In this document: piece by piece, positions 1 through 64,000 of the stretch
Numbering within the stretch: the first letter of the stretch is position 1
How the letters are laid out: every line of letters begins with the position of its first letter
Assembly (NCBI RefSeq): GCF_020595125.1
Contig: NZ_JACNMS010000001.1
Coordinates: 1 to 64,000, forward strand
DNA: 64,000 nt
Source: Jeotgalibacillus aurantiacus
GTDB taxonomy: Bacteria; Bacillota; Bacilli; Bacillales; Jeotgalibacillaceae
Direction: 5' to 3'
Position numbers and translations under genes: made by a program
Notes under the pieces: generated by a model
The model's database searches: none
What the model was told of the DNA's origin: nothing
The model's input: the letters and a program-made list of their open reading frames with translations, nothing else

Positions 1-560
1 CCATCACATCTGGCAATTAGAAATAACCTTTTCCGAGTGGTAGGCGCGCCAAAGTCACAGGCCCGAAGTTCTTTCCAGGCGATTTCATATCCGTGTTTCC
101 TAAACTGTTTCACGAATGATTTGAATGTGTATCCTTTTCGATCTGGATCTGGCTTACCATCTTTAAGTGGTCCCCACGTTTTAAACTCTTCTACGTTTTC
201 CAAAATGATGACTCTTGGCTTGACGGTGGCCGCCCACCTGAGCGCCACCCAAGCAAGCCCTCTGATTGTCTTATCAACAGGCTTTCCGCCCTTCGCTTTA
301 GAAAAGTGTTTGCAATCAGGAGAGAGCCAGCACAAGCCGACCTTCCTCCCCTTCACCACCTCAACTGGATCAACATCCCATACTGACTCACAATAATGTT
401 CGGTATGCGGGTGATTAGCCTTGTGCATGGCAATGGCGGCCGGATCGTGATTAATTGCTACATCGACATTTAACCCTGTAGCCATCTCAATCCCCGTACT
501 GGCACCGCCACCTCCTGCAAAGTTGTCTACTATGATTTCTCTAAATAAATCCAACTGCAT
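1..560 (-). CDS. DNA (cytosine-5)-methyltransferase, 3' end beyond window
   Basis: Transfers a methyl group from SAM to C5 of cytosine in DNA; in a phage this usually protects against host restriction. I read it from the ATG at 560, preceded by a GAGGAG ribosome site, and 186 residues are visible. Motif I is FAGGGGAST (about residues 14-22). The catalytic loop is SPDCKHFS with Cys83, a phage-type variant of the usual PCQ motif. ENV at 121-123 is motif VI and GAPTTRKRLFLIA (about 171-183) is motif VIII. The target-recognition domain and C-terminus are cut off by the window edge. Two further adenine methyltransferases lie downstream in the same prophage. Confidence 0.9.
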   Translation of the reverse strand, partial: MQLDLFREIIVDNFAGGGGASTGIEMATGLNVDVAINHDPAAIAMHKANHPHTEHYCESVWDVDPVEVVKGRKVGLCWLSPDCKHFSKAKGGKPVDKTIRGLAWVALRWAATVKPRVIILENVEEFKTWGPLKDGKPDPDRKGYTFKSFVKQFRKHGYEIAWKELRACDFGAPTTRKRLFLIARCD

Positions 561-603
561 GTATCAGGCTCCTCTCTTCGACGTGGAATGTTCGGAATGC
601 GAT

Positions 604-789
604 TTATTTAGGCTCAATAACTAAAGAAAAATTTCTAAAGTTGTTTTCTTTTATTGTCTTATCAGCAAAGCTCTTAGCCTGTGATTTACTCTTAAATTCC
701 TTTGCGCTTCCTCTGACAAGCGTACGTCCTGGATCACCCTCCCAAGGTGCAATCCAGCAATCTGAATTAGCAAATTTCAAAATGAACAT
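604..789 (-). CDS. Small hypothetical phage protein
   Basis: A 61-residue protein with a clear AAAGGAGAG ribosome site upstream of its ATG, lying between the two methyltransferase genes. I do not recognise a domain. It has an aromatic N-terminal half (CWIAPW near residues 11-16) and a lysine-rich middle. Its position and orientation suggest expression with the early prophage genes. Function unknown. Confidence 0.6.
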   Translation of the reverse strand: MFILKFANSDCWIAPWEGDPGRTLVRGSAKEFKSKSQAKSFADKTIKENNFRNFSLVIEPK

Positions 790-836
790 ATTTTCAACTC
801 TCCTTTATTTCGCTTGTTTTTCGGAATGTGCAGCCA

Positions 837-1646
837 TCAGAATAGTGACAGCTGCTTGGTTTCAAAATTCATGATTAATAGTTCCTCGGCCGGACCGCCT
901 ACATTTTGACCGCCAACCGCTTGCTTGAATGCACCATGCCTTTCAATGTTCCAGGTTCCATATAGTTCATCGATCAGTGGATCGTCATAGTATGAAATGA
1001 TGACTTTCCCTGAAACCTTCGATAGCAGCATTGCCAAGTCCCGATGATCGCTTAATGTAAATCCGCCGGCATAAAACTTCTCCCGGCCAATGTATGGAGG
1101 ATCAATATAAAACAACGCTTCAGGTGAATCATATTTTTCAATTATTGTTCTGAAGTCTGTGCGCTCGATCATGACACCCTGCATTCTCTTAGCGAAAGAC
1201 CTGATCTTTTCGCAGGCATTCACGTATCCCATTGCCGGGTTTTGACTCGAGCTGGTACTGTGTCGCCATCCCGTCTTTGGCACTTCCTCTGAATTGCCTT
1301 TAGAAATAGCTGAGCGATTTAAATAAAAGAATCTGACCGCTTGCTCAAGAGGATCTCGAGGCATTTCTTCACGCCGGTACTTGTCATATAGCTCCCGGCT
1401 ATACGGAAGCGCAGCCACTTTCTGAATTAATGCTTCAGTGTTTTCGATAGACTGTAAGATGAAATTGACCACGATACCGTCAATGTCGTTATACACTTCA
1501 TGATTCGTTCTGCTCTTTTGCGAGATCACATGAGCAGCCCCACCAAACGGCTCAATATAAACCTTGTGTGCTGGCATTTTGCTGATGATATATTCAGCCT
1601 GCTTACCTTTTCCACCGAACCAGATCAATGGTGATACAGTTGCCAT
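837..1646 (-). CDS. DNA adenine methylase, D12 class
   Basis: SAM-dependent N6-adenine methyltransferase of the Dam/D12 family, 269 residues, full length for the family. The N-terminal WFGGKGKQ (residues 9-16) and IEPFGGAAHV (31-40) form the SAM-binding part. The catalytic DPPY motif is at 182-185 inside YIDPPYIG. The start is the ATG at 1646, 8-10 bases after a GGGAGGAGGG ribosome site. It is not a close copy of the second D12 enzyme at 4116-4916: both share the motif order but differ through most of the sequence. In phages such enzymes usually mask restriction sites; the recognition sequence cannot be read from the protein. Confidence 0.9.
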   Translation of the reverse strand: MATVSPLIWFGGKGKQAEYIISKMPAHKVYIEPFGGAAHVISQKSRTNHEVYNDIDGIVVNFILQSIENTEALIQKVAALPYSRELYDKYRREEMPRDPLEQAVRFFYLNRSAISKGNSEEVPKTGWRHSTSSSQNPAMGYVNACEKIRSFAKRMQGVMIERTDFRTIIEKYDSPEALFYIDPPYIGREKFYAGGFTLSDHRDLAMLLSKVSGKVIISYYDDPLIDELYGTWNIERHGAFKQAVGGQNVGGPAEELLIMNFETKQLSLF

Positions 1647-1704
1647 TCCGGATCCCTCCTCCCTTCGACGTTTCTTGTGTCAGATACTCTATTACTTAAA
1701 ACTA

Positions 1705-2250
1705 CTACCTTACATACTCCACGAACTCATTTCCTCTTTCTGAAAACTCTCTTACCATGCTGCAAACTAATCCAAATGACATTCCTGAGTGATCTTGACT
1801 TTCGATTTTCTCCTTTGCTTCGTCAAGCGTACCATGATTATTTAAGATACTAACTATATCCAAGCAAGCTCCTAATTCCATACCTCGATATAAGTCGTTT
1901 AATCTAATAGGAACAATTTGATCCCAGTAGTCCCAGTTATCAGAGGATAAAACTTCCCTTCCTTTTTTCATCCAAATTGCTGATAGTTCAGGGATTTTTT
2001 CTTTATGTTCTTTCTCCTGTCTTTCACGATCTTGTTTCCACTCTTCTTGTGCTCTGTCAAACTCTGCTTTACTCTTACCAGTTATTTCTTTGTAGGCTGA
2101 ATCCATCGTTACTGTATCTGAATATAATGTAACACCGTTGAAATCACCGGATACTAATCTACCTCTATCTCTGTAACTAAGCAATTCATTTACAGCTTTT
2201 TCAATAGTGTATCCTAAGAAAAGTTCAACCTGCTCATAATTTTTATCCAT
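1705..2250 (-). CDS. Hypothetical phage protein, 181 aa
   Basis: Unrecognised. An acidic and lysine-rich soluble protein with a strong AGGAGG ribosome site before the ATG. The region around residues 75-115 (DRAQEEWKQDRERQEKE) is predicted by eye to be a charged helix, possibly coiled coil. No membrane segment or metal-binding motif is visible. It sits in the methyltransferase part of the early region, well separated from its neighbours (about 145 bp below, 60 bp above). Confidence 0.6.
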   Translation of the reverse strand: MDKNYEQVELFLGYTIEKAVNELLSYRDRGRLVSGDFNGVTLYSDTVTMDSAYKEITGKSKAEFDRAQEEWKQDRERQEKEHKEKIPELSAIWMKKGREVLSSDNWDYWDQIVPIRLNDLYRGMELGACLDIVSILNNHGTLDEAKEKIESQDHSGMSFGLVCSMVREFSERGNEFVEYVR

Positions 2251-2394
2251 AGTACAACCTCCTAATTTTATTTTGTATTCTGAGATTTATTATCCTAAGT
2301 GAATAACTTGGGCATCTTCATTTAGAAAGCCCTCTGCTTTGATCCAGTTCTCATTCTGCCAAGGCGCATTCTGTTCGGGATGTTTATTGAAACA

Positions 2395-2631
2395 TTATAT
2401 GATTGGTTCTCTTTCATCCATTGCCTTTTGTAGTCCAGTAGATTCGAGTGAGATTCCGTTCTCTTCAAGCTTTTCTGTCAGCTGCTGAACACCATCTGAC
2501 AAAGCGTTAATGTGTTCTTGATTTTTAGCACTTGCTAACATTCCCCAATCTCCACCTGATAGAAATCCTTCTGCATCACCTAGCATCATAACCAAAGCCA
2601 TTTGCATTTTCTTATTCAAATATATTTGCAC
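2395..2631 (-). CDS. Hypothetical phage protein with GTG start
   Basis: Unrecognised 78-residue protein. A longer frame opens at a TTG at 2691, but that start lies inside the upstream zinc-ribbon gene and has no ribosome site. AAAGGGGAG sits 7-8 bases before the GTG at 2631, so I choose this start (VQIYLNKK). The frame after its TAA stop stays open for another 35 codons without a start codon. Confidence 0.55.
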   Translation of the reverse strand: MQIYLNKKMQMALVMMLGDAEGFLSGGDWGMLASAKNQEHINALSDGVQQLTEKLEENGISLESTGLQKAMDEREPII

Positions 2632-2662
2632 GAGATCACTCCCCTTTACGACACATCTTGTA

Positions 2663-2851
2663 TCAGATCCGCTGTAATCCTTTTTGCTCAAGAGCGGCTT
2701 TCCACTTAAAGTCGATCAGTTCCCTTTCCACGTTATAAACCATCGATCCCTTAGAGCGGCAGCCGCTGCATCTGTACTTTATCTTCGTGTAGTAAGTTCT
2801 TTTAATGTCGTCTACCTTTGTCATGTCACATTGACAGTCGATACATTTCAT
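2663..2851 (-). CDS. Small zinc-ribbon protein
   Basis: A 62-residue protein. Two CxxC pairs, CIDCQC (residues 3-8) and CSGC (28-31), make a typical four-cysteine zinc ribbon, followed by a helical tail. AGGAAAG precedes the ATG. Small zinc-ribbon proteins are common in phage early regions, but their roles are mostly unknown. The fold is inferred from the cysteine spacing only. Confidence 0.6.
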   Translation of the reverse strand: MKCIDCQCDMTKVDDIKRTYYTKIKYRCSGCRSKGSMVYNVERELIDFKWKAALEQKGLQRI

Positions 2852-2942
2852 TTTTCACTTTCCTGCTTTCTCTATATAAAGAATTTATTCCCTTAAAAAC
2901 TTATAAGAGAGAGGCGCAACCACTGCGCCCCGCTCCATGTAA

Positions 2943-3650
2943 TCATGAAATGATCATGACTCCACCATCATCCATTGTCCCTTTGAGCTCTTCCTCCAGG
3001 TATTCACGGATGTTCTTCATGGCTTCGTGTTTCCATGCCCCGCCATCAGCTTCAAAAAGTGCGCACGTTGGGCCATCCTTCATGCGAAAGATAAACTTGC
3101 TCTCTGGCTGCTCGATTTCCACAAATGTCCGGCGAGGTGCGAGGGTGATCGGGTTAGGCACTTTTACATTTTCAACCGTTGAAACGCCTGTCTTTGCTAC
3201 AACGCTTTGACTTACACCGTCATCCCCGACCGTCTTGACCGCCTCCTGCTTGATATTGCCGACCACCTTTAAAGCAAGGTCCCGCTCTTCGTTTTGTACA
3301 AAGCAAGACTGCAGCTTAATGTTGAATGTCTCAGAGTCATAAAAGCGATCAAACGTAAATTCAGGCAGCCATGCTACAGAGCTGATGAGCACTTCACGTT
3401 CACGGTCATCGTTCAGTTGCTTCAGGATCTCCACTTCCTCTGGGTTTTTAATATGGATGATTAGGTTAGACTCTCTGTCCACATTCTCGTCAATATAGTC
3501 GACGACCCCTTTTAACGTATTGATCACAAGCGGAGCGGCTTTCGGGCGTTTAATCAGATGCATACGCTCCGTTGAGTAAACCTGTCCATTATGTTCCGAT
3601 ACCTTGTGGCCTGCCTTGCTGATAATAAACTCCATTGCTTCTTTTAACAT
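2943..3650 (-). CDS. Conserved phage early protein (DUF2303-like?)
   Basis: A 235-residue soluble protein beginning MLKEAMEFIISKAG. The overall form, a central DREREVLISSVAWLPEF stretch and a charged C-terminus, reminds me of the phage YfdQ/DUF2303 family, but I cannot confirm this without a profile search. It lies directly downstream of the 138-aa gene, and the pair is probably co-transcribed between the RecU/methylase genes and the small zinc-ribbon gene. A recombination-associated role is possible from position but not shown. Confidence 0.6.
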   Translation of the reverse strand: MLKEAMEFIISKAGHKVSEHNGQVYSTERMHLIKRPKAAPLVINTLKGVVDYIDENVDRESNLIIHIKNPEEVEILKQLNDDREREVLISSVAWLPEFTFDRFYDSETFNIKLQSCFVQNEERDLALKVVGNIKQEAVKTVGDDGVSQSVVAKTGVSTVENVKVPNPITLAPRRTFVEIEQPESKFIFRMKDGPTCALFEADGGAWKHEAMKNIREYLEEELKGTMDDGGVMIIS

Positions 3651-3678
3651 TTTTCATTCCTCCAGTAGGGTTATAGTT

Positions 3679-4095
3679 TTATTTTGATTGCTTTTTCTGA
3701 GCGCGGAAGTCAACAACATTCTCTTCCTGCGGTTCTTCATACCCTTGAATCACATTGCCTTTATCGTCAGCCAGGTCACCAGCATCATTGAAGTATGTCT
3801 GCCCTTTAATACCGGACTTGAGCTCTGCGCCGATGACTTTACCTTTATCATGTCCGAGGATCAGCGTGGATCCGACTGACTTGGCAGGAGCCAGCTTGCT
3901 TTTGACCTGTACATCCGTACTCACAAGTTCGCGTTTCTCATCGGCCGTCATAGACAGCGTGAGTGTGACAGTCCGCTTGGCTTTATGATCTGTATTTGGA
4001 TCATCGATATTTTCAAGGACCCTCTGAATCTCTCTGTTTAGCTTTTCAGCCGCCGCGCCATCCGCGAAAGAATTAAAATCGATTTTTGTACTCAT
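3679..4095 (-). CDS. Hypothetical phage protein, 138 aa
   Basis: Unrecognised. Starts at ATG 4095 behind an AGGAGGC ribosome site. The N-terminal 40 residues are acidic and helical, the middle (KRTVTLTLSMTADEKRELV) looks like beta strands, and the tail EEPQEENVVDFRAQKKQSK is low-complexity and probably disordered. It is only 28 bp from the next gene, so the two are probably translated from one message. Confidence 0.6.
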   Translation of the reverse strand: MSTKIDFNSFADGAAAEKLNREIQRVLENIDDPNTDHKAKRTVTLTLSMTADEKRELVSTDVQVKSKLAPAKSVGSTLILGHDKGKVIGAELKSGIKGQTYFNDAGDLADDKGNVIQGYEEPQEENVVDFRAQKKQSK

Positions 4096-4115
4096 TATTC
4101 AGCCTCCTAAATGAT

Positions 4116-4916
4116 TCACATTTGAAATAAATTAATTCTCTTTAATTGATTAGCAGCAATCGGATTGATCCATAATGATTCTTTTTTCTTTGCACCTGCT
4201 TCTGCAGATACGATCCTCTCCTCAAGGTGCCACTCACTTAAGTACCTTGCGTAAAGATCATTTTCATAGCCTGATAGAATCACCGGACCTTGATGGTCGA
4301 GTAACACTTCAATTAAGGCTGCATGTCCAGACTCATCCATTTCATGTGCGTAATGACGGTTCGTTCGTGTAGACCGCACGTATGGTGGATCAGCATAAAT
4401 CAATACATTTTCTCGGTTATAGCGTTGAATTAAATCGAGCGCATCCTGATTTTCGATCTGAGCATCTTTTAACCTGTCAGTGATGGTCATAATGTTTCCA
4501 GGTAAGGAAGACCATTGTTTAGCGTTATTTGGGCTATTCGGCGATATCGAAGAGCGCCACCCTGTTATGTCTGAAGTTTTAGCGCCAATGGCCATCCAGC
4601 ACCTAACTAGGAATCGTCGAGCATCTTCTAGTGGATCCGGATTTGTTTCATAACTGCCTTTATATTCTTCACGGGAGAGCGGAGTGTAACTTATTAATCT
4701 GGCAAGCTCTTCAGGATGATCACGAATGACTTTGAATAAATTCACGATTCTACTATCAAGATCATTAATTGTTTCAATCTTCACTGGTTGCTTATTAAAG
4801 AAGACCGCTCCGGATCCAAAGAAAGGTTCGAGATACACTTCATGATCTGGCATATGATCAATAATCCAATTGGCCATGCTCCATTTGCTTCCTGGATAAT
4901 TCAAGATCCGTTTCAT
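4116..4916 (-). CDS. Second DNA adenine methylase, D12 class
   Basis: N6-adenine methyltransferase, 266 residues. ILNYPGSKW (4-12) and YLEPFFGSGAVFF (28-40) form the SAM pocket, and the catalytic DPPY is at 176-179 inside LIYADPPYV. A longer frame starts at 4946, but GGGAGGCGAGAG lies just before the ATG at 4916, and that ATG overlaps the stop of the upstream RecU-like gene as ATGA, so this start is preferred. It is the third methyltransferase within 5 kb of this prophage. Confidence 0.9.
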   Translation of the reverse strand: MKRILNYPGSKWSMANWIIDHMPDHEVYLEPFFGSGAVFFNKQPVKIETINDLDSRIVNLFKVIRDHPEELARLISYTPLSREEYKGSYETNPDPLEDARRFLVRCWMAIGAKTSDITGWRSSISPNSPNNAKQWSSLPGNIMTITDRLKDAQIENQDALDLIQRYNRENVLIYADPPYVRSTRTNRHYAHEMDESGHAALIEVLLDHQGPVILSGYENDLYARYLSEWHLEERIVSAEAGAKKKESLWINPIAANQLKRINLFQM

Positions 4917-5434
4917 TCTCTCGCCTCCCATGCAGTTGATAACCAATCCAGTGTGATCTTATCTCCAGACTTGATCAGGTGCCCCCACTCTTGAATGACT
5001 TTATAAGGAATGCTCTTGACCCCTGAGACAGCCGCTTCATTCAGCGATGTCTGCAATGCTTTGTAAGGGAACAGGTACACTTCTTTTAGGGCTGAAAAAT
5101 AAATGATCAGGAAGCTCATTCCACCCTGTTTGTCCCACTCACTCAGATACTTGATCTGATGAGCTTTGATGTTTTTGAGCGGGAAGCTAGTCTTGCTGTT
5201 GGTTTCTTTAGCGTCGAAGCATACCGGCAACTGATCGATTAAGCCGATATAATCCGGTGCGCCTTTTTCCTTGTAAAACCCGCTCAAGATTCGTTTTCCG
5301 TCTACCCGGGTCACCTTAACCTCTGGGTGCTGCCGGATCACGATTGCCTGCCCGCGCTGGTGATACATGGCGTTTGCGTGGTCAATGTATAACTCAAGCG
5401 TCTTCCCTCTGTTCGAGTGACTCCATGATTTCAT
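4913..5434 (-). CDS. RecU-like Holliday junction resolvase
   Basis: Probable phage homologue of RecU, a PD-(D/E)XK-type nuclease that cuts Holliday junctions. GAPDYIGLID (58-67), FDAKET (73-78) and TSFPLKNIKAHQIKYL (82-97), followed by GGMSFLIIYF, match the RecU core, with Asp61, Asp74 and Lys76 as likely metal/catalytic residues. The start at 5434 follows AAGGTGAG; the open frame runs back to 5509 without a ribosome site. It overlaps the 3' end of the upstream gene by 41 bases and ends ATGA into the methylase. Length 173 residues, close to RecU. Confidence 0.8.
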   Translation of the reverse strand: MKSWSHSNRGKTLELYIDHANAMYHQRGQAIVIRQHPEVKVTRVDGKRILSGFYKEKGAPDYIGLIDQLPVCFDAKETNSKTSFPLKNIKAHQIKYLSEWDKQGGMSFLIIYFSALKEVYLFPYKALQTSLNEAAVSGVKSIPYKVIQEWGHLIKSGDKITLDWLSTAWEARE

Positions 5435-5681
5435 TGGTCTCACCTTCTCCCTTGAACATGTCATATAAAATCCACTCCGGATCCTTTCTTCGGAAGTGCT
5501 TATATTCAATCACCATTTCAGCCATCAAATTAATGTGACCTGGTAACAGATATTTTTTTAATGCTGTTTCAGATTGATTCGGTTTTACCCACTTTCGGTC
5601 ATTCATGACAAAATCAATCATGAGCGCGATGCTCTTCACGTCATTTTTCATAGCCCTTTGAAACAGTTGGTTAATTTGCAT
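5394..5681 (-). CDS. Hypothetical phage protein in replication operon
   Basis: Unrecognised 95-residue helical protein (MQINQLFQRAMKND), starting inside the last codons of the DnaB helicase gene and overlapping the RecU-like gene. The overlaps on both sides suggest translational coupling in a replication/recombination operon. No motif recognised. Confidence 0.6.
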   Translation of the reverse strand: MQINQLFQRAMKNDVKSIALMIDFVMNDRKWVKPNQSETALKKYLLPGHINLMAEMVIEYKHFRRKDPEWILYDMFKGEGETNEIMESLEQREDA

Positions 5682-7011
5682 GTTCTAATCTTCTTTCGAG
5701 TGTCTGGAACTTATTGATTTCTTTTCTGAAAGCCAGACAGACGGTGCCGACCGGTCCATTACGCTGTTTGCCGATGATCAGCTCCACAACGCCCTGTGAT
5801 TCGCTGTCAGCATTGTAATAGTCATCCCGGTAAAGGAACGCCACATTGTCAGCATTCTGCTCCGTTTCGCCGGAGTCCCGGAGATCACTCATCATCGGAC
5901 GCTTATCCTGTCTTGATTCCACAGCGCGGGATAACTGCGATAACAACACAATTGGGATGTCCAGTTCTTTCGCAATCATTTTCAAGTCCCGGGTAATCGT
6001 CCCGACTTCAGCGTTTCGATTCGGTTCCTTTTTATCTGACTTCATCAGCTGCAGGTGATCGATGATGACCACAATATCGCGGCCCGAGTGCTCACGTTTC
6101 AGTGCCTTAACATCGGATCGGATGTAAGATGGTGTACAGTGCGATAGGTCGTGGTAATACATATCTTTGCTTGCAAGCTCACCCATCGCGTGACTAAGTC
6201 GTTTCCACTCATCGTCATTGATATGACCCGCTCTCAATCTCTGGGCATCAATCCGGCCAGTAGAGGTAATCTGTCTTTCTACCAGGCTTTCATTTTTTGT
6301 CTCGAGTGAATAAACAACAGGGATGGCTTGATTGCAATTTGTGATTCCCAACCCCATATTCAGCGCAAAAGCTGTTTTCCCCATCGATGGACGAGCAGCA
6401 ATAATCGTTAACTCTGAGTTATGCAGTCCGTTTAAGATACGGTCTACGTCCGTAAAGCCTGTCCGGATCCCCGTGACTTCCTCTAAACGATTGGAGCGGG
6501 ATTCGATGTTGTCAAAGACCTTTAACAGCACATCTTTAATCGACTCACGCTTATTGTCTTTATTCGACTCAATGTCCGTTAGCCGGCTGGTGATCTCCTG
6601 TACCTCTGATAAATCCCTTTGTTCAAGTGCCACTCGCCGGAGTTGATCGGCAGCCTGAATCAGCTGTCTATACTGAAATTTCTCCCGGACCAGCTTTTCT
6701 TTGAACTTCAGGTTCTCGATTGATGTGGTAGGGTTAAAATACATGAGCTCTGTCAGCCCTGATACCTTTCCAACAGATTCAAGCTTCCCTTCACGAGATA
6801 GCCTGTCAGCGACCGTTGAAAGATCAATCGGCTGATTATCTTCTCTCATTGCCGTCATCGTATGTAACAGCACGCGAACCCTCGTTTGATAAATGTGTTC
6901 TGCTTTGATCTCCAGTTCATCCAGAAGCCGCGGATCCTGCAGGCAGGCACTAATCAGATCGTCTTCCGCTTCCTTGCTGTAAAGTTCCAAACCCTCTGCG
7001 TATGTTGTCAT
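5671..7011 (-). CDS. dnaB: Replicative DNA helicase, DnaB family
   Basis: Hexameric 5'-3' helicase that unwinds phage DNA at the replication fork. The N-terminal helical domain (about 1-150) is followed by a RecA-like motor with Walker A ARPSMGKT (206-213) and Walker B IVVIIDHLQLM (about 313-323). LSRAVESR and RDSGETEQNAD further on are standard DnaB motifs. Its 446 residues are full length for the family. It overlaps the loader gene upstream by 4 bases (ATGA), as expected for a helicase and loader made together. Confidence 0.95.
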   Translation of the reverse strand: MTTYAEGLELYSKEAEDDLISACLQDPRLLDELEIKAEHIYQTRVRVLLHTMTAMREDNQPIDLSTVADRLSREGKLESVGKVSGLTELMYFNPTTSIENLKFKEKLVREKFQYRQLIQAADQLRRVALEQRDLSEVQEITSRLTDIESNKDNKRESIKDVLLKVFDNIESRSNRLEEVTGIRTGFTDVDRILNGLHNSELTIIAARPSMGKTAFALNMGLGITNCNQAIPVVYSLETKNESLVERQITSTGRIDAQRLRAGHINDDEWKRLSHAMGELASKDMYYHDLSHCTPSYIRSDVKALKREHSGRDIVVIIDHLQLMKSDKKEPNRNAEVGTITRDLKMIAKELDIPIVLLSQLSRAVESRQDKRPMMSDLRDSGETEQNADNVAFLYRDDYYNADSESQGVVELIIGKQRNGPVGTVCLAFRKEINKFQTLERRLEHAN

Positions 7012-7355
7012 CGAATACCTAGCCCCCTTTTGATTTCCTCAAGTGCTGTTTGACGAGCCGGGTGATTACCGGTAGCTGCCTCTGAACCTTCTGCAAGTTT
7101 TTTGTTGATATACTCTTTCGTCTCCGCAAGATCAGGGACATTCAAGCTCGCTCCGGATGGTTTGACTCTAATATCAGCGATCGTCGGGGGAAAGCGGTTA
7201 TCCAACATGTAACTATCCAACGCCTGTTGTGTCGATTCAAAATCCTGATCCTTCAGCAACCGGTGCCACTGATCCAGCTTGACCTGATCCCAGCCGAATG
7301 CCGGGTACACACTGGCGATGGCATTAAAAAGGTCCAACACTTCTCTTTTAGTCAT
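7008..7355 (-). CDS. Phage helicase loader/inhibitor, G39P family
   Basis: A 115-residue protein resembling the phage SPP1 G39P family, which loads the phage DnaB-type helicase and restrains it until it reaches the initiator. The N-terminal helical part (EVLDLFNAIASVYPAF...WHRLL) and the conserved FPPTIADIR (about 55-63) fit this family, and the C-terminus is probably disordered. The gene lies between the initiator (overlap 8 bases) and the helicase (overlap 4 bases), matching the initiator-loader-helicase order of SPP1-like replication modules. Confidence 0.75.
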   Translation of the reverse strand: MTKREVLDLFNAIASVYPAFGWDQVKLDQWHRLLKDQDFESTQQALDSYMLDNRFPPTIADIRVKPSGASLNVPDLAETKEYINKKLAEGSEAATGNHPARQTALEEIKRGLGIR

Positions 7356-8148
7356 CGAGATTCAAGTCCTCCTCTCCCGGTCTTTTCTTTGGCTGAGCTC
7401 TGTACCCGGCAGCTACAGTGGAGCGGCTGTTTTTAAACTCAACATCCAAAGCCTTTACATCATCAAGCGTTTGGACATTCCGATCTGACCATTCAAGTAA
7501 AATGCTTTTGATATAGCCCCATGATCTTTTGTTAGCTTCGACCGCTCGCTTACTTGCCTCTATGACTAGCTGCGGAGTAAGATCATCACCCCAATACAAC
7601 AACTCCTGCATGATGTGAGGAGAAGCCTTTCCTATGTTTTTTTCGTAAAAAGTGAGCGGATTCAGCAATTCCTGTTTTGGTTTTTGGTGTTGGTTTTCAA
7701 CAGGCTCAGCCTGCCCATTATTATTATTAGAATCTAATGAAGTAATCTTATGGTTATTGCACAGGTCAGATTGACCCGTGGAGAGGTCATTTTGACCTGT
7801 CGATAGGTCAATTTGGTCTCTCGTAAGATCATTCAATTTTTGATAATCAATCCGGTACCATTTGGTCTTATCAATCTTCATTTTGTTGTACTGATCGGAA
7901 GTGATTAGCACACCTTTGTTTTCAAGATTCTTGATGACGCGCTTGACCGTGCTGGCAGACCAGAAAGGAAATTCCTGATGCCATTCATCGATCTTTTTAT
8001 AAACCCACTTATGACCGTCCCGCTCATTGTTGCTGTGCTGTAGCCAATAATGGAGCTGCTGTGTAAAAATGGCCTCGTTTAATCCGAGTTTTACAGCTAG
8101 GGTGGGAAGAACCTGCAGAGGTGCTTCGTAAATTAATAGTTTTGTCAT
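7348..8148 (-). CDS. Phage replication initiator / DnaD-domain replisome organizer
   Basis: A 266-residue origin-binding replisome organizer. The N-terminal ~100 residues look like a winged helix (WSASTVKRVIKNLENKGVL at about 54-72). A low-complexity linker follows, containing three heptads DLTRDQI, DLSTGQN and DLSTGQS. The C-terminal DnaD-type domain is FYEKNIGKASPHIMQELLYW...SWGYIKSILLEW. The heptads are encoded by three 21-bp DNA repeats, so the phage origin probably lies inside this gene, as in several Firmicute phages. Overlaps the antirepressor gene by 4 bases. Confidence 0.85.
   Translation of the reverse strand: MTKLLIYEAPLQVLPTLAVKLGLNEAIFTQQLHYWLQHSNNERDGHKWVYKKIDEWHQEFPFWSASTVKRVIKNLENKGVLITSDQYNKMKIDKTKWYRIDYQKLNDLTRDQIDLSTGQNDLSTGQSDLCNNHKITSLDSNNNNGQAEPVENQHQKPKQELLNPLTFYEKNIGKASPHIMQELLYWGDDLTPQLVIEASKRAVEANKRSWGYIKSILLEWSDRNVQTLDDVKALDVEFKNSRSTVAAGYRAQPKKRPGEEDLNLDD
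7761..7844. repeat. 21-bp iterons, likely prophage replication origin
   Basis: Three direct 21-bp repeats (7761-7781, 7782-7802, 7803-7823) and a weak fourth. The consensus contains AGGTCANNTTGACCT, itself an inverted repeat. They sit in the linker-coding part of the initiator gene and encode repeated heptads. Iterons within the initiator gene are typical of phage origins (lambda O, and several lactococcal and Bacillus phages). The sequence repeat is direct observation; origin function is inference. Confidence 0.7.
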
Positions 8149-8876
8149 AACGGATCCCCCAGTTGGGCCGGCAGTCTGCCCAAAAACTTATTGATAAAAT
8201 ACTGTTGTCCTTTTCCAGTGACTTTGGTAGTCATATTCACACTGACAAACCCATCTGAATGTGTAATCGTGGTCTCCTTTATTTGAAAAAGATCCATATC
8301 CATTGCTCGCTGCGTTGGACTGTTGAAACTGGCTCCTTTTTTCTTGATCAGGTACCCTTCATCCCTCAGCTGTTTGAATAACCTGTTTTGACCGGTATCG
8401 TATCCATTCTGTTTCAATAGCTTGGCGAGGTCCCCGATCAAAATACTGGTGTGAGAAGCTGATACCGCATCAGCAAACAACACTTTTGGTTGATCAATCA
8501 GCATCTTTGCCTCTAATGCCTTATAGTTTTTATCTGCGATCTGCAGAGCTCTTTTCATCGTTGCTTCAGGACTATTCCAAAGTTTTTCAAGTTTCAAAAA
8601 ATATTGGCGGGCTTCTTTCCCTTTTTCATTTCGCTGGATCATCGAGATCTCTTTCGCCATATCCAGTTTTAAGTGATAGTCCTTTGTCTCTTGATGATTT
8701 AAAGGGTGTACAAAAAAGTACGGGGTATAGTCGACTTGCTCAACGAATCCATATTCAGTCATTCTAGGAAACCAAATTCTAAAGGGTGTCTCGACTTCTA
8801 AAAATTCATGCAGTTCCCTTGCACTGATGAGTATTTCATCGTTTTCGTTGCGAATGGTCTTAATTAATTCATTCAT
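8145..8876 (-). CDS. Phage antirepressor, AntA/AntB N-terminus and KilAC-type C-terminus
   Basis: A 243-residue protein. The N-terminal ~100 residues (ISARELHEFLEVETPFRIWFPRM and DYHLKLDMAKEISMIQRNEKGKEARQYF) match the AntA/AntB antirepressor domain. The C-terminal half (LAKLLKQNGYDTGQNRLFKQLRDEGYLIKK) matches the KilAC DNA-binding domain. Such proteins inactivate the phage repressor on induction. The gene lies between the small early genes and the replication initiator, and its leader carries an inverted repeat inside a short coupled reading frame. The start ATG at 8876 follows GGGAGG. Confidence 0.88.
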   Translation of the reverse strand: MNELIKTIRNENDEILISARELHEFLEVETPFRIWFPRMTEYGFVEQVDYTPYFFVHPLNHQETKDYHLKLDMAKEISMIQRNEKGKEARQYFLKLEKLWNSPEATMKRALQIADKNYKALEAKMLIDQPKVLFADAVSASHTSILIGDLAKLLKQNGYDTGQNRLFKQLRDEGYLIKKKGASFNSPTQRAMDMDLFQIKETTITHSDGFVSVNMTTKVTGKGQQYFINKFLGRLPAQLGDPL

Positions 8877-8906
8877 GCAGAAGTACCTCCCGCGAAATTA
8901 AAGTTG

Positions 8907-8996
8907 TCAATCATGCGGGTTATCTGCTACCATGTTCTTGACAGATTTGATATGCAGATAACCCCTGAGCCTTCCAGTTGCACCTGGTGGGCTCAT
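8907..8996 (-). CDS. Possible 29-aa leader peptide upstream of antirepressor
   Basis: A short frame starts in an ATGA overlap with the stop of the preceding gene (8993-9241) and ends 30 bases before the antirepressor start. It encodes an inverted repeat with 11-bp arms. It has no ribosome site of its own beyond coupling. It may be a real small gene, a leader peptide, or chance; the overlap is its only support. Confidence 0.3.
   Translation of the reverse strand: MSPPGATGRLRGYLHIKSVKNMVADNPHD
8917..8964. promoter_or_regulatory. Inverted repeat in antirepressor leader
   Basis: Perfect 11-bp arms GGGTTATCTGC (8917-8927) and GCAGATAACCC (8954-8964), with a 26-base loop, in the transcript leader of the antirepressor gene. 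It could be a hairpin that controls translation or elongation, or an operator for a DNA-binding protein. There is no U-run, so it is not a plain terminator. Confidence 0.5.
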
Positions 8997-9241
8997 TTAT
9001 TTTGCTGTTCTAATTCATCACCATTGAATTCATTTAGCTCGATGATAGGCTGCTCTTCAATTGCCTCTGGTGCATAATGAGCGTATTGAGCTCTCTCGAT
9101 TTTTCGGAATTCAAATGGCACAACCTGCTGAGCCAACAATAGTGCATCGTCCCAGTTATCGCTTTGTGTGATCACCAACATCGACTGATTATGATTCGTT
9201 TCAGGTGTAACTTTCCAAACCGTTACTTGTTGTGTTTTCAT
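8993..9241 (-). CDS. Hypothetical phage protein, 82 aa
   Basis: Unrecognised. Starts at ATG 9241 after AAGGGGG, overlapping the stop of the 35-aa gene upstream as ATGA. Beta-rich N-terminus (QQVTVWKVTPETN) and a very acidic C-terminus (EEQPIIELNEFNGDELEQQNK), which suggests a small, acidic early protein. Function unknown. Confidence 0.6.
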   Translation of the reverse strand: MKTQQVTVWKVTPETNHNQSMLVITQSDNWDDALLLAQQVVPFEFRKIERAQYAHYAPEAIEEQPIIELNEFNGDELEQQNK

Positions 9242-9345
9242 TTTGTTTTTACCCCCTTAAAATGTTTCAAATAGATCAACCGCTCCTGAACGCTCATGCG
9301 GTTCCAAACCCTCTCATTAACCACTCTCTTTAATTTATTGATCAT
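9238..9345 (-). CDS. Small basic phage protein, 35 aa
   Basis: A 35-residue frame (MINKLKRVVNERVWNRMSVQ...) with a strong AAGGAGG site 8 bases before its ATG. The stop overlaps the next gene's start as ATGA and the start lies inside the end of the upstream gene. The basic N-terminus and tight coupling on both sides make it a likely real gene of unknown function. Confidence 0.6.
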   Translation of the reverse strand: MINKLKRVVNERVWNRMSVQERLIYLKHFKGVKTK

Positions 9346-9439
9346 CTTGGCTGGCCTCCTTATCCGAATAATAGATCCAGACTAGCAAGCCAAAACTGTA
9401 AAGTGAAAAGATGATAAAGGCGATCCCCAATACACTCAT
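9335..9439 (-). CDS. Single-span membrane microprotein, 34 aa
   Basis: A 34-residue protein with one hydrophobic segment (about 4-25, IAFIIFSLYSFGLLVWIYY) and an acidic tail ending KEASQDDQ. AAGGAG lies upstream and the ATG overlaps the preceding stop as ATGA. Probably an inner-membrane phage microprotein; function unknown. Confidence 0.6.
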   Translation of the reverse strand: MSVLGIAFIIFSLYSFGLLVWIYYSDKEASQDDQ

Positions 9440-9642
9440 TGATCAGCCGCTCCTTTCTTAACCCTGAATCCACTGGCGGTTTGAAGCAGATAAATATTGT
9501 GAAAGATCGGGATGATCGTCACCCATTTTCCGTTTTGCATAAACTGGACTTCTTTTCCCTCTGCCACAGCTGCCCCTGCTTCACTATTTGAGATATAGTC
9601 ATATCCCTCTTTTGGTTGTGGACCTCCAACACCTATTGGCAT
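9436..9642 (-). CDS. Hypothetical phage protein, 68 aa
   Basis: Unrecognised. MPIGVGGPQPKEGYDYISNSEAG followed by EVQFMQNGKWVTIIP suggests a small beta-sheet protein. It overlaps the genes on both sides by 4-10 bases, so it belongs to the same coupled early operon. Confidence 0.55.
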   Translation of the reverse strand: MPIGVGGPQPKEGYDYISNSEAGAAVAEGKEVQFMQNGKWVTIIPIFHNIYLLQTASGFRVKKGAADQ

Positions 9643-9845
9643 GGTGCATCCTCCAATCCTCTGTAAAGCTCATTAAGAGCAGCCTTATAATTTGTCAACC
9701 TGACCATCCGGCGGTAATAGCGCGGTGATCTTTTCACTTCCAATAATTCAGTTCGCTTTTGATTCAGGAAAACAAAGTGTTTCCGCGGCTTCGATAGTTC
9801 AATCAGTTTTATTTTCTTTAAGCAGTTAGTGACGGTACGGATCAT
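9633..9845 (-). CDS. Hypothetical basic phage protein
   Basis: About 70 residues, strongly basic (KKIKLIELSKPRKHFVFLNQKR...RSPRYYRRMVRL), which would suit nucleic-acid binding. Two ATGs are close together; GAGGTG is 7 bases before the one at 9845, so this is preferred over 9851. No domain recognised. Confidence 0.55.
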   Translation of the reverse strand: MIRTVTNCLKKIKLIELSKPRKHFVFLNQKRTELLEVKRSPRYYRRMVRLTNYKAALNELYRGLEDAPCQ

Positions 9846-9856
9846 TGACATTCACC

Positions 9857-10012
9857 TCAGTTCATAGGGATCTCTTTCGTTTGATTAGTAAAGCGGTGGA
9901 TCAGCAGCATAACTCCTTGTGCTTTTTTAGATACAAGCCAGTTGTTTGGATTGCAACCATGATCAAGCATGTGCTGCCGCTCCGCTCTGGTTGGACGTTT
10001 ACCTGATTTCAC
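9857..10012 (-). CDS. DUF6906-like small phage protein, GTG start
   Basis: A 51-residue protein read from GTG 10012, directly after the stop of the DUF771 gene, with GGTGGTGAG as ribosome site. The pattern KRPTRAERQHMLDHGCNPNNWLVSK followed by LLIHRFTNQTKEIP is one I recall from small phage proteins now grouped as DUF6906 (basic start, NWLV core, a 'hR.tg...eIP' end). Function unknown. No frame over 60 residues covers it, so it is easily missed. Confidence 0.65.
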   Translation of the reverse strand: MKSGKRPTRAERQHMLDHGCNPNNWLVSKKAQGVMLLIHRFTNQTKEIPMN

Positions 10013-10348
10013 TTACTCACCACCCGCTCTCATATAAATTTCAGCGAAATACTTATCCAAAAAGTCAGCCATTTTCAAAGCATGGAAAGCATAGGTTTCG
10101 CCTTTAACTTCCGGATAATAAACAAACCCTCCGTATTTAACATCCAACATTTTTCTGTACTTCGGTTTTGCCAAGATGTTTTCTTTAATCCAGTAAGATT
10201 TTTTGCCAGTGCGATCCTCCAAATCTTTCATGGACCACCACTGACCTTTGAGCTCCTGATCCTTTAGTCTTTTCAGTTCGACTTTTTCAATAATGACTAA
10301 GTGTTCAGGGACTGCTATCGATACTTGAACTTCAAATTGCTGATTCAC
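10013..10348 (-). CDS. DUF771-family phage protein
   Basis: A 111-residue protein. The block WWSMKDLEDRTGKKSYWIKENIL (about 37-59) and the following aromatic PEVKGETYAFHALKMADFL fit the DUF771 family of Firmicute phages, whose members are encoded just downstream of Cro-like genes. The family is thought to contain an HTH-like fold. A GGAGGTGAG ribosome site precedes the ATG. Confidence 0.7.
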   Translation of the reverse strand: MNQQFEVQVSIAVPEHLVIIEKVELKRLKDQELKGQWWSMKDLEDRTGKKSYWIKENILAKPKYRKMLDVKYGGFVYYPEVKGETYAFHALKMADFLDKYFAEIYMRAGGE

Positions 10349-10366
10349 AATCTCACCTCCTATAGT

Positions 10367-10389
10367 TCTGGCGGAGTTTATCCGCCAGA
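10367..10389. promoter_or_regulatory. Hairpin at end of Cro-like gene
   Basis: Perfect 9-bp arms TCTGGCGGA / TCCGCCAGA with a 5-base loop that holds the TAA stop of the Cro-like gene. No U-run follows, and the next gene's GGAGG begins about 6 bases downstream. It may tune expression between the two genes or stabilise the upstream message. Confidence 0.45.
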
Positions 10390-10653
10390 CCCTGCTAACT
10401 CCTTTTGATCAGAAAGTTTCAAATATGAAACTTTGTGGTCAATAAAAAAGGCATCAGAACTGATATTTAACTCCAAACAGATTCTCCTTATCTCAGAAGC
10501 AGAAAAATCCGGGCCATGACCATTAATTTTTTTATTCAAATTAATGCGGTCAATACCCACTCTTGCAGCCAATTCAGCCTGTGTGACGCCAATGTCCTTC
10601 AGGTAGAGTTTCAGTTTACTGTAAGGCTCATGATGTCGCTTTTTAGCTGTCAT
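10378..10653 (-). CDS. Cro-like HTH (XRE family) regulator
   Basis: A 91-residue DNA-binding protein with an HTH at about 24-45 (VTQAELAARVGIDRINLNKKING). It is transcribed from a promoter divergent from the CI-like repressor gene and is the first gene of the leftward early operon, so a Cro-type role is likely. GGAGGTG lies upstream of ATG 10653. The 3' end of its own coding sequence contains a perfect copy of the operator motif GTTTCA-N4-TGAAAC. Confidence 0.8.
   Translation of the reverse strand: MTAKKRHHEPYSKLKLYLKDIGVTQAELAARVGIDRINLNKKINGHGPDFSASEIRRICLELNISSDAFFIDHKVSYLKLSDQKELAGSGG
10413..10434. promoter_or_regulatory. Operator-like palindrome inside the Cro-like gene
   Basis: AAAGTTTCA and TGAAACTTT, a perfect 9-bp inverted repeat with a 4-base spacer. 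It shares the GTTTCA-N4-TGAAAC core with the site at 10678-10693 in the switch. It lies within codons near the 3' end of the Cro-like gene, about 245 bp from the promoter-proximal operator, so it may be a distal operator or a DNA-looping site. Confidence 0.55.
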
Positions 10654-10677
10654 CCATCATTCACCTCCTCTCAGAAG

Positions 10678-10732
10678 GTTTCATTTGTGAAACTCTTAAG
10701 GGTAGATTACCACCCGTAAGTTTCATAGTCAA
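10678..10732 (-). promoter_or_regulatory. Leftward early promoter with operator
   Basis: On the minus strand, TTGACT (10727-10732) and TAATCT (10704-10709) are separated by 17 bp, a good sigma-A promoter for the Cro-like operon. The operator GTTTCATTTGTGAAAC (10678-10693) lies just downstream of the -10, and a half-site GTTTCA overlaps the -35. Repressor binding here would block leftward transcription. Confidence 0.7.
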
Positions 10733-10762
10733 CTACTTTTATTCCCTTTTTTAAATAAAATG

Positions 10763-10791
10763 TTGTCAAATAAGAAACATTTGTTTATAAT
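10763..10791 (+). promoter_or_regulatory. Repressor promoter
   Basis: TTGTCA (10763-10768), a 17-bp spacer and TATAAT (10786-10791) form a near-consensus sigma-A promoter about 40 bp before the CI-like repressor start. AAACATTTGTTT within and next to the spacer resembles the operator motif and may allow autoregulation. Confidence 0.75.
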
Positions 10792-10832
10792 TTGATTAAC
10801 ATTAATCGATATTCCTTAAGGAGGAAAAGCAA

Positions 10833-11168
10833 TTGCACTCTATCGGCGCTGTCATAAAGAAAATAAGAACCGAGAGAAAACTTTCACAAGAAGAGTTTGC
10901 TAATCGTATAAACAATAAAATGAACATGTCAATTACAAAAGGTATGGTCTCTAAATGGGAAAAAGATTTAATTGAACCTAAAGTAAGTGCTATTAAAGGA
11001 ATCGTTGCAACCTACGGAGTTTCTATGGATGAGATCCTTGGTGTTGGAGAATACGCACGTAATTCTAAAATCAACGTTATAGCTGCTCATATTGATGATG
11101 ATGTAACTGAGGAAGAACTTGAAAATATCAAATCTTATATAGAATTTATCAAAAACCAACGAAAGTGA
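10833..11168 (+). CDS. CI-like phage repressor, XRE family
   Basis: A 111-residue repressor with an N-terminal HTH (LSQEEFANRINNKMNMSITKGMVSKWEKD, about 15-43). It has an acidic C-terminus ending DDDVTEEELENIKSYIEFIKNQRK, probably for dimerisation. It starts at TTG 10833 behind AAGGAGG. It lacks a LexA-type autocleavage domain; together with the adjacent ImmA-like protease gene this suggests ICEBs1 ImmR/ImmA-style inactivation by proteolysis. Confidence 0.85.
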   Translation: MHSIGAVIKKIRTERKLSQEEFANRINNKMNMSITKGMVSKWEKDLIEPKVSAIKGIVATYGVSMDEILGVGEYARNSKINVIAAHIDDDVTEEELENIKSYIEFIKNQRK

Positions 11169-11171
11169 CTG

Positions 11172-11630
11172 ATGTCATTGAGATATGAAAAATTATTAGA
11201 TGAGTACCCTGAACTTATCGTTAAAGAAGATCCAAGAATGCCGGACAAACTACCTGGCTTTATCGTGAACAACTTTATATCGATAAATAAAAACATTTCC
11301 TTACCAGCAAAGTATTTTATATTAGCAGAAGAAATCGGACACTATGTAACGACTGAGGGAGATATTTTAAACCTTAACGATATACGTCACATGAAAGCTG
11401 AAATTGTAGCAAGGCGATGGGGCTATCACAAAGTACTGTCTTTTGATCACTTAATTGAGTGCTATCAAATGAACATCCTTACTTGTGAAGAGTTGTGTGA
11501 TCACTTTGAATTGGAACCTGGACATGTAGATCGAGTCCTCAAAGCATATATCGAAAAGTACGGGCTATCAGTTGAATACAAAGGTTATACCATTGAATTT
11601 GAGCCTTTAAATATACATAAAAAATTTTAA
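11172..11630 (+). CDS. ImmA/IrrE-type peptidase-like protein
   Basis: A 152-residue protein of the ImmA/IrrE family, whose members cleave the cognate repressor when a phage or ICE is induced. The family HExxH zinc motif is represented by EEIGH (53-57), so the first metal-binding His is Glu; AEE(I/L)GH forms occur in phage relatives. A candidate third ligand lies in RHMKAEIVARRWG. It starts 3 bases after the repressor stop and is certainly co-transcribed. Proteolytic activity is uncertain because of the altered motif. Confidence 0.8.
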   Translation: MSLRYEKLLDEYPELIVKEDPRMPDKLPGFIVNNFISINKNISLPAKYFILAEEIGHYVTTEGDILNLNDIRHMKAEIVARRWGYHKVLSFDHLIECYQMNILTCEELCDHFELEPGHVDRVLKAYIEKYGLSVEYKGYTIEFEPLNIHKKF

Positions 11631-11677
11631 CTTTTTACTGGATTATTTTAATTAATATGGGGAGGTGAGGAAAACAA

Positions 11678-12790
11678 ATGGCCAGTATCACAAAAAGGGG
11701 AAAGACCTGGCAATACACTGTGAGCAGATACATTGATGGTAAGTATTCGCCGATCCGTAAAGGCGGATTCAGAGGGGAAAAGGAAGCACGGCTTGCCGCG
11801 GCAAAAGTAGAGCTCGATCTTGCTGAGGGTATACAGGAGTCTTATACTCCTGAAGTTTTTGCTGACTACTTCGAACGTTGGTTCCTTGATTACAAATCAA
11901 ATCGAGCTACAGCTACAAAAAGAAGGTATTTGACTACTCATAACATCATCTTAAGAGAATTTGGCAGAACTAAGATACAGGATATCAATAAACGGAGATA
12001 CCAAAGATTCTTAAATAATTTTGGCAAAGATCATAGTCGAGAATCTGTACGTAAAGTCAATACTCATATTCGTGCTTGCGTTAAAGAAGCTGTCGATGAG
12101 GGAATCATCAGGACTGACTTCACTCGTGGTGTAGAAATTAATGCAATGGTTAAAGCCAAAGCTGCTGAAGATAAGTTTTTAAATTTCTCTGACGCCCAGA
12201 AGCTTTTGCATTATCTCCATTCGAACAGATCTAGGAGCCCGCTGTATTATTTGTTGATCTTAGGCTTACAAACAGGCATGAGGTATGGAGAACTTTTAGG
12301 TCTAAAAAAATCGGACTTTGACTTTAAAGATAATATCATAAAAGTAAGGCGGACGTTGGATTATAAAGGGGCCGAAGGTTTCGGTCCTTTAAAAAGTGAG
12401 CAGCGTGATCTCGAAATGGATGAATGGACGATGAAACTATTTAAAGATGAACTGTTCAAGAATTCTGTTACTTCTCTTGATGGAATGGTATTTTTTAATC
12501 CCAGAACCAAGTCGGGGACATTTTCCAATGCATCTCCAAACAAGATTTTAAAAAAGGCATTAATCAAATTAAATATCGAACCAGTTATAACTGTACACGG
12601 ATTACGACATACTCACATATCTATCTTGCTATACAATGACATAAACGTCCAATACGTCTCAGAACGCGCTGGACACAAAGATACGACAGTGACATTACAA
12701 ACTTATGCTCATGTTTTAAAAGAGATGGAGAAAAAAGAAAAAACAAAGACACGACAAGTTTTAGACCAAATGACAATGATAGCGCAATGA
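11678..12790 (+). CDS. int: Phage integrase, tyrosine recombinase
   Basis: A 370-residue site-specific recombinase. The N-terminal arm-binding part (MASITKRGKTWQYTVSRYIDG) precedes a SAM-like core-binding domain (about 60-150) and a catalytic domain with Arg202, His307-x-x-Arg310, His333 and the nucleophile Tyr343. GGGAGGTGAGG precedes the ATG. It is the last prophage gene, 107 bp from the proposed attR, the usual position of int. Confidence 0.95.
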   Translation: MASITKRGKTWQYTVSRYIDGKYSPIRKGGFRGEKEARLAAAKVELDLAEGIQESYTPEVFADYFERWFLDYKSNRATATKRRYLTTHNIILREFGRTKIQDINKRRYQRFLNNFGKDHSRESVRKVNTHIRACVKEAVDEGIIRTDFTRGVEINAMVKAKAAEDKFLNFSDAQKLLHYLHSNRSRSPLYYLLILGLQTGMRYGELLGLKKSDFDFKDNIIKVRRTLDYKGAEGFGPLKSEQRDLEMDEWTMKLFKDELFKNSVTSLDGMVFFNPRTKSGTFSNASPNKILKKALIKLNIEPVITVHGLRHTHISILLYNDINVQYVSERAGHKDTTVTLQTYAHVLKEMEKKEKTKTRQVLDQMTMIAQ

Positions 12791-12896
12791 GTATTACTTT
12801 ATCATTGATAAACATAGATAAAACACTTTTACTACACATTGCGCTACACTAAATTTTATTAAAACCCTATTTAATAGCATTTTTTAAACTTAAAAA

Positions 12897-12915
12897 GAAT
12901 CCCTTCGAGGGCGTA
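12897..12915 (+). other. Proposed attR: tRNA 3'-end remnant
   Basis: GAATCCCTTCGAGGGCG reads as the 3' part of a T arm followed by an acceptor strand CGAGGGC and discriminator G. The 5' part of the tRNA is absent here: upstream is AT-rich phage DNA. This is what integration into a tRNA gene leaves at one end; the intact gene should lie at the left prophage end. A tRNA-Arg is known next to clpP in B. subtilis, in the same neighbourhood, so tRNA-Arg is my guess. Confidence 0.65.
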
Positions 12916-12926
12916 CATAACAGCTG

Positions 12927-12958
12927 ATCGCTTATCCAATGAGATAAGCGATTTTTTT
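12927..12958. terminator. Rho-independent terminator
   Basis: ATCGCTTATC and GATAAGCGAT arms with a 6-base loop, then seven T. It lies 14 bp after the tRNA remnant, so it may be the original terminator of the interrupted tRNA. Its end overlaps the stop codon of the opposing acyl-CoA synthetase gene. Confidence 0.85.
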
Positions 12959-14441
12959 ATGAAAGGATTTTCTTTAATGCCGCCCTGTCCACCTTCCCAA
13001 TCGGCGTATACGGAAATTCCTCAACTATCATAATCCCTTTAGGCATCTGGTAACGGGCAACCCTTTTCCTGAGCCACTCCATTAGCTCCTGATCAGTCAA
13101 CACTGCATCCTGCTTCAATATTATCCAGGCCGCTAAACGTTGACCAAATTCATGATCGGCAATGCCGGTTACCTCTGATTTTAAAACAGATGGGTGCTGC
13201 TCCAACATGCTTGTTAATTCTTGAGGATAAACGTTAATCCCGCCTGACACGATCATGTCGTCTGTTCGCCCATACAAAAAATAATAGCCGTTATGATCAA
13301 CGTAGCCTATGTCACCCGTTTTGATCCATTCATCCGCAGACTTCATGGACCATTTATTTTTTATTAATATCTGTCCTGATTCTCCAGCTAACACTTCATC
13401 TTGATTCTCACCCACTACTTTAATACTCGTTCCCGGAATCGCACGGCCAATTGTTTTGCTTGAATATTTAAGATCGTCCGGAGTGGCAATCAGATTCAAT
13501 CCCGCTTCAGATGTTCCGTACAGATTATACAAAACCGGTCCTAAACGATTTAAAACTTCTTCAGCCAAATGCGGTTTTAACTCCGAACTTCCCGAAGCAA
13601 TACAGCACAATGACCGCAAAGCCTCCGCGTCCTCGTTTATCAGTCGTTCAATAATCAATGGCACGGCCGGCATAAAATCAACCTCGTATTTCCGTATCAA
13701 TTTACAGGCTTCCTGTGCGTCGAATCTGCTGCCTAACACGATCTTTTTCCCGAGCGCGATAAACAATAGTAATATAGCAAATCCATAACCGTGATATAAC
13801 GGCGTCGGAATGTATGCCGTTTTATAGTTAAGTATTTTGAGCCGTTTGATCATCGTAAAAAACGGTGGCAGGAAATTAATAATGGATGGCTGATGGGTGA
13901 TCTTCTTCGGTCTTCCTGTTGTGCCACCTGTGAGAAGGATGATCCTGCCCGCAGCTGAGTGCGGATTTTCCCGATTCACATCTGATTCTACAATCAAATC
14001 CTCAATCACTGATAACTCAAGGCTCGTCCCACTATTCACATTTACAACAGAAGAATCGTATAAAACAAGGTCAAAAGCATGCTCTCGAATATATTGGTGC
14101 AGCTGTTTCTCACCCGCATCAGCATGCAATAAATACAAATCCGCTCCAGTACCTGAAACGGCAAAAATGGACTTCGCCATCTCATTTGAATTTCTTCCTA
14201 TTAAAGCAACTTTTTTACCCTTTGTGATCTGATAATGTCCGTTCAATACATGGCTTAGGGCCAGTGAATCACGATAGAGCTTCAGGTATGAAATTTCGAT
14301 GCCATGATGGATCAACGCAGTCTTTTGTTTAAATCGTTTTGCCGAAAAGGATAACAGTGCGAGCAGATTGACCCCATGATTTATAACAGACACCAATAAA
14401 TAAAACCACCCTGCAGGAAACAACAGTCTGATCACGTTCAT
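12957..14441 (-). CDS. AMP-dependent acyl-CoA synthetase/ligase
   Basis: ANL-superfamily enzyme that activates a carboxylic acid as acyl-AMP and normally transfers it to CoA. The P-loop LLTGGTTGRPKK, the YNLYGTSEAG motif, the TGDIGYVDHNGYYFLYGRTDDMI hinge and the catalytic Lys in PIGKVDR are all present. Its 494 residues are standard. The N-terminal ~40 residues are hydrophobic (LLFPAGWFYLLVSVI), possibly a membrane anchor. The start at 14441 follows GGGAGG and overlaps the SDR stop as ATGA. Substrate unknown; the SDR partner suggests a fatty-acyl or lipid pathway. Confidence 0.88.
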   Translation of the reverse strand: MNVIRLLFPAGWFYLLVSVINHGVNLLALLSFSAKRFKQKTALIHHGIEISYLKLYRDSLALSHVLNGHYQITKGKKVALIGRNSNEMAKSIFAVSGTGADLYLLHADAGEKQLHQYIREHAFDLVLYDSSVVNVNSGTSLELSVIEDLIVESDVNRENPHSAAGRIILLTGGTTGRPKKITHQPSIINFLPPFFTMIKRLKILNYKTAYIPTPLYHGYGFAILLLFIALGKKIVLGSRFDAQEACKLIRKYEVDFMPAVPLIIERLINEDAEALRSLCCIASGSSELKPHLAEEVLNRLGPVLYNLYGTSEAGLNLIATPDDLKYSSKTIGRAIPGTSIKVVGENQDEVLAGESGQILIKNKWSMKSADEWIKTGDIGYVDHNGYYFLYGRTDDMIVSGGINVYPQELTSMLEQHPSVLKSEVTGIADHEFGQRLAAWIILKQDAVLTDQELMEWLRKRVARYQMPKGIMIVEEFPYTPIGKVDRAALKKILS

Positions 14442-15259
14442 GCTCCATGCCTCCCCCACTGCCGAATAAATACCGAAGCAAACTGACCGGAAAGGACCCA
14501 CCACGGCTTGTATATTTTTTTATTGCGAATGATGAGGCTGCCAATGATTTCAGCTGCGTGCTCAGCATGCATGGCGGGCGTATTCCGGTAGGAGACAGTC
14601 GGCTCTATCATCGGTGTTCTGACTAGAGGAAAATAGGCTGTCGACGTCCGGATGCCCAGTCTATTCAATTCTATTTCTGAAGATCTGAACCAGGTATCAA
14701 AGGCCCCTTTGGAGGATTGATATGCTGCCCAACCCGATAAAGGAGACAGGATCGCATTTATGGTAGAAACATTTATGATATGTCCGTTTGATTTTGCCAA
14801 CAGCGGCATCAGCTCCAACACGAGCTTCACCGGCGTGAAATAATTAATTGCCATCGTCCGGGTAAAGTCATGGAAGCGATCCTGTGATGCTTCAAGCGAC
14901 CGGTTAATCGACAAACCGGCATTACTGATCAGCACGTCAAGCCGCTCAAGCTGCAAAAGTTCGTGTGTGACCTTATTCAACTCAGCGTCAACTCTTAAAT
15001 CCGCAGCCATGATTGTCACGTGTGCCCCTGTTGTCATTAAATCCTTTTTGATGGCTTGAAGTTTGGCTTCACGTCTGGCAATTAAAATAAGATGTACCTC
15101 CGCCCCCGCAAAAAGAGTGGCTGTCTGTTCGCCAATCCCGGAACTCGCTCCAGTGATCACAACCGTTTTTCCTTTTAAATGGCTTCGTAATTTCTTTTTA
15201 TGTATAGGTCTATGAGGAAACATGACCTTCTCGGAAAAATGATAGTCAAACACAAACAT
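14438..15259 (-). CDS. Short-chain dehydrogenase/reductase
   Basis: NAD(P)-dependent oxidoreductase of the classical SDR family. The glycine motif TGASSGIG and NAG (ISNAGLS) form the cofactor site; the catalytic Ser is in NVSTINAI and Tyr-x-x-x-Lys is YQSSK. RR after the second strand suggests NADP preference. The C-terminus is basic and hydrophobic (KPWWVLSGQFASVFIRQWGR), perhaps membrane-associated. The start is uncertain between GTG 15265 and ATG 15259 behind AGGTG; I use the latter. It forms a two-gene operon with the acyl-CoA synthetase. Confidence 0.85.
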   Translation of the reverse strand: MFVFDYHFSEKVMFPHRPIHKKKLRSHLKGKTVVITGASSGIGEQTATLFAGAEVHLILIARREAKLQAIKKDLMTTGAHVTIMAADLRVDAELNKVTHELLQLERLDVLISNAGLSINRSLEASQDRFHDFTRTMAINYFTPVKLVLELMPLLAKSNGHIINVSTINAILSPLSGWAAYQSSKGAFDTWFRSSEIELNRLGIRTSTAYFPLVRTPMIEPTVSYRNTPAMHAEHAAEIIGSLIIRNKKIYKPWWVLSGQFASVFIRQWGRHGA

Positions 15260-15354
15260 TGTCACCTGCTTTTACATCTATGGTAACGGCTATATTCGGC
15301 AATCCACTGCAAAAAGCCTGCAAATCCCTTAACATTTATCTTTCATAGAGTCTC

Positions 15355-15570
15355 ACTCATGTCGAAAGGCCATCACTTTCTGTCGCTAACTCATCCATTT
15401 ATGTCGATCTTCTTCCCATTTACGTCGCTAATCCAACGCTTTAACATCAAATTGTCATTAGCCACTCAACTTCTGTCGTTACATTAAAGATTCATGTCGA
15501 TCACACGCCACTTTCTGTTCTTAGGTCGCTAACTTCCTTTCTGTCGACCCGCTTCCATCCCGCCGTCGCA
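15355..15570 (-). repeat. Phased intergenic array, type A (minus orientation)
   Basis: In the 368-bp gap between the SDR gene and the crh terminator, the motif TTTCTGTCGCTAA (reverse complement of TTAGCGACAGAAA) recurs. TGTCG-like cores start at 15360, 15381, 15402, 15423, 15453, 15474, 15495 and 15516, spacing 21, 21, 21, 30, 21, 21, 21. A weaker core follows at 15563. The bases between cores are not conserved. Nothing else is seen in the gap. Confidence 0.85.
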
Positions 15571-15591
15571 CTTTCCGAACATCACATAAAA

Positions 15592-15619
15592 AACCCCCGC
15601 ACTCCTAAGCGCGGGGGTT
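15592..15619 (-). terminator. Terminator of the whiA-crh operon
   Basis: CCCCCGC and GCGGGGG arms with a 10-base loop. On the minus strand the stem is followed by a run of T, 8 bp after the crh stop codon. Confidence 0.9.
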
Positions 15620-15627
15620 CACCTCAT

Positions 15628-15885
15628 TTACTTCTCTTCTTCCACATACGATGCAAGCGTTTGCAGTGCTGCGTCTTCATCAGGTCCTTCTGTGATTAAC
15701 ACAAAGCTTGTACCTGTTCCGAGTGCCAGACTCATGAGGCCCATGATGCTTTTTGCGTTGACCTTTTTGCCATCCTTTTCAATAAATACATCTGACTGAA
15801 ATTTTGTTGCTTCCTGTACAAACAGGGCAGCAGGCCTCGCCTGCAGTCCTGTTTTTAATCCTACTGTTACTTCCTGTTTTTTCAT
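15628..15885 (-). CDS. crh: Catabolite repression HPr-like protein Crh
   Basis: An 85-residue HPr-fold protein. The PTS phosphorylation site is GLQARPA with Gln15 in place of the catalytic His15, and the regulatory Ser46 is intact in KSIMGLMSL. That combination defines Crh: it cannot carry PTS phosphate but is phosphorylated on Ser46 by HPr kinase (hprK at 34.9 kb) and acts with CcpA in carbon catabolite repression. Last gene of the yvcI-rapZ-yvcK-whiA-crh operon, as in B. subtilis. Confidence 0.95.
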   Translation of the reverse strand: MKKQEVTVGLKTGLQARPAALFVQEATKFQSDVFIEKDGKKVNAKSIMGLMSLALGTGTSFVLITEGPDEDAALQTLASYVEEEK

Positions 15886-15900
15886 TAAATTGCCCCCTCT

Positions 15901-16851
15901 TTATTTAGTCCCTGCCATTTCACCTTTACGCAGTTTTTCTGCGATTTCATCAATCTTTCTTAATCGGTGGTTAATGCCTGATTTACTGACCGTACCACCT
16001 GAGACCATTTCGCCCAGTTCCTTCAGCGTGACGTCCTGGTAGGCAACGCGCAGCTCAGCGATTTCACGCAGCTTGTCCGGCAGAATGCCAAGTCCTGCAT
16101 GCCGTTCGATAAAGCGGATATTTTCCACCTGGCGGAGAGCTGCACCGATTGTTTTATTTAAATTGGCCGTTTCACAATTTACCAGCCGGTTAACGGAATT
16201 TCTCATATCCCGGACAATCCGTACATCTTCGAATCTCAGAAGTGCCTGATGAGCACCGATCAGACTGAAAAATTCAGTGATTTTTTCTGCTTCTTTCAGG
16301 TAAGTAATAAATCCTTTTTTCCGTTCGATCGTTTTACTGTTTAATCCGAATTGATTCATCAGTTTGGAGAGTGATTCATTATGCTCCTCATAAAGCGTAA
16401 AGATCTCCAGATGATAAGAGGATGTCTCCGGATTATTGACGGATCCGCCAGCCAGAAACGCTCCACGGAGATAAGCCCGTTGACAGCATTTTTTGCCGAT
16501 GACGGATGGGGAAATGGTGTGATTGAGACTGAAGCCTTCTCCAAGTATATTTAAATCCTCCAGGATCTCTTTCGCCTGTTCAGCAATTCTTACAATATAT
16601 ACGTTATTCTTTTTGAGCCTCATTTTCTTTCGCACAAGCAATTCTACCTGAATGGTGTAGCTTTTTTTAATCAGGGTATAAATTCTTCGGGCGATCGCTG
16701 CATTTTCAGTCTGGATATTGACAATCAGTGCTCTGTTTGAAAATGACAGCGAGCCATTCATTCTGATTAGCGCGGAAAGTTCGGCTTTTGAACAGCAATC
16801 ATTTGCTTCAATTTGCGTTAATTCTTTTTTTGTTTCTGACGCAAAAGACAT
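15901..16851 (-). CDS. whiA: Sporulation/division regulator WhiA
   Basis: A 316-residue DNA-binding protein conserved in Gram-positives, made of a degenerate LAGLIDADG-like N-terminal domain ([24 protein letters not shown]) and a C-terminal HTH ([25 protein letters not shown]). In Bacillus it supports cell division and chromosome segregation. It lies 30 bp from yvcK and 15 bp from crh in the conserved operon. GAGGCGGG precedes the ATG. Confidence 0.95.
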
Positions 16852-16880
16852 TTTGTTCCCGCCTCTCTATAGCCAAGTCC

Positions 16881-17864
16881 TTATGCGAGCTGATTTTTCG
16901 TTTCAGCAATTAAGCGGACAATAATTTCTGCAACCCGATCCGTATCATGACGGATCAGTCCATTTTTATTCATGATAATTTTATCATAGACCACGTTTAA
17001 ACCGAGTGCACGAAGTCTCTCGACATCAAACTTTACGGGTTCCGCCATTTCTTTGTCATAAAGTGAGCGGATCTCCTCCGGTACATCTTCATTATTCACA
17101 AGAATGTAATCGATAAACCGTTCCCCCATGTGATCGTACAAAGCTTCTATATGATTGGACGCTGTATAATGCAGCGTTTCGCCAGCCTGTGTCATCAGGT
17201 TGCAAATATATACCTTTGGCACAGCACTATTGATGACAGCTTCTCCAATTTCCTTCACGAGGAGATTCGGCAGGATACTGGTGTATAAGGAGCCTGGACC
17301 AATAATGATCATATCAGCCTCTTCGATCGCTTCGACTGCCTGAGGCAACGCCTTCACGTGTTCCGGTGTTAAATAAACACGGCGGATTTTCTTTCCGCTG
17401 AAAGGAATTTTCGATTCTCCCCTGATTACGGTACCATCTTCCATTTCCGCTGATAAAAGCAGACTCTGGTTGGCTGAAGGCAGTACCCGTCCGCGCACAT
17501 TCAGCACCTTACTCATCTCTTCAATCCCATTGGCAAAGTCTCCAGTGATGGAGGTCATCGCTGCAATAATCAGATTCCCGAGTGAATGCCCGCCAAGTTC
17601 GTTTTTACTCGCAAAGCGGTACTGGAACATTTCTTCAACAAGCGGCTCAACATCAGATAAGGCTGCGAGCACATTTCTGATATCGCCCGGAGGAGGGATG
17701 TTCAGGTCAGAACGGATCCTCCCTGAGCTGCCTCCATCATCTGCGACGGTCACAATAGCCGTCAAATTAACAGGATACTGCTTCAGTCCGCGCAAAAGAA
17801 CAGATAGACCCGTTCCTCCTCCGATGACAACAACATTTCCTTTTTGGTAACGCTTTGTTTTCAT
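16881..17864 (-). CDS. yvcK: Gluconeogenesis factor YvcK (CofD/UPF0052 family)
   Basis: A 327-residue protein of the CofD-like family. [14 protein letters not shown] (about 15-28) and [13 protein letters not shown] are the nucleotide/sugar-nucleotide-binding signatures, and [16 protein letters not shown] is a later core motif. In B. subtilis YvcK binds UDP-GlcNAc and is needed for morphology and growth on gluconeogenic carbon sources. Its ATG overlaps the rapZ stop (ATGA) and it is followed by whiA. Confidence 0.95.
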
Positions 17865-18745
17865 TTTACTTTTCCTTTATTTCGTTTCTCAATATCACGG
17901 TGTGTGATCTGTGTATGGTAATCCTTTGCAAATGCACGTGCCACTTCCTCTGTTAAAGCAACGGAACGGTGCTGGCCGCCTGTACAGCCGATCGCAATCA
18001 CAAGCTGACTTTTGCCTTCCCGTTTATAGTGAGGCAGCATAAATTGCAGCAGATCAATGGTTTTCTCCAGGAATTTCTGCGTCTCCGTCCACTTCAGTAC
18101 ATAGGTTGAAACCTCTTCATCAAGTCCTGTCTGCGGACGCATATGGTCAATGTAATGCGGGTTTGGCAAAAAGCGGACATCAAAGACAAGATCCGCATCA
18201 ATCGGAATGCCGTGCTTAAATCCAAATGACATCACATTGACAGTGAATAATGACTTTTTATTTTCAGAGAACTCATTCAGAATCTTCTCTCTCAGCTCAC
18301 GCGGCTTCAGAGAAGATGTATTATAAATCGTCTGGGCCCGTCCTTTGAGATCTGCCAGCAGCTTTCGTTCCTGTTGAATCCCTTCCATTGGAAGCCCGGC
18401 TGTTGCCAGTGGGTGAGAGCGGCGCGTTTCCTTATAGCGGCGGACCAGTGCCTGATCATCCGCATCCAAAAAGAGAATACGCGGCTTCAACTGCTCTTCT
18501 TTGTCAAACTGATCAAGCGCTTGAAACAGTGAATCAAAAAATTCACGGCCTCTTAAATCCATCACGACTGCCACCCGGTTCATCTTATCCCCGGACTCTT
18601 TCATCAGCTCCAGAAATTTCGGCAGCAGCGTTGGCGGCAGGTTGTCCACACAGAAAAAGCCGAGGTCTTCAAAGCTTTGTACGGCTACTGTTTTCCCTGC
18701 GCCCGACATTCCGGTAATAATGACGATTTCCATATCCTTTGACAT
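17861..18745 (-). CDS. rapZ: RNase adapter / nucleotide-binding protein RapZ (YvcJ)
   Basis: A 294-residue P-loop protein. Walker A GMSGAGKT is at 12-19, the N-terminal kinase-like domain ends near 150, and the C-terminal domain contains FGFKHGIP and the [15 protein letters not shown] block typical of RapZ. The B. subtilis homologue YvcJ hydrolyses nucleotides and affects competence; the E. coli one controls glmZ decay. GGGGGAG precedes ATG 18745; it follows the NUDIX gene by 14 bp. Confidence 0.95.
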
Positions 18746-18759
18746 ATCAGCACTCCCCC

Positions 18760-19218
18760 TCAGCTAGGATCCAAACGGTAAGAAAGCAATTCAAAATCCT
18801 TTGTATACGTAAATGTTCCATAGATAACACCCTGGCCGTGAATCACATACTCCAGAATGTGACGGTCACCCTCCGCCATATCAAGCGACTGAATCGCTTC
18901 AAACGGCTGCCACTCCAGAATGCCTTCCGGTGATTCCTCTAAAATCAAACCGTCAGCCTCTGTCGCAAGAAACGTGAACATCATCCATTCCGATACGACT
19001 TCATTGCCATCTTTTATAATAAACGTGAAAATCCCTTTAATTTCAGGGTTCTTTACGTAAATGCCCGTCTCTTCGCGATATTCACGAATGCAGGCATCCC
19101 GTACAGACTCACCAGGCTCCATCTTTCCACCCGGTGCCACCCACCAGTCCCTGCGCGGCTTCTGAAGCAGCAGAGCCTGATTGTCTTTTATATAAACGCA
19201 ATTCGTTATCCTTTGCAT
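18760..19218 (-). CDS. yvcI: NUDIX hydrolase (YvcI type)
   Basis: A 152-residue nucleoside-diphosphate-X hydrolase. The Nudix box runs from GGKMEPGE to REYREETGI (about 31-53), with the REx2EE core intact. The frame is open to 19299, but AGGTGATGAT directly precedes ATG 19218, and the product then matches the usual length of YvcI (about 158). First gene of the rapZ-yvcK-whiA-crh operon. Substrate unknown. Confidence 0.88.
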
Positions 19219-19431
19219 ATCATCACCTGCCAACTTTTGCTCATTCATTACATTATACATTTTTTTATGAACCGTCACAACGAGATCGGTCTGTATCATA
19301 TTGTATTTTTATTCACATTTAATAGAACCGTTTCTTTATATTAAAAGGAATGAAGTCAGATTTTTATGCATCTAACATCGAGATGTCAGGTGCATTTATT
19401 CGTTTACAACGCGTTACTTAAACAAAAAAAG

Positions 19432-19457
19432 GGCACGAACGTCGATCCGTTCGTGCC
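19432..19457. terminator. Terminator downstream of trxB
   Basis: GGCACGAACG and CGTTCGTGCC arms with a 6-base loop, A-rich on the left, giving a T-run on the minus strand 114 bp past trxB. A second imperfect stem (TGCATCTAACATC / GATGTCAGGTGCA, 19367-19394) lies further on and may back it up or mark the start of the yvcI promoter region. No gene lies in the 19219-19570 gap. Confidence 0.85.
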
Positions 19458-19570
19458 AAAAAAGTAATTTATACTAAAAGGGGGTCAATTACTTATGGTC
19501 TTACTATACCCACAAATTGTTGCATAGCTGTTACAAATGGGTAACGTTTAGATAAAGTTTTGTTTATCTC

Positions 19571-20542
<972 letters not shown>

Positions 20543-20615
20543 TCAAATAAAGAGTTTGTTTAATATAGTCCTACCTCATCGTAATCCAGTCAAATTTAAA
20601 AATCCACTAATCTGC

Positions 20616-22064
20616 TTATGGAAGATACGGTTTGATTTCATCGCGATATTTCGCCAGAGCAGCAGCGGAGACATCATACTTCATCGCTACTTCTTTTTGA
20701 GATTTCGGGTTACCTTTAACCTTCAACCACACATATTCAACAGCAGCAGCGAGTGCCTGTGCATTTTTGAACGCATAATCATCCTCCGCTGCATGATACA
20801 TAATATAAAACCACATATAAAACAGGCCTTGATAATCCTTATTTTGAAGGTCATAATGACGCTTCAGTTCCCTCGCAACATCATGTGCCCGATTAAGCGG
20901 ATGAGTCTGAATATAGGGGTTTTGTAAAAGTCTATAGTATTGAAGTTCCACACCTGTGAAAAATTCGGGTGGTTCTTGTTCAAGGATGTTGATGGAAGAC
21001 TGTACCTCCTTAAACAATAAGAACATACGCTCTTCAGGGTATAAATCTTCAAGTGTTTCTTCATTATCGGCATAGGGTTTTAATGCCCACGGCTCCTGAC
21101 CTGCTTTATCAGGCTGATCACTGATCACACGCTTCCATGCATTTTCCGCAACATCCTTATGACCTGAATGCCACGCCGAATGTGACAGCCAGTAATAAAA
21201 GCCGCTGTCCCCTTCAAAACCCCGTTTCACAAGACTTTTCAGCCACCCGTAAGCCTGTTCATGACGCCCGACAAGCGCAAACGTAGCCCCAAGCTTGAAT
21301 CGATGCTCCACCATAAACGGACGGATCCGCTCAAGTGCATCCATTAATTCTTCAAGCTCTTTCGTCCGCTCTTCATAATGATAAAATACCGCAAGATTAC
21401 ATAAAGCATGCAGATTACCAGGATTCCGGTGAAGTACCTCTGTTAATATAGCTGATGCCTGCTCCGTTTCACCCTGATAGAAATAAGCCAGTGCAAGATT
21501 ATTGTATGCTGACCAGTAGTCTGGAAAACGTTCCACAACACTTTCCAGAAGCTCTACCGCCTGCTCAAACTTTCCTTCAGCAAGATACTTACCAGCCTTC
21601 TCCTGATGGACAATCAGTTCATCCTGCTCAAATTCCTCATCAAAGCCTTCTTCATCCTCTAGTGCCAGAAGTTCAAGCAAATCCTCTGCATCTTCCGTAA
21701 ATTCACCATCAGGTTCCTCAGACAAGTAAACATTTACATGACGGTACGCTTCCTGGAACAAGCCAAGGTGCGCAAAATTATTCGCCATCAAATAATGCAC
21801 TTCCGTCATGGTCGGATCGACCGCTTCGATCGACTTAAGCCGCTCATTCGATTGCTGAAACTCACCAAGTTCCGTCTCAATCATGGCGATCTGAAGCGGG
21901 ATCATCGGTTCATCTGGCTCAAGCTCAGCCGCCTTACCTAAATATTTGATTGCCTTATCAAATTGTCCCTTCTGATACACGGCCATGCCCTTTTTATACA
22001 GCGTTTCACTTGATTGTGTAAATGGAACAAGTTGTCCTTTTTGATGATCCGATCCTTTTTTCAT
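20616..22064 (-). CDS. TPR-repeat protein (YvcD-like)
   Basis: A 482-residue protein with several tetratricopeptide repeats: SETLYKKGMAVYQKGQFDKAIKYLGKAAELEP (about 18-49) and YWSAYNNLALAYFYQGETEQASAILTEVLHRNP (about 184-215) are clear. The acidic segment at 126-142 (EDEEGFDEEFEQDE) links two repeat blocks. The C-terminal 60 residues look like an HTH-containing tail (QKEVAMKYDVSAAALAKYRDEI). Partner unknown; B. subtilis has an equivalent gene just before trxB. Confidence 0.85.
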   Translation of the reverse strand: MKKGSDHQKGQLVPFTQSSETLYKKGMAVYQKGQFDKAIKYLGKAAELEPDEPMIPLQIAMIETELGEFQQSNERLKSIEAVDPTMTEVHYLMANNFAHLGLFQEAYRHVNVYLSEEPDGEFTEDAEDLLELLALEDEEGFDEEFEQDELIVHQEKAGKYLAEGKFEQAVELLESVVERFPDYWSAYNNLALAYFYQGETEQASAILTEVLHRNPGNLHALCNLAVFYHYEERTKELEELMDALERIRPFMVEHRFKLGATFALVGRHEQAYGWLKSLVKRGFEGDSGFYYWLSHSAWHSGHKDVAENAWKRVISDQPDKAGQEPWALKPYADNEETLEDLYPEERMFLLFKEVQSSINILEQEPPEFFTGVELQYYRLLQNPYIQTHPLNRAHDVARELKRHYDLQNKDYQGLFYMWFYIMYHAAEDDYAFKNAQALAAAVEYVWLKVKGNPKSQKEVAMKYDVSAAALAKYRDEIKPYLP

Positions 22065-22279
22065 GTATAGCCTCCGTACGTTGTATTAACTTATCAATTT
22101 TAACATATTGACGGGAGGTTTTAAAGGTGATTGATTTTGTCATCTTGTAAAAGTGAGAGAACGGCGGAATAGAGTTAGCATAAGGCGTGTGGAGTGAAGA
22201 GCTGGTGAAGATAAGGGTGCGGGGACGGCGCTGCGATCAGGATTACTTCTTAACCTCCACTTATTCATTCGTTTCAGAT

Positions 22280-22432
22280 TTTATATCCTTCTTTCTAAAA
22301 ATCGTTCCCTTCTTTCTGGAATTTAATTCCTTCAAAGCAATTCCACACACCTTTTATCCCTTCATAACTTTCCAATATTCATTCACTTCGACCATACAAT
22401 TCCTTCACTTCCGAATTTAATTCCATCAAACC
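22280..22432 (-). repeat. Phased intergenic array, type B (minus orientation)
   Basis: In the 795-bp gap between the TPR gene and the his operon, CCTTC/CATTC cores of a degenerate ATTCCTTC motif start at 22287, 22308, 22329, 22359, 22380, 22402 and 22423, spacing 21, 21, 30, 21, 22, 21. The same motif on the plus strand reads GAAGGAATTAA. The spacing rule is the same as in the unrelated type A arrays. Confidence 0.75.
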
Positions 22433-22697
22433 ACACACCCCTAATTAGACGCGGAAATACTTGCATTTCCAACTTACGCTGACTCCGCGGCATACTGTTC
22501 GATTCTTCCTGGCAAAAGAACATACAACCTTTTCGTAAAATAAAAGATTTCGTAACCGTCACTATGAATCACTATAATACTGTCAAGTCGTTCTGAGAAC
22601 TCATGCTCTCCCTCAGAAAAAGATGGATGATCCCCCCTTGTCCGCTTTTCTTATTTTCCCTAAAAAAACAAAAGCAAGGAGGACATATCAAAGGGGT

Positions 22698-22800
22698 GAG
22701 GGGCATCCGTAGACTCCTGTGGCGGAAAGGGACAGGTGAAACCATTGTGCGAAGCACAAGGGGTTCACCGCCCGGCCACGGAAAGCGGAGGATGCCCCTC
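22698..22800. repeat. Dispersed palindromic element, copy 1
   Basis: About 103 bp. Outer arms GAGGGGCATCC / GGATGCCCCTC are perfectly complementary. The inside shares GTAGACTCCTGTGGCGGAAA, CAGGTGAAACC, GTGCGAAGCAC, GGTTCACCG and CCACGGAAAGCG with copies 2-4. It could fold into one long branched hairpin. It lies just outside the his operon terminator. Confidence 0.85.
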
Positions 22801-22830
22801 GCCCCGGCTTTAACCATGACCAAAAAAATA

Positions 22831-22852
22831 CCCCCCAATCAACATTGGAGGG
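22831..22852 (-). terminator. Terminator of the histidine operon
   Basis: CCCCCCAAT and ATTGGAGGG arms with a 4-base loop; the minus-strand transcript ends in a run of U. It lies directly after the hisIE stop. Confidence 0.85.
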
Positions 22853-22859
22853 CACTTCA

Positions 22860-23498
22860 TCATTTCTTCGGTCTGTTGTGTCGTTCTTCCAACACGCTCA
22901 TGACATCTGACAGTGGAAGATCCTGTTCTCGCAGCAGCACGAGTGTGTGATAAAGCAGGTCAGCGGTTTCCCACTTCAGCTCTTCTTTATCACGGTTTTT
23001 AGCGGCGATGATGACCTCAGAGGCCTCTTCGCCGACCTTTTTCAGGATTTTATCCACGCCTTCTGTGAACAGATACGTCGTGTAAGCACCTTCAGGACGC
23101 TCTTCGAAACGCTCTTTAATGAGTGTTTCCAGCGTATCTAGAATACTTGTACCGCCTGCTTTTTCTGTTTCAGAGGTGTAGATTTTTTCATTGAAGCAGG
23201 AGCGCTCCCCTGTGTGACATGCCGGTCCTGCAGGTTTCACGCGGACAACGAGTGAATCGCCGTCACAGTCAAGCGTCATGTCCACGATCTTTTGTGTATT
23301 GCCGCTTGTCGCTCCTTTATGCCAAAGCTCCTGGCGTGAGCGGCTGTAAAACCACGTTTCGCCGGACTCGATTGATTTTTGCAGTGATTCTTCGTTCATA
23401 TAGGCAACCGTCAGAACCTCGCCTGAATCGGCATCCTGAACAACTGCTGGAATTAATCCTTTTTCATCGAAGCGAATGCTTCCTGTATTCAAACTCAT
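22860..23498 (-). CDS. hisI: Phosphoribosyl-AMP cyclohydrolase / phosphoribosyl-ATP pyrophosphatase HisIE
   Basis: Bifunctional enzyme for the second and third steps of histidine biosynthesis. Residues 1-110 are the HisI cyclohydrolase with metal ligands in [11 protein letters not shown] and CHTGERSCF. Residues about 115-212 are the HisE all-alpha pyrophosphatase ([34 protein letters not shown] pattern). 212 residues, the usual length for the Bacillus fused enzyme. It is the last gene of the operon and overlaps hisF by 4 bases. Confidence 0.97.
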
Positions 23499-24253
23499 CG
23501 AACATTCACTCCCTCTGATCTCAAGTGTGCTTTAACTTCCTTCACACTCGTTTCTTCGTAATGGAAAATCGATGCGGCTAGGGCAGCATCAGCTTTTCCT
23601 TGTTTAAAAATTTCAGTGAAATCTTCCGCACCACCGGCTCCGCCTGACGCGATGACCGGAATCGATACTGCTTCGCTGACCGCTTTCGTCAGCTCCACGT
23701 TAAAGCCTTTTTTCCCGCCGTCACTGTCCATGGACGTAAGCAGAATTTCTCCTGCACCAAGTGCTTCCGCTTCCTTTGCCCATTCCACAGCAAATTTATC
23801 AACCGGATTGCGGCCGCCGTGTGTATATACGCGCCACGTGCCTGCATTCTCATCCCATTTCGCATCAATCGCTACAACGATACACTGCGTACCGAAATAA
23901 TCAGCGCCCTCGCGAATCAGTTCCGGTCTGAGTAAAGCGGCAGTATTAAGTGATACCTTATCCGCTCCGGCACGGAGAATCCGCTTCATATCTTCAAGCG
24001 CATTAATGCCTCCACCTACGGTAAATGGAATTGCAAGCTCTGACGCGACATTCTGCACGACATCGACCATTGTTTTGCGTCCTTCGTGTGAGGCTGAGAT
24101 ATCTAAAAAGACAAGCTCGTCTGCACCCTGTTCATCATAAGCACGTGCCAGTTCAACGGGATCGCCTGCATCACGCAGTTCAACAAACTGAATCCCTTTG
24201 ACAACGCGGCCCTCTTTTACATCAAGACATGGGATAATTCGTTTCGTCAGCAT
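23495..24253 (-). CDS. hisF: Imidazole glycerol phosphate synthase, cyclase subunit
   Basis: A 252-residue (beta/alpha)8 barrel that closes the imidazole ring using ammonia from HisH. The catalytic Asp in [12 protein letters not shown] (about 9-20) and Asp in LTSMDSDGG (about 124-132) are present, with phosphate-binding GGI and SGGAG loops. Adjacent to hisA with a one-base overlap. Confidence 0.97.
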
Positions 24254-24981
24254 TATGAAATCTCCTCAACAGCCTGCTTGACTGTGAATTTATTCGTGTA
24301 GATCGCCTTCCCTACGATGGCGCCAGACACGCCGCTGCCTGATACAGCCTGAAGAGTGCGCAGGTCTTCAAGCGAGCTTACACCGCCGGAAGCGATCACC
24401 TGAGCTCCCGTCATTTCAGCCATTTCAATAACAGCATCAACGTTTGGTCCACTCAGCATGCCGTCTGTTGCGATATCTGTAAAAATAAATGTGCTTGCGC
24501 CGGCTTCAGCCAGCTCTTTCCCCAGATCCACCGCTTTCAGTTCAGATGTTTCCAGCCAGCCGTGCGTTGCCACGTAACCGTCTTTCGCATCAAGTCCAAT
24601 CGCAATGCGGTCCCCGTATTTTTTCAGCCACTCTTTAACGAGGGCAGGATTTGTCACCGCAAGACTTCCGATGATAACGCGGTCTACACCCTGATCAAGG
24701 TAGTGCTTTACATCTTCTTCAGTACGGATTCCGCCACCTACCTGAACGCGGGCCGGAAGCTCTTTGACGACACGGACAACAAATTCATCATTGATCCGCT
24801 TGCCGTCTTTGGCGCCGTCAAGGTCCACCATGTGAATCCATTCTGCCCCTTCATCGACAAACTGCTTCGCCATATCAAACGGAGAGTCGCCATAGATCGT
24901 CTCCTGATTATAATCCCCTTGCGTTAAGCGGACACATTTCCCGTTTCTCATATCAATCGCTGGATAGATCGTAAAACTCAT
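24253..24981 (-). CDS. hisA: ProFAR isomerase
   Basis: A 242-residue (beta/alpha)8 barrel that isomerises ProFAR to PRFAR. The catalytic Asp is in [12 protein letters not shown] (about 8-19), the second in [10 protein letters not shown]. Phosphate-binding GGGIR and SGGVSS are intact. It overlaps hisH by 4 bases. Confidence 0.97.
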
Positions 24982-25613
24982 GCGCGCACCTCCGTCTTTT
25001 TCACGTATTCTGTATAGTTGTTTAACAGCGCCATACCAAGGTCCCCGCTTTTCTCAGGGTGGAACTGCATACCGAAAACTGAACCCTTACCGACAACAGC
25101 CGGCACTTCTTCAAAATAGTCGCTTGATGCAATCAAGGCTTCGCGTTCCTCTTCAGCAATATAGTAGGAATGCACGAAATAAACGTGCTCCTCCGCCACA
25201 TTTTCAGTCAGCGGTGAGTCCTGATGAAACTTCAGCTTGTTCCAGCCCATGTGCGGTACCTTGTAGCGTTCACCGTTTGACTCTCCTGAAAAGCGCACAG
25301 CTTTCCCTTTTAATAGTCCAAGCCCTTCAAACACGCCATTCTCTTCACTGCCCTCAAACAGCAGCTGCATGCCGAGACAAATACCGAGGATCGGCTTGCC
25401 GGCTTCAGCCTGCTCTTTAATGAAATCAGCCAGACCGGTTTCATTCAGGAGCTTCATCGCATCACGAAAGGCGCCGACACCCGGTAAAATGAGGCCGTCT
25501 GTTTTAGACAGCTGTTCTTTTTTATCACTGATGATATAAGGAACGTTCAGCCGCTCCAGTGCTTTACTGACGCTGAACAGATTTCCCATACCATAATCTA
25601 CGATGCCGATCAT
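24978..25613 (-). CDS. hisH: Imidazole glycerol phosphate synthase, glutaminase subunit
   Basis: A 211-residue class I glutamine amidotransferase. The catalytic Cys is in GICLGMQLL (about 77-85), and the His-Glu pair is in [10 protein letters not shown] near 184-193. It supplies ammonia to HisF. It starts immediately after the hisB stop. Confidence 0.97.
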
Positions 25614-26207
25614 TTACAACATTCCTTTCGTCGATGGAACTCCTTTAACGCGCGGGTCGATAGAAGTCGCTTCATCAAGTGCACGGCCAAGCGCCTTGAA
25701 TACCGCTTCAATCATGTGATGCGTGTTGTGACCATAATGTACGTTGACATGCAGATTCATGCGGGCTTCAATCGCCAGCTTCCATAAAAATTCGTGCACG
25801 AGCTCCACGTCAAATGAACCGACGCGGTCAGTCGGGAAATCAGCGTTCATCACAAGGTGCGGACGATTACTCAAATCCACTGTGACCTGCGCCAATGCCT
25901 CATCCATCGGGACAAATGCATTACCGTAACGCTTGATTCCTTTTTTATCTCCTAAAGCCTCAAGAAGAGCCTGACCAAGCACAATCCCAATATCTTCAGT
26001 TGTATGGTGGCCATCGATTTCGACGTCACCACGCCCGTCCACTGTCAGATCAAAATGACCGTGCTTTGTAAACAGGTCAAGCATATGCGTCATAAACGGG
26101 ACGTCCGTCTGGATCTTTGATACGCCTTCCCCGTCAATTGAAAATTCAAGGGCAATATTCGTTTCATTCGTTTTACGTTTGATGGATGCTGTACGATTGC
26201 TGCTCAT
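25614..26207 (-). CDS. hisB: Imidazoleglycerol-phosphate dehydratase
   Basis: A 197-residue dehydratase, the monofunctional Firmicute form without a phosphatase domain. The two conserved metal-binding motifs [10 protein letters not shown] and [11 protein letters not shown] are present, with GDVEIDGHH before the first. GGGGGAAA precedes the ATG at 26207. Confidence 0.97.
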
Positions 26208-26227
26208 TCCATTTTCCCCCAGCCAAA

Positions 26228-27508
26228 TTAATATTTCTTCACATTATACCGTGCTTCCACGGCGCGTGCATGCGCTTCTAAACCTTCTAAACGGGCAAAA
26301 CGCGCCACTTTATCTGCATTTTCCTGAAAAGCGGCTTCACTGTAAAAAATAATGCTCGATTTTTTCACAAAATCATCTACTAAAAGCGGACTTGAAAAAC
26401 GCGCTGTACCGCTTGTCGGAAGCGTATGGTTCGGGCCAGCGAAATAATCTCCGATCGGCTCAGAGCTGTAACGTCCGACGAAAATGGCACCAGCGTGGCG
26501 GATTTGTCCGACCAGTTCCATGCTGTTAGCCGTCTGAATCTCAAGGTGCTCAGGCGCAATCTCATTCACTGCTTCAACTGCCTCATCAAGTGAATCCGCA
26601 ATGTAGATTGCACTGTGTTCTTCAATCGCTACACGTGCCATTTCCTGACGCGGTAATTCCGCGAGCTGAAGCTCCACTTCCTTTTGAACAGCTTCTGCCA
26701 GTTCTTTAGACGTTGTCACAAGATTCGCCTGAGAAAGCTCACCGTGCTCCGCCTGTGACAGCAGATCTGCCGCCACCTCTCTCGGTACAGCCGTTTCATC
26801 AGCTAACACCGTGACGTCACTAGGCCCTGCAATCATATCAATATCAACAATACCAAACACTTCACGTTTCGCAAGTGCCACATAAATATTACCCGGTCCT
26901 GTAATCTTATCCACCGGCTGAATCGTTTCAGTTCCGTATGCAAGAGCGGCTACTGCCTGTGCGCCGCCAATTTTATAAATCTCACGAACACCTGAAAGAC
27001 GCGCTGCCGCTAACACACCCGCCGGCACTTTACCGTCTTCTCCTGGTGGCGTCACCATCACAATGCGGCCAACACCTGCCACCTGAGCAGGGATCGCGTT
27101 CATTAAAACAGAGGACGGATAAGCCGCCGTACCACCCGGCACATAAATCCCTGCTGCATCAAGAGGGGTTACCTTCTGACCTAAAATCGTGCCGTTTTCG
27201 TGCGTGGTCATCCAAGACTGCTGAACCTGACGTTCGTGGAATGACCGGATATTGTTCGCTGCTTCCTGCAGGACAGCAAGTATATCCTCATCCAGCTCAC
27301 GAAGCGCTTCGTCCACTTCATCCTCTGTTACAGCCAATGACTGTAACTCTGTTTTATCAAATAAACGTGTATAATGGCGGACGGCTGCATCACCTTCCTG
27401 TCTCACACGTTCAATAATCTCCTGAACCGCTTTACGCTGCTCTTCTGTTCCGTTATCAAGAGACTGGCGTGTAATCTTCTGATCTTTCAGCTTCTGGATT
27501 CTCATCAT
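26228..27508 (-). CDS. hisD: Histidinol dehydrogenase
   Basis: A 426-residue zinc enzyme for the last two oxidations of histidine synthesis. The family signature region [15 protein letters not shown] is present, as are QAEHGE and the catalytic Glu-His pair in [13 protein letters not shown] two codons earlier opens the frame, but AAAGGA lies about 9 bases before ATG 27508, so I start there. Confidence 0.97.
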
Positions 27509-27534
27509 TAGCAAATCCTTTCTATGATAAACGG

Positions 27535-28170
27535 TTACTCTGTCACACCGTTCACAACTTTTTCAAGACGGCTCGTCATTTCACTGATCCGGTCGTGCAT
27601 CAGACGATAGCTGACGGGGTTCGCGATGAGGCGTGAGGTAATATCCACAATATGCTCATATTCAACCAGCCCGTTTTCCTTCAGCGTACGCCCCGTTGAT
27701 ACGATATCCACAATCCGGTCTGTCAACCCGATAATCGGTGCAATTTCAATCGAACCATTCAGCTTAATAATCTCCACCTGTTCCCCCTGCTCGCGGAAAT
27801 ACGAAGAGGCCACATTCGGGTATTTTGTCGCAATCCGGGGCGCTACTTCATTCATTTTCGTATCCGGAAGTCCTGCTACCGCGAGATAACAGTGACTGAT
27901 TTTCAAATCAAGCAGTTCATACACGTCACGCTCTTCTTCAAGCATCACATCTTTCCCTGCAATGCCAATATCCGCCACGCCGTGCTCCACATATGTTGGA
28001 ACATCCATCGGCTTCGCTAAAATAAAGCGCAGATTTTCCTCCGGCACTTCAATGATTAATTTGCGTGAATCATCAAACTCAGGCGGTAAATTGTAACCCG
28101 CTTCCTTCAGCATCACTACCGCCTCTTCAAAAATACGCCCTTTTGGCATGGCAATCGTTAATTCCTTCAT
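27535..28170 (-). CDS. hisG: ATP phosphoribosyltransferase, short form
   Basis: First enzyme of histidine synthesis. At 211 residues it is the short HisG that lacks the regulatory C-terminal domain and needs HisZ. The PRPP-binding block is [14 protein letters not shown] (about 154-167). It overlaps hisZ by 4 bases, consistent with a 1:1 complex. Confidence 0.97.
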
Positions 28171-29348
28171 GCCTGATCCCCTGCCTTTCCAATAAACGTA
28201 TGCACATCACTGAACCCCGCTGTAAAGCGGTCCACATTTGAAACACCCTTAACATCCTGAACGATGACGGCTTTTTGTGCACGTCTGTATTCAGCGGCAA
28301 GCTCTACCGCTTCTTTCCGGCGCTCTCCAGAAAATAAAATAAGTGCCGGCTGGTTTTCAGTTTTTTCTGTGTTTAAGGCTTCCATCAGATAATCCATCCG
28401 GATCCCAAATCCCGTCGCCCCAACTTCTGCACCAAACTGACGCAGCAGATTATTGTAACGTCCGCCATTTCCAAGCGCGAAGCCGACATTGTCCGCATAT
28501 ACTTCAAACAGCACACCCGTATAATAAGACATGTGGCTGACAAGCGACACATCCATCTTTACATACTCGTCCACACCATAATCACGCAGCACGTCCCATA
28601 ACTCTTCAAGCTCACGAAGCGCTTCTCTTCCTCCGTTGCCTTCTAAAAGAGCCTCCGCTTTTTCAATCGAACCATCGTTACCCTGAATATGAAGCAGCTT
28701 CAGCAGACGCTGTTTATCAATCGAAGATAAAGATAATGACTCCACGTGCTGACGGAAGCCAACATAGTTCTTCTCATACAAATATTTACGCAGCTGTTCT
28801 GCACGCTCCTCCGTACCGACAATCTGCAAAAACAGCTCCTGTACGAAGCCGACATGACCGACAGAAATCGTAAAATCCTCTAACCCGGCTGCCTTCAGTG
28901 CCGACACTAAAAGGGCAATCGTTTCAGCATCCGCACTCACCGTTGAATCACCGATCAGCTCTACACCAATCTGCTCAAACTCAGCCGGACGCCCACCCTC
29001 ACGCTGCTGGGCACGGAACAGATTCGCTGCATAAGCAAGACGGAGCGGGTTGCGATCCTTTAACAGCTTCGAAGCCGCCACACGCGCAATCGGCGCCGTC
29101 ATATCCGGACGAAGCACCAGCGTACGTCCCTGCTGATCCAGCAATTTAAAAAGCTGCTGATCCAAAATCGCAGAAGCCGCGCCAACTGTTTCATCATACT
29201 CAAGCGCAGGCGTCTCCATAAATTCATAACCCCACGTCGACAACTCCTGCTCCACCTTCGATCGAATCTCTTGTTTCATTTTATATAAATGAGGAAACGT
29301 ATCCCTCATTCCAATTGGTTTTTCAAACATAAAAAGCTTTGACATCAT
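28167..29348 (-). CDS. hisZ: ATP phosphoribosyltransferase regulatory subunit HisZ
   Basis: A 393-residue HisRS-like protein that regulates short HisG and senses histidine. GMRDTFPH near the N-terminus, [12 protein letters not shown] and [12 protein letters not shown] are class-II synthetase-like motifs without the full aminoacylation set. The frame extends to 29369, but AAAGGG lies 8 bases before ATG 29348. First gene of the hisZGDBHAF-IE operon. Confidence 0.95.
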
Positions 29349-29388
29349 CGTTTCAGCCCTTTCATTCACGAAATCTCATCATTCTTTA

Positions 29389-29394
29389 AGTATA
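29389..29394 (-). promoter_or_regulatory. Possible -10 of the his operon promoter
   Basis: TATACT on the minus strand about 40 bp before the hisZ start. The -35 is not clear. Upstream, TTAGTTCGCTAATATGCTAA (29436-29455) has repeated TTAG/CTAA half-sites that could be an operator. No T-box or attenuator was seen in the leader. Confidence 0.4.
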
Positions 29395-29573
29395 CCCGAT
29401 CTCATTTCAGGAAAACGAAAAGAATACAAAACGCTTTAGTTCGCTAATATGCTAATAAAGTAAAGATATTGTGTAGTTTACTAGGATCCGGGCCACGCGT
29501 CAAGAGAATCGGGTCCAGATTACGGCCATTTTCAGAAGAAAAAACGGATCGCGTGGGTGAGTCAAAGGTCATG

Positions 29574-29699
29574 ACTTTGCGAAAGAGAGGCAAAACCTTG
29601 AGAAACGGTATGAAAACCTTGTGAAACTCGATTGAAATCTTGCGAAAGAACATCAAGATTTTACGAAACTTCACAAAAATATTTCGAACCACCAGCCGC
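29574..29699 (+). repeat. Phased intergenic array, type C
   Basis: Six tandem units of exactly 21 bp with core TTGYGAAAC. GAAA/GAAC positions are 29581, 29602, 29623, 29644, 29665 and 29686. It lies in the gap between the PrsA-like gene and hisZ (29349-29987). A 92-codon open frame on the minus strand spans it and would encode heptads such as FVKFRKI, but it has no ribosome site. Confidence 0.8.
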
Positions 29700-29811
29700 G
29701 AACGAAGGATGTTTAAACACAATTTTTAAATTACTGTCGACATGATTATGCATGGTTTTGTAATCCCTCACCTCTTTCAACTTGTGAATGATGATATAAA
29801 CTCCTCACTTA

Positions 29812-29924
29812 GTGGCGGGGACATCCGTAGACTCCTGTGGCGGAAAGGGTCAGGTGAAACCGAGTGTGCGAAGCGCAGGCGGGTTCACCGCCCGGCCACG
29901 GAAAGCGTAGGGTGTCCCCGCCAC
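29812..29924. repeat. Dispersed palindromic element, copy 2
   Basis: 113 bp. Outer arms GTGGCGGGGACA / TGTCCCCGCCAC are perfect and continue inward with one wobble pair. The interior matches copy 1 closely (GTAGACTCCTGTGGCGGAAAG, GGTTCACCGCCCGGCCACGG), but the outer 10 bases differ from every other copy. Same gap as the type C array. Confidence 0.85.
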
Positions 29925-29953
29925 GGTTTTAGTTTTACATGTAAAATAAAAAA

Positions 29954-29975
29954 GACAGCTCCATAAGGAACTGCC
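29954..29975 (-). terminator. Terminator of the PrsA-like gene
   Basis: GACAGCTCC / GGAACTGCC arms (with two G-U pairs) and a 4-base loop, then a T-run on the minus strand, 12 bp after the stop. Confidence 0.8.
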
Positions 29976-29987
29976 TTCATCATCTAT

Positions 29988-30764
29988 TTAGATCAACGTT
30001 TCAATCTCAGCATCTGCCTTAATTTCCTCAAGGTGAGCTGTTACAAGCTCCTGCTGCTCAGACTGCTGCAAGCTTTGTACGATTGTATCGCGAACATCTT
30101 CAAGAGCTGGTGCTTCCTGACCCGCTTCCTCTGCCTGTGCAGTTGCCTGGTCATAATACTCCTGAATCTCTTGATCAGTCGGCTCCTCTACCGGTGCCAC
30201 CTGGTCAATGTATTTTTCAAATTTAATTGATTCTGCCATTTGACCGCGTAATTCTTCAACGGTCATACCCTGCTCTTCAATGGACGTCGTCAGCTGCTCT
30301 TCTCCGCCATTTTGCTCAGCGAAGGCTGCGTATTCTTCATCAATTTCTTCTTCTGAAGCTTCAAGACCTGCTTCGTCTGCTTTTTGCAGAAGAATCGTCT
30401 GGTCAATCAACAGATTCAGTGCCTGTTCTTTCATTTGGTTTGCAGCTTCTTCAGATGTTGGGTCCTGTCCCTGCATCTGGAACTGCATTTGTGTTCTTTG
30501 AAGGACATTATTATAATCAGCACCCAGAATCTCTTCGCCATTAACAGTCGCAACGACTTCATCGTCCGCTACTTTCTGTTCGTCAAGCTTAGCCTGCATC
30601 TCTTCCTGTGCAGCCTGTTGCTCTTCAGCAGACTGCTGCTCACCGCCGGCCTGTTCTTCTGTTGCTGCCTCTTCGTTATTTGCTGCTTCATCCTCGCTAC
30701 AGGCTGCAAGTCCAAGTGCCAATGCGCCTGCTGCAAAAGGTAATAATACTTTTTTGAAATTCAT
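29988..30764 (-). CDS. PrsA-like lipoprotein with SurA N-terminal domain, no PPIase domain seen
   Basis: A 258-residue secreted lipoprotein. Signal peptide with lipobox LGLAAC (Cys about 23), followed by a Glu/Ala/Gln-rich linker (about 24-75). Then a SurA/PrsA-type chaperone domain (VATVNGEEILGADYNNVLQ, then EQALNLLIDQTILLQKADEAGLEASEEEID). The parvulin catalytic domain that PrsA has in the middle is missing: the chain goes straight to the C-terminal helices. The open frame runs to 30932, but AAGGAG before ATG 30764 decides the start. Likely an extracytoplasmic folding factor. Confidence 0.8.
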   Translation of the reverse strand: MNFKKVLLPFAAGALALGLAACSEDEAANNEEAATEEQAGGEQQSAEEQQAAQEEMQAKLDEQKVADDEVVATVNGEEILGADYNNVLQRTQMQFQMQGQDPTSEEAANQMKEQALNLLIDQTILLQKADEAGLEASEEEIDEEYAAFAEQNGGEEQLTTSIEEQGMTVEELRGQMAESIKFEKYIDQVAPVEEPTDQEIQEYYDQATAQAEEAGQEAPALEDVRDTIVQSLQQSEQQELVTAHLEEIKADAEIETLI

Positions 30765-30919
30765 GTTGAAAAAAACTCCTTCCGGAATGTGTATTTCTCT
30801 ATTTTTTAAGCCTATTGTGCATTGTACATGAGAATCCAAAAAAAGCAAACCCATAACCCTTCTATAATATAATTGAAATCGTTTTGTTACACATTGAGTG
30901 GGATGTAGTTGACTAAACC

Positions 30920-31034
30920 GGGTCTTTGACATCCTTCGCTTTCCACGGCCGCGCGGTGAGCCGGCTAATGCTCCGCATTACGCCGTCTCACCTGTCGCTT
31001 CTCTGCCGTAGGAGTCTTCGGATGTCAAAGACCC
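30920..31034. repeat. Dispersed palindromic element, copy 3 (inverted)
   Basis: 115 bp with perfect 15-bp outer arms GGGTCTTTGACATCC / GGATGTCAAAGACCC. Opposite orientation to copies 1 and 2. The internal segments GCTTTCCACGGCCGCGCGGTGA and CTCACCTGTCGCTTCTCTGCC are recognisable but more diverged. Located between the PrsA-like gene and bioY. Confidence 0.85.
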
Positions 31035-31078
31035 TTACATTATTAATTTGGAATGGAGTAAATGTGAATCAATAAGTT

Positions 31079-31196
31079 GGGCCGTTTCATAATTTTATTA
31101 TGAAATGATTCAAACATAATTTAATAACCAAGCAATACACTCTACAGCTTGGCGTGAACCCTTTCCGCCACAGGAGTCTCCGGATGTCAACGGCCC
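31079..31196. repeat. Decayed palindromic element, copy 5
   Basis: The right half (GTGAACCCTTTCCGCCACAGG followed by AGTCTCCGGATG) is well preserved. The left half is replaced by AT-rich DNA with its own small hairpin (TTTCATAA / TTATGAAA). The outer ends still pair: GGGCCGTT at 31079-31086 with AACGGCCC at 31189-31196. This makes it a partial copy next to copy 3. Confidence 0.6.
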
Positions 31197-31271
31197 TTTG
31201 TGATTTTTATTACTGTAGATGAAAATAAATATAAAGAAAATAATCCAAATACAATTGAGTATTCAAATGAA

Positions 31272-31327
31272 TTAAGTTAACCTAAATAAAAATTAAGTTG
31301 ACTTAAAGTAATCTAGTTTACTATACT
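31272..31327 (+). promoter_or_regulatory. bioY promoter with BirA-type operator
   Basis: TTAAGTTAAC (31272-31281) and GTTGACTTAA (31297-31306) form an inverted repeat with a 15-bp spacer and one mismatch, the layout of Firmicute BirA boxes. The right arm overlaps TTGACT (-35, 31298-31303), and TATACT (31322-31327) is the -10, with an 18-bp gap. Biotin-loaded BirA would block the promoter. Confidence 0.75.
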
Positions 31328-31358
31328 AATTTTAGATTAACGCAAAGGGGATATACAT

Positions 31359-31952
31359 ATGGTTAAGTCACCGCTTCATGGAATGATTTTGGCTTCTTTA
31401 TTTGCTGCACTGATGGCAATTGGGGCAAATATTACATCGATTGTTCCGATTCTTGTGATTGGAAATGTGCCGGTTACGCTTCAGACGGTGGTTTGTCTGC
31501 TTGCGGGCGTGCTGCTAGGTAAAAAATGGGGACCGGTGGCAATGGTGGTTTATCTGCTTATCGGACTTGCCGGAATGCCTGTATTTGCTCAGTGGAGTGG
31601 AGGTTTCCGTACATTAATCAGCCCGACTTTTGGATTTATTTTATCTTATATCGTGGTCGCGTGGGTTGTTGGATTAATGGTCGAAAAGAAAAAAACGTTC
31701 GCGATGCTTGTAACAGCAACCTTGATCGGCACAGCGATCAACTATTTTATCGGAACGAACTGGATGTATATGGCTTATAAACTCTGGTTCAACGCACCGG
31801 ACGGCTTCTCATATGCCATCGCATGGGCATGGATGCTGCCAACGATTCCAAAGGACATCATTTTAGCAGTAGTGGCTGCGATTGTATCTGTGAAAGTACT
31901 GCAAGCCTTCCCACATACACGTGTACCTGCTAAAACACAGGCGAGCGCATAA
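31359..31952 (+). CDS. bioY: Biotin transporter substrate-binding protein BioY
   Basis: A 197-residue polytopic membrane protein, the S-component that binds biotin for an ECF transporter. GNVPVTLQTVVCLLAGVLLG (about 35-54) and YLLIGLAGMPVFA are BioY signatures, and about six membrane segments are visible. It is a single-gene unit here with a BirA-like operator, so it must share the ECF energising module encoded elsewhere. AAAGGGGAT precedes the ATG. Confidence 0.95.
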   Translation: MVKSPLHGMILASLFAALMAIGANITSIVPILVIGNVPVTLQTVVCLLAGVLLGKKWGPVAMVVYLLIGLAGMPVFAQWSGGFRTLISPTFGFILSYIVVAWVVGLMVEKKKTFAMLVTATLIGTAINYFIGTNWMYMAYKLWFNAPDGFSYAIAWAWMLPTIPKDIILAVVAAIVSVKVLQAFPHTRVPAKTQASA

Positions 31953-31956
31953 AAAA

Positions 31957-31984
31957 GAGCCCGGAAAATTTATTTTCCGGGCTC
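31957..31984. terminator. Bidirectional terminator between bioY and the acetyltransferase gene
   Basis: Thirteen-bp arms GAGCCCGGAAAAT / ATTTTCCGGGCTC, flanked by A-run and T-run. The stop codon of the converging acetyltransferase gene lies inside the hairpin. Confidence 0.92.
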
Positions 31985-32479
31985 TTTTTTTGATTCATCA
32001 GGCATCCTGATAATCTGCATTGGATTCCCTCCGGCGAATGCACCGGCTGGAACGTCGCGATGGACAAGCGTTGCTGCAGACACCACCGCACCATCTCCAA
32101 TCTTCACACCTGGTAAAATCGTGGAGTTAGCTCCAACCATCACGTTATCGCCAATTTCTACGATCCCCAGCCGATACTCACTCACCAGATATTCATGAGC
32201 CAGAATGGTTGTATTGTAGCCGATTACTGTATTACGACCGACTTTAATTTTCTCCGGGAAAAGGATATCCGGCATGACCATGAGAGCGAATGCCGTCTTC
32301 TCACCGACTTCCATCCGCAACAGTGTGCGGTACATCCAGTTTTTCACCCGAAAAAAAGGTGTGTATCTGGCTGTCTGCAAGATGGCAAAGTTCCATGCCA
32401 CTTTTACAAAGGGAACCGTTTTGTACAGCTGCCACAAAGAGTTCGAACCCTCTACAGGATATCGATCCGTCCGTCTCAT
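31970..32479 (-). CDS. yvoF: Hexapeptide-repeat acetyltransferase (YvoF-like)
   Basis: A 169-residue left-handed beta-helix acyltransferase. Hexapeptide repeats run from about residue 75 ([15 protein letters not shown]) to 145 ([31 protein letters not shown]). It lies between ppaX (overlap 4 bases) and the shared terminator, the order seen in B. subtilis yvoF-ppaX-yvoD-lgt-hprK. The acceptor substrate is unknown. Confidence 0.88.
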
Positions 32480-33126
32480 TCGCCGGACTCCAGCACAATT
32501 TCCTCTAAATCACTCATGGTTTCAAGCATATAGTCAGGATTGAATTGAAGAAGATATTCTCTTCCTTTTGCTGACCAGGCAACGGCGGCTGTTTTCGTAC
32601 CTGCATTTTGCCCGCCTTCAATATCGTGATGATTATCTCCAACCATAATCGCTTGCTCAGGCTTTGATCCAAGCAGAGTCAGTGCTTTTTCAAGCGGCTC
32701 CGGATGCGGCTTGGCATGCTCCACATCATCAAGACCAATGACCACATCAAAATACGGATCGAGCTTCATCAGTTTTAAGCCTTTATGCACTACGTCATTT
32801 CGCTTGGTCGAAACGATCGCAAGTTTAATTCCTTTGTCATGAAGCGCTTTGACCGTCTGCTCAACACCCTCAAACCCTGTGACGAGCTCGTCGTGCATCC
32901 GCAGATTATATTCACGGTAAAAAGCCATCATCTCTTCAGTTTTTTCAGGATTCAGCGCATTGAACGAATCAAACAGCGGCGGTCCCATAAATTTCAGCAC
33001 GTCCTCTTTCCCATACTCACCTGGATAATAATGATCCATGACATGGAGAAAAGACGAAATGATTAAATCGTTTGTGTTGATTAGCGTTCCGTCCAGATCA
33101 AATAATACAGTATCAATTTTGCTCAT
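32476..33126 (-). CDS. ppaX: Pyrophosphatase PpaX
   Basis: A 216-residue HAD-family hydrolase. Motif [10 protein letters not shown] (about 10-18), motif II VSTKR, and motif [16 protein letters not shown] near 171. PpaX hydrolyses the pyrophosphate made when HprK dephosphorylates HPr-Ser-P, which fits its operon with hprK. It overlaps both neighbouring genes. Confidence 0.92.
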
Positions 33127-34060
33127 ATTGCGGTTCCCTCACTTTTGCTTCGTATCGGTTCCATATTGTTGCCACAATGATCGTCAATAATACAGCTGTT
33201 GTCACACGGATGATCACAAGCGGTAAGATCGGAATGCCGAGTGGAATAAAAATCAGCGTATCCTCTACGATCGCGTGACAGGCGACGAGGAAAATGAAGG
33301 CAAGTGTTGCATCCTTTTTACTGACCCCATCCTCTTTTACTGCCTTAATCATGACGCCTGCACCGTATGCAAGTCCGATCGTCAGCCCGGCTACAAGGGT
33401 CATAGACGTATTCTCTTTCATTCCAAGTCCTCTTGTGACCGGTGCCATCCATTTAGAAAAAACGTCCAGCCATTTTAAATCACGCATAATCTGAATGACA
33501 ATCATCAGTGGAATAACGATCAATGCGAGCTGAAGAATACCAAATGCCGCTTTCTCCAGTCCAAGCAGTAAAATGCTTCCCCAGCCGCTGACATCCGGAT
33601 CACCAGGCGGCACCATGCCATACTGCGCAATGTCAGAGCCGCCCTGCCAGACGAGATTAATAATAATCGCAGATGTAAAGGCAAGCCCGAGACGCACGAG
33701 TAAAACCACCCAAAGCTTTACCCCAACCTTTAGCGCCACGCCGGTCTCAATGAGCAGATTATGTGAAAATGACAGCATAACAGCAATAATAAACACTTCT
33801 TTTACCGTCATTTCCAGTGAAAGAATTCCGGCAATCCCGGCATAAAGATTCAGCAGATTCCCTAAAACGAGCGGAACCGCGGCCTCCCCGCTCAGTCCGA
33901 ACAATCCCATAAACGGCGCAATTAAGTCTGTGATAAATGGCAGAACCGGCGTAAATTGCAGAACTGTGATCAAAAACGTGATCGGAAAAATGACTTTTCC
34001 GAGTGTCCACGTCGTCTGAAGCCCTGCTTTTAGTCCGTCAAGCCACGTCTTTTTCGTCAT
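33113..34060 (-). CDS. yvoD: Nucleoside-recognition (Gate) membrane protein YvoD
   Basis: A 315-residue polytopic membrane protein with two Gate/nucleoside-recognition-type segments. The paired hydrophobic blocks with buried charged residues ([39 protein letters not shown]) resemble transporters of this clan. The real start is ATG 34060 behind AGGTGG; the four codons before it have no ribosome site. Function unknown; conserved between lgt and ppaX. Confidence 0.85.
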
Positions 34061-34072
34061 GTATACCGCCAC

Positions 34073-34903
34073 CTAATTTTGCTTATCTGCGTAACGGGTC
34101 GTAATGCCTTTACCGAAACGGCGGTAAAGAAGAATTGCCAGTGCAATGACAATCAGCGCAAAGGATAACGCCTGTGCAATACGGATCGTTTCCGTCAGCA
34201 TTAAGCTGTCTGTTCTGAGCCCTTCAATAAAGGCCCGGCCAATCGAATACCAGATCACATAAAATAAGAAAATTTCACCGCGTAACGGATTTACTTTTCT
34301 AAGAGCAAGCAGCAGAACAAAACCTACGAGACTCCATAAAGATTCATACAGAAACGTCGGATGATAATAAGCAAACGTCCCGTCAATCTCGATATACATC
34401 TGATTAATAATCCAGTCGGGGATAAAAAGACCCTCCAGAAAGCTGCGGGATACTTCACCACCGTGGGCCTCCTGGTTGATAAAGTTCCCCCAGCGCCCAA
34501 GCAGCTGGCCCAAAATGATACTAGGCGCGGCAATATCAACGATTTTCCAAAAGGATAATCCTTTGATTTTCGCGTAAACAATACCGGTTGCAATCGAACC
34601 GATCAGCGCTCCGTGAATCGCAATCCCGCCATTCCAGATTTGAATAATCGCACCTGGATTCTGGGAATAAAAATCCCACTGAAACGCAACATAATAAATC
34701 CGCGCTGAAATGATCGCAATCGGAACGGCCCAGATTAGCAGGTCAGCAAACATATCTTTTGGCATACCAAGGCGATCCGCCTCGCGATTAGCAAGTATAT
34801 ATCCAAGAACAATCCCCGTTCCGATAATCAGTCCATACCAGGCAACACTTAATGGGCCGATACTGAACGCAACCGGATCAATGGGCTGTGCAGTAAAAAG
34901 CAT
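34073..34903 (-). CDS. lgt: Prolipoprotein diacylglyceryl transferase
   Basis: A 276-residue membrane enzyme that moves diacylglycerol to the lipobox Cys of prolipoproteins. The Lgt signature [14 protein letters not shown] (about 138-151) contains the essential Arg, and [10 protein letters not shown] and [22 protein letters not shown] are later conserved blocks. AGGAGG precedes ATG 34903. Two lipoprotein substrates are encoded in this window (PrsA-like, cytochrome c551). Confidence 0.97.
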
Positions 34904-34914
34904 CTGATTTCCTC

Positions 34915-35850
34915 CTAAATATCGTCATGATCTCCATCTACAATGATGTCATTTAATCGGTTTGAGAATTGCTCAGCCGCATTCATTCCCATCCGCTTCA
35001 AACGGAAATTCATCGCAGCGACTTCAATGATAACGGCCAGGTTTCGTCCGGGACGAACCGGCAGCGTAATTTTCGTGACGTCTGTATCGATAATTCTCAT
35101 CGTCTCTTCATCCAGACCAAGACGATCGTACTGCTTCGTCTTATCCCAGATTTCAAGATCAATCACCAGCGTCACCCGCTTATGGCTGCGGACAGCACCC
35201 GCACCAAACAACGTCATCACATTGATGATGCCGAGTCCGCGGATTTCAAGCAAATGCTCAATCAACTCAGGTGAAGAACCGATCAGCGTATCTGTATCCT
35301 CCTGACGAATCTCCACGCTATCATCCGCTACAAGTCGGTGACCACGCTTGACGAGCTCGAGTGCGGTTTCACTTTTACCGACACCGCTCTTCCCTGTGAT
35401 CAGTACACCGACTCCATAAATATCAACCAGCACACCATGCAGGGCAGTGGATGGCGCAAGCTTACTTTCAAGGAAATTTGTCAGACGGCTTGAGAACCGC
35501 GTTGTCTTCACAGGCGTCTTCATCACAGGCACCTGATTACGTTCAGAAGCTTCAATTAACTCAGCCGGAACCTCTATATCGCGGGATAAAATAATCCCCG
35601 GTGTATTGTCCGTACAGAGCTGGCCCATCCGATCCTTCTTTTCATCAGTCGAAAGAAGCTCATAAAAAGACATTTCCGTTCGTCCAAGCAGCTGAATCCG
35701 CTCAGCCGGATAATAGCTGAAATAACCCGCCATCTCGAGTCCGGGTCTTGAAATATCACTCGTCGTTACAGGACGGTGAATCCCTTCTTCCCCACTGACG
35801 AGCTCCAGACCAAATTTTTCAATAATATCATTCGTCGTTACCTTTGGCAT
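34915..35850 (-). CDS. hprK: HPr kinase/phosphorylase
   Basis: A 311-residue bifunctional enzyme that phosphorylates and dephosphorylates Ser46 of HPr and Crh. Walker [10 protein letters not shown] is near 155, the HprK signature [11 protein letters not shown] follows near 200, and the C-terminal [13 protein letters not shown] helix is present. The open frame goes back to 35988, but GCAAGGAGG precedes ATG 35850 and the length then matches the family (310). First gene of the operon. Confidence 0.97.
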
Positions 35851-36011
35851 AAGAAGCCTCCTTGCATGTTTTCTCACATACTGTCTATTGTAGCACTTTG
35901 AAAATTGATTCACTAGATTAGATGACCGAAACATCCTGTGAAAAGGTGTCTGATTTCCACTCGTCATACGATCTTTTTCATGATGCAACTTGATTGACGA
36001 GGAGGAACTCT

Positions 36012-36671
36012 ATGGCAACGATTGTTCTTGATGCAGGTCACAGCTACAACACACCGGGTAAAAGAAGTCCGGATGGGATGAGAGAGTTTGCCTTTAACCG
36101 GGCTGTCTGCCAGGCTGCAAGAAAGAAGCTCGAATCACAAGGAATACGAACCATCTTGACGCATCGCGATGACCGGGACGTTCCATTAAAAGAGCGGACA
36201 GACCTGGCCAATCGCGAAAAAGCAGCGCTGTTTATCTCTATTCACGCCAATGCTTATGGATCAGGAAACTGGAATGACGTCCACGGGATCGAAACGTATA
36301 TCCACTCAAAAAACGACTCGCAGTCAAGGTCTCTTGCAGAAGCCGTTCACTACTCACTCATTAAAGAGACACGGCGTAAAGACCGCGGCATCAAAACGGC
36401 AAATTTTCACGTTCTGAGAGAAACCGTCATGCCTGCGGTGTTAATTGAATGCGGCTTTATGACCAATAGAGAAGAAAAAAAGCTCCTGGCCAGTGAGGAT
36501 TACCGGACCCTCTGCGGTCACACCATCGCAGCCGCTATCCTTACCTTTATCGGTGTCAAAAAAACACTGTATCTCGTCCAGACAGGTGCATTCAGCTCGA
36601 TTGAAAATGCGAAAAAGCAGGCACAAGCTTTGAAGAATGCTGGGTTTGATGCAATGATTATGGAGAAATGA
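36012..36671 (+). CDS. N-acetylmuramoyl-L-alanine amidase with short SPOR-like repeat
   Basis: A 219-residue Amidase_3 enzyme that cleaves the lactam side-chain bond of peptidoglycan. Zinc ligands are in VLDAGHSYNTPG (His near 11), LKERTDLAN and SIHANA; the catalytic Glu is in IECGFMTN. The last 36 residues (LYLVQTGAFSSIENAKKQAQALKNAGFDAMIM) form one CwlC-type wall-binding repeat. No signal peptide, as in CwlC, so release by mother-cell lysis is possible. AGGAGG before ATG 36012 decides the start. Confidence 0.88.
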   Translation: MATIVLDAGHSYNTPGKRSPDGMREFAFNRAVCQAARKKLESQGIRTILTHRDDRDVPLKERTDLANREKAALFISIHANAYGSGNWNDVHGIETYIHSKNDSQSRSLAEAVHYSLIKETRRKDRGIKTANFHVLRETVMPAVLIECGFMTNREEKKLLASEDYRTLCGHTIAAAILTFIGVKKTLYLVQTGAFSSIENAKKQAQALKNAGFDAMIMEK

Positions 36672-36753
36672 CCTCTCAATGTCTCACAAGCGGTTTGCTT
36701 GAATGATGCACTCTTCATGAATTGTCGGAACGCGAGCAGTACAATCTCTTTTC

Positions 36754-37452
36754 GACAATTCATACCGCTCTTACAACACATTCGATGCTTCTAGCGACAG
36801 AAATCTGCTCGCGATCACCATTAAAACTGAAGCTTGCGACAAGATCGCGCTTGTTTTAAAGGGAGTCGACATAAACAGCCTGGCGGTCGACAGAAAGCCG
36901 AGCGCTTTCAACAGAAATGACTCAACGATCAACAATTCGGTCCACAACCCCAAAACAAAACACCTTCTGTTTGTCACGCGAGCAGCGCAATCTCTTTTCT
37001 ACAATTCATACCGCTCTTACAACACATTCGCTGCTTCTAGCGACAGAAATCTGCTCGCGATCAACATTAAAGCTGAAGCTTACGACAAGATCGCGCTTGT
37101 TTTAAAGGGAGTCGACATAAACAGCCTGGCGGTCGACAGAAAGCCAAGTGCTTTCAACAGAAATGACTCAGCGATCAACAATTCGGTCCACAACCCATAA
37201 ACAAAACACCTTCTGTTTGTCACGCGAGCAGCGCGAGTTCTTTTCGACAATTCATACCGCTCTTACAACACATTCTTTCCTTCTATCAACAGAAATCTGC
37301 TCGCGATCAACATTAAAACTGAAGCTTATGACAAGACCGCGCGCTCTTACGACAAGGCCTCGCTTGTTTTAAAGGGAGGCGACATAAACAGCCTGGCGAT
37401 CAACAGAAAGCGTTGTCGTTACGACAGAAAATTCACGGCTTTTAACAGTAAT
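36754..37452 (+). repeat. Phased intergenic array, type A, in three 246-bp blocks
   Basis: Between the amidase and a small membrane protein gene (877 bp). Cores resembling GACAGAAAC recur every 21 bp, with one 30-bp step per block. Block starts at 36754, 37000 and 37246 are exactly 246 bp apart and nearly identical. In block 3 the cores are at 37246, 37267, 37288, 37309, 37330, 37351, 37381, 37402, 37423 and 37444; the unit at 37351 is one extra 21-bp unit absent from blocks 1-2. Stop codons interrupt most frames. Confidence 0.9.
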
Positions 37453-37506
37453 TTGATAAACCTTACATTCACTAAATAGTGCGTAGCATTTCATGAAGTG
37501 TCACAT

Positions 37507-37550
37507 AAAAAAAGGGATCAAACTCAATGTTGAGTTTGATCCCTTTTTTT
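37507..37550. terminator. Strong bidirectional terminator
   Basis: A near-perfect 44-bp palindrome: seven A, GGGATCAAACTCAA, a 2-base loop, then the complement and seven T. It ends both the array-side transcript and the minus-strand membrane protein gene. Confidence 0.95.
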
Positions 37551-37809
37551 ATGCCACGGTTTCTTTACTGGAGGACGAAAACCTCAGCTTTAACCCTACT
37601 GCCAGAATCCCAAGAGCACCAAGCAGACCGATACCGCCTACTGCCCAATAAAAAATCAGCAGGATCCATTTAAAAAACCCGATGATATCCGTATTCCATG
37701 TGAAAAGAGCCAGCACTGTAAACAGTACGCCTATTCCAAGCATAGAAGCTCCTACCGTTCCGAACCCGAACCACATGATTCTTTTAATAAACGTTTCCAC
37801 CCCGATCAC
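37549..37809 (-). CDS. Small two-span membrane protein
   Basis: A protein of up to 86 residues with two hydrophobic segments (about 15-38 and 45-74) and a Ser/Lys-rich tail. Unrecognised. Two GTG starts are possible: 37809, or 37800 behind AGGTGATCGG. It sits just downstream of the YvlB-like gene, where B. subtilis has small membrane protein genes of the yvl cluster, so an envelope-stress role is conceivable. Confidence 0.65.
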   Translation of the reverse strand: MIGVETFIKRIMWFGFGTVGASMLGIGVLFTVLALFTWNTDIIGFFKWILLIFYWAVGGIGLLGALGILAVGLKLRFSSSSKETVA

Positions 37810-37877
37810 CTGCCTTATGTAATTAATCTTACTATACCATCTTAGGCCTCATAAAAAACATTTCTTAAAATAGAAAA

Positions 37878-37927
37878 AGCCCCTCCGTCAGTCTGGGGGG
37901 ACGAAAACGGAGGGGCTGTTACGCTGT
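37878..37927 (-). terminator. Terminator of the YvlB-like gene
   Basis: AGCCCCTCCGT / ACGGAGGGGCT arms (11 bp) around a 28-base loop, then TTTTTC on the minus strand, 25 bp past the stop. Confidence 0.8.
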
Positions 37928-37952
37928 TAAACCTGGTCATCTTATTAGACGT

Positions 37953-39194
37953 TTAAACGTCTGATTTGGTTTCATTTTTCCCTTTAGATGAATGTATGCT
38001 GATCGTGCCGGTTTTAGCATCGGCTTCAAGCAGTAATTTCGATGCATGTTCCCGATTACGTGTGAAATGTAACTTACGCTGCATCATTTCTTCACGTTCT
38101 TCCACATGGTCCATATCATTAAAGTCTACATGGAATTTCCCGAAGTTTGATTTTAATGTACCATCAAGAGAAAGCTCATCCGGAACCGTAATTTCAATCG
38201 CTCCTGCAAGCGTGGAAGCATCGATTTTACGGGCGGTTGTGCTTGTCGTTGTTACGCTGATCTTTCCATTTACCGACTGCGCATCAACAGCATCAATCGC
38301 TCCTTCAAGAACCACCTTGCCATTCACAGAATCCACATCAATGTAGTCTGCACGTGCGTTCGTGACTTCAATACCGCCATTGGCTGTTTCAAGCTCCGCT
38401 TTTTCTACCAGCATATTGGACAGCTCAATTTTTCCGTTAGCGGTTTTCACCTTCACTTTATTAACATTCCCGCCATCACCGTGGAATTTCCCGTTAAACA
38501 GACGGATATCCCAGCGGTCATAGTTCGCTTTTGGCACATACAACACTGTATCAAGCTTGATCATTTTCAGATCCGATAAATAGCGGAGCTTTTTGAATTT
38601 CGTCTCAAATACAACCTGCTCCTTCAGCTGATTCACCGCTTTTTGCTGATCCTCTGAACGGTACACCTTCACCTCACATTCTGCGCGGACAAAATCCTCA
38701 TCCCACGGACGGATCGTCACTTTACCATTTGCAATGCTGACCTCAATATCGAGCAGCTCCGTGTTTTCAGATTCAAACACATGCTTGAACTCGAGTGAAG
38801 GACCCATATTGAATTCAAGATCCATCCCTTTGACTTTGTCGAAAGCAGTCTGAACAAAATCCATCAGTTTCTCAGTAGACTGATTCACTGATTTCTTCGT
38901 TTTCTCAGCGCTTGATTTACTCCCACTCATTTTCGAACCGCCGAACAGATCCTCAAAGTTAAATGGGAAGTCGGTTTTCTTAGACCGCTTCTGCTCCTGA
39001 TGAGGTTCAGAATAAGAGGATCCGGATTTCTGATGCGTTTGGCCGGACGTTTTCGATTCTTCCTGTGTGCTGTATGAAGACGATGACTCTTTCTTCGGCT
39101 CTTTTTCCAGTGCTTCTAAAAGAGTTAATGCCTCTGATGCTGTAATCGTGCCTTTTTCAACCATACTTAAAATGCGTTTACGTTCGTTTTCCAT
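37953..39194 (-). CDS. yvlB: DUF4097-family protein, YvlB/LiaX-like
   Basis: A 413-residue protein. The N-terminal helical domain (ENERKRILSMVEKGTITASEALTLLEALEKE, 2-32) is the YvlB/LiaX N-terminal module. A Ser/Gln/Lys-rich linker (about 35-105) follows, then a repeated beta-strand domain of DUF4097 type (NGKVTIRPWDED, KVKTANGKIELSN, ETANGGIEVTNA, VDSVNGKVVLEG, AQSVNGKISVTT). YvlB/LiaX proteins belong to envelope-stress responses. The start is ATG 39194 after AAGGAG; the earlier open frame has no ribosome site. Confidence 0.85.
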   Translation of the reverse strand: MENERKRILSMVEKGTITASEALTLLEALEKEPKKESSSSYSTQEESKTSGQTHQKSGSSYSEPHQEQKRSKKTDFPFNFEDLFGGSKMSGSKSSAEKTKKSVNQSTEKLMDFVQTAFDKVKGMDLEFNMGPSLEFKHVFESENTELLDIEVSIANGKVTIRPWDEDFVRAECEVKVYRSEDQQKAVNQLKEQVVFETKFKKLRYLSDLKMIKLDTVLYVPKANYDRWDIRLFNGKFHGDGGNVNKVKVKTANGKIELSNMLVEKAELETANGGIEVTNARADYIDVDSVNGKVVLEGAIDAVDAQSVNGKISVTTTSTTARKIDASTLAGAIEITVPDELSLDGTLKSNFGKFHVDFNDMDHVEEREEMMQRKLHFTRNREHASKLLLEADAKTGTISIHSSKGKNETKSDV

Positions 39195-39366
39195 CGTATT
39201 TGACACTCTCCTTGTGTTTGAAATTGCCATAACAACTGTGTGGAACGGTCTCTGACTGATTATACGCAGCAGCCCAACGAAAGGTTTCATTTTTTATCAG
39301 CATGGCACATTTCAGGGGGTTGGATCACTGCGTTGGCTTCATCCCTAGTATGGCAAAAGAAAACAA

Positions 39367-39399
39367 ATGGGCCACCGGTCTGAAGACTGAGTGGCCCAT
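39367..39399 (-). terminator. Terminator of uvrBA
   Basis: ATGGGCCAC / GTGGCCCAT arms with a 15-base loop followed by TTTGTTTTCTTTT on the minus strand, 19 bp after uvrA. Confidence 0.8.
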
Positions 39400-39417
39400 C
39401 ATTCTGCGGGCTTATTT

Positions 39418-42303
39418 TTACGATGAGGTGACTGCTTCACCTGTTCGCTTCGCCATCCGTTCATCCATCCGGCTTCTATCCCGCTCCAGTACAGGCTTCA
39501 AATAACTGCCTGTGTAGGATTCCTTCACTTGTGCAATATCTTCAGGTGTTCCTGTGGCAAGTATGGTTCCACCACGGTCGCCACCTTCCGGACCGAGATC
39601 AATAATATAATCAGATGCTTTAATGACATCCAGATTATGCTCGATCACCAGAACTGAGTCACCGTTTTCTACAAGGCGCTGTAAAACAGTCAATAGACGG
39701 GAAATGTCATCCACGTGCAGCCCCGTTGTCGGTTCATCGAGAATATAAAGGGAACGTCCCGTTGAACGGCGGTGCAATTCGGAGGCCAGCTTTACACGCT
39801 GGGCTTCCCCTCCGGATAAAGTCGTAGCAGGCTGACCAAGTGTAATATAACCAAGACCAACATCCACAATCGTCTGAAGCTTACGGCTGATCTTCGGAAT
39901 ATTTTCGAAGAACTTCAGTCCATCCTCCACCGTCATCTCCAGCACATCCGCAATATTTTTGCCCTTGTATTTTACTTCAAGCGTCTCTCTGTTATACCGT
40001 TTTCCGTGACAAACCTCACAAGGAACGTATACATCAGGCAGGAAGTGCATTTCAATTTTGATAATTCCGTCTCCGCGGCACGCTTCACATCTTCCGCCTT
40101 TGACATTAAAGCTGAAACGTCCTTTTTTGTACCCACGGACCTTTGCTTCGTTCGTTGTGGCAAACACGTCACGAATATCATCGAATACGCCCGTATAAGT
40201 CGCTGGATTTGAACGCGGCGTGCGTCCAATTGGAGACTGATCGATATCAATGACTTTATCTAAATGATTAACCCCTTTAATCGATTTATGCTCCCCCGGC
40301 TTCACCTTAGATTTATGAAGCTTCTGGGCCAGCGATTTATGGAGAATGCTATTGATCAGCGTACTCTTCCCTGAACCGGAAACACCTGTTACAGATGTGA
40401 ACAGACCAAGTGGAATCTTCACGTTTATATCCTTCAGGTTGTTCTGTTTAGCACCGGTAATTTCAAGCATTCTTTTCGCTGCAGGCTTTCTTCGTTCAGC
40501 AGGCAGCGGAATAAACTTCTCACCGGATAAATACTGGCCTGTCAGCGATTTTTTATTTTTCATCACTTCTTCAGGTGTACCTGCGGCCACAACCTCTCCA
40601 CCATGGACACCGGCACCAGGTCCGATATCTATCAGATAATCGGCAGCTACCATCGTATCTTCATCATGCTCAACAACAATGAGTGTATTCCCTATGTCAC
40701 GCATGTTTTTCAGCGTGCTGATCAGACGGTCGTTATCACGCTGATGCAGACCGATGGAAGGCTCATCCAGAATGTAAAGAACGCCTGTCAGCTGGGACCC
40801 GATCTGTGTAGCCAGTCTGATCCGCTGCGCTTCCCCGCCAGACAGCGTTCCTGCTGCACGGCTTAACGTTAAATAGTCAAGTCCGACATTTACGAGAAAG
40901 CTTAAACGCTCATTAATCTCACGCATAATCAGGCGTGCGATCTGCATTTCTTTTTCCGTTAAGGAAAGACCACTGAAGAATGATCTCGCTTCTTCAATAG
41001 AAAAGGCGGTGACATGTCCGATGTGCAGATCGTTCACTTTTACAGCAAGACTCTCACGCTTCAGGCGGTGACCCTCACAGGAAGGACAGTTTTGCTGCGC
41101 CATGTACTTTTGCATCTGCTCACGAATATATTCCGAGCTCGTTTCCTTGTAACGGCGCTCCACGTTCGGCAGTACGCCTTCAAAAATAATATTGTTTTCT
41201 CTTACCTGACCAAAATCATTTTCATAGCGGAAATAAATTTTATCTTTTCCTGACCCGTAGAGGATTTTATCCATTTTCTTTTTCGGGATCTTTTTAACCG
41301 GAATAGTCATATCAATATCGTAATGCTTACATACAGCTTCAAGCATTGAAGGATAATAATTGGAGCTGGTCGGTTCCCACGGAGCGATCGCATGCTCTTT
41401 CAGCGTGCGGCTCCAATCAGGAATCACTAGATCGAGATCCACCTCAAGCTTTGTACCGAGTCCATCACAGTCCGGACATGCCCCAAACGGCGAGTTGAAC
41501 GAGAACATACGCGGCTCAAGTTCATCAATTGAAAAACCGCAGACCGGACAGGCGTGATGCTCATTAAATTTAATTTCCTCTTCCCCGATAATGTCTACAA
41601 TCACATTCCCATCTGCAAGTCGAAGCGCGGTTTCCAGTGAATCAGCGAGTCGGGATTCAGATCCCTCTTTGACAACGATGCGGTCAATAATCACTTCAAT
41701 CGTATGTTTTTTATTTTTATCCAGATCGAACTCTTCGCTAATATCACGCATTTCCCCGTTTACACGGACGCGTACGTACCCCTGCTTCTTAATATCTTCC
41801 AGTACTTTCGCATGCGTCCCTTTACGTCCTGAAACGAGTGGTGCAAGCACCTGAAGCTTGGTTCTTTCAGGATATTCAAAAATGCGGTCCACCATCTGTT
41901 CAATCGTCTGAGATGTGATTTCAATACCGTGGTCCGGACAGAACGGTCTGCCAATCCGTGCAAATAACAGACGCAGATAATCATAAATCTCGGTTACGGT
42001 TCCAACTGTGGAACGCGGGTTTCGGCTCGTCGTTTTCTGGTCAATGGAAATCGCCGGTGAAAGTCCTTCGATCGTATCTACATCCGGTTTATCCATCTGT
42101 CCAAGAAACTGTCTTGCATAAGCCGAAAGTGATTCCACGTATCGGCGCTGCCCTTCTGCATAAATCGTGTCAAAAGCAAGCGACGATTTCCCCGAGCCGG
42201 ATAAGCCTGTCATGACGACAAGCTTATCCCTTGGGATTTTGATATCAATATTTTTAAGGTTATGGGCTCTGGCACCCTGTATCGTAATATGGTCTTTCAC
42301 CAT
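39418..42303 (-). CDS. uvrA: Excinuclease ABC subunit A
   Basis: A 961-residue damage-recognition ATPase of nucleotide excision repair. Two ABC modules: [12 protein letters not shown] near 34 and [13 protein letters not shown] near 640, each with LSGGEAQR signatures. Zinc fingers [19 protein letters not shown] and CEACRGDG...[10 protein letters not shown] are intact. It lies 7 bp after uvrB in the standard uvrBA operon. Confidence 0.98.
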
Positions 42304-42310
42304 GTTCTGG

Positions 42311-44293
42311 TCATCCTTCCGCTTTCAATTCTAAAATGAGATCACGAAGCTCTGCAGCCTTTTCGAAGTCAAGCGCCCTTGCTGCTTCCTTCATTTCGAT
42401 TTCCATAGACTCAATGACTTTTGCCCGTTCAGGCTTGGACAGCTTCTTCATTTTCTCTGCCGGTGACACATACTCTTCGGCTTCCTCGGCAGCATGGGTT
42501 GCACGGATGACATCACGGATCGCTTTATTAATGGTTACCGGTGTAATGCCGTGTTCTTCATTATAAGCAATCTGCTTTTCACGACGCCTTGCCGTTTCAT
42601 CAAGTGCCCGCTGCATGGAATCGGTGATTTTATCAGCATACATAATGACATGTCCATTTGAGTTACGCGCTGCACGGCCAATCGTCTGGATCAGTGAACG
42701 GTCTGAGCGCAGAAAGCCTTCTTTATCGGCATCCAGAATGGTAATGAGGGATACCTCAGGAATATCCAATCCTTCCCTTAAGAGGTTGATCCCAATCAGG
42801 ACATCATATTTACCTACACGCAGGTCACGGATGATTTCAATCCGTTCAAGCGTTTTAATTTCAGAATGCAGATACTGCACCTTAATCCCGATTTCCTTCA
42901 GGTAATCAGTCAGATCTTCAGACATCTTCTTCGTCAGGGTGGTTACGAGTGTCCGTTCATTTTTCGCGATCCGCTCCTGGATTTCACCGAGCAGATCATC
43001 AATTTGTCCTTCACTCGGACGTACCTCAATGGTCGGATCCAGCAGACCCGTCGGACGGATAATCTGTTCAACCATTTCATTTGTATGTTCAAGCTCATAA
43101 GGACCCGGTGTAGCTGAAACATAAATCGCACGGCTGACATGCTTTTCAAACTCTTCGAAACGCAAAGGACGGTTATCCATCGCAGACGGTAGACGGAAAC
43201 CGTGATCCACCAGCACTTTTTTACGCGCCTGGTCACCGTTAAACATGCCGCGGATCTGTGGGAGTGTCACATGCGACTCATCAATGACAAGCAGGAAATC
43301 ATCCGGAAAATAATCAAGCAGCGTATAAGGTGTTGCGCCTGCTTCCCGTAATGTCAGGTGACGGGAATAGTTTTCAATGCCTGAACAGAACCCCATCTCT
43401 CTCATCATTTCAAGATCGTAACGTGTACGCTGCTCGAGACGCTGCGCTTCCAAAAGCTTATCTTCCTCTCTCAGAACCTTCAGCTGCTCTTCAAGCTCTT
43501 TCTCGATGTTTTCAATGGCAATTCTCATCTTTTCTTCACGCGTAACAAAGTGGGAAGCCGGGAAAATCGCAACATGATCACGGTCACCCAAAATCTCGCC
43601 AGTCAGTGCATCCACCATGCGTATCCGGTCAATTTCATCTCCGAAAAACTCCACACGGATACAGTGCTCATCATTTTTAGCAGGGAAAATTTCCACTACA
43701 TCCCCACGGACACGGAAAGTCCCCCGGGTAAAGGCAATGTCATTCCGCTCATACTGAATGTCAACGAGCCTTCTCAGCAGTTGATTCCGTTCTATCTCCA
43801 TACCGACTCTCAGTGAAACAACCAGCTCCTTATATTCTTCCGGAGAACCGAGGCCGTAAATACAGGAAACTGATGAGATAATGATGACGTCATCCCGTTC
43901 AAATAAAGCGGAAGTTGCCGAGTGACGGAGCTTATCGATTTCATCATTAATACTTGCATCTTTTTCTATAAAAGTATCGGTCTGAGGTACATATGCCTCA
44001 GGCTGATAGTAATCATAATAGCTGACGAAATATTCTACAGCATTGTTTGGAAAGAACTCTTTAAATTCACTGTATAGCTGTCCTGCCAGCGTTTTATTAT
44101 GGGCAATGACCAGCGTCGGTTTTTTTACTTCCTGAATGACATTTGAGATGGTAAAGGTTTTTCCTGTACCGGTAGCCCCAAGTAATGTCTGATGGCGTGT
44201 CTTTTTTTCCACACCTTCTACCAGTTTTTTGATTGCTACAGGCTGATCGCCCGCAGGTTTGTAAGATGACTGAAGGTCAAATGACTGCACCAT
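42311..44293 (-). CDS. uvrB: Excinuclease ABC subunit B
   Basis: A 660-residue damage-verifying helicase-like subunit. Walker [13 protein letters not shown] near 39, the beta-hairpin region [16 protein letters not shown], helicase motifs DESHVTLPQ and [10 protein letters not shown], and a C-terminal UVR domain ([23 protein letters not shown]) that contacts UvrC. Full length. Confidence 0.98.
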
Positions 44294-44403
44294 AATAAAA
44301 ACGCCTCCTGTTGTAAATGCAAAAATAACTCTTCTATCTATTCATACCCTTTATCATGAAATGAAACAGGGGAAAATTCAAATTTGTTGTCTCATTCAAG
44401 TTT

Positions 44404-44450
44404 AGCATAGTGGGATATAGAAAAGATAGTAAAAAGGGAACGTATGTTTG
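44404..44450 (-). promoter_or_regulatory. uvrB promoter with LexA-like box
   Basis: On the minus strand TTTACT (44428-44433) and TATGCT (44404-44409) are 18 bp apart, about 110 bp before uvrB. Immediately upstream, CAAACATACGTTCC (44437-44450) differs from the Bacillus LexA box CGAACNNNNGTTCG by two bases. UvrB is SOS-induced in B. subtilis, so this fits, but the match is imperfect. Confidence 0.5.
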
Positions 44451-44465
44451 ATCTTTTACAAACCC

Positions 44466-44576
44466 GGCCCGTCCTCATCCTCCGCTTTCCGTGGCCGGGC
44501 GGTGAACCCACTGTGCTTCGCACATCGGTTTCACCTGTCCCTTTCCGCCACAGGAGTCTGCGGATGAGGACGGGCC
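44466..44576. repeat. Dispersed palindromic element, copy 4 (inverted)
   Basis: 111 bp with perfect 15-bp outer arms GGCCCGTCCTCATCC / GGATGAGGACGGGCC. The interior is close to copy 1 in inverted orientation (GTTTCACCTGTCCCTTTCCG, GCCACAGGAGTCTGCGG). It lies between uvrB and the YfbR-like gene, next to the LexA-like box. The rest of the 503-bp gap shows nothing else. Confidence 0.85.
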
Positions 44577-44796
44577 TTAAATAGTTTCTTTCCCAAATAT
44601 ATTTATAGAAAAAATTCAGGAATTGATATTTACTAAATTTCGAAATCAGAAAAACATAAAAGCACACATACTTTAGCGCTGTTTCACTAAATCTTGCCAT
44701 CAGGCCACCCATTTAAACAAAATTAACCCTTTATCCCTTGTTTCGCGGGTTTTGTGGTGCTAATATAAGCTAAATCAGTTAACGGGGTGAAGGAAA

Positions 44797-45435
44797 ATGG
44801 GGATTCATCATTATTTTAAGAGCCTGTCGGATATGGAAAAGCTGTACCGCTGTCCGGGGAAGTTTAAATATAATGAGCATACGGTGGCTGCTCATTCATT
44901 TAAAGTGACGAAGATTGCTCAGTTTCTCGGTACGGTTGAAGAGCATCATGGCAAACAGGTGAATTGGAAGGATTTATATGAGAAGGCATTAAATCATGAT
45001 TATCCTGAGATTTTTACAGGGGATATTAAAACGCCGGTGAAGTATGCCTCTGATGAGCTGAACCGGTTATTCAGCCAGGTGGAGGAAGAAATGGCGCATA
45101 AGTTTGTTACTGAGGAATTTCCTGAGGAGTACCAGGCGATTTATCTTGAGCGTTTCAAAGAAGGCAAAGACGGCTCACTTGAGGGGAAAATTCTTGCAGT
45201 CGCGGATAAGATCGACTTGCTATATGAGTCCTTTGGGGAAATTCAGAAGGGCAATCCTGAACCGATCTTTCTGGAAATTTATCAGGAGGCACTGACAACC
45301 ATTGTCCGCTATCACGAAATGACGAGTGTTGATTTCTTTTTAAACCGCGTGCTGCCGGATATGCTCGCTGAAAAGTTTATTCCGCACAGCGAGCTGAGCA
45401 AGATCACTCAAAATCTTATTGCACCATCACAGTGA
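44797..45435 (+). CDS. YfbR-like 5'-deoxynucleotidase (HD domain)
   Basis: A 212-residue HD-domain phosphohydrolase. The metal site is built from His in HTVAAHSFKV (about 28-37), the HD pair in ALNHDYPEIFTGDI (about 66-79), and Asp in AVADKIDLL. YfbR-type enzymes remove phosphate from deoxynucleoside monophosphates. GGGGTGAAGG precedes the ATG. Monocistronic or with csbA 33 bp downstream. Confidence 0.85.
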   Translation: MGIHHYFKSLSDMEKLYRCPGKFKYNEHTVAAHSFKVTKIAQFLGTVEEHHGKQVNWKDLYEKALNHDYPEIFTGDIKTPVKYASDELNRLFSQVEEEMAHKFVTEEFPEEYQAIYLERFKEGKDGSLEGKILAVADKIDLLYESFGEIQKGNPEPIFLEIYQEALTTIVRYHEMTSVDFFLNRVLPDMLAEKFIPHSELSKITQNLIAPSQ

Positions 45436-45468
45436 GTTCAGTATGATGGACTCATGAGGTGAAACACG

Positions 45469-45714
45469 ATGGAGACTAAAATTCTTCTTGCAATGGTCGC
45501 ACCAGCTATTTTAGTCATATTATTTACACGCGTTACTTACAGCCGTACCATTGCCATGATTCTGACGGTTGCCCTGATTGCCGCTTCTTCATACAAGGGG
45601 TATGTGGAAACGTGGTACGTCGTCATCATTGATGCTGCTTCATTGACTGTGGGGCTTTGGTACGTCAACCGATATATGAAAAAGTACAACGAAAAACAGC
45701 GCGGTGCCGTATAG
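45469..45714 (+). CDS. csbA: CsbA, sigma-B-controlled membrane protein
   Basis: An 81-residue protein with two or three membrane segments. The pattern MVAPAILVILFTRVTYSRTIAMILTVALIAAS and KGYVETWYVVIIDAASL matches CsbA of B. subtilis, a general-stress protein of unknown function. It stands next to minJ as in B. subtilis. No clear sigma-B promoter is visible in the 33-bp gap upstream. Confidence 0.88.
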   Translation: METKILLAMVAPAILVILFTRVTYSRTIAMILTVALIAASSYKGYVETWYVVIIDAASLTVGLWYVNRYMKKYNEKQRGAV

Positions 45715-45723
45715 GCCGCGCTG
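45697..45723 (+). terminator. Terminator after csbA
   Basis: CAGCGCGG / CCGCGCTG arms overlapping the csbA stop, followed by CTTTTTTTAT. It also faces the end of the converging minJ gene. Confidence 0.88.
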
Positions 45724-45729
45724 CTTTTT

Positions 45730-46926
45730 TTATGATGCCTGGTACCTTGAACGATTCTCAATCAGAATCAGACCAAGCTGGTAATGCTGTCCTTCATGAA
45801 GGGCTGTCTGTGCGTATCGGACTTCCCCGTCATAATTTAAAATTTCAAGCTTGCAATGAGCAAGATTTTTTTGCAGCGCCGCATACATCTCTGCTTCATT
45901 TTTAACGAGCTGACCATTCACTTTATGAATGATCTCCCCTCGAAGCAGCCCCATTTTGGCAGCCGGTGACCCGGGAAGAACTTCGATAATCATCACTCCG
46001 CGTTCCTTATCGATGAAATGATACCCGGAATAACGGCATAATGCCCTTGTTCGGAGAACGAGCACAAGACGCCCGATGAAAGCCGTGGCAAATGCCACAT
46101 AGATCAGAACGGGTGCGTAAATGGAGCCCGCCGCGATCCCCCCGCACAGGAGACCAAGCCAGATGACCTGCGCTGAAATCCGTTTTAAAATACTGTCAGG
46201 CAAGTCATGTACAACCGTCAGCTGAAATCCGATGACAGCCGGTAAAATCAGCAATGAGTAGCTGCCGCCGGTTTCAATCAGCGGCCACCATCCAAGTGCA
46301 GTGATGGCACCGTCCGGAACCGGAATCAGCAGCGGCACGAGCCACATTCTTTTCGTAAAGAAAGCGCCAGCCTTCATCCCTCTTGGTGTCGTAATAAATC
46401 TCGGGGATGTATTTTTGCCTGCATTTAAGCGGATTAGCAATCCTTCACCGACCAGCAACAGAGACATGACAGCCGCTGCGGGCAGCAGAAGTTCTGTTGA
46501 CGGCGCAGGAAACCACTCCGGCAGCGTCACATTAAAAAACGTAATCGCGACTGCTCCTCCTGCCACAATAGGAAACAGAAACGCTGACGACAGCAATCGG
46601 AATTGACCCGTGAGCATAATCAGCAGTGTCAATGCACTGACCGTATAAATCCAGTACAGATTTAACGGAATCCCTGCACCGCTGAGTACAACTGAAAATA
46701 GGAGTCCAAGAATCAGTGACAGACCGAAAAATCCAGCCATCTCTATATACCACGGTTTAACAGATGTACGCAGATCTTTCCGTTCACGCTTAACCCGCCA
46801 GACACCTGCCAATCCGGCTGCGACTGCTCCTATGTATAAAACCGGATTCAGCAAAATAGACAGCCCAGCCGTTAAAAGTTCTGAAAACCATTGATCAATC
46901 AAACTATCCCTCCCGGATTCTGACAT
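45730..46926 (-). CDS. minJ: Cell division topology protein MinJ-like (membrane PDZ)
   Basis: A 398-residue polytopic membrane protein with about seven or eight membrane segments, followed by a C-terminal PDZ domain (VMIIEVLPGSPAAKMGLLRGEIIHKVNGQLV, about 312-345). In B. subtilis MinJ links DivIVA to MinD at poles and septa. Position between csbA and ctpB is the same as there. Sequence identification rests mainly on topology, PDZ and context. Confidence 0.8.
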   Translation of the reverse strand: MSESGRDSLIDQWFSELLTAGLSILLNPVLYIGAVAAGLAGVWRVKRERKDLRTSVKPWYIEMAGFFGLSLILGLLFSVVLSGAGIPLNLYWIYTVSALTLLIMLTGQFRLLSSAFLFPIVAGGAVAITFFNVTLPEWFPAPSTELLLPAAAVMSLLLVGEGLLIRLNAGKNTSPRFITTPRGMKAGAFFTKRMWLVPLLIPVPDGAITALGWWPLIETGGSYSLLILPAVIGFQLTVVHDLPDSILKRISAQVIWLGLLCGGIAAGSIYAPVLIYVAFATAFIGRLVLVLRTRALCRYSGYHFIDKERGVMIIEVLPGSPAAKMGLLRGEIIHKVNGQLVKNEAEMYAALQKNLAHCKLEILNYDGEVRYAQTALHEGQHYQLGLILIENRSRYQAS

Positions 46927-46984
46927 AATAAAGGTAGCTTTATTGTATCAGACAAGGAGTGATGCCGCATGAGAATTTCGATAC

Positions 46985-48415
46985 TTATTGATTTTTACCC
47001 AGAAAATCGAGTGCTGACTGGAGCTGGTGATCATGATTGGCATTTTCCTGATAGGCTGTAAGCGTCTCTTCTAGCTTTTTCAAAGTAGAAGTATTGACCT
47101 CACCCGTTTCTTTTAAGCCGGCGGTTTTTTGAAATTTCATAACCGCTTCCTCTGTTTTTGTATTAAAGTAGCCATCTTTACGGTCAATTTCATACCCGAG
47201 CCCCTCTAAAAGTCTCTGCAGGGACGCAATTCGTTCATCATTCATCCCTTTTTTCAGAATAACGGCGGATTGCAGCGGTGAGAGTGAGAAAATATCAGGC
47301 TGCACGACTTCAATCGTCGGTTCAATTCCTTTCTTATGAATCCAGCGTTTATCAGGCGTCAGCCATTTCGATACCGTCAGTTTCATCTGACTGCCATCCC
47401 CGAGATCAAGCGACTGCTGGACCGTTCCCTTACCAAACGTTTTCGTTCCAATCAGTGTTGTTCCTTCAACTTCTCTCATCGCAGCAGCTAAAATCTCCGC
47501 TGCCGACGCACTTCCTCCATCAATCAGGACAACTGCGGGATATTCTTTTTTCTCCTTCGTTTTGGCAGTTAAAGGCTCACGATTTCCGTTTCGCTCCTCG
47601 ACATACATAAAAGGCTTGCGATCTGTGATAAATGGATCAAGTACTTCTTCCACACTGGATAACAGCCCGCCAGGATTGCCCCTGACATCAAGGATCAGCC
47701 CTGTTATCTCCTCTTTTTCAAGTTTTTCAAGCGCTTTTTGAACGTCCTGGCCGGTGCCCTCTGCAAAAGTCGTAATTTCAATGTAGCCTGTTTTCACACC
47801 ATCCTGTTCAAACACGCTGTGCGATACGGTTTCAATTGGGATATCGTCACGAACAACCGTTACCGTTAATTCCTTTTCACTCTGTCCCCGTTCAATATTT
47901 AACTGAACCCTGCTTCCTTTTGGACCGCGTATTTTCGATGTTAATTCGTAAATCGTCAAGCTTGCGACTTCATCCCCGTCCACTTTTTTGATCACATCAT
48001 TCGGCTTAAGACCTGCTTTTTCAGCCGGGGATTCCTTTAAAGGAGATACCACAACAAATTGTCCGTCCTGCTTCGTAATTTCCGCACCGATTCCGCTAAA
48101 TGAAGAATGTAATGATTCATTAAACTGCTTTGAAGCGTCCTTGTCCATGTAAACAGAATATGGATCGTTCAACGCCGCCACCATGCCTTTTAAAGCACCA
48201 TCCATCAGCTTGTCAGCATCTACTTTGTCCACATAGCTTTCCTGAATGATTTTCTGCGCTTTTTCAATTTTTGAAAGCGTGACCTGCTCATCTGTTGTTT
48301 CAGGTACCCGTTTCAGCCACATCCGGTCCACTCCGAAAAAAAGACCGGCACCCAGTGCTACACATATAATCATCATGAGCGCTTTCCTCACTTTTCCCCC
48401 GCCTTTCAATTGCAT
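46985..48415 (-). CDS. ctpB: Carboxy-terminal processing protease CtpB
   Basis: A 476-residue S41 serine protease. N-terminal signal anchor (ALMMIICVALGAGLFFGV), PDZ domain (GIGAEITKQDGQFVVVSPLKESPAEKAGLKPNDVI), and catalytic Ser in IDGGSASAAEI with Lys in TFGKGTVQQ. The C-terminus is a peptidoglycan-binding domain (ERIASLQRLLEGLGYEIDRKDGYFNTKTEEAVMKFQ). In Bacillus CtpB cleaves SpoIVFA during sporulation signalling. AGGTGAGAA precedes ATG 48415; a GTG nearby with its own GGGGG is the alternative. Confidence 0.92.
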   Translation of the reverse strand: MQLKGGGKVRKALMMIICVALGAGLFFGVDRMWLKRVPETTDEQVTLSKIEKAQKIIQESYVDKVDADKLMDGALKGMVAALNDPYSVYMDKDASKQFNESLHSSFSGIGAEITKQDGQFVVVSPLKESPAEKAGLKPNDVIKKVDGDEVASLTIYELTSKIRGPKGSRVQLNIERGQSEKELTVTVVRDDIPIETVSHSVFEQDGVKTGYIEITTFAEGTGQDVQKALEKLEKEEITGLILDVRGNPGGLLSSVEEVLDPFITDRKPFMYVEERNGNREPLTAKTKEKKEYPAVVLIDGGSASAAEILAAAMREVEGTTLIGTKTFGKGTVQQSLDLGDGSQMKLTVSKWLTPDKRWIHKKGIEPTIEVVQPDIFSLSPLQSAVILKKGMNDERIASLQRLLEGLGYEIDRKDGYFNTKTEEAVMKFQKTAGLKETGEVNTSTLKKLEETLTAYQENANHDHQLQSALDFLGKNQ

Positions 48416-48427
48416 TTCTCACCTAGG

Positions 48428-48994
48428 CTATGACGGCTTGTACGAGGATAGAAGTCTGTCAGTGATTTCAGTCAGCTTTTTCTGATCCACCGGACCGGGA
48501 ATCCGTTCAAAAACCCGGCCGTCCGGTGTCAATATAATCGTTGTTGGAATGACCGAAATACGGAAAGTCTCCTGAAGGACACCCTCCCTGTCAAGACTTA
48601 CCGGAAGTGAGAGCCCTTCCTCATCCAAAAATTTTTTCACTGCATCTGCACCCGATTCATCCTTCGTTAAATTGACTGCGATGATCGAAGCCCGTTCCCC
48701 TTCTGTCCGGTAAAATGCCTCAAGCTCAGGCATCTCCTCCACACATGGCGGACACCAGCTCGTCCAGAAATTTAAAATAACCGGCTTACCCTTGAGAGTA
48801 TCACTGGAGATCCACGTACCATTCATCATTTCAAGTTGAAAATCTGGTGCTTTTTCATACGTTTCGGATCCCGACACCGCTTCTGCTTTTTCCGACTGTT
48901 TAAATCCAGGCTCCGTCCGATCTTCTACACCCATAAAAAACATCACAAAACAAAGACTCATCATCAAAAGCCAGGCCAGTCCACGTTTTCTCAC
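48428..48994 (-). CDS. Membrane-anchored thiol-disulfide oxidoreductase (TlpA/ResA-like)
   Basis: A 188-residue extracytoplasmic thioredoxin-fold protein with an N-terminal anchor (LAWLLMMSLCFVMFFMGV). The redox motif is WCPPC in FWTSWCPPCVEEMPELE, followed by the cis-Pro region ISVIPTTIIL. ResA-type proteins reduce cytochrome c apoproteins or other exported thiols. It lies 12 bp upstream of ctpB, so the two are probably co-transcribed. An exact partner is not clear; a cytochrome c551 gene is 4 kb away. Confidence 0.85.
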   Translation of the reverse strand: MRKRGLAWLLMMSLCFVMFFMGVEDRTEPGFKQSEKAEAVSGSETYEKAPDFQLEMMNGTWISSDTLKGKPVILNFWTSWCPPCVEEMPELEAFYRTEGERASIIAVNLTKDESGADAVKKFLDEEGLSLPVSLDREGVLQETFRISVIPTTIILTPDGRVFERIPGPVDQKKLTEITDRLLSSYKPS

Positions 48995-49129
48995 CGTAAC
49001 GGTCCCCCTTTTTAGTCATCCTATGCCTTGGAAGAGAGAAAAAGACGGGTAGAGAATTTAGTGGCGTGTGGAAAAATAATAGAGATTATTGACTGCCGGA
49101 GTAGAGGAAGTATACCTGAGTGTTATTCT

Positions 49130-49330
49130 CCAGAGGTTAGTGATGGAATTAATTTCTGGAAAGAAGGGATTTCAGAGATTAATGAAGGAATCCGTCACCT
49201 CAAAAGAAGGAATTAGTGAGGCTCCTTGAGGTAGTGAAGGAATTAAATTTTCAAAACGAAGGAATCGATTTCTGGAAAGAAGGGATTAATTTTTCAAAAA
49301 CCTGAATAAGTTTGCGCAGTGATGGAATCC
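49130..49330 (+). repeat. Phased intergenic array, type B
   Basis: In the 434-bp gap between the M23 peptidase gene and the TlpA-like gene. GAAGG/GATGG cores of GAAGGAATTRATTTC start at 49142, 49163, 49184, 49206, 49236, 49258, 49279 and 49321, spacing 21, 21, 22, 30, 22, 21, 42. A 62-codon plus-strand frame overlaps part of it, without a convincing ribosome site. Confidence 0.75.
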
Positions 49331-49385
49331 CGCGCCACCACGCCCCCATACCCCATACGAGTGTCCCTCAGCCAAAAACACAAAA

Positions 49386-49416
49386 AACCGGAACCACTCA
49401 AAGAGTAGTCCCGGTT
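49386..49416 (-). terminator. Terminator of the ftsEX-M23 operon
   Basis: AACCGGAACCACTC pairs with GAGTAGTCCCGGTT (two mismatches) around a 3-base loop, followed by TTTTTTG on the minus strand, 12 bp after the M23 gene. Confidence 0.85.
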
Positions 49417-49428
49417 CATTTAAGAGTA

Positions 49429-50778
49429 TTAGAATCCGATGTATTTACGTGGGTTTACAGCGTTTGATTTTGCTCCGTTCCAGCCGCCTTCATGGATTTC
49501 AAAGTGAAGGTGCGAGCCGAATGAAAAACCTGTATTACCCATGCCACCAATGTATTGACCTGGTTCAACATACTGATTGTTTGATACAGCAATACTGCTT
49601 AAGTGTGCATAAACAGTTGTAAACTGCTGACCATTAATGTTGTGAGCAATCATAATCATATTTCCATAACCGCCGTTATGACCGGTAGATGCTTCAATCA
49701 CATAACCGCCAGCTGCTGCCACGATTGGCGTTCCAGTTGGAGCAGCTACGTCAATACCATAATGGTAACGTGGCTGTCCGTTAAGAATGTCGTAACCAAA
49801 TTCTGATGTTGTTCTTCCAGATGCCGGGCGTACCCAGTCACCTGTTACTGGTGCAGTTTGCGCCGGTGGTTGTGATGTTTGTGAAGAACCGCCACCTGAC
49901 GTCTGGCTGGCTGCAGCAGCCTGTCTTTCAGCTTCTGCTTTACGCTGTGCTTCAAGCTCTGCCTGGCGCTCAAGTTCACGCTGACGTGCAAGCTCTGCAA
50001 GGCGTTCCTGCTCTGCTACAATACGGTTTTCAACATCTGCTGCAAGCTCTTTCAGCTCACTGTCTTTTTCTTCAAGCTTGGACTTTTCTTCTTCAAGCTC
50101 AGCCTGTTTTGCTTCAAGGCTTTCCATCAGGTCATTTTTATCTGCTTTTTGACCATCAAGATCTGCTTTCAGATTATCAAGATCCGCTTTTTGTGCTTCA
50201 AGATCAGCTAATTGCTGCTGAACTTCAGCTTCTTTTTGCTCAAGTGTTTCTTTATCTTTACGCTGTTCTTCCATGATTTTACGATCTGCATCCACTAGTG
50301 TGTTAACCGCTGTGAAACGGTCGATGAAATCACCGAAACTTTCAGCGCCAAGCAGTACGTCAACATAGCTGACTGACCCGCCTGAAATCTGAATTGCACG
50401 TGCACGTTCCTGTAGAAGTGCGTCACGCTCTTCGATTTTCTTTTTAAGCTCTTCAATTTCAGTTTGTAATTGAGCGATTTGAGCATTTGTCTCATCAATT
50501 TCTGCTGAAACCTGGTTAATTTGTTCTGTTGTGCTGGCAATTTTAGCATCAAGCTCTTTAATTTGAGCTGTTACCGTTTCCTGCTCCGCTACGATTTCTT
50601 CGATACGTGAATTCGTTGTTGAAATTTCACCGCTGATCTCTTCACGCTGGTTTTCGATCGTTGAACGTTCTTCTTTTAAGTTATCCAATGACTCAGCACT
50701 TGCTGTATTTGAAAAAGCAGGAACGCTGCTTACAACTAACGCTGTTGCTAATGACAAACTGACGAATGACTTTTTCAC
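49429..50778 (-). CDS. Coiled-coil M23 peptidoglycan peptidase next to FtsEX
   Basis: A 449-residue secreted protein. Signal peptide 1-28 (SNTASAES end), a long coiled coil from about 30 to 285 rich in Glu, Gln and Ala, a Gly/Ser/Gln linker, then a LytM/M23 domain with zinc ligands in YHYGIDVAAP and HLHFEIHEG. FtsEX normally activates such a coiled-coil hydrolase (EnvC, PcsB, or CwlO in B. subtilis). Located 42 bp after ftsX, it is the likely FtsX partner. All zinc-site residues seem intact, so it may be an active endopeptidase. Confidence 0.9.
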   Translation of the reverse strand: MKKSFVSLSLATALVVSSVPAFSNTASAESLDNLKEERSTIENQREEISGEISTTNSRIEEIVAEQETVTAQIKELDAKIASTTEQINQVSAEIDETNAQIAQLQTEIEELKKKIEERDALLQERARAIQISGGSVSYVDVLLGAESFGDFIDRFTAVNTLVDADRKIMEEQRKDKETLEQKEAEVQQQLADLEAQKADLDNLKADLDGQKADKNDLMESLEAKQAELEEEKSKLEEKDSELKELAADVENRIVAEQERLAELARQRELERQAELEAQRKAEAERQAAAASQTSGGGSSQTSQPPAQTAPVTGDWVRPASGRTTSEFGYDILNGQPRYHYGIDVAAPTGTPIVAAAGGYVIEASTGHNGGYGNMIMIAHNINGQQFTTVYAHLSSIAVSNNQYVEPGQYIGGMGNTGFSFGSHLHFEIHEGGWNGAKSNAVNPRKYIGF

Positions 50779-50820
50779 AATCTGTTCTCCCTTCGAATCT
50801 AATACTCTTTTTTTCTATCT

Positions 50821-51705
50821 TTAAACGCGCAGGAATTTTCTGACGGACATAAAGCTTCCCCATACGCCGATTACGACGCCCATCAGAAGAATTAATGCGT
50901 TAATTTGATAAATGAATGGTGAGAAATCAAGCAGCTGGATAAATGAATTCTCCAGTCTTGGTTCCATAAACTGCGTAATGTTGTAATAAAGCAGTGTAAC
51001 AACGGTAATTGGTAAAATGGAACCGATGATACCCAGCCAGATCCCCTCAAGAATAAATGGAATTCTGACGAACCAGTTGGAGGCTCCAACGAGTTTCATA
51101 ATCTCAATTTCCGTCTTTCTAGCCATAATGGTGATTTTAATGGTGTTTGAAATCAGGAACATTGCGGTAAACAGTAAACCGAAGATTAAAACGGCACCGA
51201 CGTTCCGGCTGACTTCAAGGACACTGAACAGCTGATCGATTTTCCCTTCTCCGTACTCGACACTGTATGTGTTATCAAAATTTTCGATCTGTGTAGCCAG
51301 ACGCTCAGTCTGTCTCGGATCGACTGCTTTGACAACAAATTTGTCGCGGAGCGGATTGTTTTGTTCGAACAATGCCATGTCTTCACCAAAGCTGCTTACT
51401 AGACTTGAAAGCTCTTCTTCCTTAGATGAAAAGGTGATCGATTCGACACCGGATAATTCATCCATTTGCTGTTCAAGTGAAGCAATAGCTGTTTCATCAG
51501 CTTCCAATTCAACGTAGACATTCATCTCTACATCATTTTCTATATCATCAGCTGCTTTGTTCATATTTAACATAAGCGCAGTGAATACACCGACTAAAAG
51601 TAGTGTAACGGTAACGGCACTGATGGATGCGAAAGTCATCCAGCCGTTTCGTGCGAGGCTCTTAAAGCTCTCTCTGAAGTGTCTTGAAATTGTTCTAGTT
51701 TTCAT
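50821..51705 (-). CDS. ftsX: Cell division ABC transporter permease FtsX
   Basis: A 294-residue membrane protein with four membrane segments: about 25-47, a large extracellular loop 50-165, then three in the C-terminal third. The loop (DETAIASLEQQMDELSGVESITFSSKEEE) is where peptidoglycan hydrolases bind. The start is ATG 51705 behind GGGGGG, overlapping the end of ftsE by 11 bases; the ATG farther upstream lacks a ribosome site. Confidence 0.95.
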   Translation of the reverse strand: MKTRTISRHFRESFKSLARNGWMTFASISAVTVTLLLVGVFTALMLNMNKAADDIENDVEMNVYVELEADETAIASLEQQMDELSGVESITFSSKEEELSSLVSSFGEDMALFEQNNPLRDKFVVKAVDPRQTERLATQIENFDNTYSVEYGEGKIDQLFSVLEVSRNVGAVLIFGLLFTAMFLISNTIKITIMARKTEIEIMKLVGASNWFVRIPFILEGIWLGIIGSILPITVVTLLYYNITQFMEPRLENSFIQLLDFSPFIYQINALILLMGVVIGVWGSFMSVRKFLRV

Positions 51706-52381
51706 AACCGTAGTCCCCCCGCTGTTCATCACGTACAATAACACCATTTTCGATGGCCAGTACTCTGTGACGGATCGTGTTGACTATTTCGCGGTTATGC
51801 GTAGCCATTATTATCGTTGTACCTCTCGAATTAATCTCTTCGAACAGGTTCATAATTTCCCATGAAGTCTCCGGATCAAGATTTCCAGTCGGCTCATCGG
51901 CAATCACCACTTTTGGTGTATTAACGATGGACCTTGCAATCGATACTCGCTGCTGTTCTCCTCCGGAAAGCTCATCGGGCATCATGCGGGCTTTATGTTT
52001 CAAACCAACAAGAGAAAGGACTTCCATAACCTTCTCCTTGATTACCTTTGGCTGTTCCTCAATTACTTCTAAGGCAAATGCGACATTTTCATAAACCGTA
52101 AGCTTATTCAAAAGCTTAAAATCCTGAAACACCACACCGATGTTTCTTCTTAAGTAAGGCACTCGCTTATTTTTTAAGCTGCCAATATCAATTCCATTAA
52201 CGGAAATGGTACCCTTCGTCGGTTTTTCTTCACGGTACATCATTTTAATAAATGTTGATTTACCGGCTCCGGACGGTCCGACAACATAGACAAATTCGCC
52301 GGGTTGAATCTTAACATCAAACCCATTTGCAGCCATGATGCCGTTCGGGTATTTCTTGTAAACCTCTTTCATCTCGATCAT
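51695..52381 (-). CDS. ftsE: Cell division ATP-binding protein FtsE
   Basis: A 228-residue ABC ATPase driving FtsX. Walker A GPSGAGKST, Q-loop, signature LSGGEQQRVSIARS, Walker B VVIADEPT and switch His in MATHNRE. The start MIEMKEVYKKYPNG at 52381 follows AAGGTGAG and gives the family's usual length; the open frame extends 21 codons further upstream. Confidence 0.96.
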   Translation of the reverse strand: MIEMKEVYKKYPNGIMAANGFDVKIQPGEFVYVVGPSGAGKSTFIKMMYREEKPTKGTISVNGIDIGSLKNKRVPYLRRNIGVVFQDFKLLNKLTVYENVAFALEVIEEQPKVIKEKVMEVLSLVGLKHKARMMPDELSGGEQQRVSIARSIVNTPKVVIADEPTGNLDPETSWEIMNLFEEINSRGTTIIMATHNREIVNTIRHRVLAIENGVIVRDEQRGDYGYEN

Positions 52382-52603
52382 ATCATTACTCACCTTATCG
52401 CTGTATTTCATTCTATGATGATCTTCGCCTGGCTGCAGATTCAATTCGACAGCGCCAAAACATTGTATTTATAGGAATAAATAGCTATCTGTCAAACATG
52501 GACGGAATAGCTCGAATTTTTGGCACAAGAGTATTATATCATTCTAAGAATTTTTGTTAACGATATTTATATTACATTTATATTTCTTAACTGCAACAAA
52601 AAA

Positions 52604-52635
52604 AGAATCTTTTACCAATTTAGGCAAAAGACTCT
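52604..52635 (-). terminator. Terminator of cccB
   Basis: AGAATCTTTTACC / GGCAAAAGACTCT arms (two mismatches), followed on the minus strand by a T-run, 15 bp after the stop. The gap 52382-52649 shows nothing else definite. Confidence 0.8.
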
Positions 52636-52649
52636 TTTATTTTCCATCC

Positions 52650-52979
52650 TTATTGCTGTTCAGAAAGCCATTGTGCGACAACCTCTGCCTCTTCACCTTC
52701 AATTAAATTGCCAGGCATACGGCCTTTACCATTTTGGATGATGTCCAAAATTTCGTCATAACTGTAGCGTGATCCGACTTCTTCCAGGTTCGGGCCGCTA
52801 CCACCTTCCAGATTATCACCGTGACAGCCGGAACAGTTTTGAACGTAAATTTCGCGCGGATCCAGCTCACCTGAAGATGCTTCTTCTCCTGATCCACTAT
52901 CGGTCGCTTCCTCTCCACCACCACACGCACCGAGGACGAGGACTGACCCTGCAGCTAATGCTAACCACCATTTCTTCAT
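52650..52979 (-). CDS. cccB: Cytochrome c551 lipoprotein
   Basis: A 109-residue small class I cytochrome c. Lipobox LVLGAC (Cys about 19) anchors it to the membrane, a Gly/Ser/Glu linker follows, then the haem site CSGCH (about 49-53) and the axial Met in GRMPG (about 87-91). It carries electrons on the outer face of the membrane. The neighbour of ftsE as in B. subtilis. Confidence 0.94.
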   Translation of the reverse strand: MKKWWLALAAGSVLVLGACGGGEEATDSGSGEEASSGELDPREIYVQNCSGCHGDNLEGGSGPNLEEVGSRYSYDEILDIIQNGKGRMPGNLIEGEEAEVVAQWLSEQQ

Positions 52980-53056
52980 TTCTTCACCTCATTCTTCAAT
53001 TATTCACTTTCTTTTATATAAATGAAAGTGAATGGTTCTTTTTCCAAAATAACATT

Positions 53057-53929
53057 CTATTCCCTTTTAAAACCTTCACCTAAGACTTCGGACGCATCAT
53101 TTACAATGACAAATGCTTTCGGATCAATCTTTTTAACTACGTTTTTCAACCTTGTAAATTCAGTCTGATCAATGACACACATTAAAATTGGACGCTCGTG
53201 ATCTGTATAGCCGCCATACGCCGACAGCTTTGTTACACCCCGATCCACTTCATCAAAAATAGCCTGACTGATTTCTTCCTGACGGTTGGTAATAATATGC
53301 ACCATTTTCGAACGATTTAACCCGACTTGTACCAGATCAATCGTTTTACTCGTTACATAAAGGCCGATCAATGCATATAGTCCCGCCTCAATGTCAAAAA
53401 CGAGTGCGGCTGCAAGCACAATCATTCCGTCAATAAAAGCAACACACGTCCCAAGACCAAATCCGCTGTACTTATGTATAATCTGTGCGGCAAGGTCTGT
53501 TCCACCTGTAGATGCTTTACCTCTAAATACAATTCCTAAACCTATCCCAACGCCAATTCCGCCGAACAATGCACCGAGCAGCGGATCCTCCGTCCAAGGC
53601 TCCCAGCTTTCAGTCAGCAGCACGTAAAATGGAAGCACCACTGTGCCTACAGCCGTTTTTAAGCCAAACTGAAGACCAAGAAAGATCAACCCGGCAATAA
53701 ATAAAGGAATATTAAATGCATACTGAACGTAAGCCGGCCGCCAATCAAACAACCCATTTAAAATGGTACTGATCCCGCTCACTCCGCCGGATGCCACATT
53801 ATTCGGCAAAAGAAACACGTTAAACGCCACTGCAACAAAAAACGCCCCAATTAAAATATACACAAAATCGAGCACGACAGGCCATTTTCCAGACGCTTTC
53901 GGTACTCTCCGATTCCGTTTTTTCATCAA
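53057..53929 (-). CDS. yvjA: YitT-family membrane protein (DUF161/DUF2179)
   Basis: A 290-residue protein with five or six membrane segments in the first 200 residues (FVYILIGAFFVAVAFNVFLLPNNVASGGVSGISTIL is the conserved first block). A cytosolic DUF2179 domain follows (MVHIITNRQEEISQAIFDEVDRGVTKL). It is one of several YitT paralogues of Bacillales; function unknown. Gene order cccB-yvjA-prfB is conserved with B. subtilis. Confidence 0.88.
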   Translation of the reverse strand: MMKKRNRRVPKASGKWPVVLDFVYILIGAFFVAVAFNVFLLPNNVASGGVSGISTILNGLFDWRPAYVQYAFNIPLFIAGLIFLGLQFGLKTAVGTVVLPFYVLLTESWEPWTEDPLLGALFGGIGVGIGLGIVFRGKASTGGTDLAAQIIHKYSGFGLGTCVAFIDGMIVLAAALVFDIEAGLYALIGLYVTSKTIDLVQVGLNRSKMVHIITNRQEEISQAIFDEVDRGVTKLSAYGGYTDHERPILMCVIDQTEFTRLKNVVKKIDPKAFVIVNDASEVLGEGFKRE

Positions 53930-54092
53930 TCGTTCATCCTTTCTTCACACGTTCGACAACGTTTTGCAGTATAGCACGAAGTCCGGCCCGTGTGAATGCT
54001 GTCAGGATAGAGCGTTAGTGTGGTAAAGGATTGTGGTAGCTGGAGGCACGGGATGGGAATGCGACGGTGCTGAAGCCGGGGAGAGGATGGAA

Positions 54093-54167
54093 GCGGGATA
54101 GCGATGGAGGCGGAGGCGGGGATGAGAGCGGGATAGCGATGGAGGCGGAGGCGGAGATGAGAGCGGG
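54093..54167. repeat. 35-bp G-rich tandem repeat
   Basis: GCGGGATAGCGATGGAGGCG begins two adjacent copies of a 35-bp unit (54093 and 54128), with a third truncated start at 54163. Purine-rich on the plus strand. It adjoins the start of the type A array. Confidence 0.75.
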
Positions 54168-54177
54168 CGTGACGTGC

Positions 54178-54610
54178 ATCAACAGAAACGGTCGTCTTAA
54201 CAACAGAAACATAACTGCTTAAGACAACTTTTAAGCTCCTTACAACAATTTAACCTGCTCTTTAAACATTATCGCTCTCGGTCTGAAACCGATTGACAGA
54301 ATCATCACCGCTTACGACCGAAACGCCGGCGCTTACGACAAAGATTAAACTCAACTGTTCAACAACTCACCAGCAAATTAATTAGCCACTCTCAAAAAAA
54401 GGCGACGCTAACTAACGTACTAACCGACAGTACAACACAATCAACAAAATTCATCTTCCTTTCAACAGAAACATCCTCTCTTACAACAACTTCTCAGCTC
54501 CTTACGACAATTCAGCCTGCTCTTTTAACATTATCACTTCCGCTCCCAGGCCGATCGACAGAAACATCACCGCTTACGACAGAAACGCCCACCTTTTCAA
54601 CAAATTGAAC
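54178..54610 (+). repeat. Phased intergenic array, type A, in two ~262-bp blocks
   Basis: Between yvjA and prfB (774 bp). First block cores are at 54181, 54202, 54223, 54244, 54265, 54295, 54316 and 54337, spacing 21 x4, 30, 21, 21. Second block cores are at 54443, 54464, 54485, 54506, 54527, 54557, 54578 and 54599, spacing 21 x4, 30, 21, 21. The two blocks are diverged copies of one another. Confidence 0.88.
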
Positions 54611-54667
54611 GCTGCTCACATCTCCCAGTGCAATATGCCTTACTCTATGCCACTCCAACAAGCAAAA

Positions 54668-54689
54668 GAGCCCAAACAAAATTGGGCTC
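54668..54689 (-). terminator. Terminator of prfB
   Basis: GAGCCCAA / TTGGGCTC arms with a 6-base loop and a TTTTG tail on the minus strand, 15 bp after the stop. Confidence 0.85.
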
Positions 54690-54703
54690 TCTCATCAAAT
54701 CAT

Positions 54704-55808
54704 TTAATTCGTAATCTTCGAACGCAGATAAGCATTGATAAACGGATCCAGATCGCCGTCCATTACGCCCTGTACGTTTCCGGATTCGGTACTCGTGCGG
54801 TGATCCTTCACCATGGAGTATGGGTGGAAAACGTAAGAGCGGATCTGGCTTCCCCAGCCGATTTCTTTTTGCTCGCCGCGAATATCAGCAAGTTTTTGCT
54901 CCTGCTCTTCGATTTTCAACTGGTAAAGCTTAGCTTTCAGCATCTTCATCGCCTGATCCCGGTTTTTAATCTGGGAACGCTCAGACTGACACGATACAAC
55001 GGAACCAGTTGGAATGTGCGTGATCCGGACCGCTGAATCGGTTGTATTGATGTGCTGACCGCCGGCGCCGCTTGCACGGTACGTATCGACTTTCAGATCC
55101 TCTGTGCGGATTTCGATTTCAATTTCATCATTAAATTCCGGCATAATGTCACACGATACAAACGATGTATGACGACGGCCTGATGAATCGAACGGAGAAA
55201 TCCGGACGAGACGGTGTACACCTTTCTCAGCCTTCAGATAACCGTAAGCGTTATGCCCTTTAAATAAAAGCGTAACTGATTTAATACCGGCTTCATCTCC
55301 CGGAAGATAGTCAAGCGTCTCCACCTTGAAGCCACGCTTTTCACCCCAGCGCTGATACATGCGCAAAAGCATAGAACCCCAGTCCTGAGACTCTGTTCCA
55401 CCTGCACCCGGGTGAAGCTCCAGGATGGCATTGTTTTTATCATAAGGCTCACTCAACAGAAGCTGCAGCTCAAACTCATCAAGCGTCTGTCTGAATTCCT
55501 TCAGCTCTGTCACAAGCTCTGCCTTCATATCCTCATCAGGCTCTTCACGAAGCAGTTCAAGCGTTAACTCAAGATTTTCCTGCGTATCAACGAGGTTATG
55601 GTAGCCATTTACGACATCTTTTAAGCCGTTCTGTTCACTGATGATGCCCTGTGCTTTTTGCTGGTCATCCCAGAAATCAGGCTCCACCATTAATTCATCA
55701 ATTTCCGCCAGTCGTGCCTCTTTGTTTTCTAAGTCAAAGAGACCCCCTGAAGTCCGCCAAAACGCTGGCTGTTTTTTCGAGCTCGTTTCTTACATCTGAT
55801 AATTCCAT
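54704..55808 (-). CDS. prfB: Peptide chain release factor 2, programmed frameshift
   Basis: Recognises UGA/UAA stops and releases the peptide. It is encoded in two frames: 24 codons from ATG 55808 to CTT (55737-55739), an in-frame TGA at 55734-55736, then +1 shift to GAC and 343 codons to 54704, giving 367 residues. The ribosome site AAGGTGG precedes the ATG. The peptide anticodon SPF ([10 protein letters not shown]) and the catalytic GGQ ([14 protein letters not shown]) are present. RF2 scarcity raises the frameshift, so the gene regulates itself. It follows secA, as in Bacillus. Confidence 0.97.
55733..55748 (-). promoter_or_regulatory. prfB frameshift site
   Basis: On the minus strand AGGGGG, then TCTCTTTGAC: an internal Shine-Dalgarno a few bases before CTT TGA C, the classical slippery site. 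The base at 55736 is skipped. Confidence 0.95.
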
Positions 55809-55855
55809 GTCAAAAGTCCACCTTTATTTTCTATTTTTAAATGCGTGCCCATGAA

Positions 55856-55883
55856 AGTCCCGTACTTGATGAAGTACGGGACT
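55856..55883 (-). terminator. Hairpin between secA and prfB
   Basis: Perfect 12-bp arms AGTCCCGTACTT / AAGTACGGGACT, 4-base loop. The tail is only TTT then CAT, so termination may be partial and prfB partly read from secA. Confidence 0.7.
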
Positions 55884-55897
55884 CTATTGATCATCAA

Positions 55898-58411
55898 TTA
55901 TTGAATGGCACCGTGACAGTTCTTAAACTTCTTACCGCTGCCGCATGGACATGGATCGTTCCGTCCTACTGTATTTTCACGGCGAACCGGTGCAGGCTTT
56001 TTCTTAGTTGCGCCTTCTTCTTTAGGATTAACCGCCTGACCCTTTGCGACTTCCTGACGCTCAAGGTTGCTGCGGATTTCCGCTTTCATAATATACTTGG
56101 TTACTTCTTCGTTTACAGACTCTTGCATCGCTTCAAACATCGCGAAGCCTTCATTCTGGTATTCACGAAGCGGATTAATCTGACCGTACGCACGAAGGTG
56201 GATTCCCTGACGAAGCTGATCCATCGCATCAATATGATCAATCCATTTCGTATCGAGAGAACGCAGAAGCACTACTTTTTCGAACTCGCGCATTCTTTCG
56301 CCAAGCTCTTCCTCACGTGCATCGTAACGCGCCATAACCTTATCCATGATAAACGACTTCATGTCCTCATTCGATTTTCCTTCAAGGTCAGATGCCTTAA
56401 TTTCACCTTCCGGCAGAAGGTTCGCGAAAATGAAGTGCTCAAGACCTGTCAGATCCCATTTCGCTGTCTCCTCAACCATTGGTGCATGTGCATCGACTGC
56501 ACCGTGAACCGTAGACTCAATCATTTTCTCAATGATGCCGCGCAGGCTGTCTGAATCCAGAATTTCGTTCCGATCTGTGTAAATGACTTCACGCTGCTGA
56601 CGAAGCACATCATCATATTCAAGAAGCTGCTTACGCGCATCAAAGTTATTACCCTCAACACGCTTTTGTGCAGATTCAACGGCACGGGTGACCATCTTAC
56701 TCTGGATCGGCTGCGAATCATCCATACCAAGACGGGTCATCATGTTTTTCATGTTGTCCGACCCGAATCGGCGCATCAGATCATCTTCCATCGAAAGATA
56801 GAACTGCGTTACACCGGGATCTCCCTGACGGCCTGAACGTCCACGAAGCTGATTATCGATACGGCGTGATTCATGACGCTCGGTACCGATGACCGCAAGC
56901 CCGCCAATTTCCTTTACACCATCACCAAGTTTGATGTCTGTACCACGACCAGCCATGTTTGTAGCAATCGTCACAGCACCACGTTTACCGGCATCAGCAA
57001 TAATCTCCGCCTCACGACCATGATTTTTCGCATTCAGGACGTTGTGCGGAATGCCTTTTTTCTTCAGCTCATTAGCAATGATTTCAGACGTTTCAATTGC
57101 TACTGTTCCGACCAGCACCGGCTGGCCTTTTTCATGACGTGCAGCAATATCTTCAACCGCAGCGGCATATTTCCCTTTGATGGAGGCATAAATAAGATCC
57201 GCTTTGTCATCACGAACGATTTCCCGATTTGTTGGGATTACCACAACACGCATATTGTAAATGTTGCGGAATTCCTCTTCTTCCGTTTTCGCAGTACCCG
57301 TCATACCGGACAGCTTTTCATACATACGGAAGTAGTTCTGGAACGTGATCGAAGCCATCGTCATCGATTCATTTTGAATCTCAAGACCTTCCTTCGCCTC
57401 AATCGCCTGATGAAGACCGTCACTGTAACGGCGGCCCTTCATTAAACGACCCGTAAACTGGTCAACGATCACAACCTTGCCTTCCTCCACGACATAATCT
57501 ACGTCAGCCTTCATCGACGCATGCGCTTTTAGCGACTGATTAATGTGGTGGTTCAGGGTTACGTGAGCATAGTCAAACAGGTTATCAATACGGAACGCTT
57601 TCTCAGCCTTTGTAATTCCATCCTCTGTCAGCTGAACACCCTTCGTTTTTTCATCATACGTATAATCCTCATCGATTCGAAGATTACGAACAAATGCGTT
57701 TGTCTGAATATACAATTGCGTATTTTTCTGTGCCTGACCCGAAATGATTAATGGTGTACGCGCTTCATCAATTAAAATCGAGTCAACCTCATCGATCACG
57801 GCAAAATGAAGCGGACGCTGAACGCGCTGCTCTTTATAAAGCACCATGTTATCACGAAGATAGTCAAACCCAAGCTCATTATTCGTACTATATGTGATAT
57901 CAGCCAGATACGCCTCGCGCTTCTGGTCCTTATCCATACTGTTCAGGTTTAACCCAACTGTCAGTCCAAGAAACTGATACAGCTGACCCATTTCCTCAGC
58001 ATCACGGCTGGCAAGATATTCGTTGACTGTGACAACATGAACACCTTTCCCAGTCAGTGCATTTAAATAAACCGGCATGGTAGAAGTCAGTGTTTTACCT
58101 TCCCCGGTTTTCATCTCAGAAATATTCCCTTCATGAAGGGCAGCCGCACCCATGATCTGCACGCGGTAAGGATCCAGTCCGAGCACACGTTTTGCTCCAA
58201 CCTTCACGACCGCAAATGCTTCAACCATCAAATCATCAGTCGATTCACCTTTTTCATAACGCGCTTTAAACTCTTCCGTTTTTGCACGAAGCTGATCATC
58301 CGTCAGCTTATCCATCTCAACCGCTGCAGTCTCAACCTGCTCAGCCGTCTTCTCAAACCGTTTCACATCACGCTTATTCCCATCAAACACCTTGTTTAAA
58401 ATTCCAAGCAT
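55898..58411 (-). CDS. secA: Preprotein translocase ATPase SecA
   Basis: An 837-residue motor of the Sec pathway. Walker [12 protein letters not shown] near 102, DEVD in [33 protein letters not shown] and [25 protein letters not shown] of the second motor domain. The C-terminal zinc site [14 protein letters not shown] is present. Full length, next to prfB. It probably moves the lipoproteins and hydrolases encoded nearby. Confidence 0.98.
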
Positions 58412-58522
58412 GTTAACGCTCCTTTATTTAACGGACAGCCAGCGCCATCCTTCCTTATCAAAATCAGCGGAACATTTTATTCCCCTGCTTTGCAATCATT
58501 AAACATATGGATACACGTACTT

Positions 58523-58551
58523 ATCTTACCATTACATAAGAAGGGATACAA
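58523..58551 (-). promoter_or_regulatory. Probable secA promoter
   Basis: On the minus strand TTGTAT (58546-58551), 17-bp gap, TAAGAT (58523-58528), about 110 bp before secA. The sequence match is moderate. Confidence 0.5.
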
Positions 58552-58603
58552 GAAAAGGGGGGATGGGTGTGGGTAAAGAAGGAAGAAGATTGCGTGAAAT
58601 TTG

Positions 58604-59230
58604 CCTTACGACAGAAAATCACCCGCGATCGACAGAAACCAGTTAAACATCAACATTCCGCCGACTCCTTCCAACAAAAAAACTCAACCTAGCGACAGTT
58701 TGAACCTGTTTGTGGAAGCCGATCAACAGAAACAACCGACTTTACAACAGAAACTTGCAAGCTAACGACAGATTGCTTTTTTGGTGTGTCGCAGGCTTAT
58801 TCGAGGGACCCCTGGTTAGTCTAACGACAGAAAATCACCCGCGATCGACAGAAACCAGTTAGCTATCAACATTCCGCCGACTCCTTCCAACAAAAAAACT
58901 CACCCTAGCGACAGTTTGAACCAGCTTGAGGAAGCCGATCAACAGAAACAACCGGCTTTACAACAGAAACTTGCAAGCTAGCGACAGATTGATTTGTTGG
59001 TGTGACGCAGGCATATTCGAAGGGCCCCTGGTTAGTCTTACGACAAAAAAACACCTGCGATCGACAGAAACCAGTTAAACATCAACATTCCGCCGACTCC
59101 TTCCAACAAAAAAACTCACCCTAGCGACAGTTTGAGCCTGTTTGTGGAAGCCGATCAACAGAAACAACCGACTTTACAACAGAAACTTGCAAGCTAGCGA
59201 CAGATTGCTTTGTTGGTGTGACACAGGAAT
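58604..59230 (+). repeat. Phased intergenic array, type A, in three 216-bp blocks
   Basis: Between secA and the NERD gene (882 bp). Blocks begin at 58610, 58826 and 59042, exactly 216 bp apart and almost identical. In block 1, GACAGAAAC-like cores lie at 58610, 58631, 58652, 58673, 58694, 58725, 58746 and 58767, spacing 21 x4, 31, 21, 21. The blocks also share a non-phased tail (TTGGTGTG...CCCCTGGTTAGT). Confidence 0.9.
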
Positions 59231-59293
59231 AAACTTGGGAACCTGGTTTGCGGCTCCATCCAAATTAGTGCGATCAACATTAAAATATCCTGT

Positions 59294-60271
59294 TTAACCT
59301 TTCTTCACAAAGTGAAGTGGGCTCTGAAATATAGACGGCCGTTGATTGCCCACCTTCGTAAGCTTCAATGGCTTAATCCTCTCCCCTGTATCCCGAATCG
59401 ATTTCATATCCAAAAACAGCTGAAGTTCACGCGTATTTGCATAATCTTTTAACAAAATAAAGTAGTCCATAACCGATTGTTGAAAAGCATCACCATTCCC
59501 CTCAAAACATGTCATACATTTCCAACCACCATGAACCATCAAAAGCCGCTGATGACACGATAGGCACAAAACGCCTGTTTTTATATCTTTTTCACTAATG
59601 GATAGCGATTCCAGTAGTGGTGTTCTCGTCGGTTTCACTGCTTTCCTCAACAAAAGACCTTTCAGATGATTCAATTCATTCATGTTCAACTTTTTATTTG
59701 GATAGATCTCATATAATTGCCGGATTTTTCGATTCAGCTTTTCAATACGAATGATTTTTTGATAAAGAAACAGTTCATTTTCTTTTACCGTAAACTTGAC
59801 CTTACTATTCGTATAAACAACCAGTTCAATGACTGGTATGCGAACACCGATCTCTGACAACAGCTGTTCGAGTCCGTCTTTATGTCTCTCCACCTGGGTA
59901 ACCGGACATGCAAAAAACTCCTCAACACCGCTGATAGAACGACTCATACCGCCTCCCTTATAGTCAAAGAACAGGGATCCTACCATATTTTTAATTTCAC
60001 AGATTAATATAAAATTGGGCGTAATAAATAGAGAGTCAATTTGGATGGGTTCTGAAAAAGCAAATAGGGTGATATTTCGTAGATTTACACAATGAGGATT
60101 TAGCAGCGGCTGTGTGATTTTGTCAAAATATTGTTCACCATGCAGGCCTGCTTCATGAGGGATAATTCTTTTAACAATCTCATGTTGGGAGGGGTGGTGC
60201 TCCGGCAATCGCCTTCGCAGCGCGAGTAATTCCTGATATTTTAACGATTCATTTCGCTCTGTAAAATGCAT
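59294..60271 (-). CDS. NERD-domain protein with zinc ribbon
   Basis: A 325-residue protein with a nuclease-related NERD domain at about 38-150: GLHGEQYFDKI, then IQIDSLFITPNFILICEIKNMVGSLFF, the Asp and Glu-x-Lys of a PD-(D/E)XK-like fold. Near 236-258 CLSCHQ and CMTC form a zinc ribbon. NERD proteins are of unsettled function and often appear in DNA-processing or defence settings. Here it is alone, between two repeat arrays. Confidence 0.8.
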   Translation of the reverse strand: MHFTERNESLKYQELLALRRRLPEHHPSQHEIVKRIIPHEAGLHGEQYFDKITQPLLNPHCVNLRNITLFAFSEPIQIDSLFITPNFILICEIKNMVGSLFFDYKGGGMSRSISGVEEFFACPVTQVERHKDGLEQLLSEIGVRIPVIELVVYTNSKVKFTVKENELFLYQKIIRIEKLNRKIRQLYEIYPNKKLNMNELNHLKGLLLRKAVKPTRTPLLESLSISEKDIKTGVLCLSCHQRLLMVHGGWKCMTCFEGNGDAFQQSVMDYFILLKDYANTRELQLFLDMKSIRDTGERIKPLKLTKVGNQRPSIFQSPLHFVKKG

Positions 60272-60354
60272 ACAACATCTCCTTTCTGAACTGATTCAAT
60301 TTTATTATTAATTCCATATTTATTCAATTATTTTAACGGAAAATTCTCCAAAAT

Positions 60355-60530
60355 ATCCATCAACAAAAATTCCATACAAATCAACAGAGATCTCTAACCT
60401 ATCAACAAAAACTCCCCACCTAGCGACAGCCTTTCCTCCTCTAACAACAAACTCCGCATCCGATTCACCTCTTACGACAGATCCTCGCTCTCTTACAACA
60501 GAAAAACGCCCCTTTACAACAATACCGCGC
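60355..60530 (+). repeat. Phased intergenic array, type A
   Basis: Between the NERD gene and the DUF1028 gene (476 bp). Cores at 60362, 60383, 60404, 60425, 60446, 60476, 60497 and 60518: six 21-bp steps and one of 30 bp. Best single example of the rule. A 70-codon minus frame runs through it with heptads like VVRGESD, without a ribosome site. Confidence 0.9.
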
Positions 60531-60717
60531 ACCCACTGTTACCCAAGACTTGCTTCACTGGACGCTGCGCTTGGATTAAGAACGGTGATATCCCGCTGTA
60601 GTATAGGTAGCTTGAGGAGATGTGCTCTAATCAGACAGAATTTCCCAATCATTTTGCGGACCTCAAGCTTTATTGTGTGGACCTCACCTAATATCTTTCC
60701 ACACAACAAAAAGAAAA

Positions 60718-60739
60718 CCGAACCCCATTAAGGATTCGG
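60718..60739 (-). terminator. Terminator of the GGT-CHR-DUF1028 operon
   Basis: CCGAACCCC / GGATTCGG arms (imperfect) with a T-rich tail on the minus strand, 8 bp after the DUF1028 stop. Confidence 0.75.
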
Positions 60740-60747
60740 CCACACTT

Positions 60748-61578
60748 TTAACTTCTCTCCATATACTCCACAACTTCCATATCCACGTAGCCTTCTGCCT
60801 GCTCGCGCATTTCGAAGTTTTCCGTGTGGAGGTAGTTGCGCAGCGCCTGATGGATGGACATGCCATCTTTTAAGTAGCCGTGGCGTGCTAGCTGCAGCTC
60901 AAGTTTTCGCTCGACTTCACCCTCAACTTTCGCCACGAATTCTTTCTTCGCTTTCGCAAAATAAAGCTGGTGCATGCGGTAAATGCGGATCAGTTCATCA
61001 ACCGGTGTGGCGTGATCATCAACACGGAGATCAATGTAACGGTCATTATAGCCGCCATAGCCGCCTTTATCCTTCACAACTAAAAGCGCGGCGGATTGCT
61101 GACCGCGTGAATCTCCTCCAGCTGCCTGACCCGCTGCAAGAGAGGCAAGCATCCGCTCAGCCAGGCTTCCTTCCGCGTTTTCAAACGCTCTTGCCATCGC
61201 TTCCACAGTGCCTTCCACGAGAATATTCCCCTGTACCGCATAATGCTTACCCGTAACGCCGCCTGCCCAGTCGTAACATCTTGAGCCTGTAAATGTTGCT
61301 GGATTCCCCTGATTATCAATGATCCCGACCTGCCGGAAATCACGGTCTTCATCTTCATCCGTCAGCAGCTTGATCGTTTCCTCAGCCGTTTTACCAGCCA
61401 TTATGTACGTCATCGCCTCTGGTCCATACGACGTATTGGCATACGACTGGGTCGCGACCGCTCCAACACCTGCCACCGCATGCGGAACGACTGCACCAAC
61501 CGCCAGAAACTTTGACTGCGTCGCCACGCCCCATTCTTTTTCAACCGGATCATACGCAACAATGGAATACGTCATCAT
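60748..61578 (-). CDS. DUF1028-family protein
   Basis: A 276-residue protein. MTYSIVAYDPVEKEWGVATQSKFLAVGAVVPHA is the DUF1028 start, and the family is thought to have an Ntn-hydrolase-like fold. GNILVEGTVEAMARAFENAEG and DLRVDDHATPVDELIRIYRMHQLYF are later conserved parts. The C-terminus looks like a small peptidoglycan-binding or helical domain. GGGAG precedes ATG 61578. Last gene of an operon with two chromate-transporter genes and a gamma-glutamyltransferase. Confidence 0.85.
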   Translation of the reverse strand: MMTYSIVAYDPVEKEWGVATQSKFLAVGAVVPHAVAGVGAVATQSYANTSYGPEAMTYIMAGKTAEETIKLLTDEDEDRDFRQVGIIDNQGNPATFTGSRCYDWAGGVTGKHYAVQGNILVEGTVEAMARAFENAEGSLAERMLASLAAGQAAGGDSRGQQSAALLVVKDKGGYGGYNDRYIDLRVDDHATPVDELIRIYRMHQLYFAKAKKEFVAKVEGEVERKLELQLARHGYLKDGMSIHQALRNYLHTENFEMREQAEGYVDMEVVEYMERS

Positions 61579-61608
61579 CAACACTCCCTCAACATAAACT
61601 ATTTTTGT

Positions 61609-62139
61609 TTACCCTAAGAAAACCGCTCCATAAACCAGCGCCCCGGCAATGACAAAAGCCGGATGAACTTTAAAACGCTCCAGCAGCACAAAGCTGATCA
61701 CAGCCAGCACGACCGTCTGAACCGTGCCACTCGCCTCAATCGCATCTGCGAAAAACCCCCACGTCATCACGCCCAGCAGCACCGCAATGGTCGGGCGCAC
61801 AAGCGTAGACATTTTTTTCACGCGTGGCGAGTCTTTATATTTCATAATAAGTCCTAAAAGTACGACCATTAAAATGAGTGACGGCGCAACGGTTGCAAAC
61901 AGCGCAACACCTGCACCCAAAATGCCGCCTTCCGCATAACCGATATATCCTGCCATCTTCGTTGCGATCGGACCCGGCAGTGAATTTCCGAGTGCCAGCA
62001 CCTCTGAAAATTCCTGCGTCGTCATCCAGCCGTAACGGTCCACCACTTCATTTTCAACGAGCGGAATCGAAGCCGGACCACCGCCGTAACCTAATATTCC
62101 CGGAATAAAAAATGCTAAAAAGATTTCCCAGTAAATCAT
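61609..62139 (-). CDS. Chromate transporter family protein, half-length, first of pair
   Basis: A 176-residue CHR single-domain membrane protein with about five or six membrane segments. GGGPASIPLVENEVVDRYGWMTTQEFSEVLALGNSLPGPIATKMAGYIGY is the family block. Short CHR proteins work as pairs in opposite orientations; the partner is directly upstream with a 4-base overlap. The true substrate is uncertain, as many family members are not tied to chromate. Confidence 0.88.
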   Translation of the reverse strand: MIYWEIFLAFFIPGILGYGGGPASIPLVENEVVDRYGWMTTQEFSEVLALGNSLPGPIATKMAGYIGYAEGGILGAGVALFATVAPSLILMVVLLGLIMKYKDSPRVKKMSTLVRPTIAVLLGVMTWGFFADAIEASGTVQTVVLAVISFVLLERFKVHPAFVIAGALVYGAVFLG

Positions 62140-62687
62140 GCCTTCGCACCTCTCTTCCCACCGAAAAGAAGGGCATACAGTAAAATCGCCAGAATCACAA
62201 TCGCCGGATGCACGCCAAGCACCTCAAGCAGCACAAGGCTTCCCGCGATCATCACAATCGCGAGGCCCCAGCCGAGCGCACCTTTGGATTTCTTCACAAA
62301 ATCCCACGTCAAAACGGCCAGCATCACCCCGACAACCGGTACAACCGCAGCAGCCATCCCGTTTACCCAGGCAACGTCCCGGTACGCATTTAACACGGTC
62401 AGCAATAGAATCATCGCCACGACCGAAGGCATCGTTGTGGCCAGCACTGCATTGATCATCCCGACCACGCCGCCTACACGATACCCGATATAGCCTGCCA
62501 TTTTCGTTGCAATCGGCCCCGGCATTGCGTTACCGAGCGCGAGTACATCTGAAAACTCTTCATCACTCATCCATTTATACTGCTCCACAACTTCCTTATG
62601 AACGAGCGGAATCGAGGAAGGGCCTCCTCCGAAACCAAAGATCCCTACCCTGAAAAACGCCATAAATAATCCACTTTGTTTACTCAC
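62136..62687 (-). CDS. Chromate transporter family protein, half-length, second of pair
   Basis: A 183-residue CHR single-domain protein. GFGGGPSSIPLVHKEVVEQYKWMSDEEFSDVLALGNAMPGPIATKMAGYIGY is the family block, clearly paralogous to the neighbour at 61609-62139. It lies 6 bp after the GGT gene, so the operon order is GGT, CHR, CHR, DUF1028. Confidence 0.88.
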   Translation of the reverse strand: MSKQSGLFMAFFRVGIFGFGGGPSSIPLVHKEVVEQYKWMSDEEFSDVLALGNAMPGPIATKMAGYIGYRVGGVVGMINAVLATTMPSVVAMILLLTVLNAYRDVAWVNGMAAAVVPVVGVMLAVLTWDFVKKSKGALGWGLAIVMIAGSLVLLEVLGVHPAIVILAILLYALLFGGKRGAKA

Positions 62688-62693
62688 TTTTCA

Positions 62694-64000
62694 TCACCAC
62701 GCTGCAATATGTCCATCTGTACGGGATTCCGTTCCCCCGCGAAGCACACCTGTTTTTGGGTCACGCCAGATAATCTGACCGCGGCCAAACGATCCGCCGT
62801 CTGTCGTTACCTGAATCGTATGTCCCTTGCGCACAAGTGCCTGCGCTAAATGATTTGGAAAATGCGGCTCAACGTGAACCGTTTTTCCATTGATCCACTG
62901 CCATCTCGGCGCATCAAGTGCCGCCTGTGGATTTAAATGAAAATCAATCGTATTGACCGCCACCTGAAAATGTCCCTGAGGCTGCATATATCCACCCATC
63001 ACGCCAAACGGTCCAACCGGCTCTCCATCCTTCGTTAAAAAGCCCGGAATAATCGTATGATACGTCCGCTTACCAGGCTTCAAGGCATTCGGATGCTCAG
63101 GGTCCAGGCTGAAATCATGCCCGCGGTTCTGCAGCGCAATTCCCGTACCCGGAATCACCACACCCGATCCAAAGCCCATATAATTACTCTGAATATAGGA
63201 AATCATATTCCCCTCATCATCAGCCGCCGCTAAATAAACCGTGCCACCTTTAGGAAGCGCCATCGGCTCAGGATTCAAAGCCTCTTCACCAATCTGCGCG
63301 CGGCGTTTCTCAGCGTACCCGTCAGACAGCAGCTCCTCTGTTGAAATCGGCATATCCTCAGGCTCAGTAATAAACGCTTTTCCATCTGTAAACGCAAGCT
63401 TCATCGCTTCAATCTGCTTATGATAGCTGTCCGCGCTCTGAAATTCATTAAACTCAAAGCCCTTCGCAATATTGAGCGCCATCAGAGCAATCATTCCCTG
63501 ACCGTTCGGCGGAATTTCCCACACATCATAACCGCGGTAATTTGCAGAAACCGGCTCCACCCATTCAGGTGCAAAATCCGCCAGATCCTCTTTCGCTAAA
63601 TAGCCGCCATGCTCCTTCATATATGTATCAATTTTTTCAGCAAGTGCCCCGCGGTAAAAGCTCTCAGCCTTCGTTGCAGCAATTTCCTTTAACGTATCCG
63701 CATGACCTTTTGACGTGAACATCTCACCGATTTCAGGAATCTTACCATCCGGTGTAAACGTATCAAACCAAGGCTTATACACATCACCCTTAAAAATCTC
63801 CTGAAACTTCTTCGCTGCAAGCTTCCAGTACTTCCCGAGGATCGGTGAAACCGGATACCCCTCTTCAGCTAAACGAATCGCCGGCTGTAACAGCTCCTCA
63901 AATGGAAGCTTTCCATGCTTGTCAGAAAGCTCAGCCCAAGCGGCCGGAACGCCCGGAACCGTTACAGGCTCCACACCAAACACCGGCATTTTATCATGCC
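62694..64000 (-). CDS. Gamma-glutamyltransferase, N-terminus beyond window
   Basis: At least 435 residues of a gamma-glutamyltranspeptidase-family Ntn hydrolase. The frame is open to the window edge, so the first part is missing; the Met at 63989 is probably internal. The catalytic Thr that begins the small subunit is in GGTVYLAAADDEGNMIS, close to GGT/CapD enzymes. PNALKPGKRTYHTIIP and GVMGGYMQPQGHFQ are conserved small-subunit blocks. It may transfer or hydrolyse gamma-glutamyl peptides; a signal peptide cannot be seen here. Confidence 0.92.
   Translation of the reverse strand, partial: HDKMPVFGVEPVTVPGVPAAWAELSDKHGKLPFEELLQPAIRLAEEGYPVSPILGKYWKLAAKKFQEIFKGDVYKPWFDTFTPDGKIPEIGEMFTSKGHADTLKEIAATKAESFYRGALAEKIDTYMKEHGGYLAKEDLADFAPEWVEPVSANYRGYDVWEIPPNGQGMIALMALNIAKGFEFNEFQSADSYHKQIEAMKLAFTDGKAFITEPEDMPISTEELLSDGYAEKRRAQIGEEALNPEPMALPKGGTVYLAAADDEGNMISYIQSNYMGFGSGVVIPGTGIALQNRGHDFSLDPEHPNALKPGKRTYHTIIPGFLTKDGEPVGPFGVMGGYMQPQGHFQVAVNTIDFHLNPQAALDAPRWQWINGKTVHVEPHFPNHLAQALVRKGHTIQVTTDGGSFGRGQIIWRDPKTGVLRGGTESRTDGHIAAW

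Follow-up and report, generated by a model that had tools for sequence, protein, structure and literature searches.

Intergenic repeats of the REP/BIME type are present in many copies at gene ends and avoid promoters. The genome paper of Bacillus subtilis 168 is said to describe 190-bp repeats that are confined to the origin-side half of the chromosome. Plasmid iterons and the ParR/parC and TubR/tubC centromeres are direct repeats arranged in blocks, on which the bound protein forms a higher-order complex, and the inverted ends of Tn7-type elements carry a few sites each, as direct repeats of 20-22 bp. Noc-binding sites (NBS) in B. subtilis and SlmA sites in E. coli are described as dispersed by the dozen and under-represented near the terminus (PMC4726725).

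The arrays of Jeotgalibacillus aurantiacus resemble Noc and SlmA sites in that they too are dispersed in dozens and depleted at the terminus, with 1 of 37 loci, among the matches listed, on the contig C2. However, the NBS has a 14-bp palindromic consensus, whereas the sites here are non-palindromic and stand in phased direct rows of about eight. Because Noc and SlmA sites are palindromic, membership in either group is not claimed for these arrays. As in the REP/BIME group, the arrays are extragenic, near gene 3' ends and not between divergent starts, but in place of a hairpin palindrome they consist of a row of phased sites with a non-palindromic matrix. MITEs and insertion elements have terminal inverted repeats, and among the 25 longest inverted-repeat pairs here none bounds an array. 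The 190-bp repeats of B. subtilis, going by that description, are alike in length and in their confinement to the origin side. Iterons and the ParR and TubR centromeres are found next to their own gene on a replicon, whereas the arrays are present in dozens of chromosomal copies without a common neighbour family. The direct repeats of Tn7-type ends are of like length, but the Mu-type transposase domain PF09299 is absent from eight array-bearing genomes of the genus. A search of the open-access literature returned no description of such arrays, which is not proof of absence.

The window analyzed here, 64,000 nucleotides in length, is the start of contig C1 of the J. aurantiacus genome (G000; 3.51 Mb in 19 contigs). 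A sister species of the same genus (G004) serves for comparison. The window contains the following features.

15353 to 15529, minus strand: array of eight cores at 15519, 15498, 15477 and 15456 and, after a step of 30, at 15426, 15405, 15384 and 15363, that is four plus four, not five plus three (steps of 21 three times, 30, 21 three times); aligned to locus L243 of G004.
36744 to 36941, plus strand: array, first of three tandem copies with a 246-bp period; five cores, a step of 30, four cores.
36990 to 37187, plus strand: array, second of these three copies (246-bp period); five cores, a step of 30, four cores.
37236 to 37454, plus strand: array, third of these three copies (246-bp period); six cores, a step of 30, four cores, with cores from 37246 to 37444 (21 five times, 30, 21 three times).
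54171 to 54347, plus strand: array in the gap downstream of prfB; five cores, a step of 30, three cores, starting from 54181 (21 four times, 30, 21 twice).
54433 to 54609, plus strand: array in the same prfB downstream gap, closer to prfB; five cores, a step of 30, three cores, starting from 54443 (21 four times, 30, 21 twice).
58600 to 58777, plus strand: array, first of three tandem copies with a 216-bp period; five cores, a step of 31, three cores, starting from 58610 (21 four times, 31, 21 twice).
58816 to 58993, plus strand: array, second of these three copies (216-bp period); five cores, a step of 31, three cores.
59032 to 59209, plus strand: array, third of these three copies (216-bp period); five cores, a step of 31, three cores.
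59294 to 60271, minus strand: gene for a NERD-domain protein (Pfam PF08378), between two array sites.
60355 to 60530, plus strand: array of eight cores at 60362, 60383, 60404, 60425 and 60446 and, after a step of 30, at 60476, 60497 and 60518 (21 four times, 30, 21 twice).
60651 to 60688, plus strand: two units of a second 21-bp family, ATTTTGCGGACCTC / TTATTGTGTGGACCTC.

All core positions and steps given in the original prediction for six arrays, including the 31-bp step of the array from 58610, are present in the sequence. Its list was correct for the arrays it named and incomplete, having missed the tandem copies with cores at 36754-36931, 37000-37177, 58826-58983 and 59042-59199 (periods of 246 and 216 bp). 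The segment from 58575 to 60537, which contains two array sites and the NERD-domain gene, measures 1963 bp in the window and 167 bp in its G004 counterpart by blastn. The orthologous gap in G004 contains a different 21-bp array, with the core CACACAATAAAGACCTCG. It is in this gap that G004 has a longer run of the ATTTTGCGGACCTC / TTATTGTGTGGACCTC family. A third run of repeats at about 21 bp, with the word GAAGGAATTAATTTCTGG, occurs in the window at 49128-49299 and 22229-22430 and is inverted between both sites; an array of TTGAAGG-CTATG in another genome of the genus (G009, L219:2060-2280) is somewhat like GAAGGAATTAATTTCTGG.

The core had been proposed to be GACAGAAAC, which is too short: a weight matrix built from 206 distinct units gives the 14-bp non-palindromic sequence gCTATCRACADaAA, followed by about 7 bases without information. 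Within it, the eight cores of the array from 60362 read CAACAA, CAACAG or CGACAG. When 28 non-redundant arrays with a 30-bp step are aligned, conservation begins sharply at core 1 and fades past core 8, with a weak ninth core. The variable base is G in cores 1, 3, 6, 7 and 8 and A in cores 2, 4 and 5; AtTt follows core 5 and tAAAc follows core 6. Within the 30-bp step, conservation is only weak. Not all arrays are of the five plus three type, since the array at 15.36 kb has four plus four cores and some others have a ninth or tenth core. The linkers are unrelated between loci. The idea that spacing is the conserved property, taken by itself, is not supported, as the core sequence is conserved too.

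A template of five cores at 21 bp, a step of 30-32 bp and three cores at 21 bp was applied to 179 kb of J. aurantiacus DNA, consisting of the window and 27 stretches fetched for their core patterns. It found 46 non-overlapping arrays, with none in three shuffles, and the long step was 30 bp in 39 of them, 31 in six and 32 in one. (The array at 15.36 kb is outside these 46, as a five plus three template misses four plus four.) When the long step was varied from 21 to 45 bp, there were 63 raw template positions for a step of 30, 7 for 31 and a single one for 32, and no other step had more than 2. In G004, 20 non-overlapping arrays fit five cores, a step of 30, 31 or 32, and three cores. Matrix matches on the same strand form 51 pairs at lag 21 in the window, as against at most 2 at any lag from 10 to 130, and at most 1 at lag 21, in 50 Markov shuffles of it, the matrix having been trained on these same arrays.

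Arrays confined to the window, or no genome-wide excess at 21 and 30 bp, had been named in the original prediction as results that would speak against it; neither was seen. The two-core pattern CTAWCRACADWAA-N9-TAWCRACADWAA, allowing at most two mismatches, has 111 matches in the genome and 0 when reversed, and in G004 the figures are 40 and 0. An earlier three-core pattern gave 102 matches in the J. aurantiacus genome against 14 for the reversed control. In 20 stretches picked without regard to arrays (240 kb), no lag outnumbered lag 21, but it shared first place and had only four pairs, eleven of these stretches being from contig C2, where arrays are rare. A single viral contig also matches this two-core pattern; two of its units are clear and a third is possible. 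A looser contig scan returned at least 115 stretches, and many of those listed are, by eye, simple or coding repeats. Five Bacillaceae loci from it were inspected: L077 is a coding repeat, and L047, L068, L076 and L110 are array-like. For G058, a more distant genome of the same order, coding 7-residue repeats were considered as an explanation and rejected because there is a stop in the frame read and 31-bp steps break the frame.

The 21-bp pitch supports the earlier suggestion that the motifs occupy one face of the helix. Steps of AA/TT have a power of 0.38 at 10.5 bp and of 0.12-0.15 at 9, 12 and 21 bp, a comparison between periods only. An intrinsic phased bend, which had also been suggested, is not supported, because the curvature predicted for 28 arrays with a wedge model does not exceed that of shuffles (mean z of 0.14, with 3 of 28 below -1.5).

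Orthologous arrays of J. aurantiacus and G004 were paired via blastn matches, and 12 of 46 arrays in the former and 11 of 20 in the latter are alignable. In the arrays defined in J. aurantiacus, the ACA differs at 8 of 278 sites (2.9%) and core positions -5 to 7 at 114 of 1206, as compared with 136 of 648 (21%) in the linkers (p = 1.8e-11, core vs linker). Arrays defined in G004 give similar figures, with 6 of 264 sites differing in the ACA, 105 of 1135 in the core and 121 of 613 in the linker, and ascertainment therefore does not explain the low core divergence. On this comparison of sequences, the cores in alignable orthologous arrays are under purifying selection. Two large length differences correspond to whole 21-bp units; one is of 42 bp, and in the other, which involves the array at 37236-37454, alignment gaps of 7 and 14 sum to one unit. 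Small indels are present in other orthologous arrays, and one of these, L173, has many.

The arrays had been said to lie between operons, and their placement between genes is borne out. Among 34 array rows of J. aurantiacus, 16 are in convergent gaps, 18 in co-directional gaps and 0 in divergent gaps, whereas the sampled stretches contain 78 gaps of 150 bp or more, of which 10 are convergent, 51 co-directional and 17 divergent. Fisher tests give 0.0014 for the divergent class and 0.00018 for the convergent class, and 0.0027 and 0.0006 once neighbours are merged into 31 rows. L172 is not among the 34 rows, as it matched the pattern but has no chain of four cores. When template arrays are merged into sites, 0 of 30 in J. 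aurantiacus and 0 of 19 in G004 are divergent, with open reading frame (ORF) cut-offs of both 75 and 100 residues; one further G004 site, beyond the 19, is at a stretch edge. Single gap assignments may be wrong, since ORFs were called with a simple script. Other 21-bp families are included in a word-free scan of relatives, where 6 of the 46 gaps that bear arrays are divergent, compared with 49 of 259 overall (p = 0.31), and the avoidance of divergent gaps is shown for the gCTATCRACADaAA family only. In the 18 co-directional rows, the array is 20-265 bp upstream of the start codon by the ORF script, with one at 851 bp. Arrays have both orientations relative to genes, and 9 of 24 are on the leading strand relative to replication. 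The genes flanking J. aurantiacus arrays have no common family, barring one 21-residue match.

The further claim that arrays are outside terminators holds at the sites inspected: at 15591-15620 and 60716-60741 a scanned terminator lies between the gene end and the array. Hairpins past prfB and at 37504-37553 were seen only as sequence or as an inverted repeat. In a terminator scan of three window stretches, terminator-like counts were near those of shuffles except in the stretch from 15.2 to 15.9 kb.

GC skew in sampled stretches places the origin within 0.91-0.98 Mb of C1 and the terminus within 0.28-0.36 Mb of C2. Contig C2, where the skew switches, makes up 26.6% of the genome, and its single locus out of 37 among the matches listed is fewer than expected (P = 0.00015). 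The 37 loci, with tandem copies merged, are all those of C2 and a lower bound for the last contigs, and at least six of them are known from the pattern match alone. A palindromic dispersed repeat of the same genome, CCGNAGACTCCTGYGGC ... GCCACGGAAAGCG, occurs in the window at 22704-22794, 29815-29918, 30920-31203 and 44464-44577. It has 173 genome matches with at most one mismatch and 0 in the control. Among the 100 matches listed, all exact, 47 are on C2 and 19 on C1 (Fisher, 4e-7), a distribution opposite to that of the arrays.

A related array type can be followed along the 3.52-Mb contig of another genome of the genus (G007), where skew places the origin at the ends and the terminus at about 1.67 to 1.85 Mb. 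Its 48 centre motifs (control 0) form 37 clusters. The terminus-centred third contains 1 of these (6e-6), or 3 with the terminus placed at 1.85 Mb, and the central 40% contains 5. There is no depletion in the terminus-centred half, which contains 16 of the 37 clusters because of a dense stretch at 2.42-2.66 Mb. It is this stretch, not the origin, where matches are densest; it is the prfB region, which is dense in J. aurantiacus as well. With the boundaries of the depletion chosen after inspection of the data in both genomes, the terminus is avoided, yet the distribution is no simple origin gradient.

In a word-free intergenic scan of the 20-kb prfB region in 11 genomes of the genus, 21-bp arrays are present in seven; no arrays were found in those 20 kb of G001, G002, G003 and G010. 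Across the 11 regions there are 15 matches at lag 21 and 45 at 23 other lags together, about two per lag. The words differ between genomes of the genus, and include CACTACCGTCG, TTGCTACA, TACGACCTTCG, CACTACAGCTG, GAAATGTAGAACA and others. G007, G008, G009 and G011 have differently worded arrays with a common centre, CCCGGGTGTATC, where the step is about 22 bp by manual count. Among 199 sampled genomes of the order, this centre is frequent in this genus only, with 5 to 20 matches per strand in G006, G009 and G011 and at most 3 per strand elsewhere. In the gap downstream of prfB itself, arrays in G000, G007, G008, G009 and G011 have four different words, as read by eye, and the G004 gap contains decayed cores and the palindromic repeat, also by eye. 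No array is present in this gap in G001, G002, G003, G005, G006 or G010, and in G001 and G010 (L226 and L227) a different repeat, GCAGACCGCTGAGAAACGCTCGCATTCTTCGTTGC..., is found there. In three of the genomes, G007, G008 and G011 (L220:13976-14194, L221:13267-13484 and L241), a conserved imperfect inverted repeat lies between tandem arrays and reads, by manual reading, CATGCACTTGGGAAAC-loop-GTTTCTTAAGGGCATG.

More distantly within the order, G058 has 21-bp arrays of YTACAACTG, with 104 three-core matches against 0 in the control, and 21-bp arrays are also present in G032, with ATTCAACAGTA, and in G015, with TTTCGACAA. Two G058 loci, L291 and L263, have long YTACAACTG arrays with a strict 21-bp step, and in L291 two linker kinds alternate, giving a 42-bp super-period. 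Array loci are also found in Viridibacillus soli, Neobacillus mesonae and Bacillus sp. FJAT-27251 and FJAT-29814. In the Neobacillus array, a single 19-bp step separates two sets of four cores, and a 19-bp step also occurs once in the FJAT-27251 array, where the others are 20-21 bp. On manual reading, CNACM is present on one strand in most of these words. A single genome can have several 21-bp families, and core words shift fast between close species.

Non-palindromic sites that all point one way, with a two-turn pitch, free linkers and one three-turn step, suggest a protein that binds head to tail in a row on one face of the DNA and accepts set distances only. It is possible, if short of probable, that each element is a protein-binding array of about 170-200 bp through which the chromosome outside the terminus is organised or marked. 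In such a model, a putative protomer, or a domain of an oligomer, would read each 14-bp site, and protomers would stack head to tail, two helical turns apart, on one face of the DNA. The single three-turn step of 30-31 bp would split the complex, usually into an arm of five sites and an arm of three or four. Because arrays are near gene ends and rare around the terminus, the complexes would most likely organise or mark the remaining chromosome, and they could fold it, segregate it or time division, as Noc and SlmA sites do. The combination of core selection, free orientation, gene-end position and terminus avoidance points to a task at the level of the chromosome rather than of the gene. We thus infer the bound protein, its oligomeric form and its chromosome-level role from the geometry, the core selection, the placement of the family and the terminus depletion. 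An architectural or segregation protein had been among the first suggestions; purifying selection on the cores and the terminus depletion fit it, although the analysis identified no such protein.

The leading alternative is an intergenic repeat, selfish or neutral and REP- or MITE-like, that survives near gene ends and avoids promoters, its cores being read by its own replication or transposition machinery. This is somewhat unlikely, but much about the arrays is compatible with it. They undergo tandem duplication with periods of about 216-250 bp, their presence differs between close species, and divergent gaps are avoided. The position-specific base preferences suggest descent from one element. 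There are several families per genome, and the fast change of core words fits a selfish or an arms-race element equally well. However, linkers are unrelated and yet the alignable cores are under purifying selection, which dead copies would not show. Of 166 inverted-repeat pairs in the window, none of the 25 longest bounds an array, although shorter ones may; a single pair among the 25 touches arrays, linking two of opposite orientation that are 21.7 kb apart. There was no sign of an element with a gene of its own, and the flanking genes share no family beyond the one 21-residue match. Moreover, the terminus depletion is not shared by the palindromic repeat of the same genome.

Alternatively, the arrays may be sites at which DNA gyrase or another topoisomerase wraps DNA strongly, located downstream of genes where they would absorb transcription-driven supercoils in the manner of BIMEs. 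Their position at gene ends and between convergent units, the helical phasing with AA/TT power at 10.5 bp, and a length of about 170 bp with an interrupted middle would agree with this. Nevertheless, the model is improbable, as base-specific conservation of ACA every second turn exceeds what wrapping needs, core words vary between species and predicted curvature is not raised.

Arrays of sites for a Tn7/Mu-type transposase (TnsB), whether as relic ends, decoys or target-immunity islands, are very doubtful. The unit does resemble Tn7 end repeats, and two Tn7-like elements of relatives adjoin repeats of about 20 bp, but at both of these elements, in G010 and G058, the repeats have other letters. 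All sites of an array point one way. The Mu-transpos_C domain (PF09299) is found in 0 of 8 array-bearing genomes (G000, G004-G009 and G011) and in 2 of the 4 genomes of the genus without arrays in the examined stretch. The two Tn7-like elements (L319 in G058 and L320 in G010) are beside glmS-like genes, with the repeats of about 20 bp between; the G010 element has a TnsA protein and the G058 element a TnsD-type protein.

A regulatory array, serving as an upstream activating or silencing site for a transcription factor, can be given no greater weight: the 18 co-directional rows are upstream of a start codon, but 16 of the 34 rows are between two gene ends and none is between divergent starts. 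Least probable of all is a transcribed element, such as a repetitive small RNA, a 3' UTR structure or part of a terminator, since position near gene ends is offset by the occurrence of both orientations relative to genes, by 0 Rfam matches at gathering score in the window, and by exact 21/30-bp steps with free linkers, which would suit duplex DNA better than single-stranded RNA.

Returning to the protein-binding array, related species have a like ruler with other core words. A broader model, which we consider unlikely, is a Bacillales-wide address system in which fast-evolving head-to-tail proteins would read arrays of six to ten sites with a 21-bp pitch and a special central step. Each species or paralogue would have its own CNACM word marking the chromosome outside the terminus, and the word would be swapped as the site and the ruler persist.

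If the arrays are indeed bound in this way, they would represent a chromosome-organising site system of which we found no description, and the shape of the protein complex could be predicted from its strict geometry. The genus and its relatives would provide a natural series of species in which the word has changed and the ruler has been kept, and it would become directly testable what marks the chromosome away from the terminus in bacilli besides B. subtilis. Even if the arrays prove to be selfish, helically phased sites as the conserved parts would make them an unusual kind of intergenic repeat.
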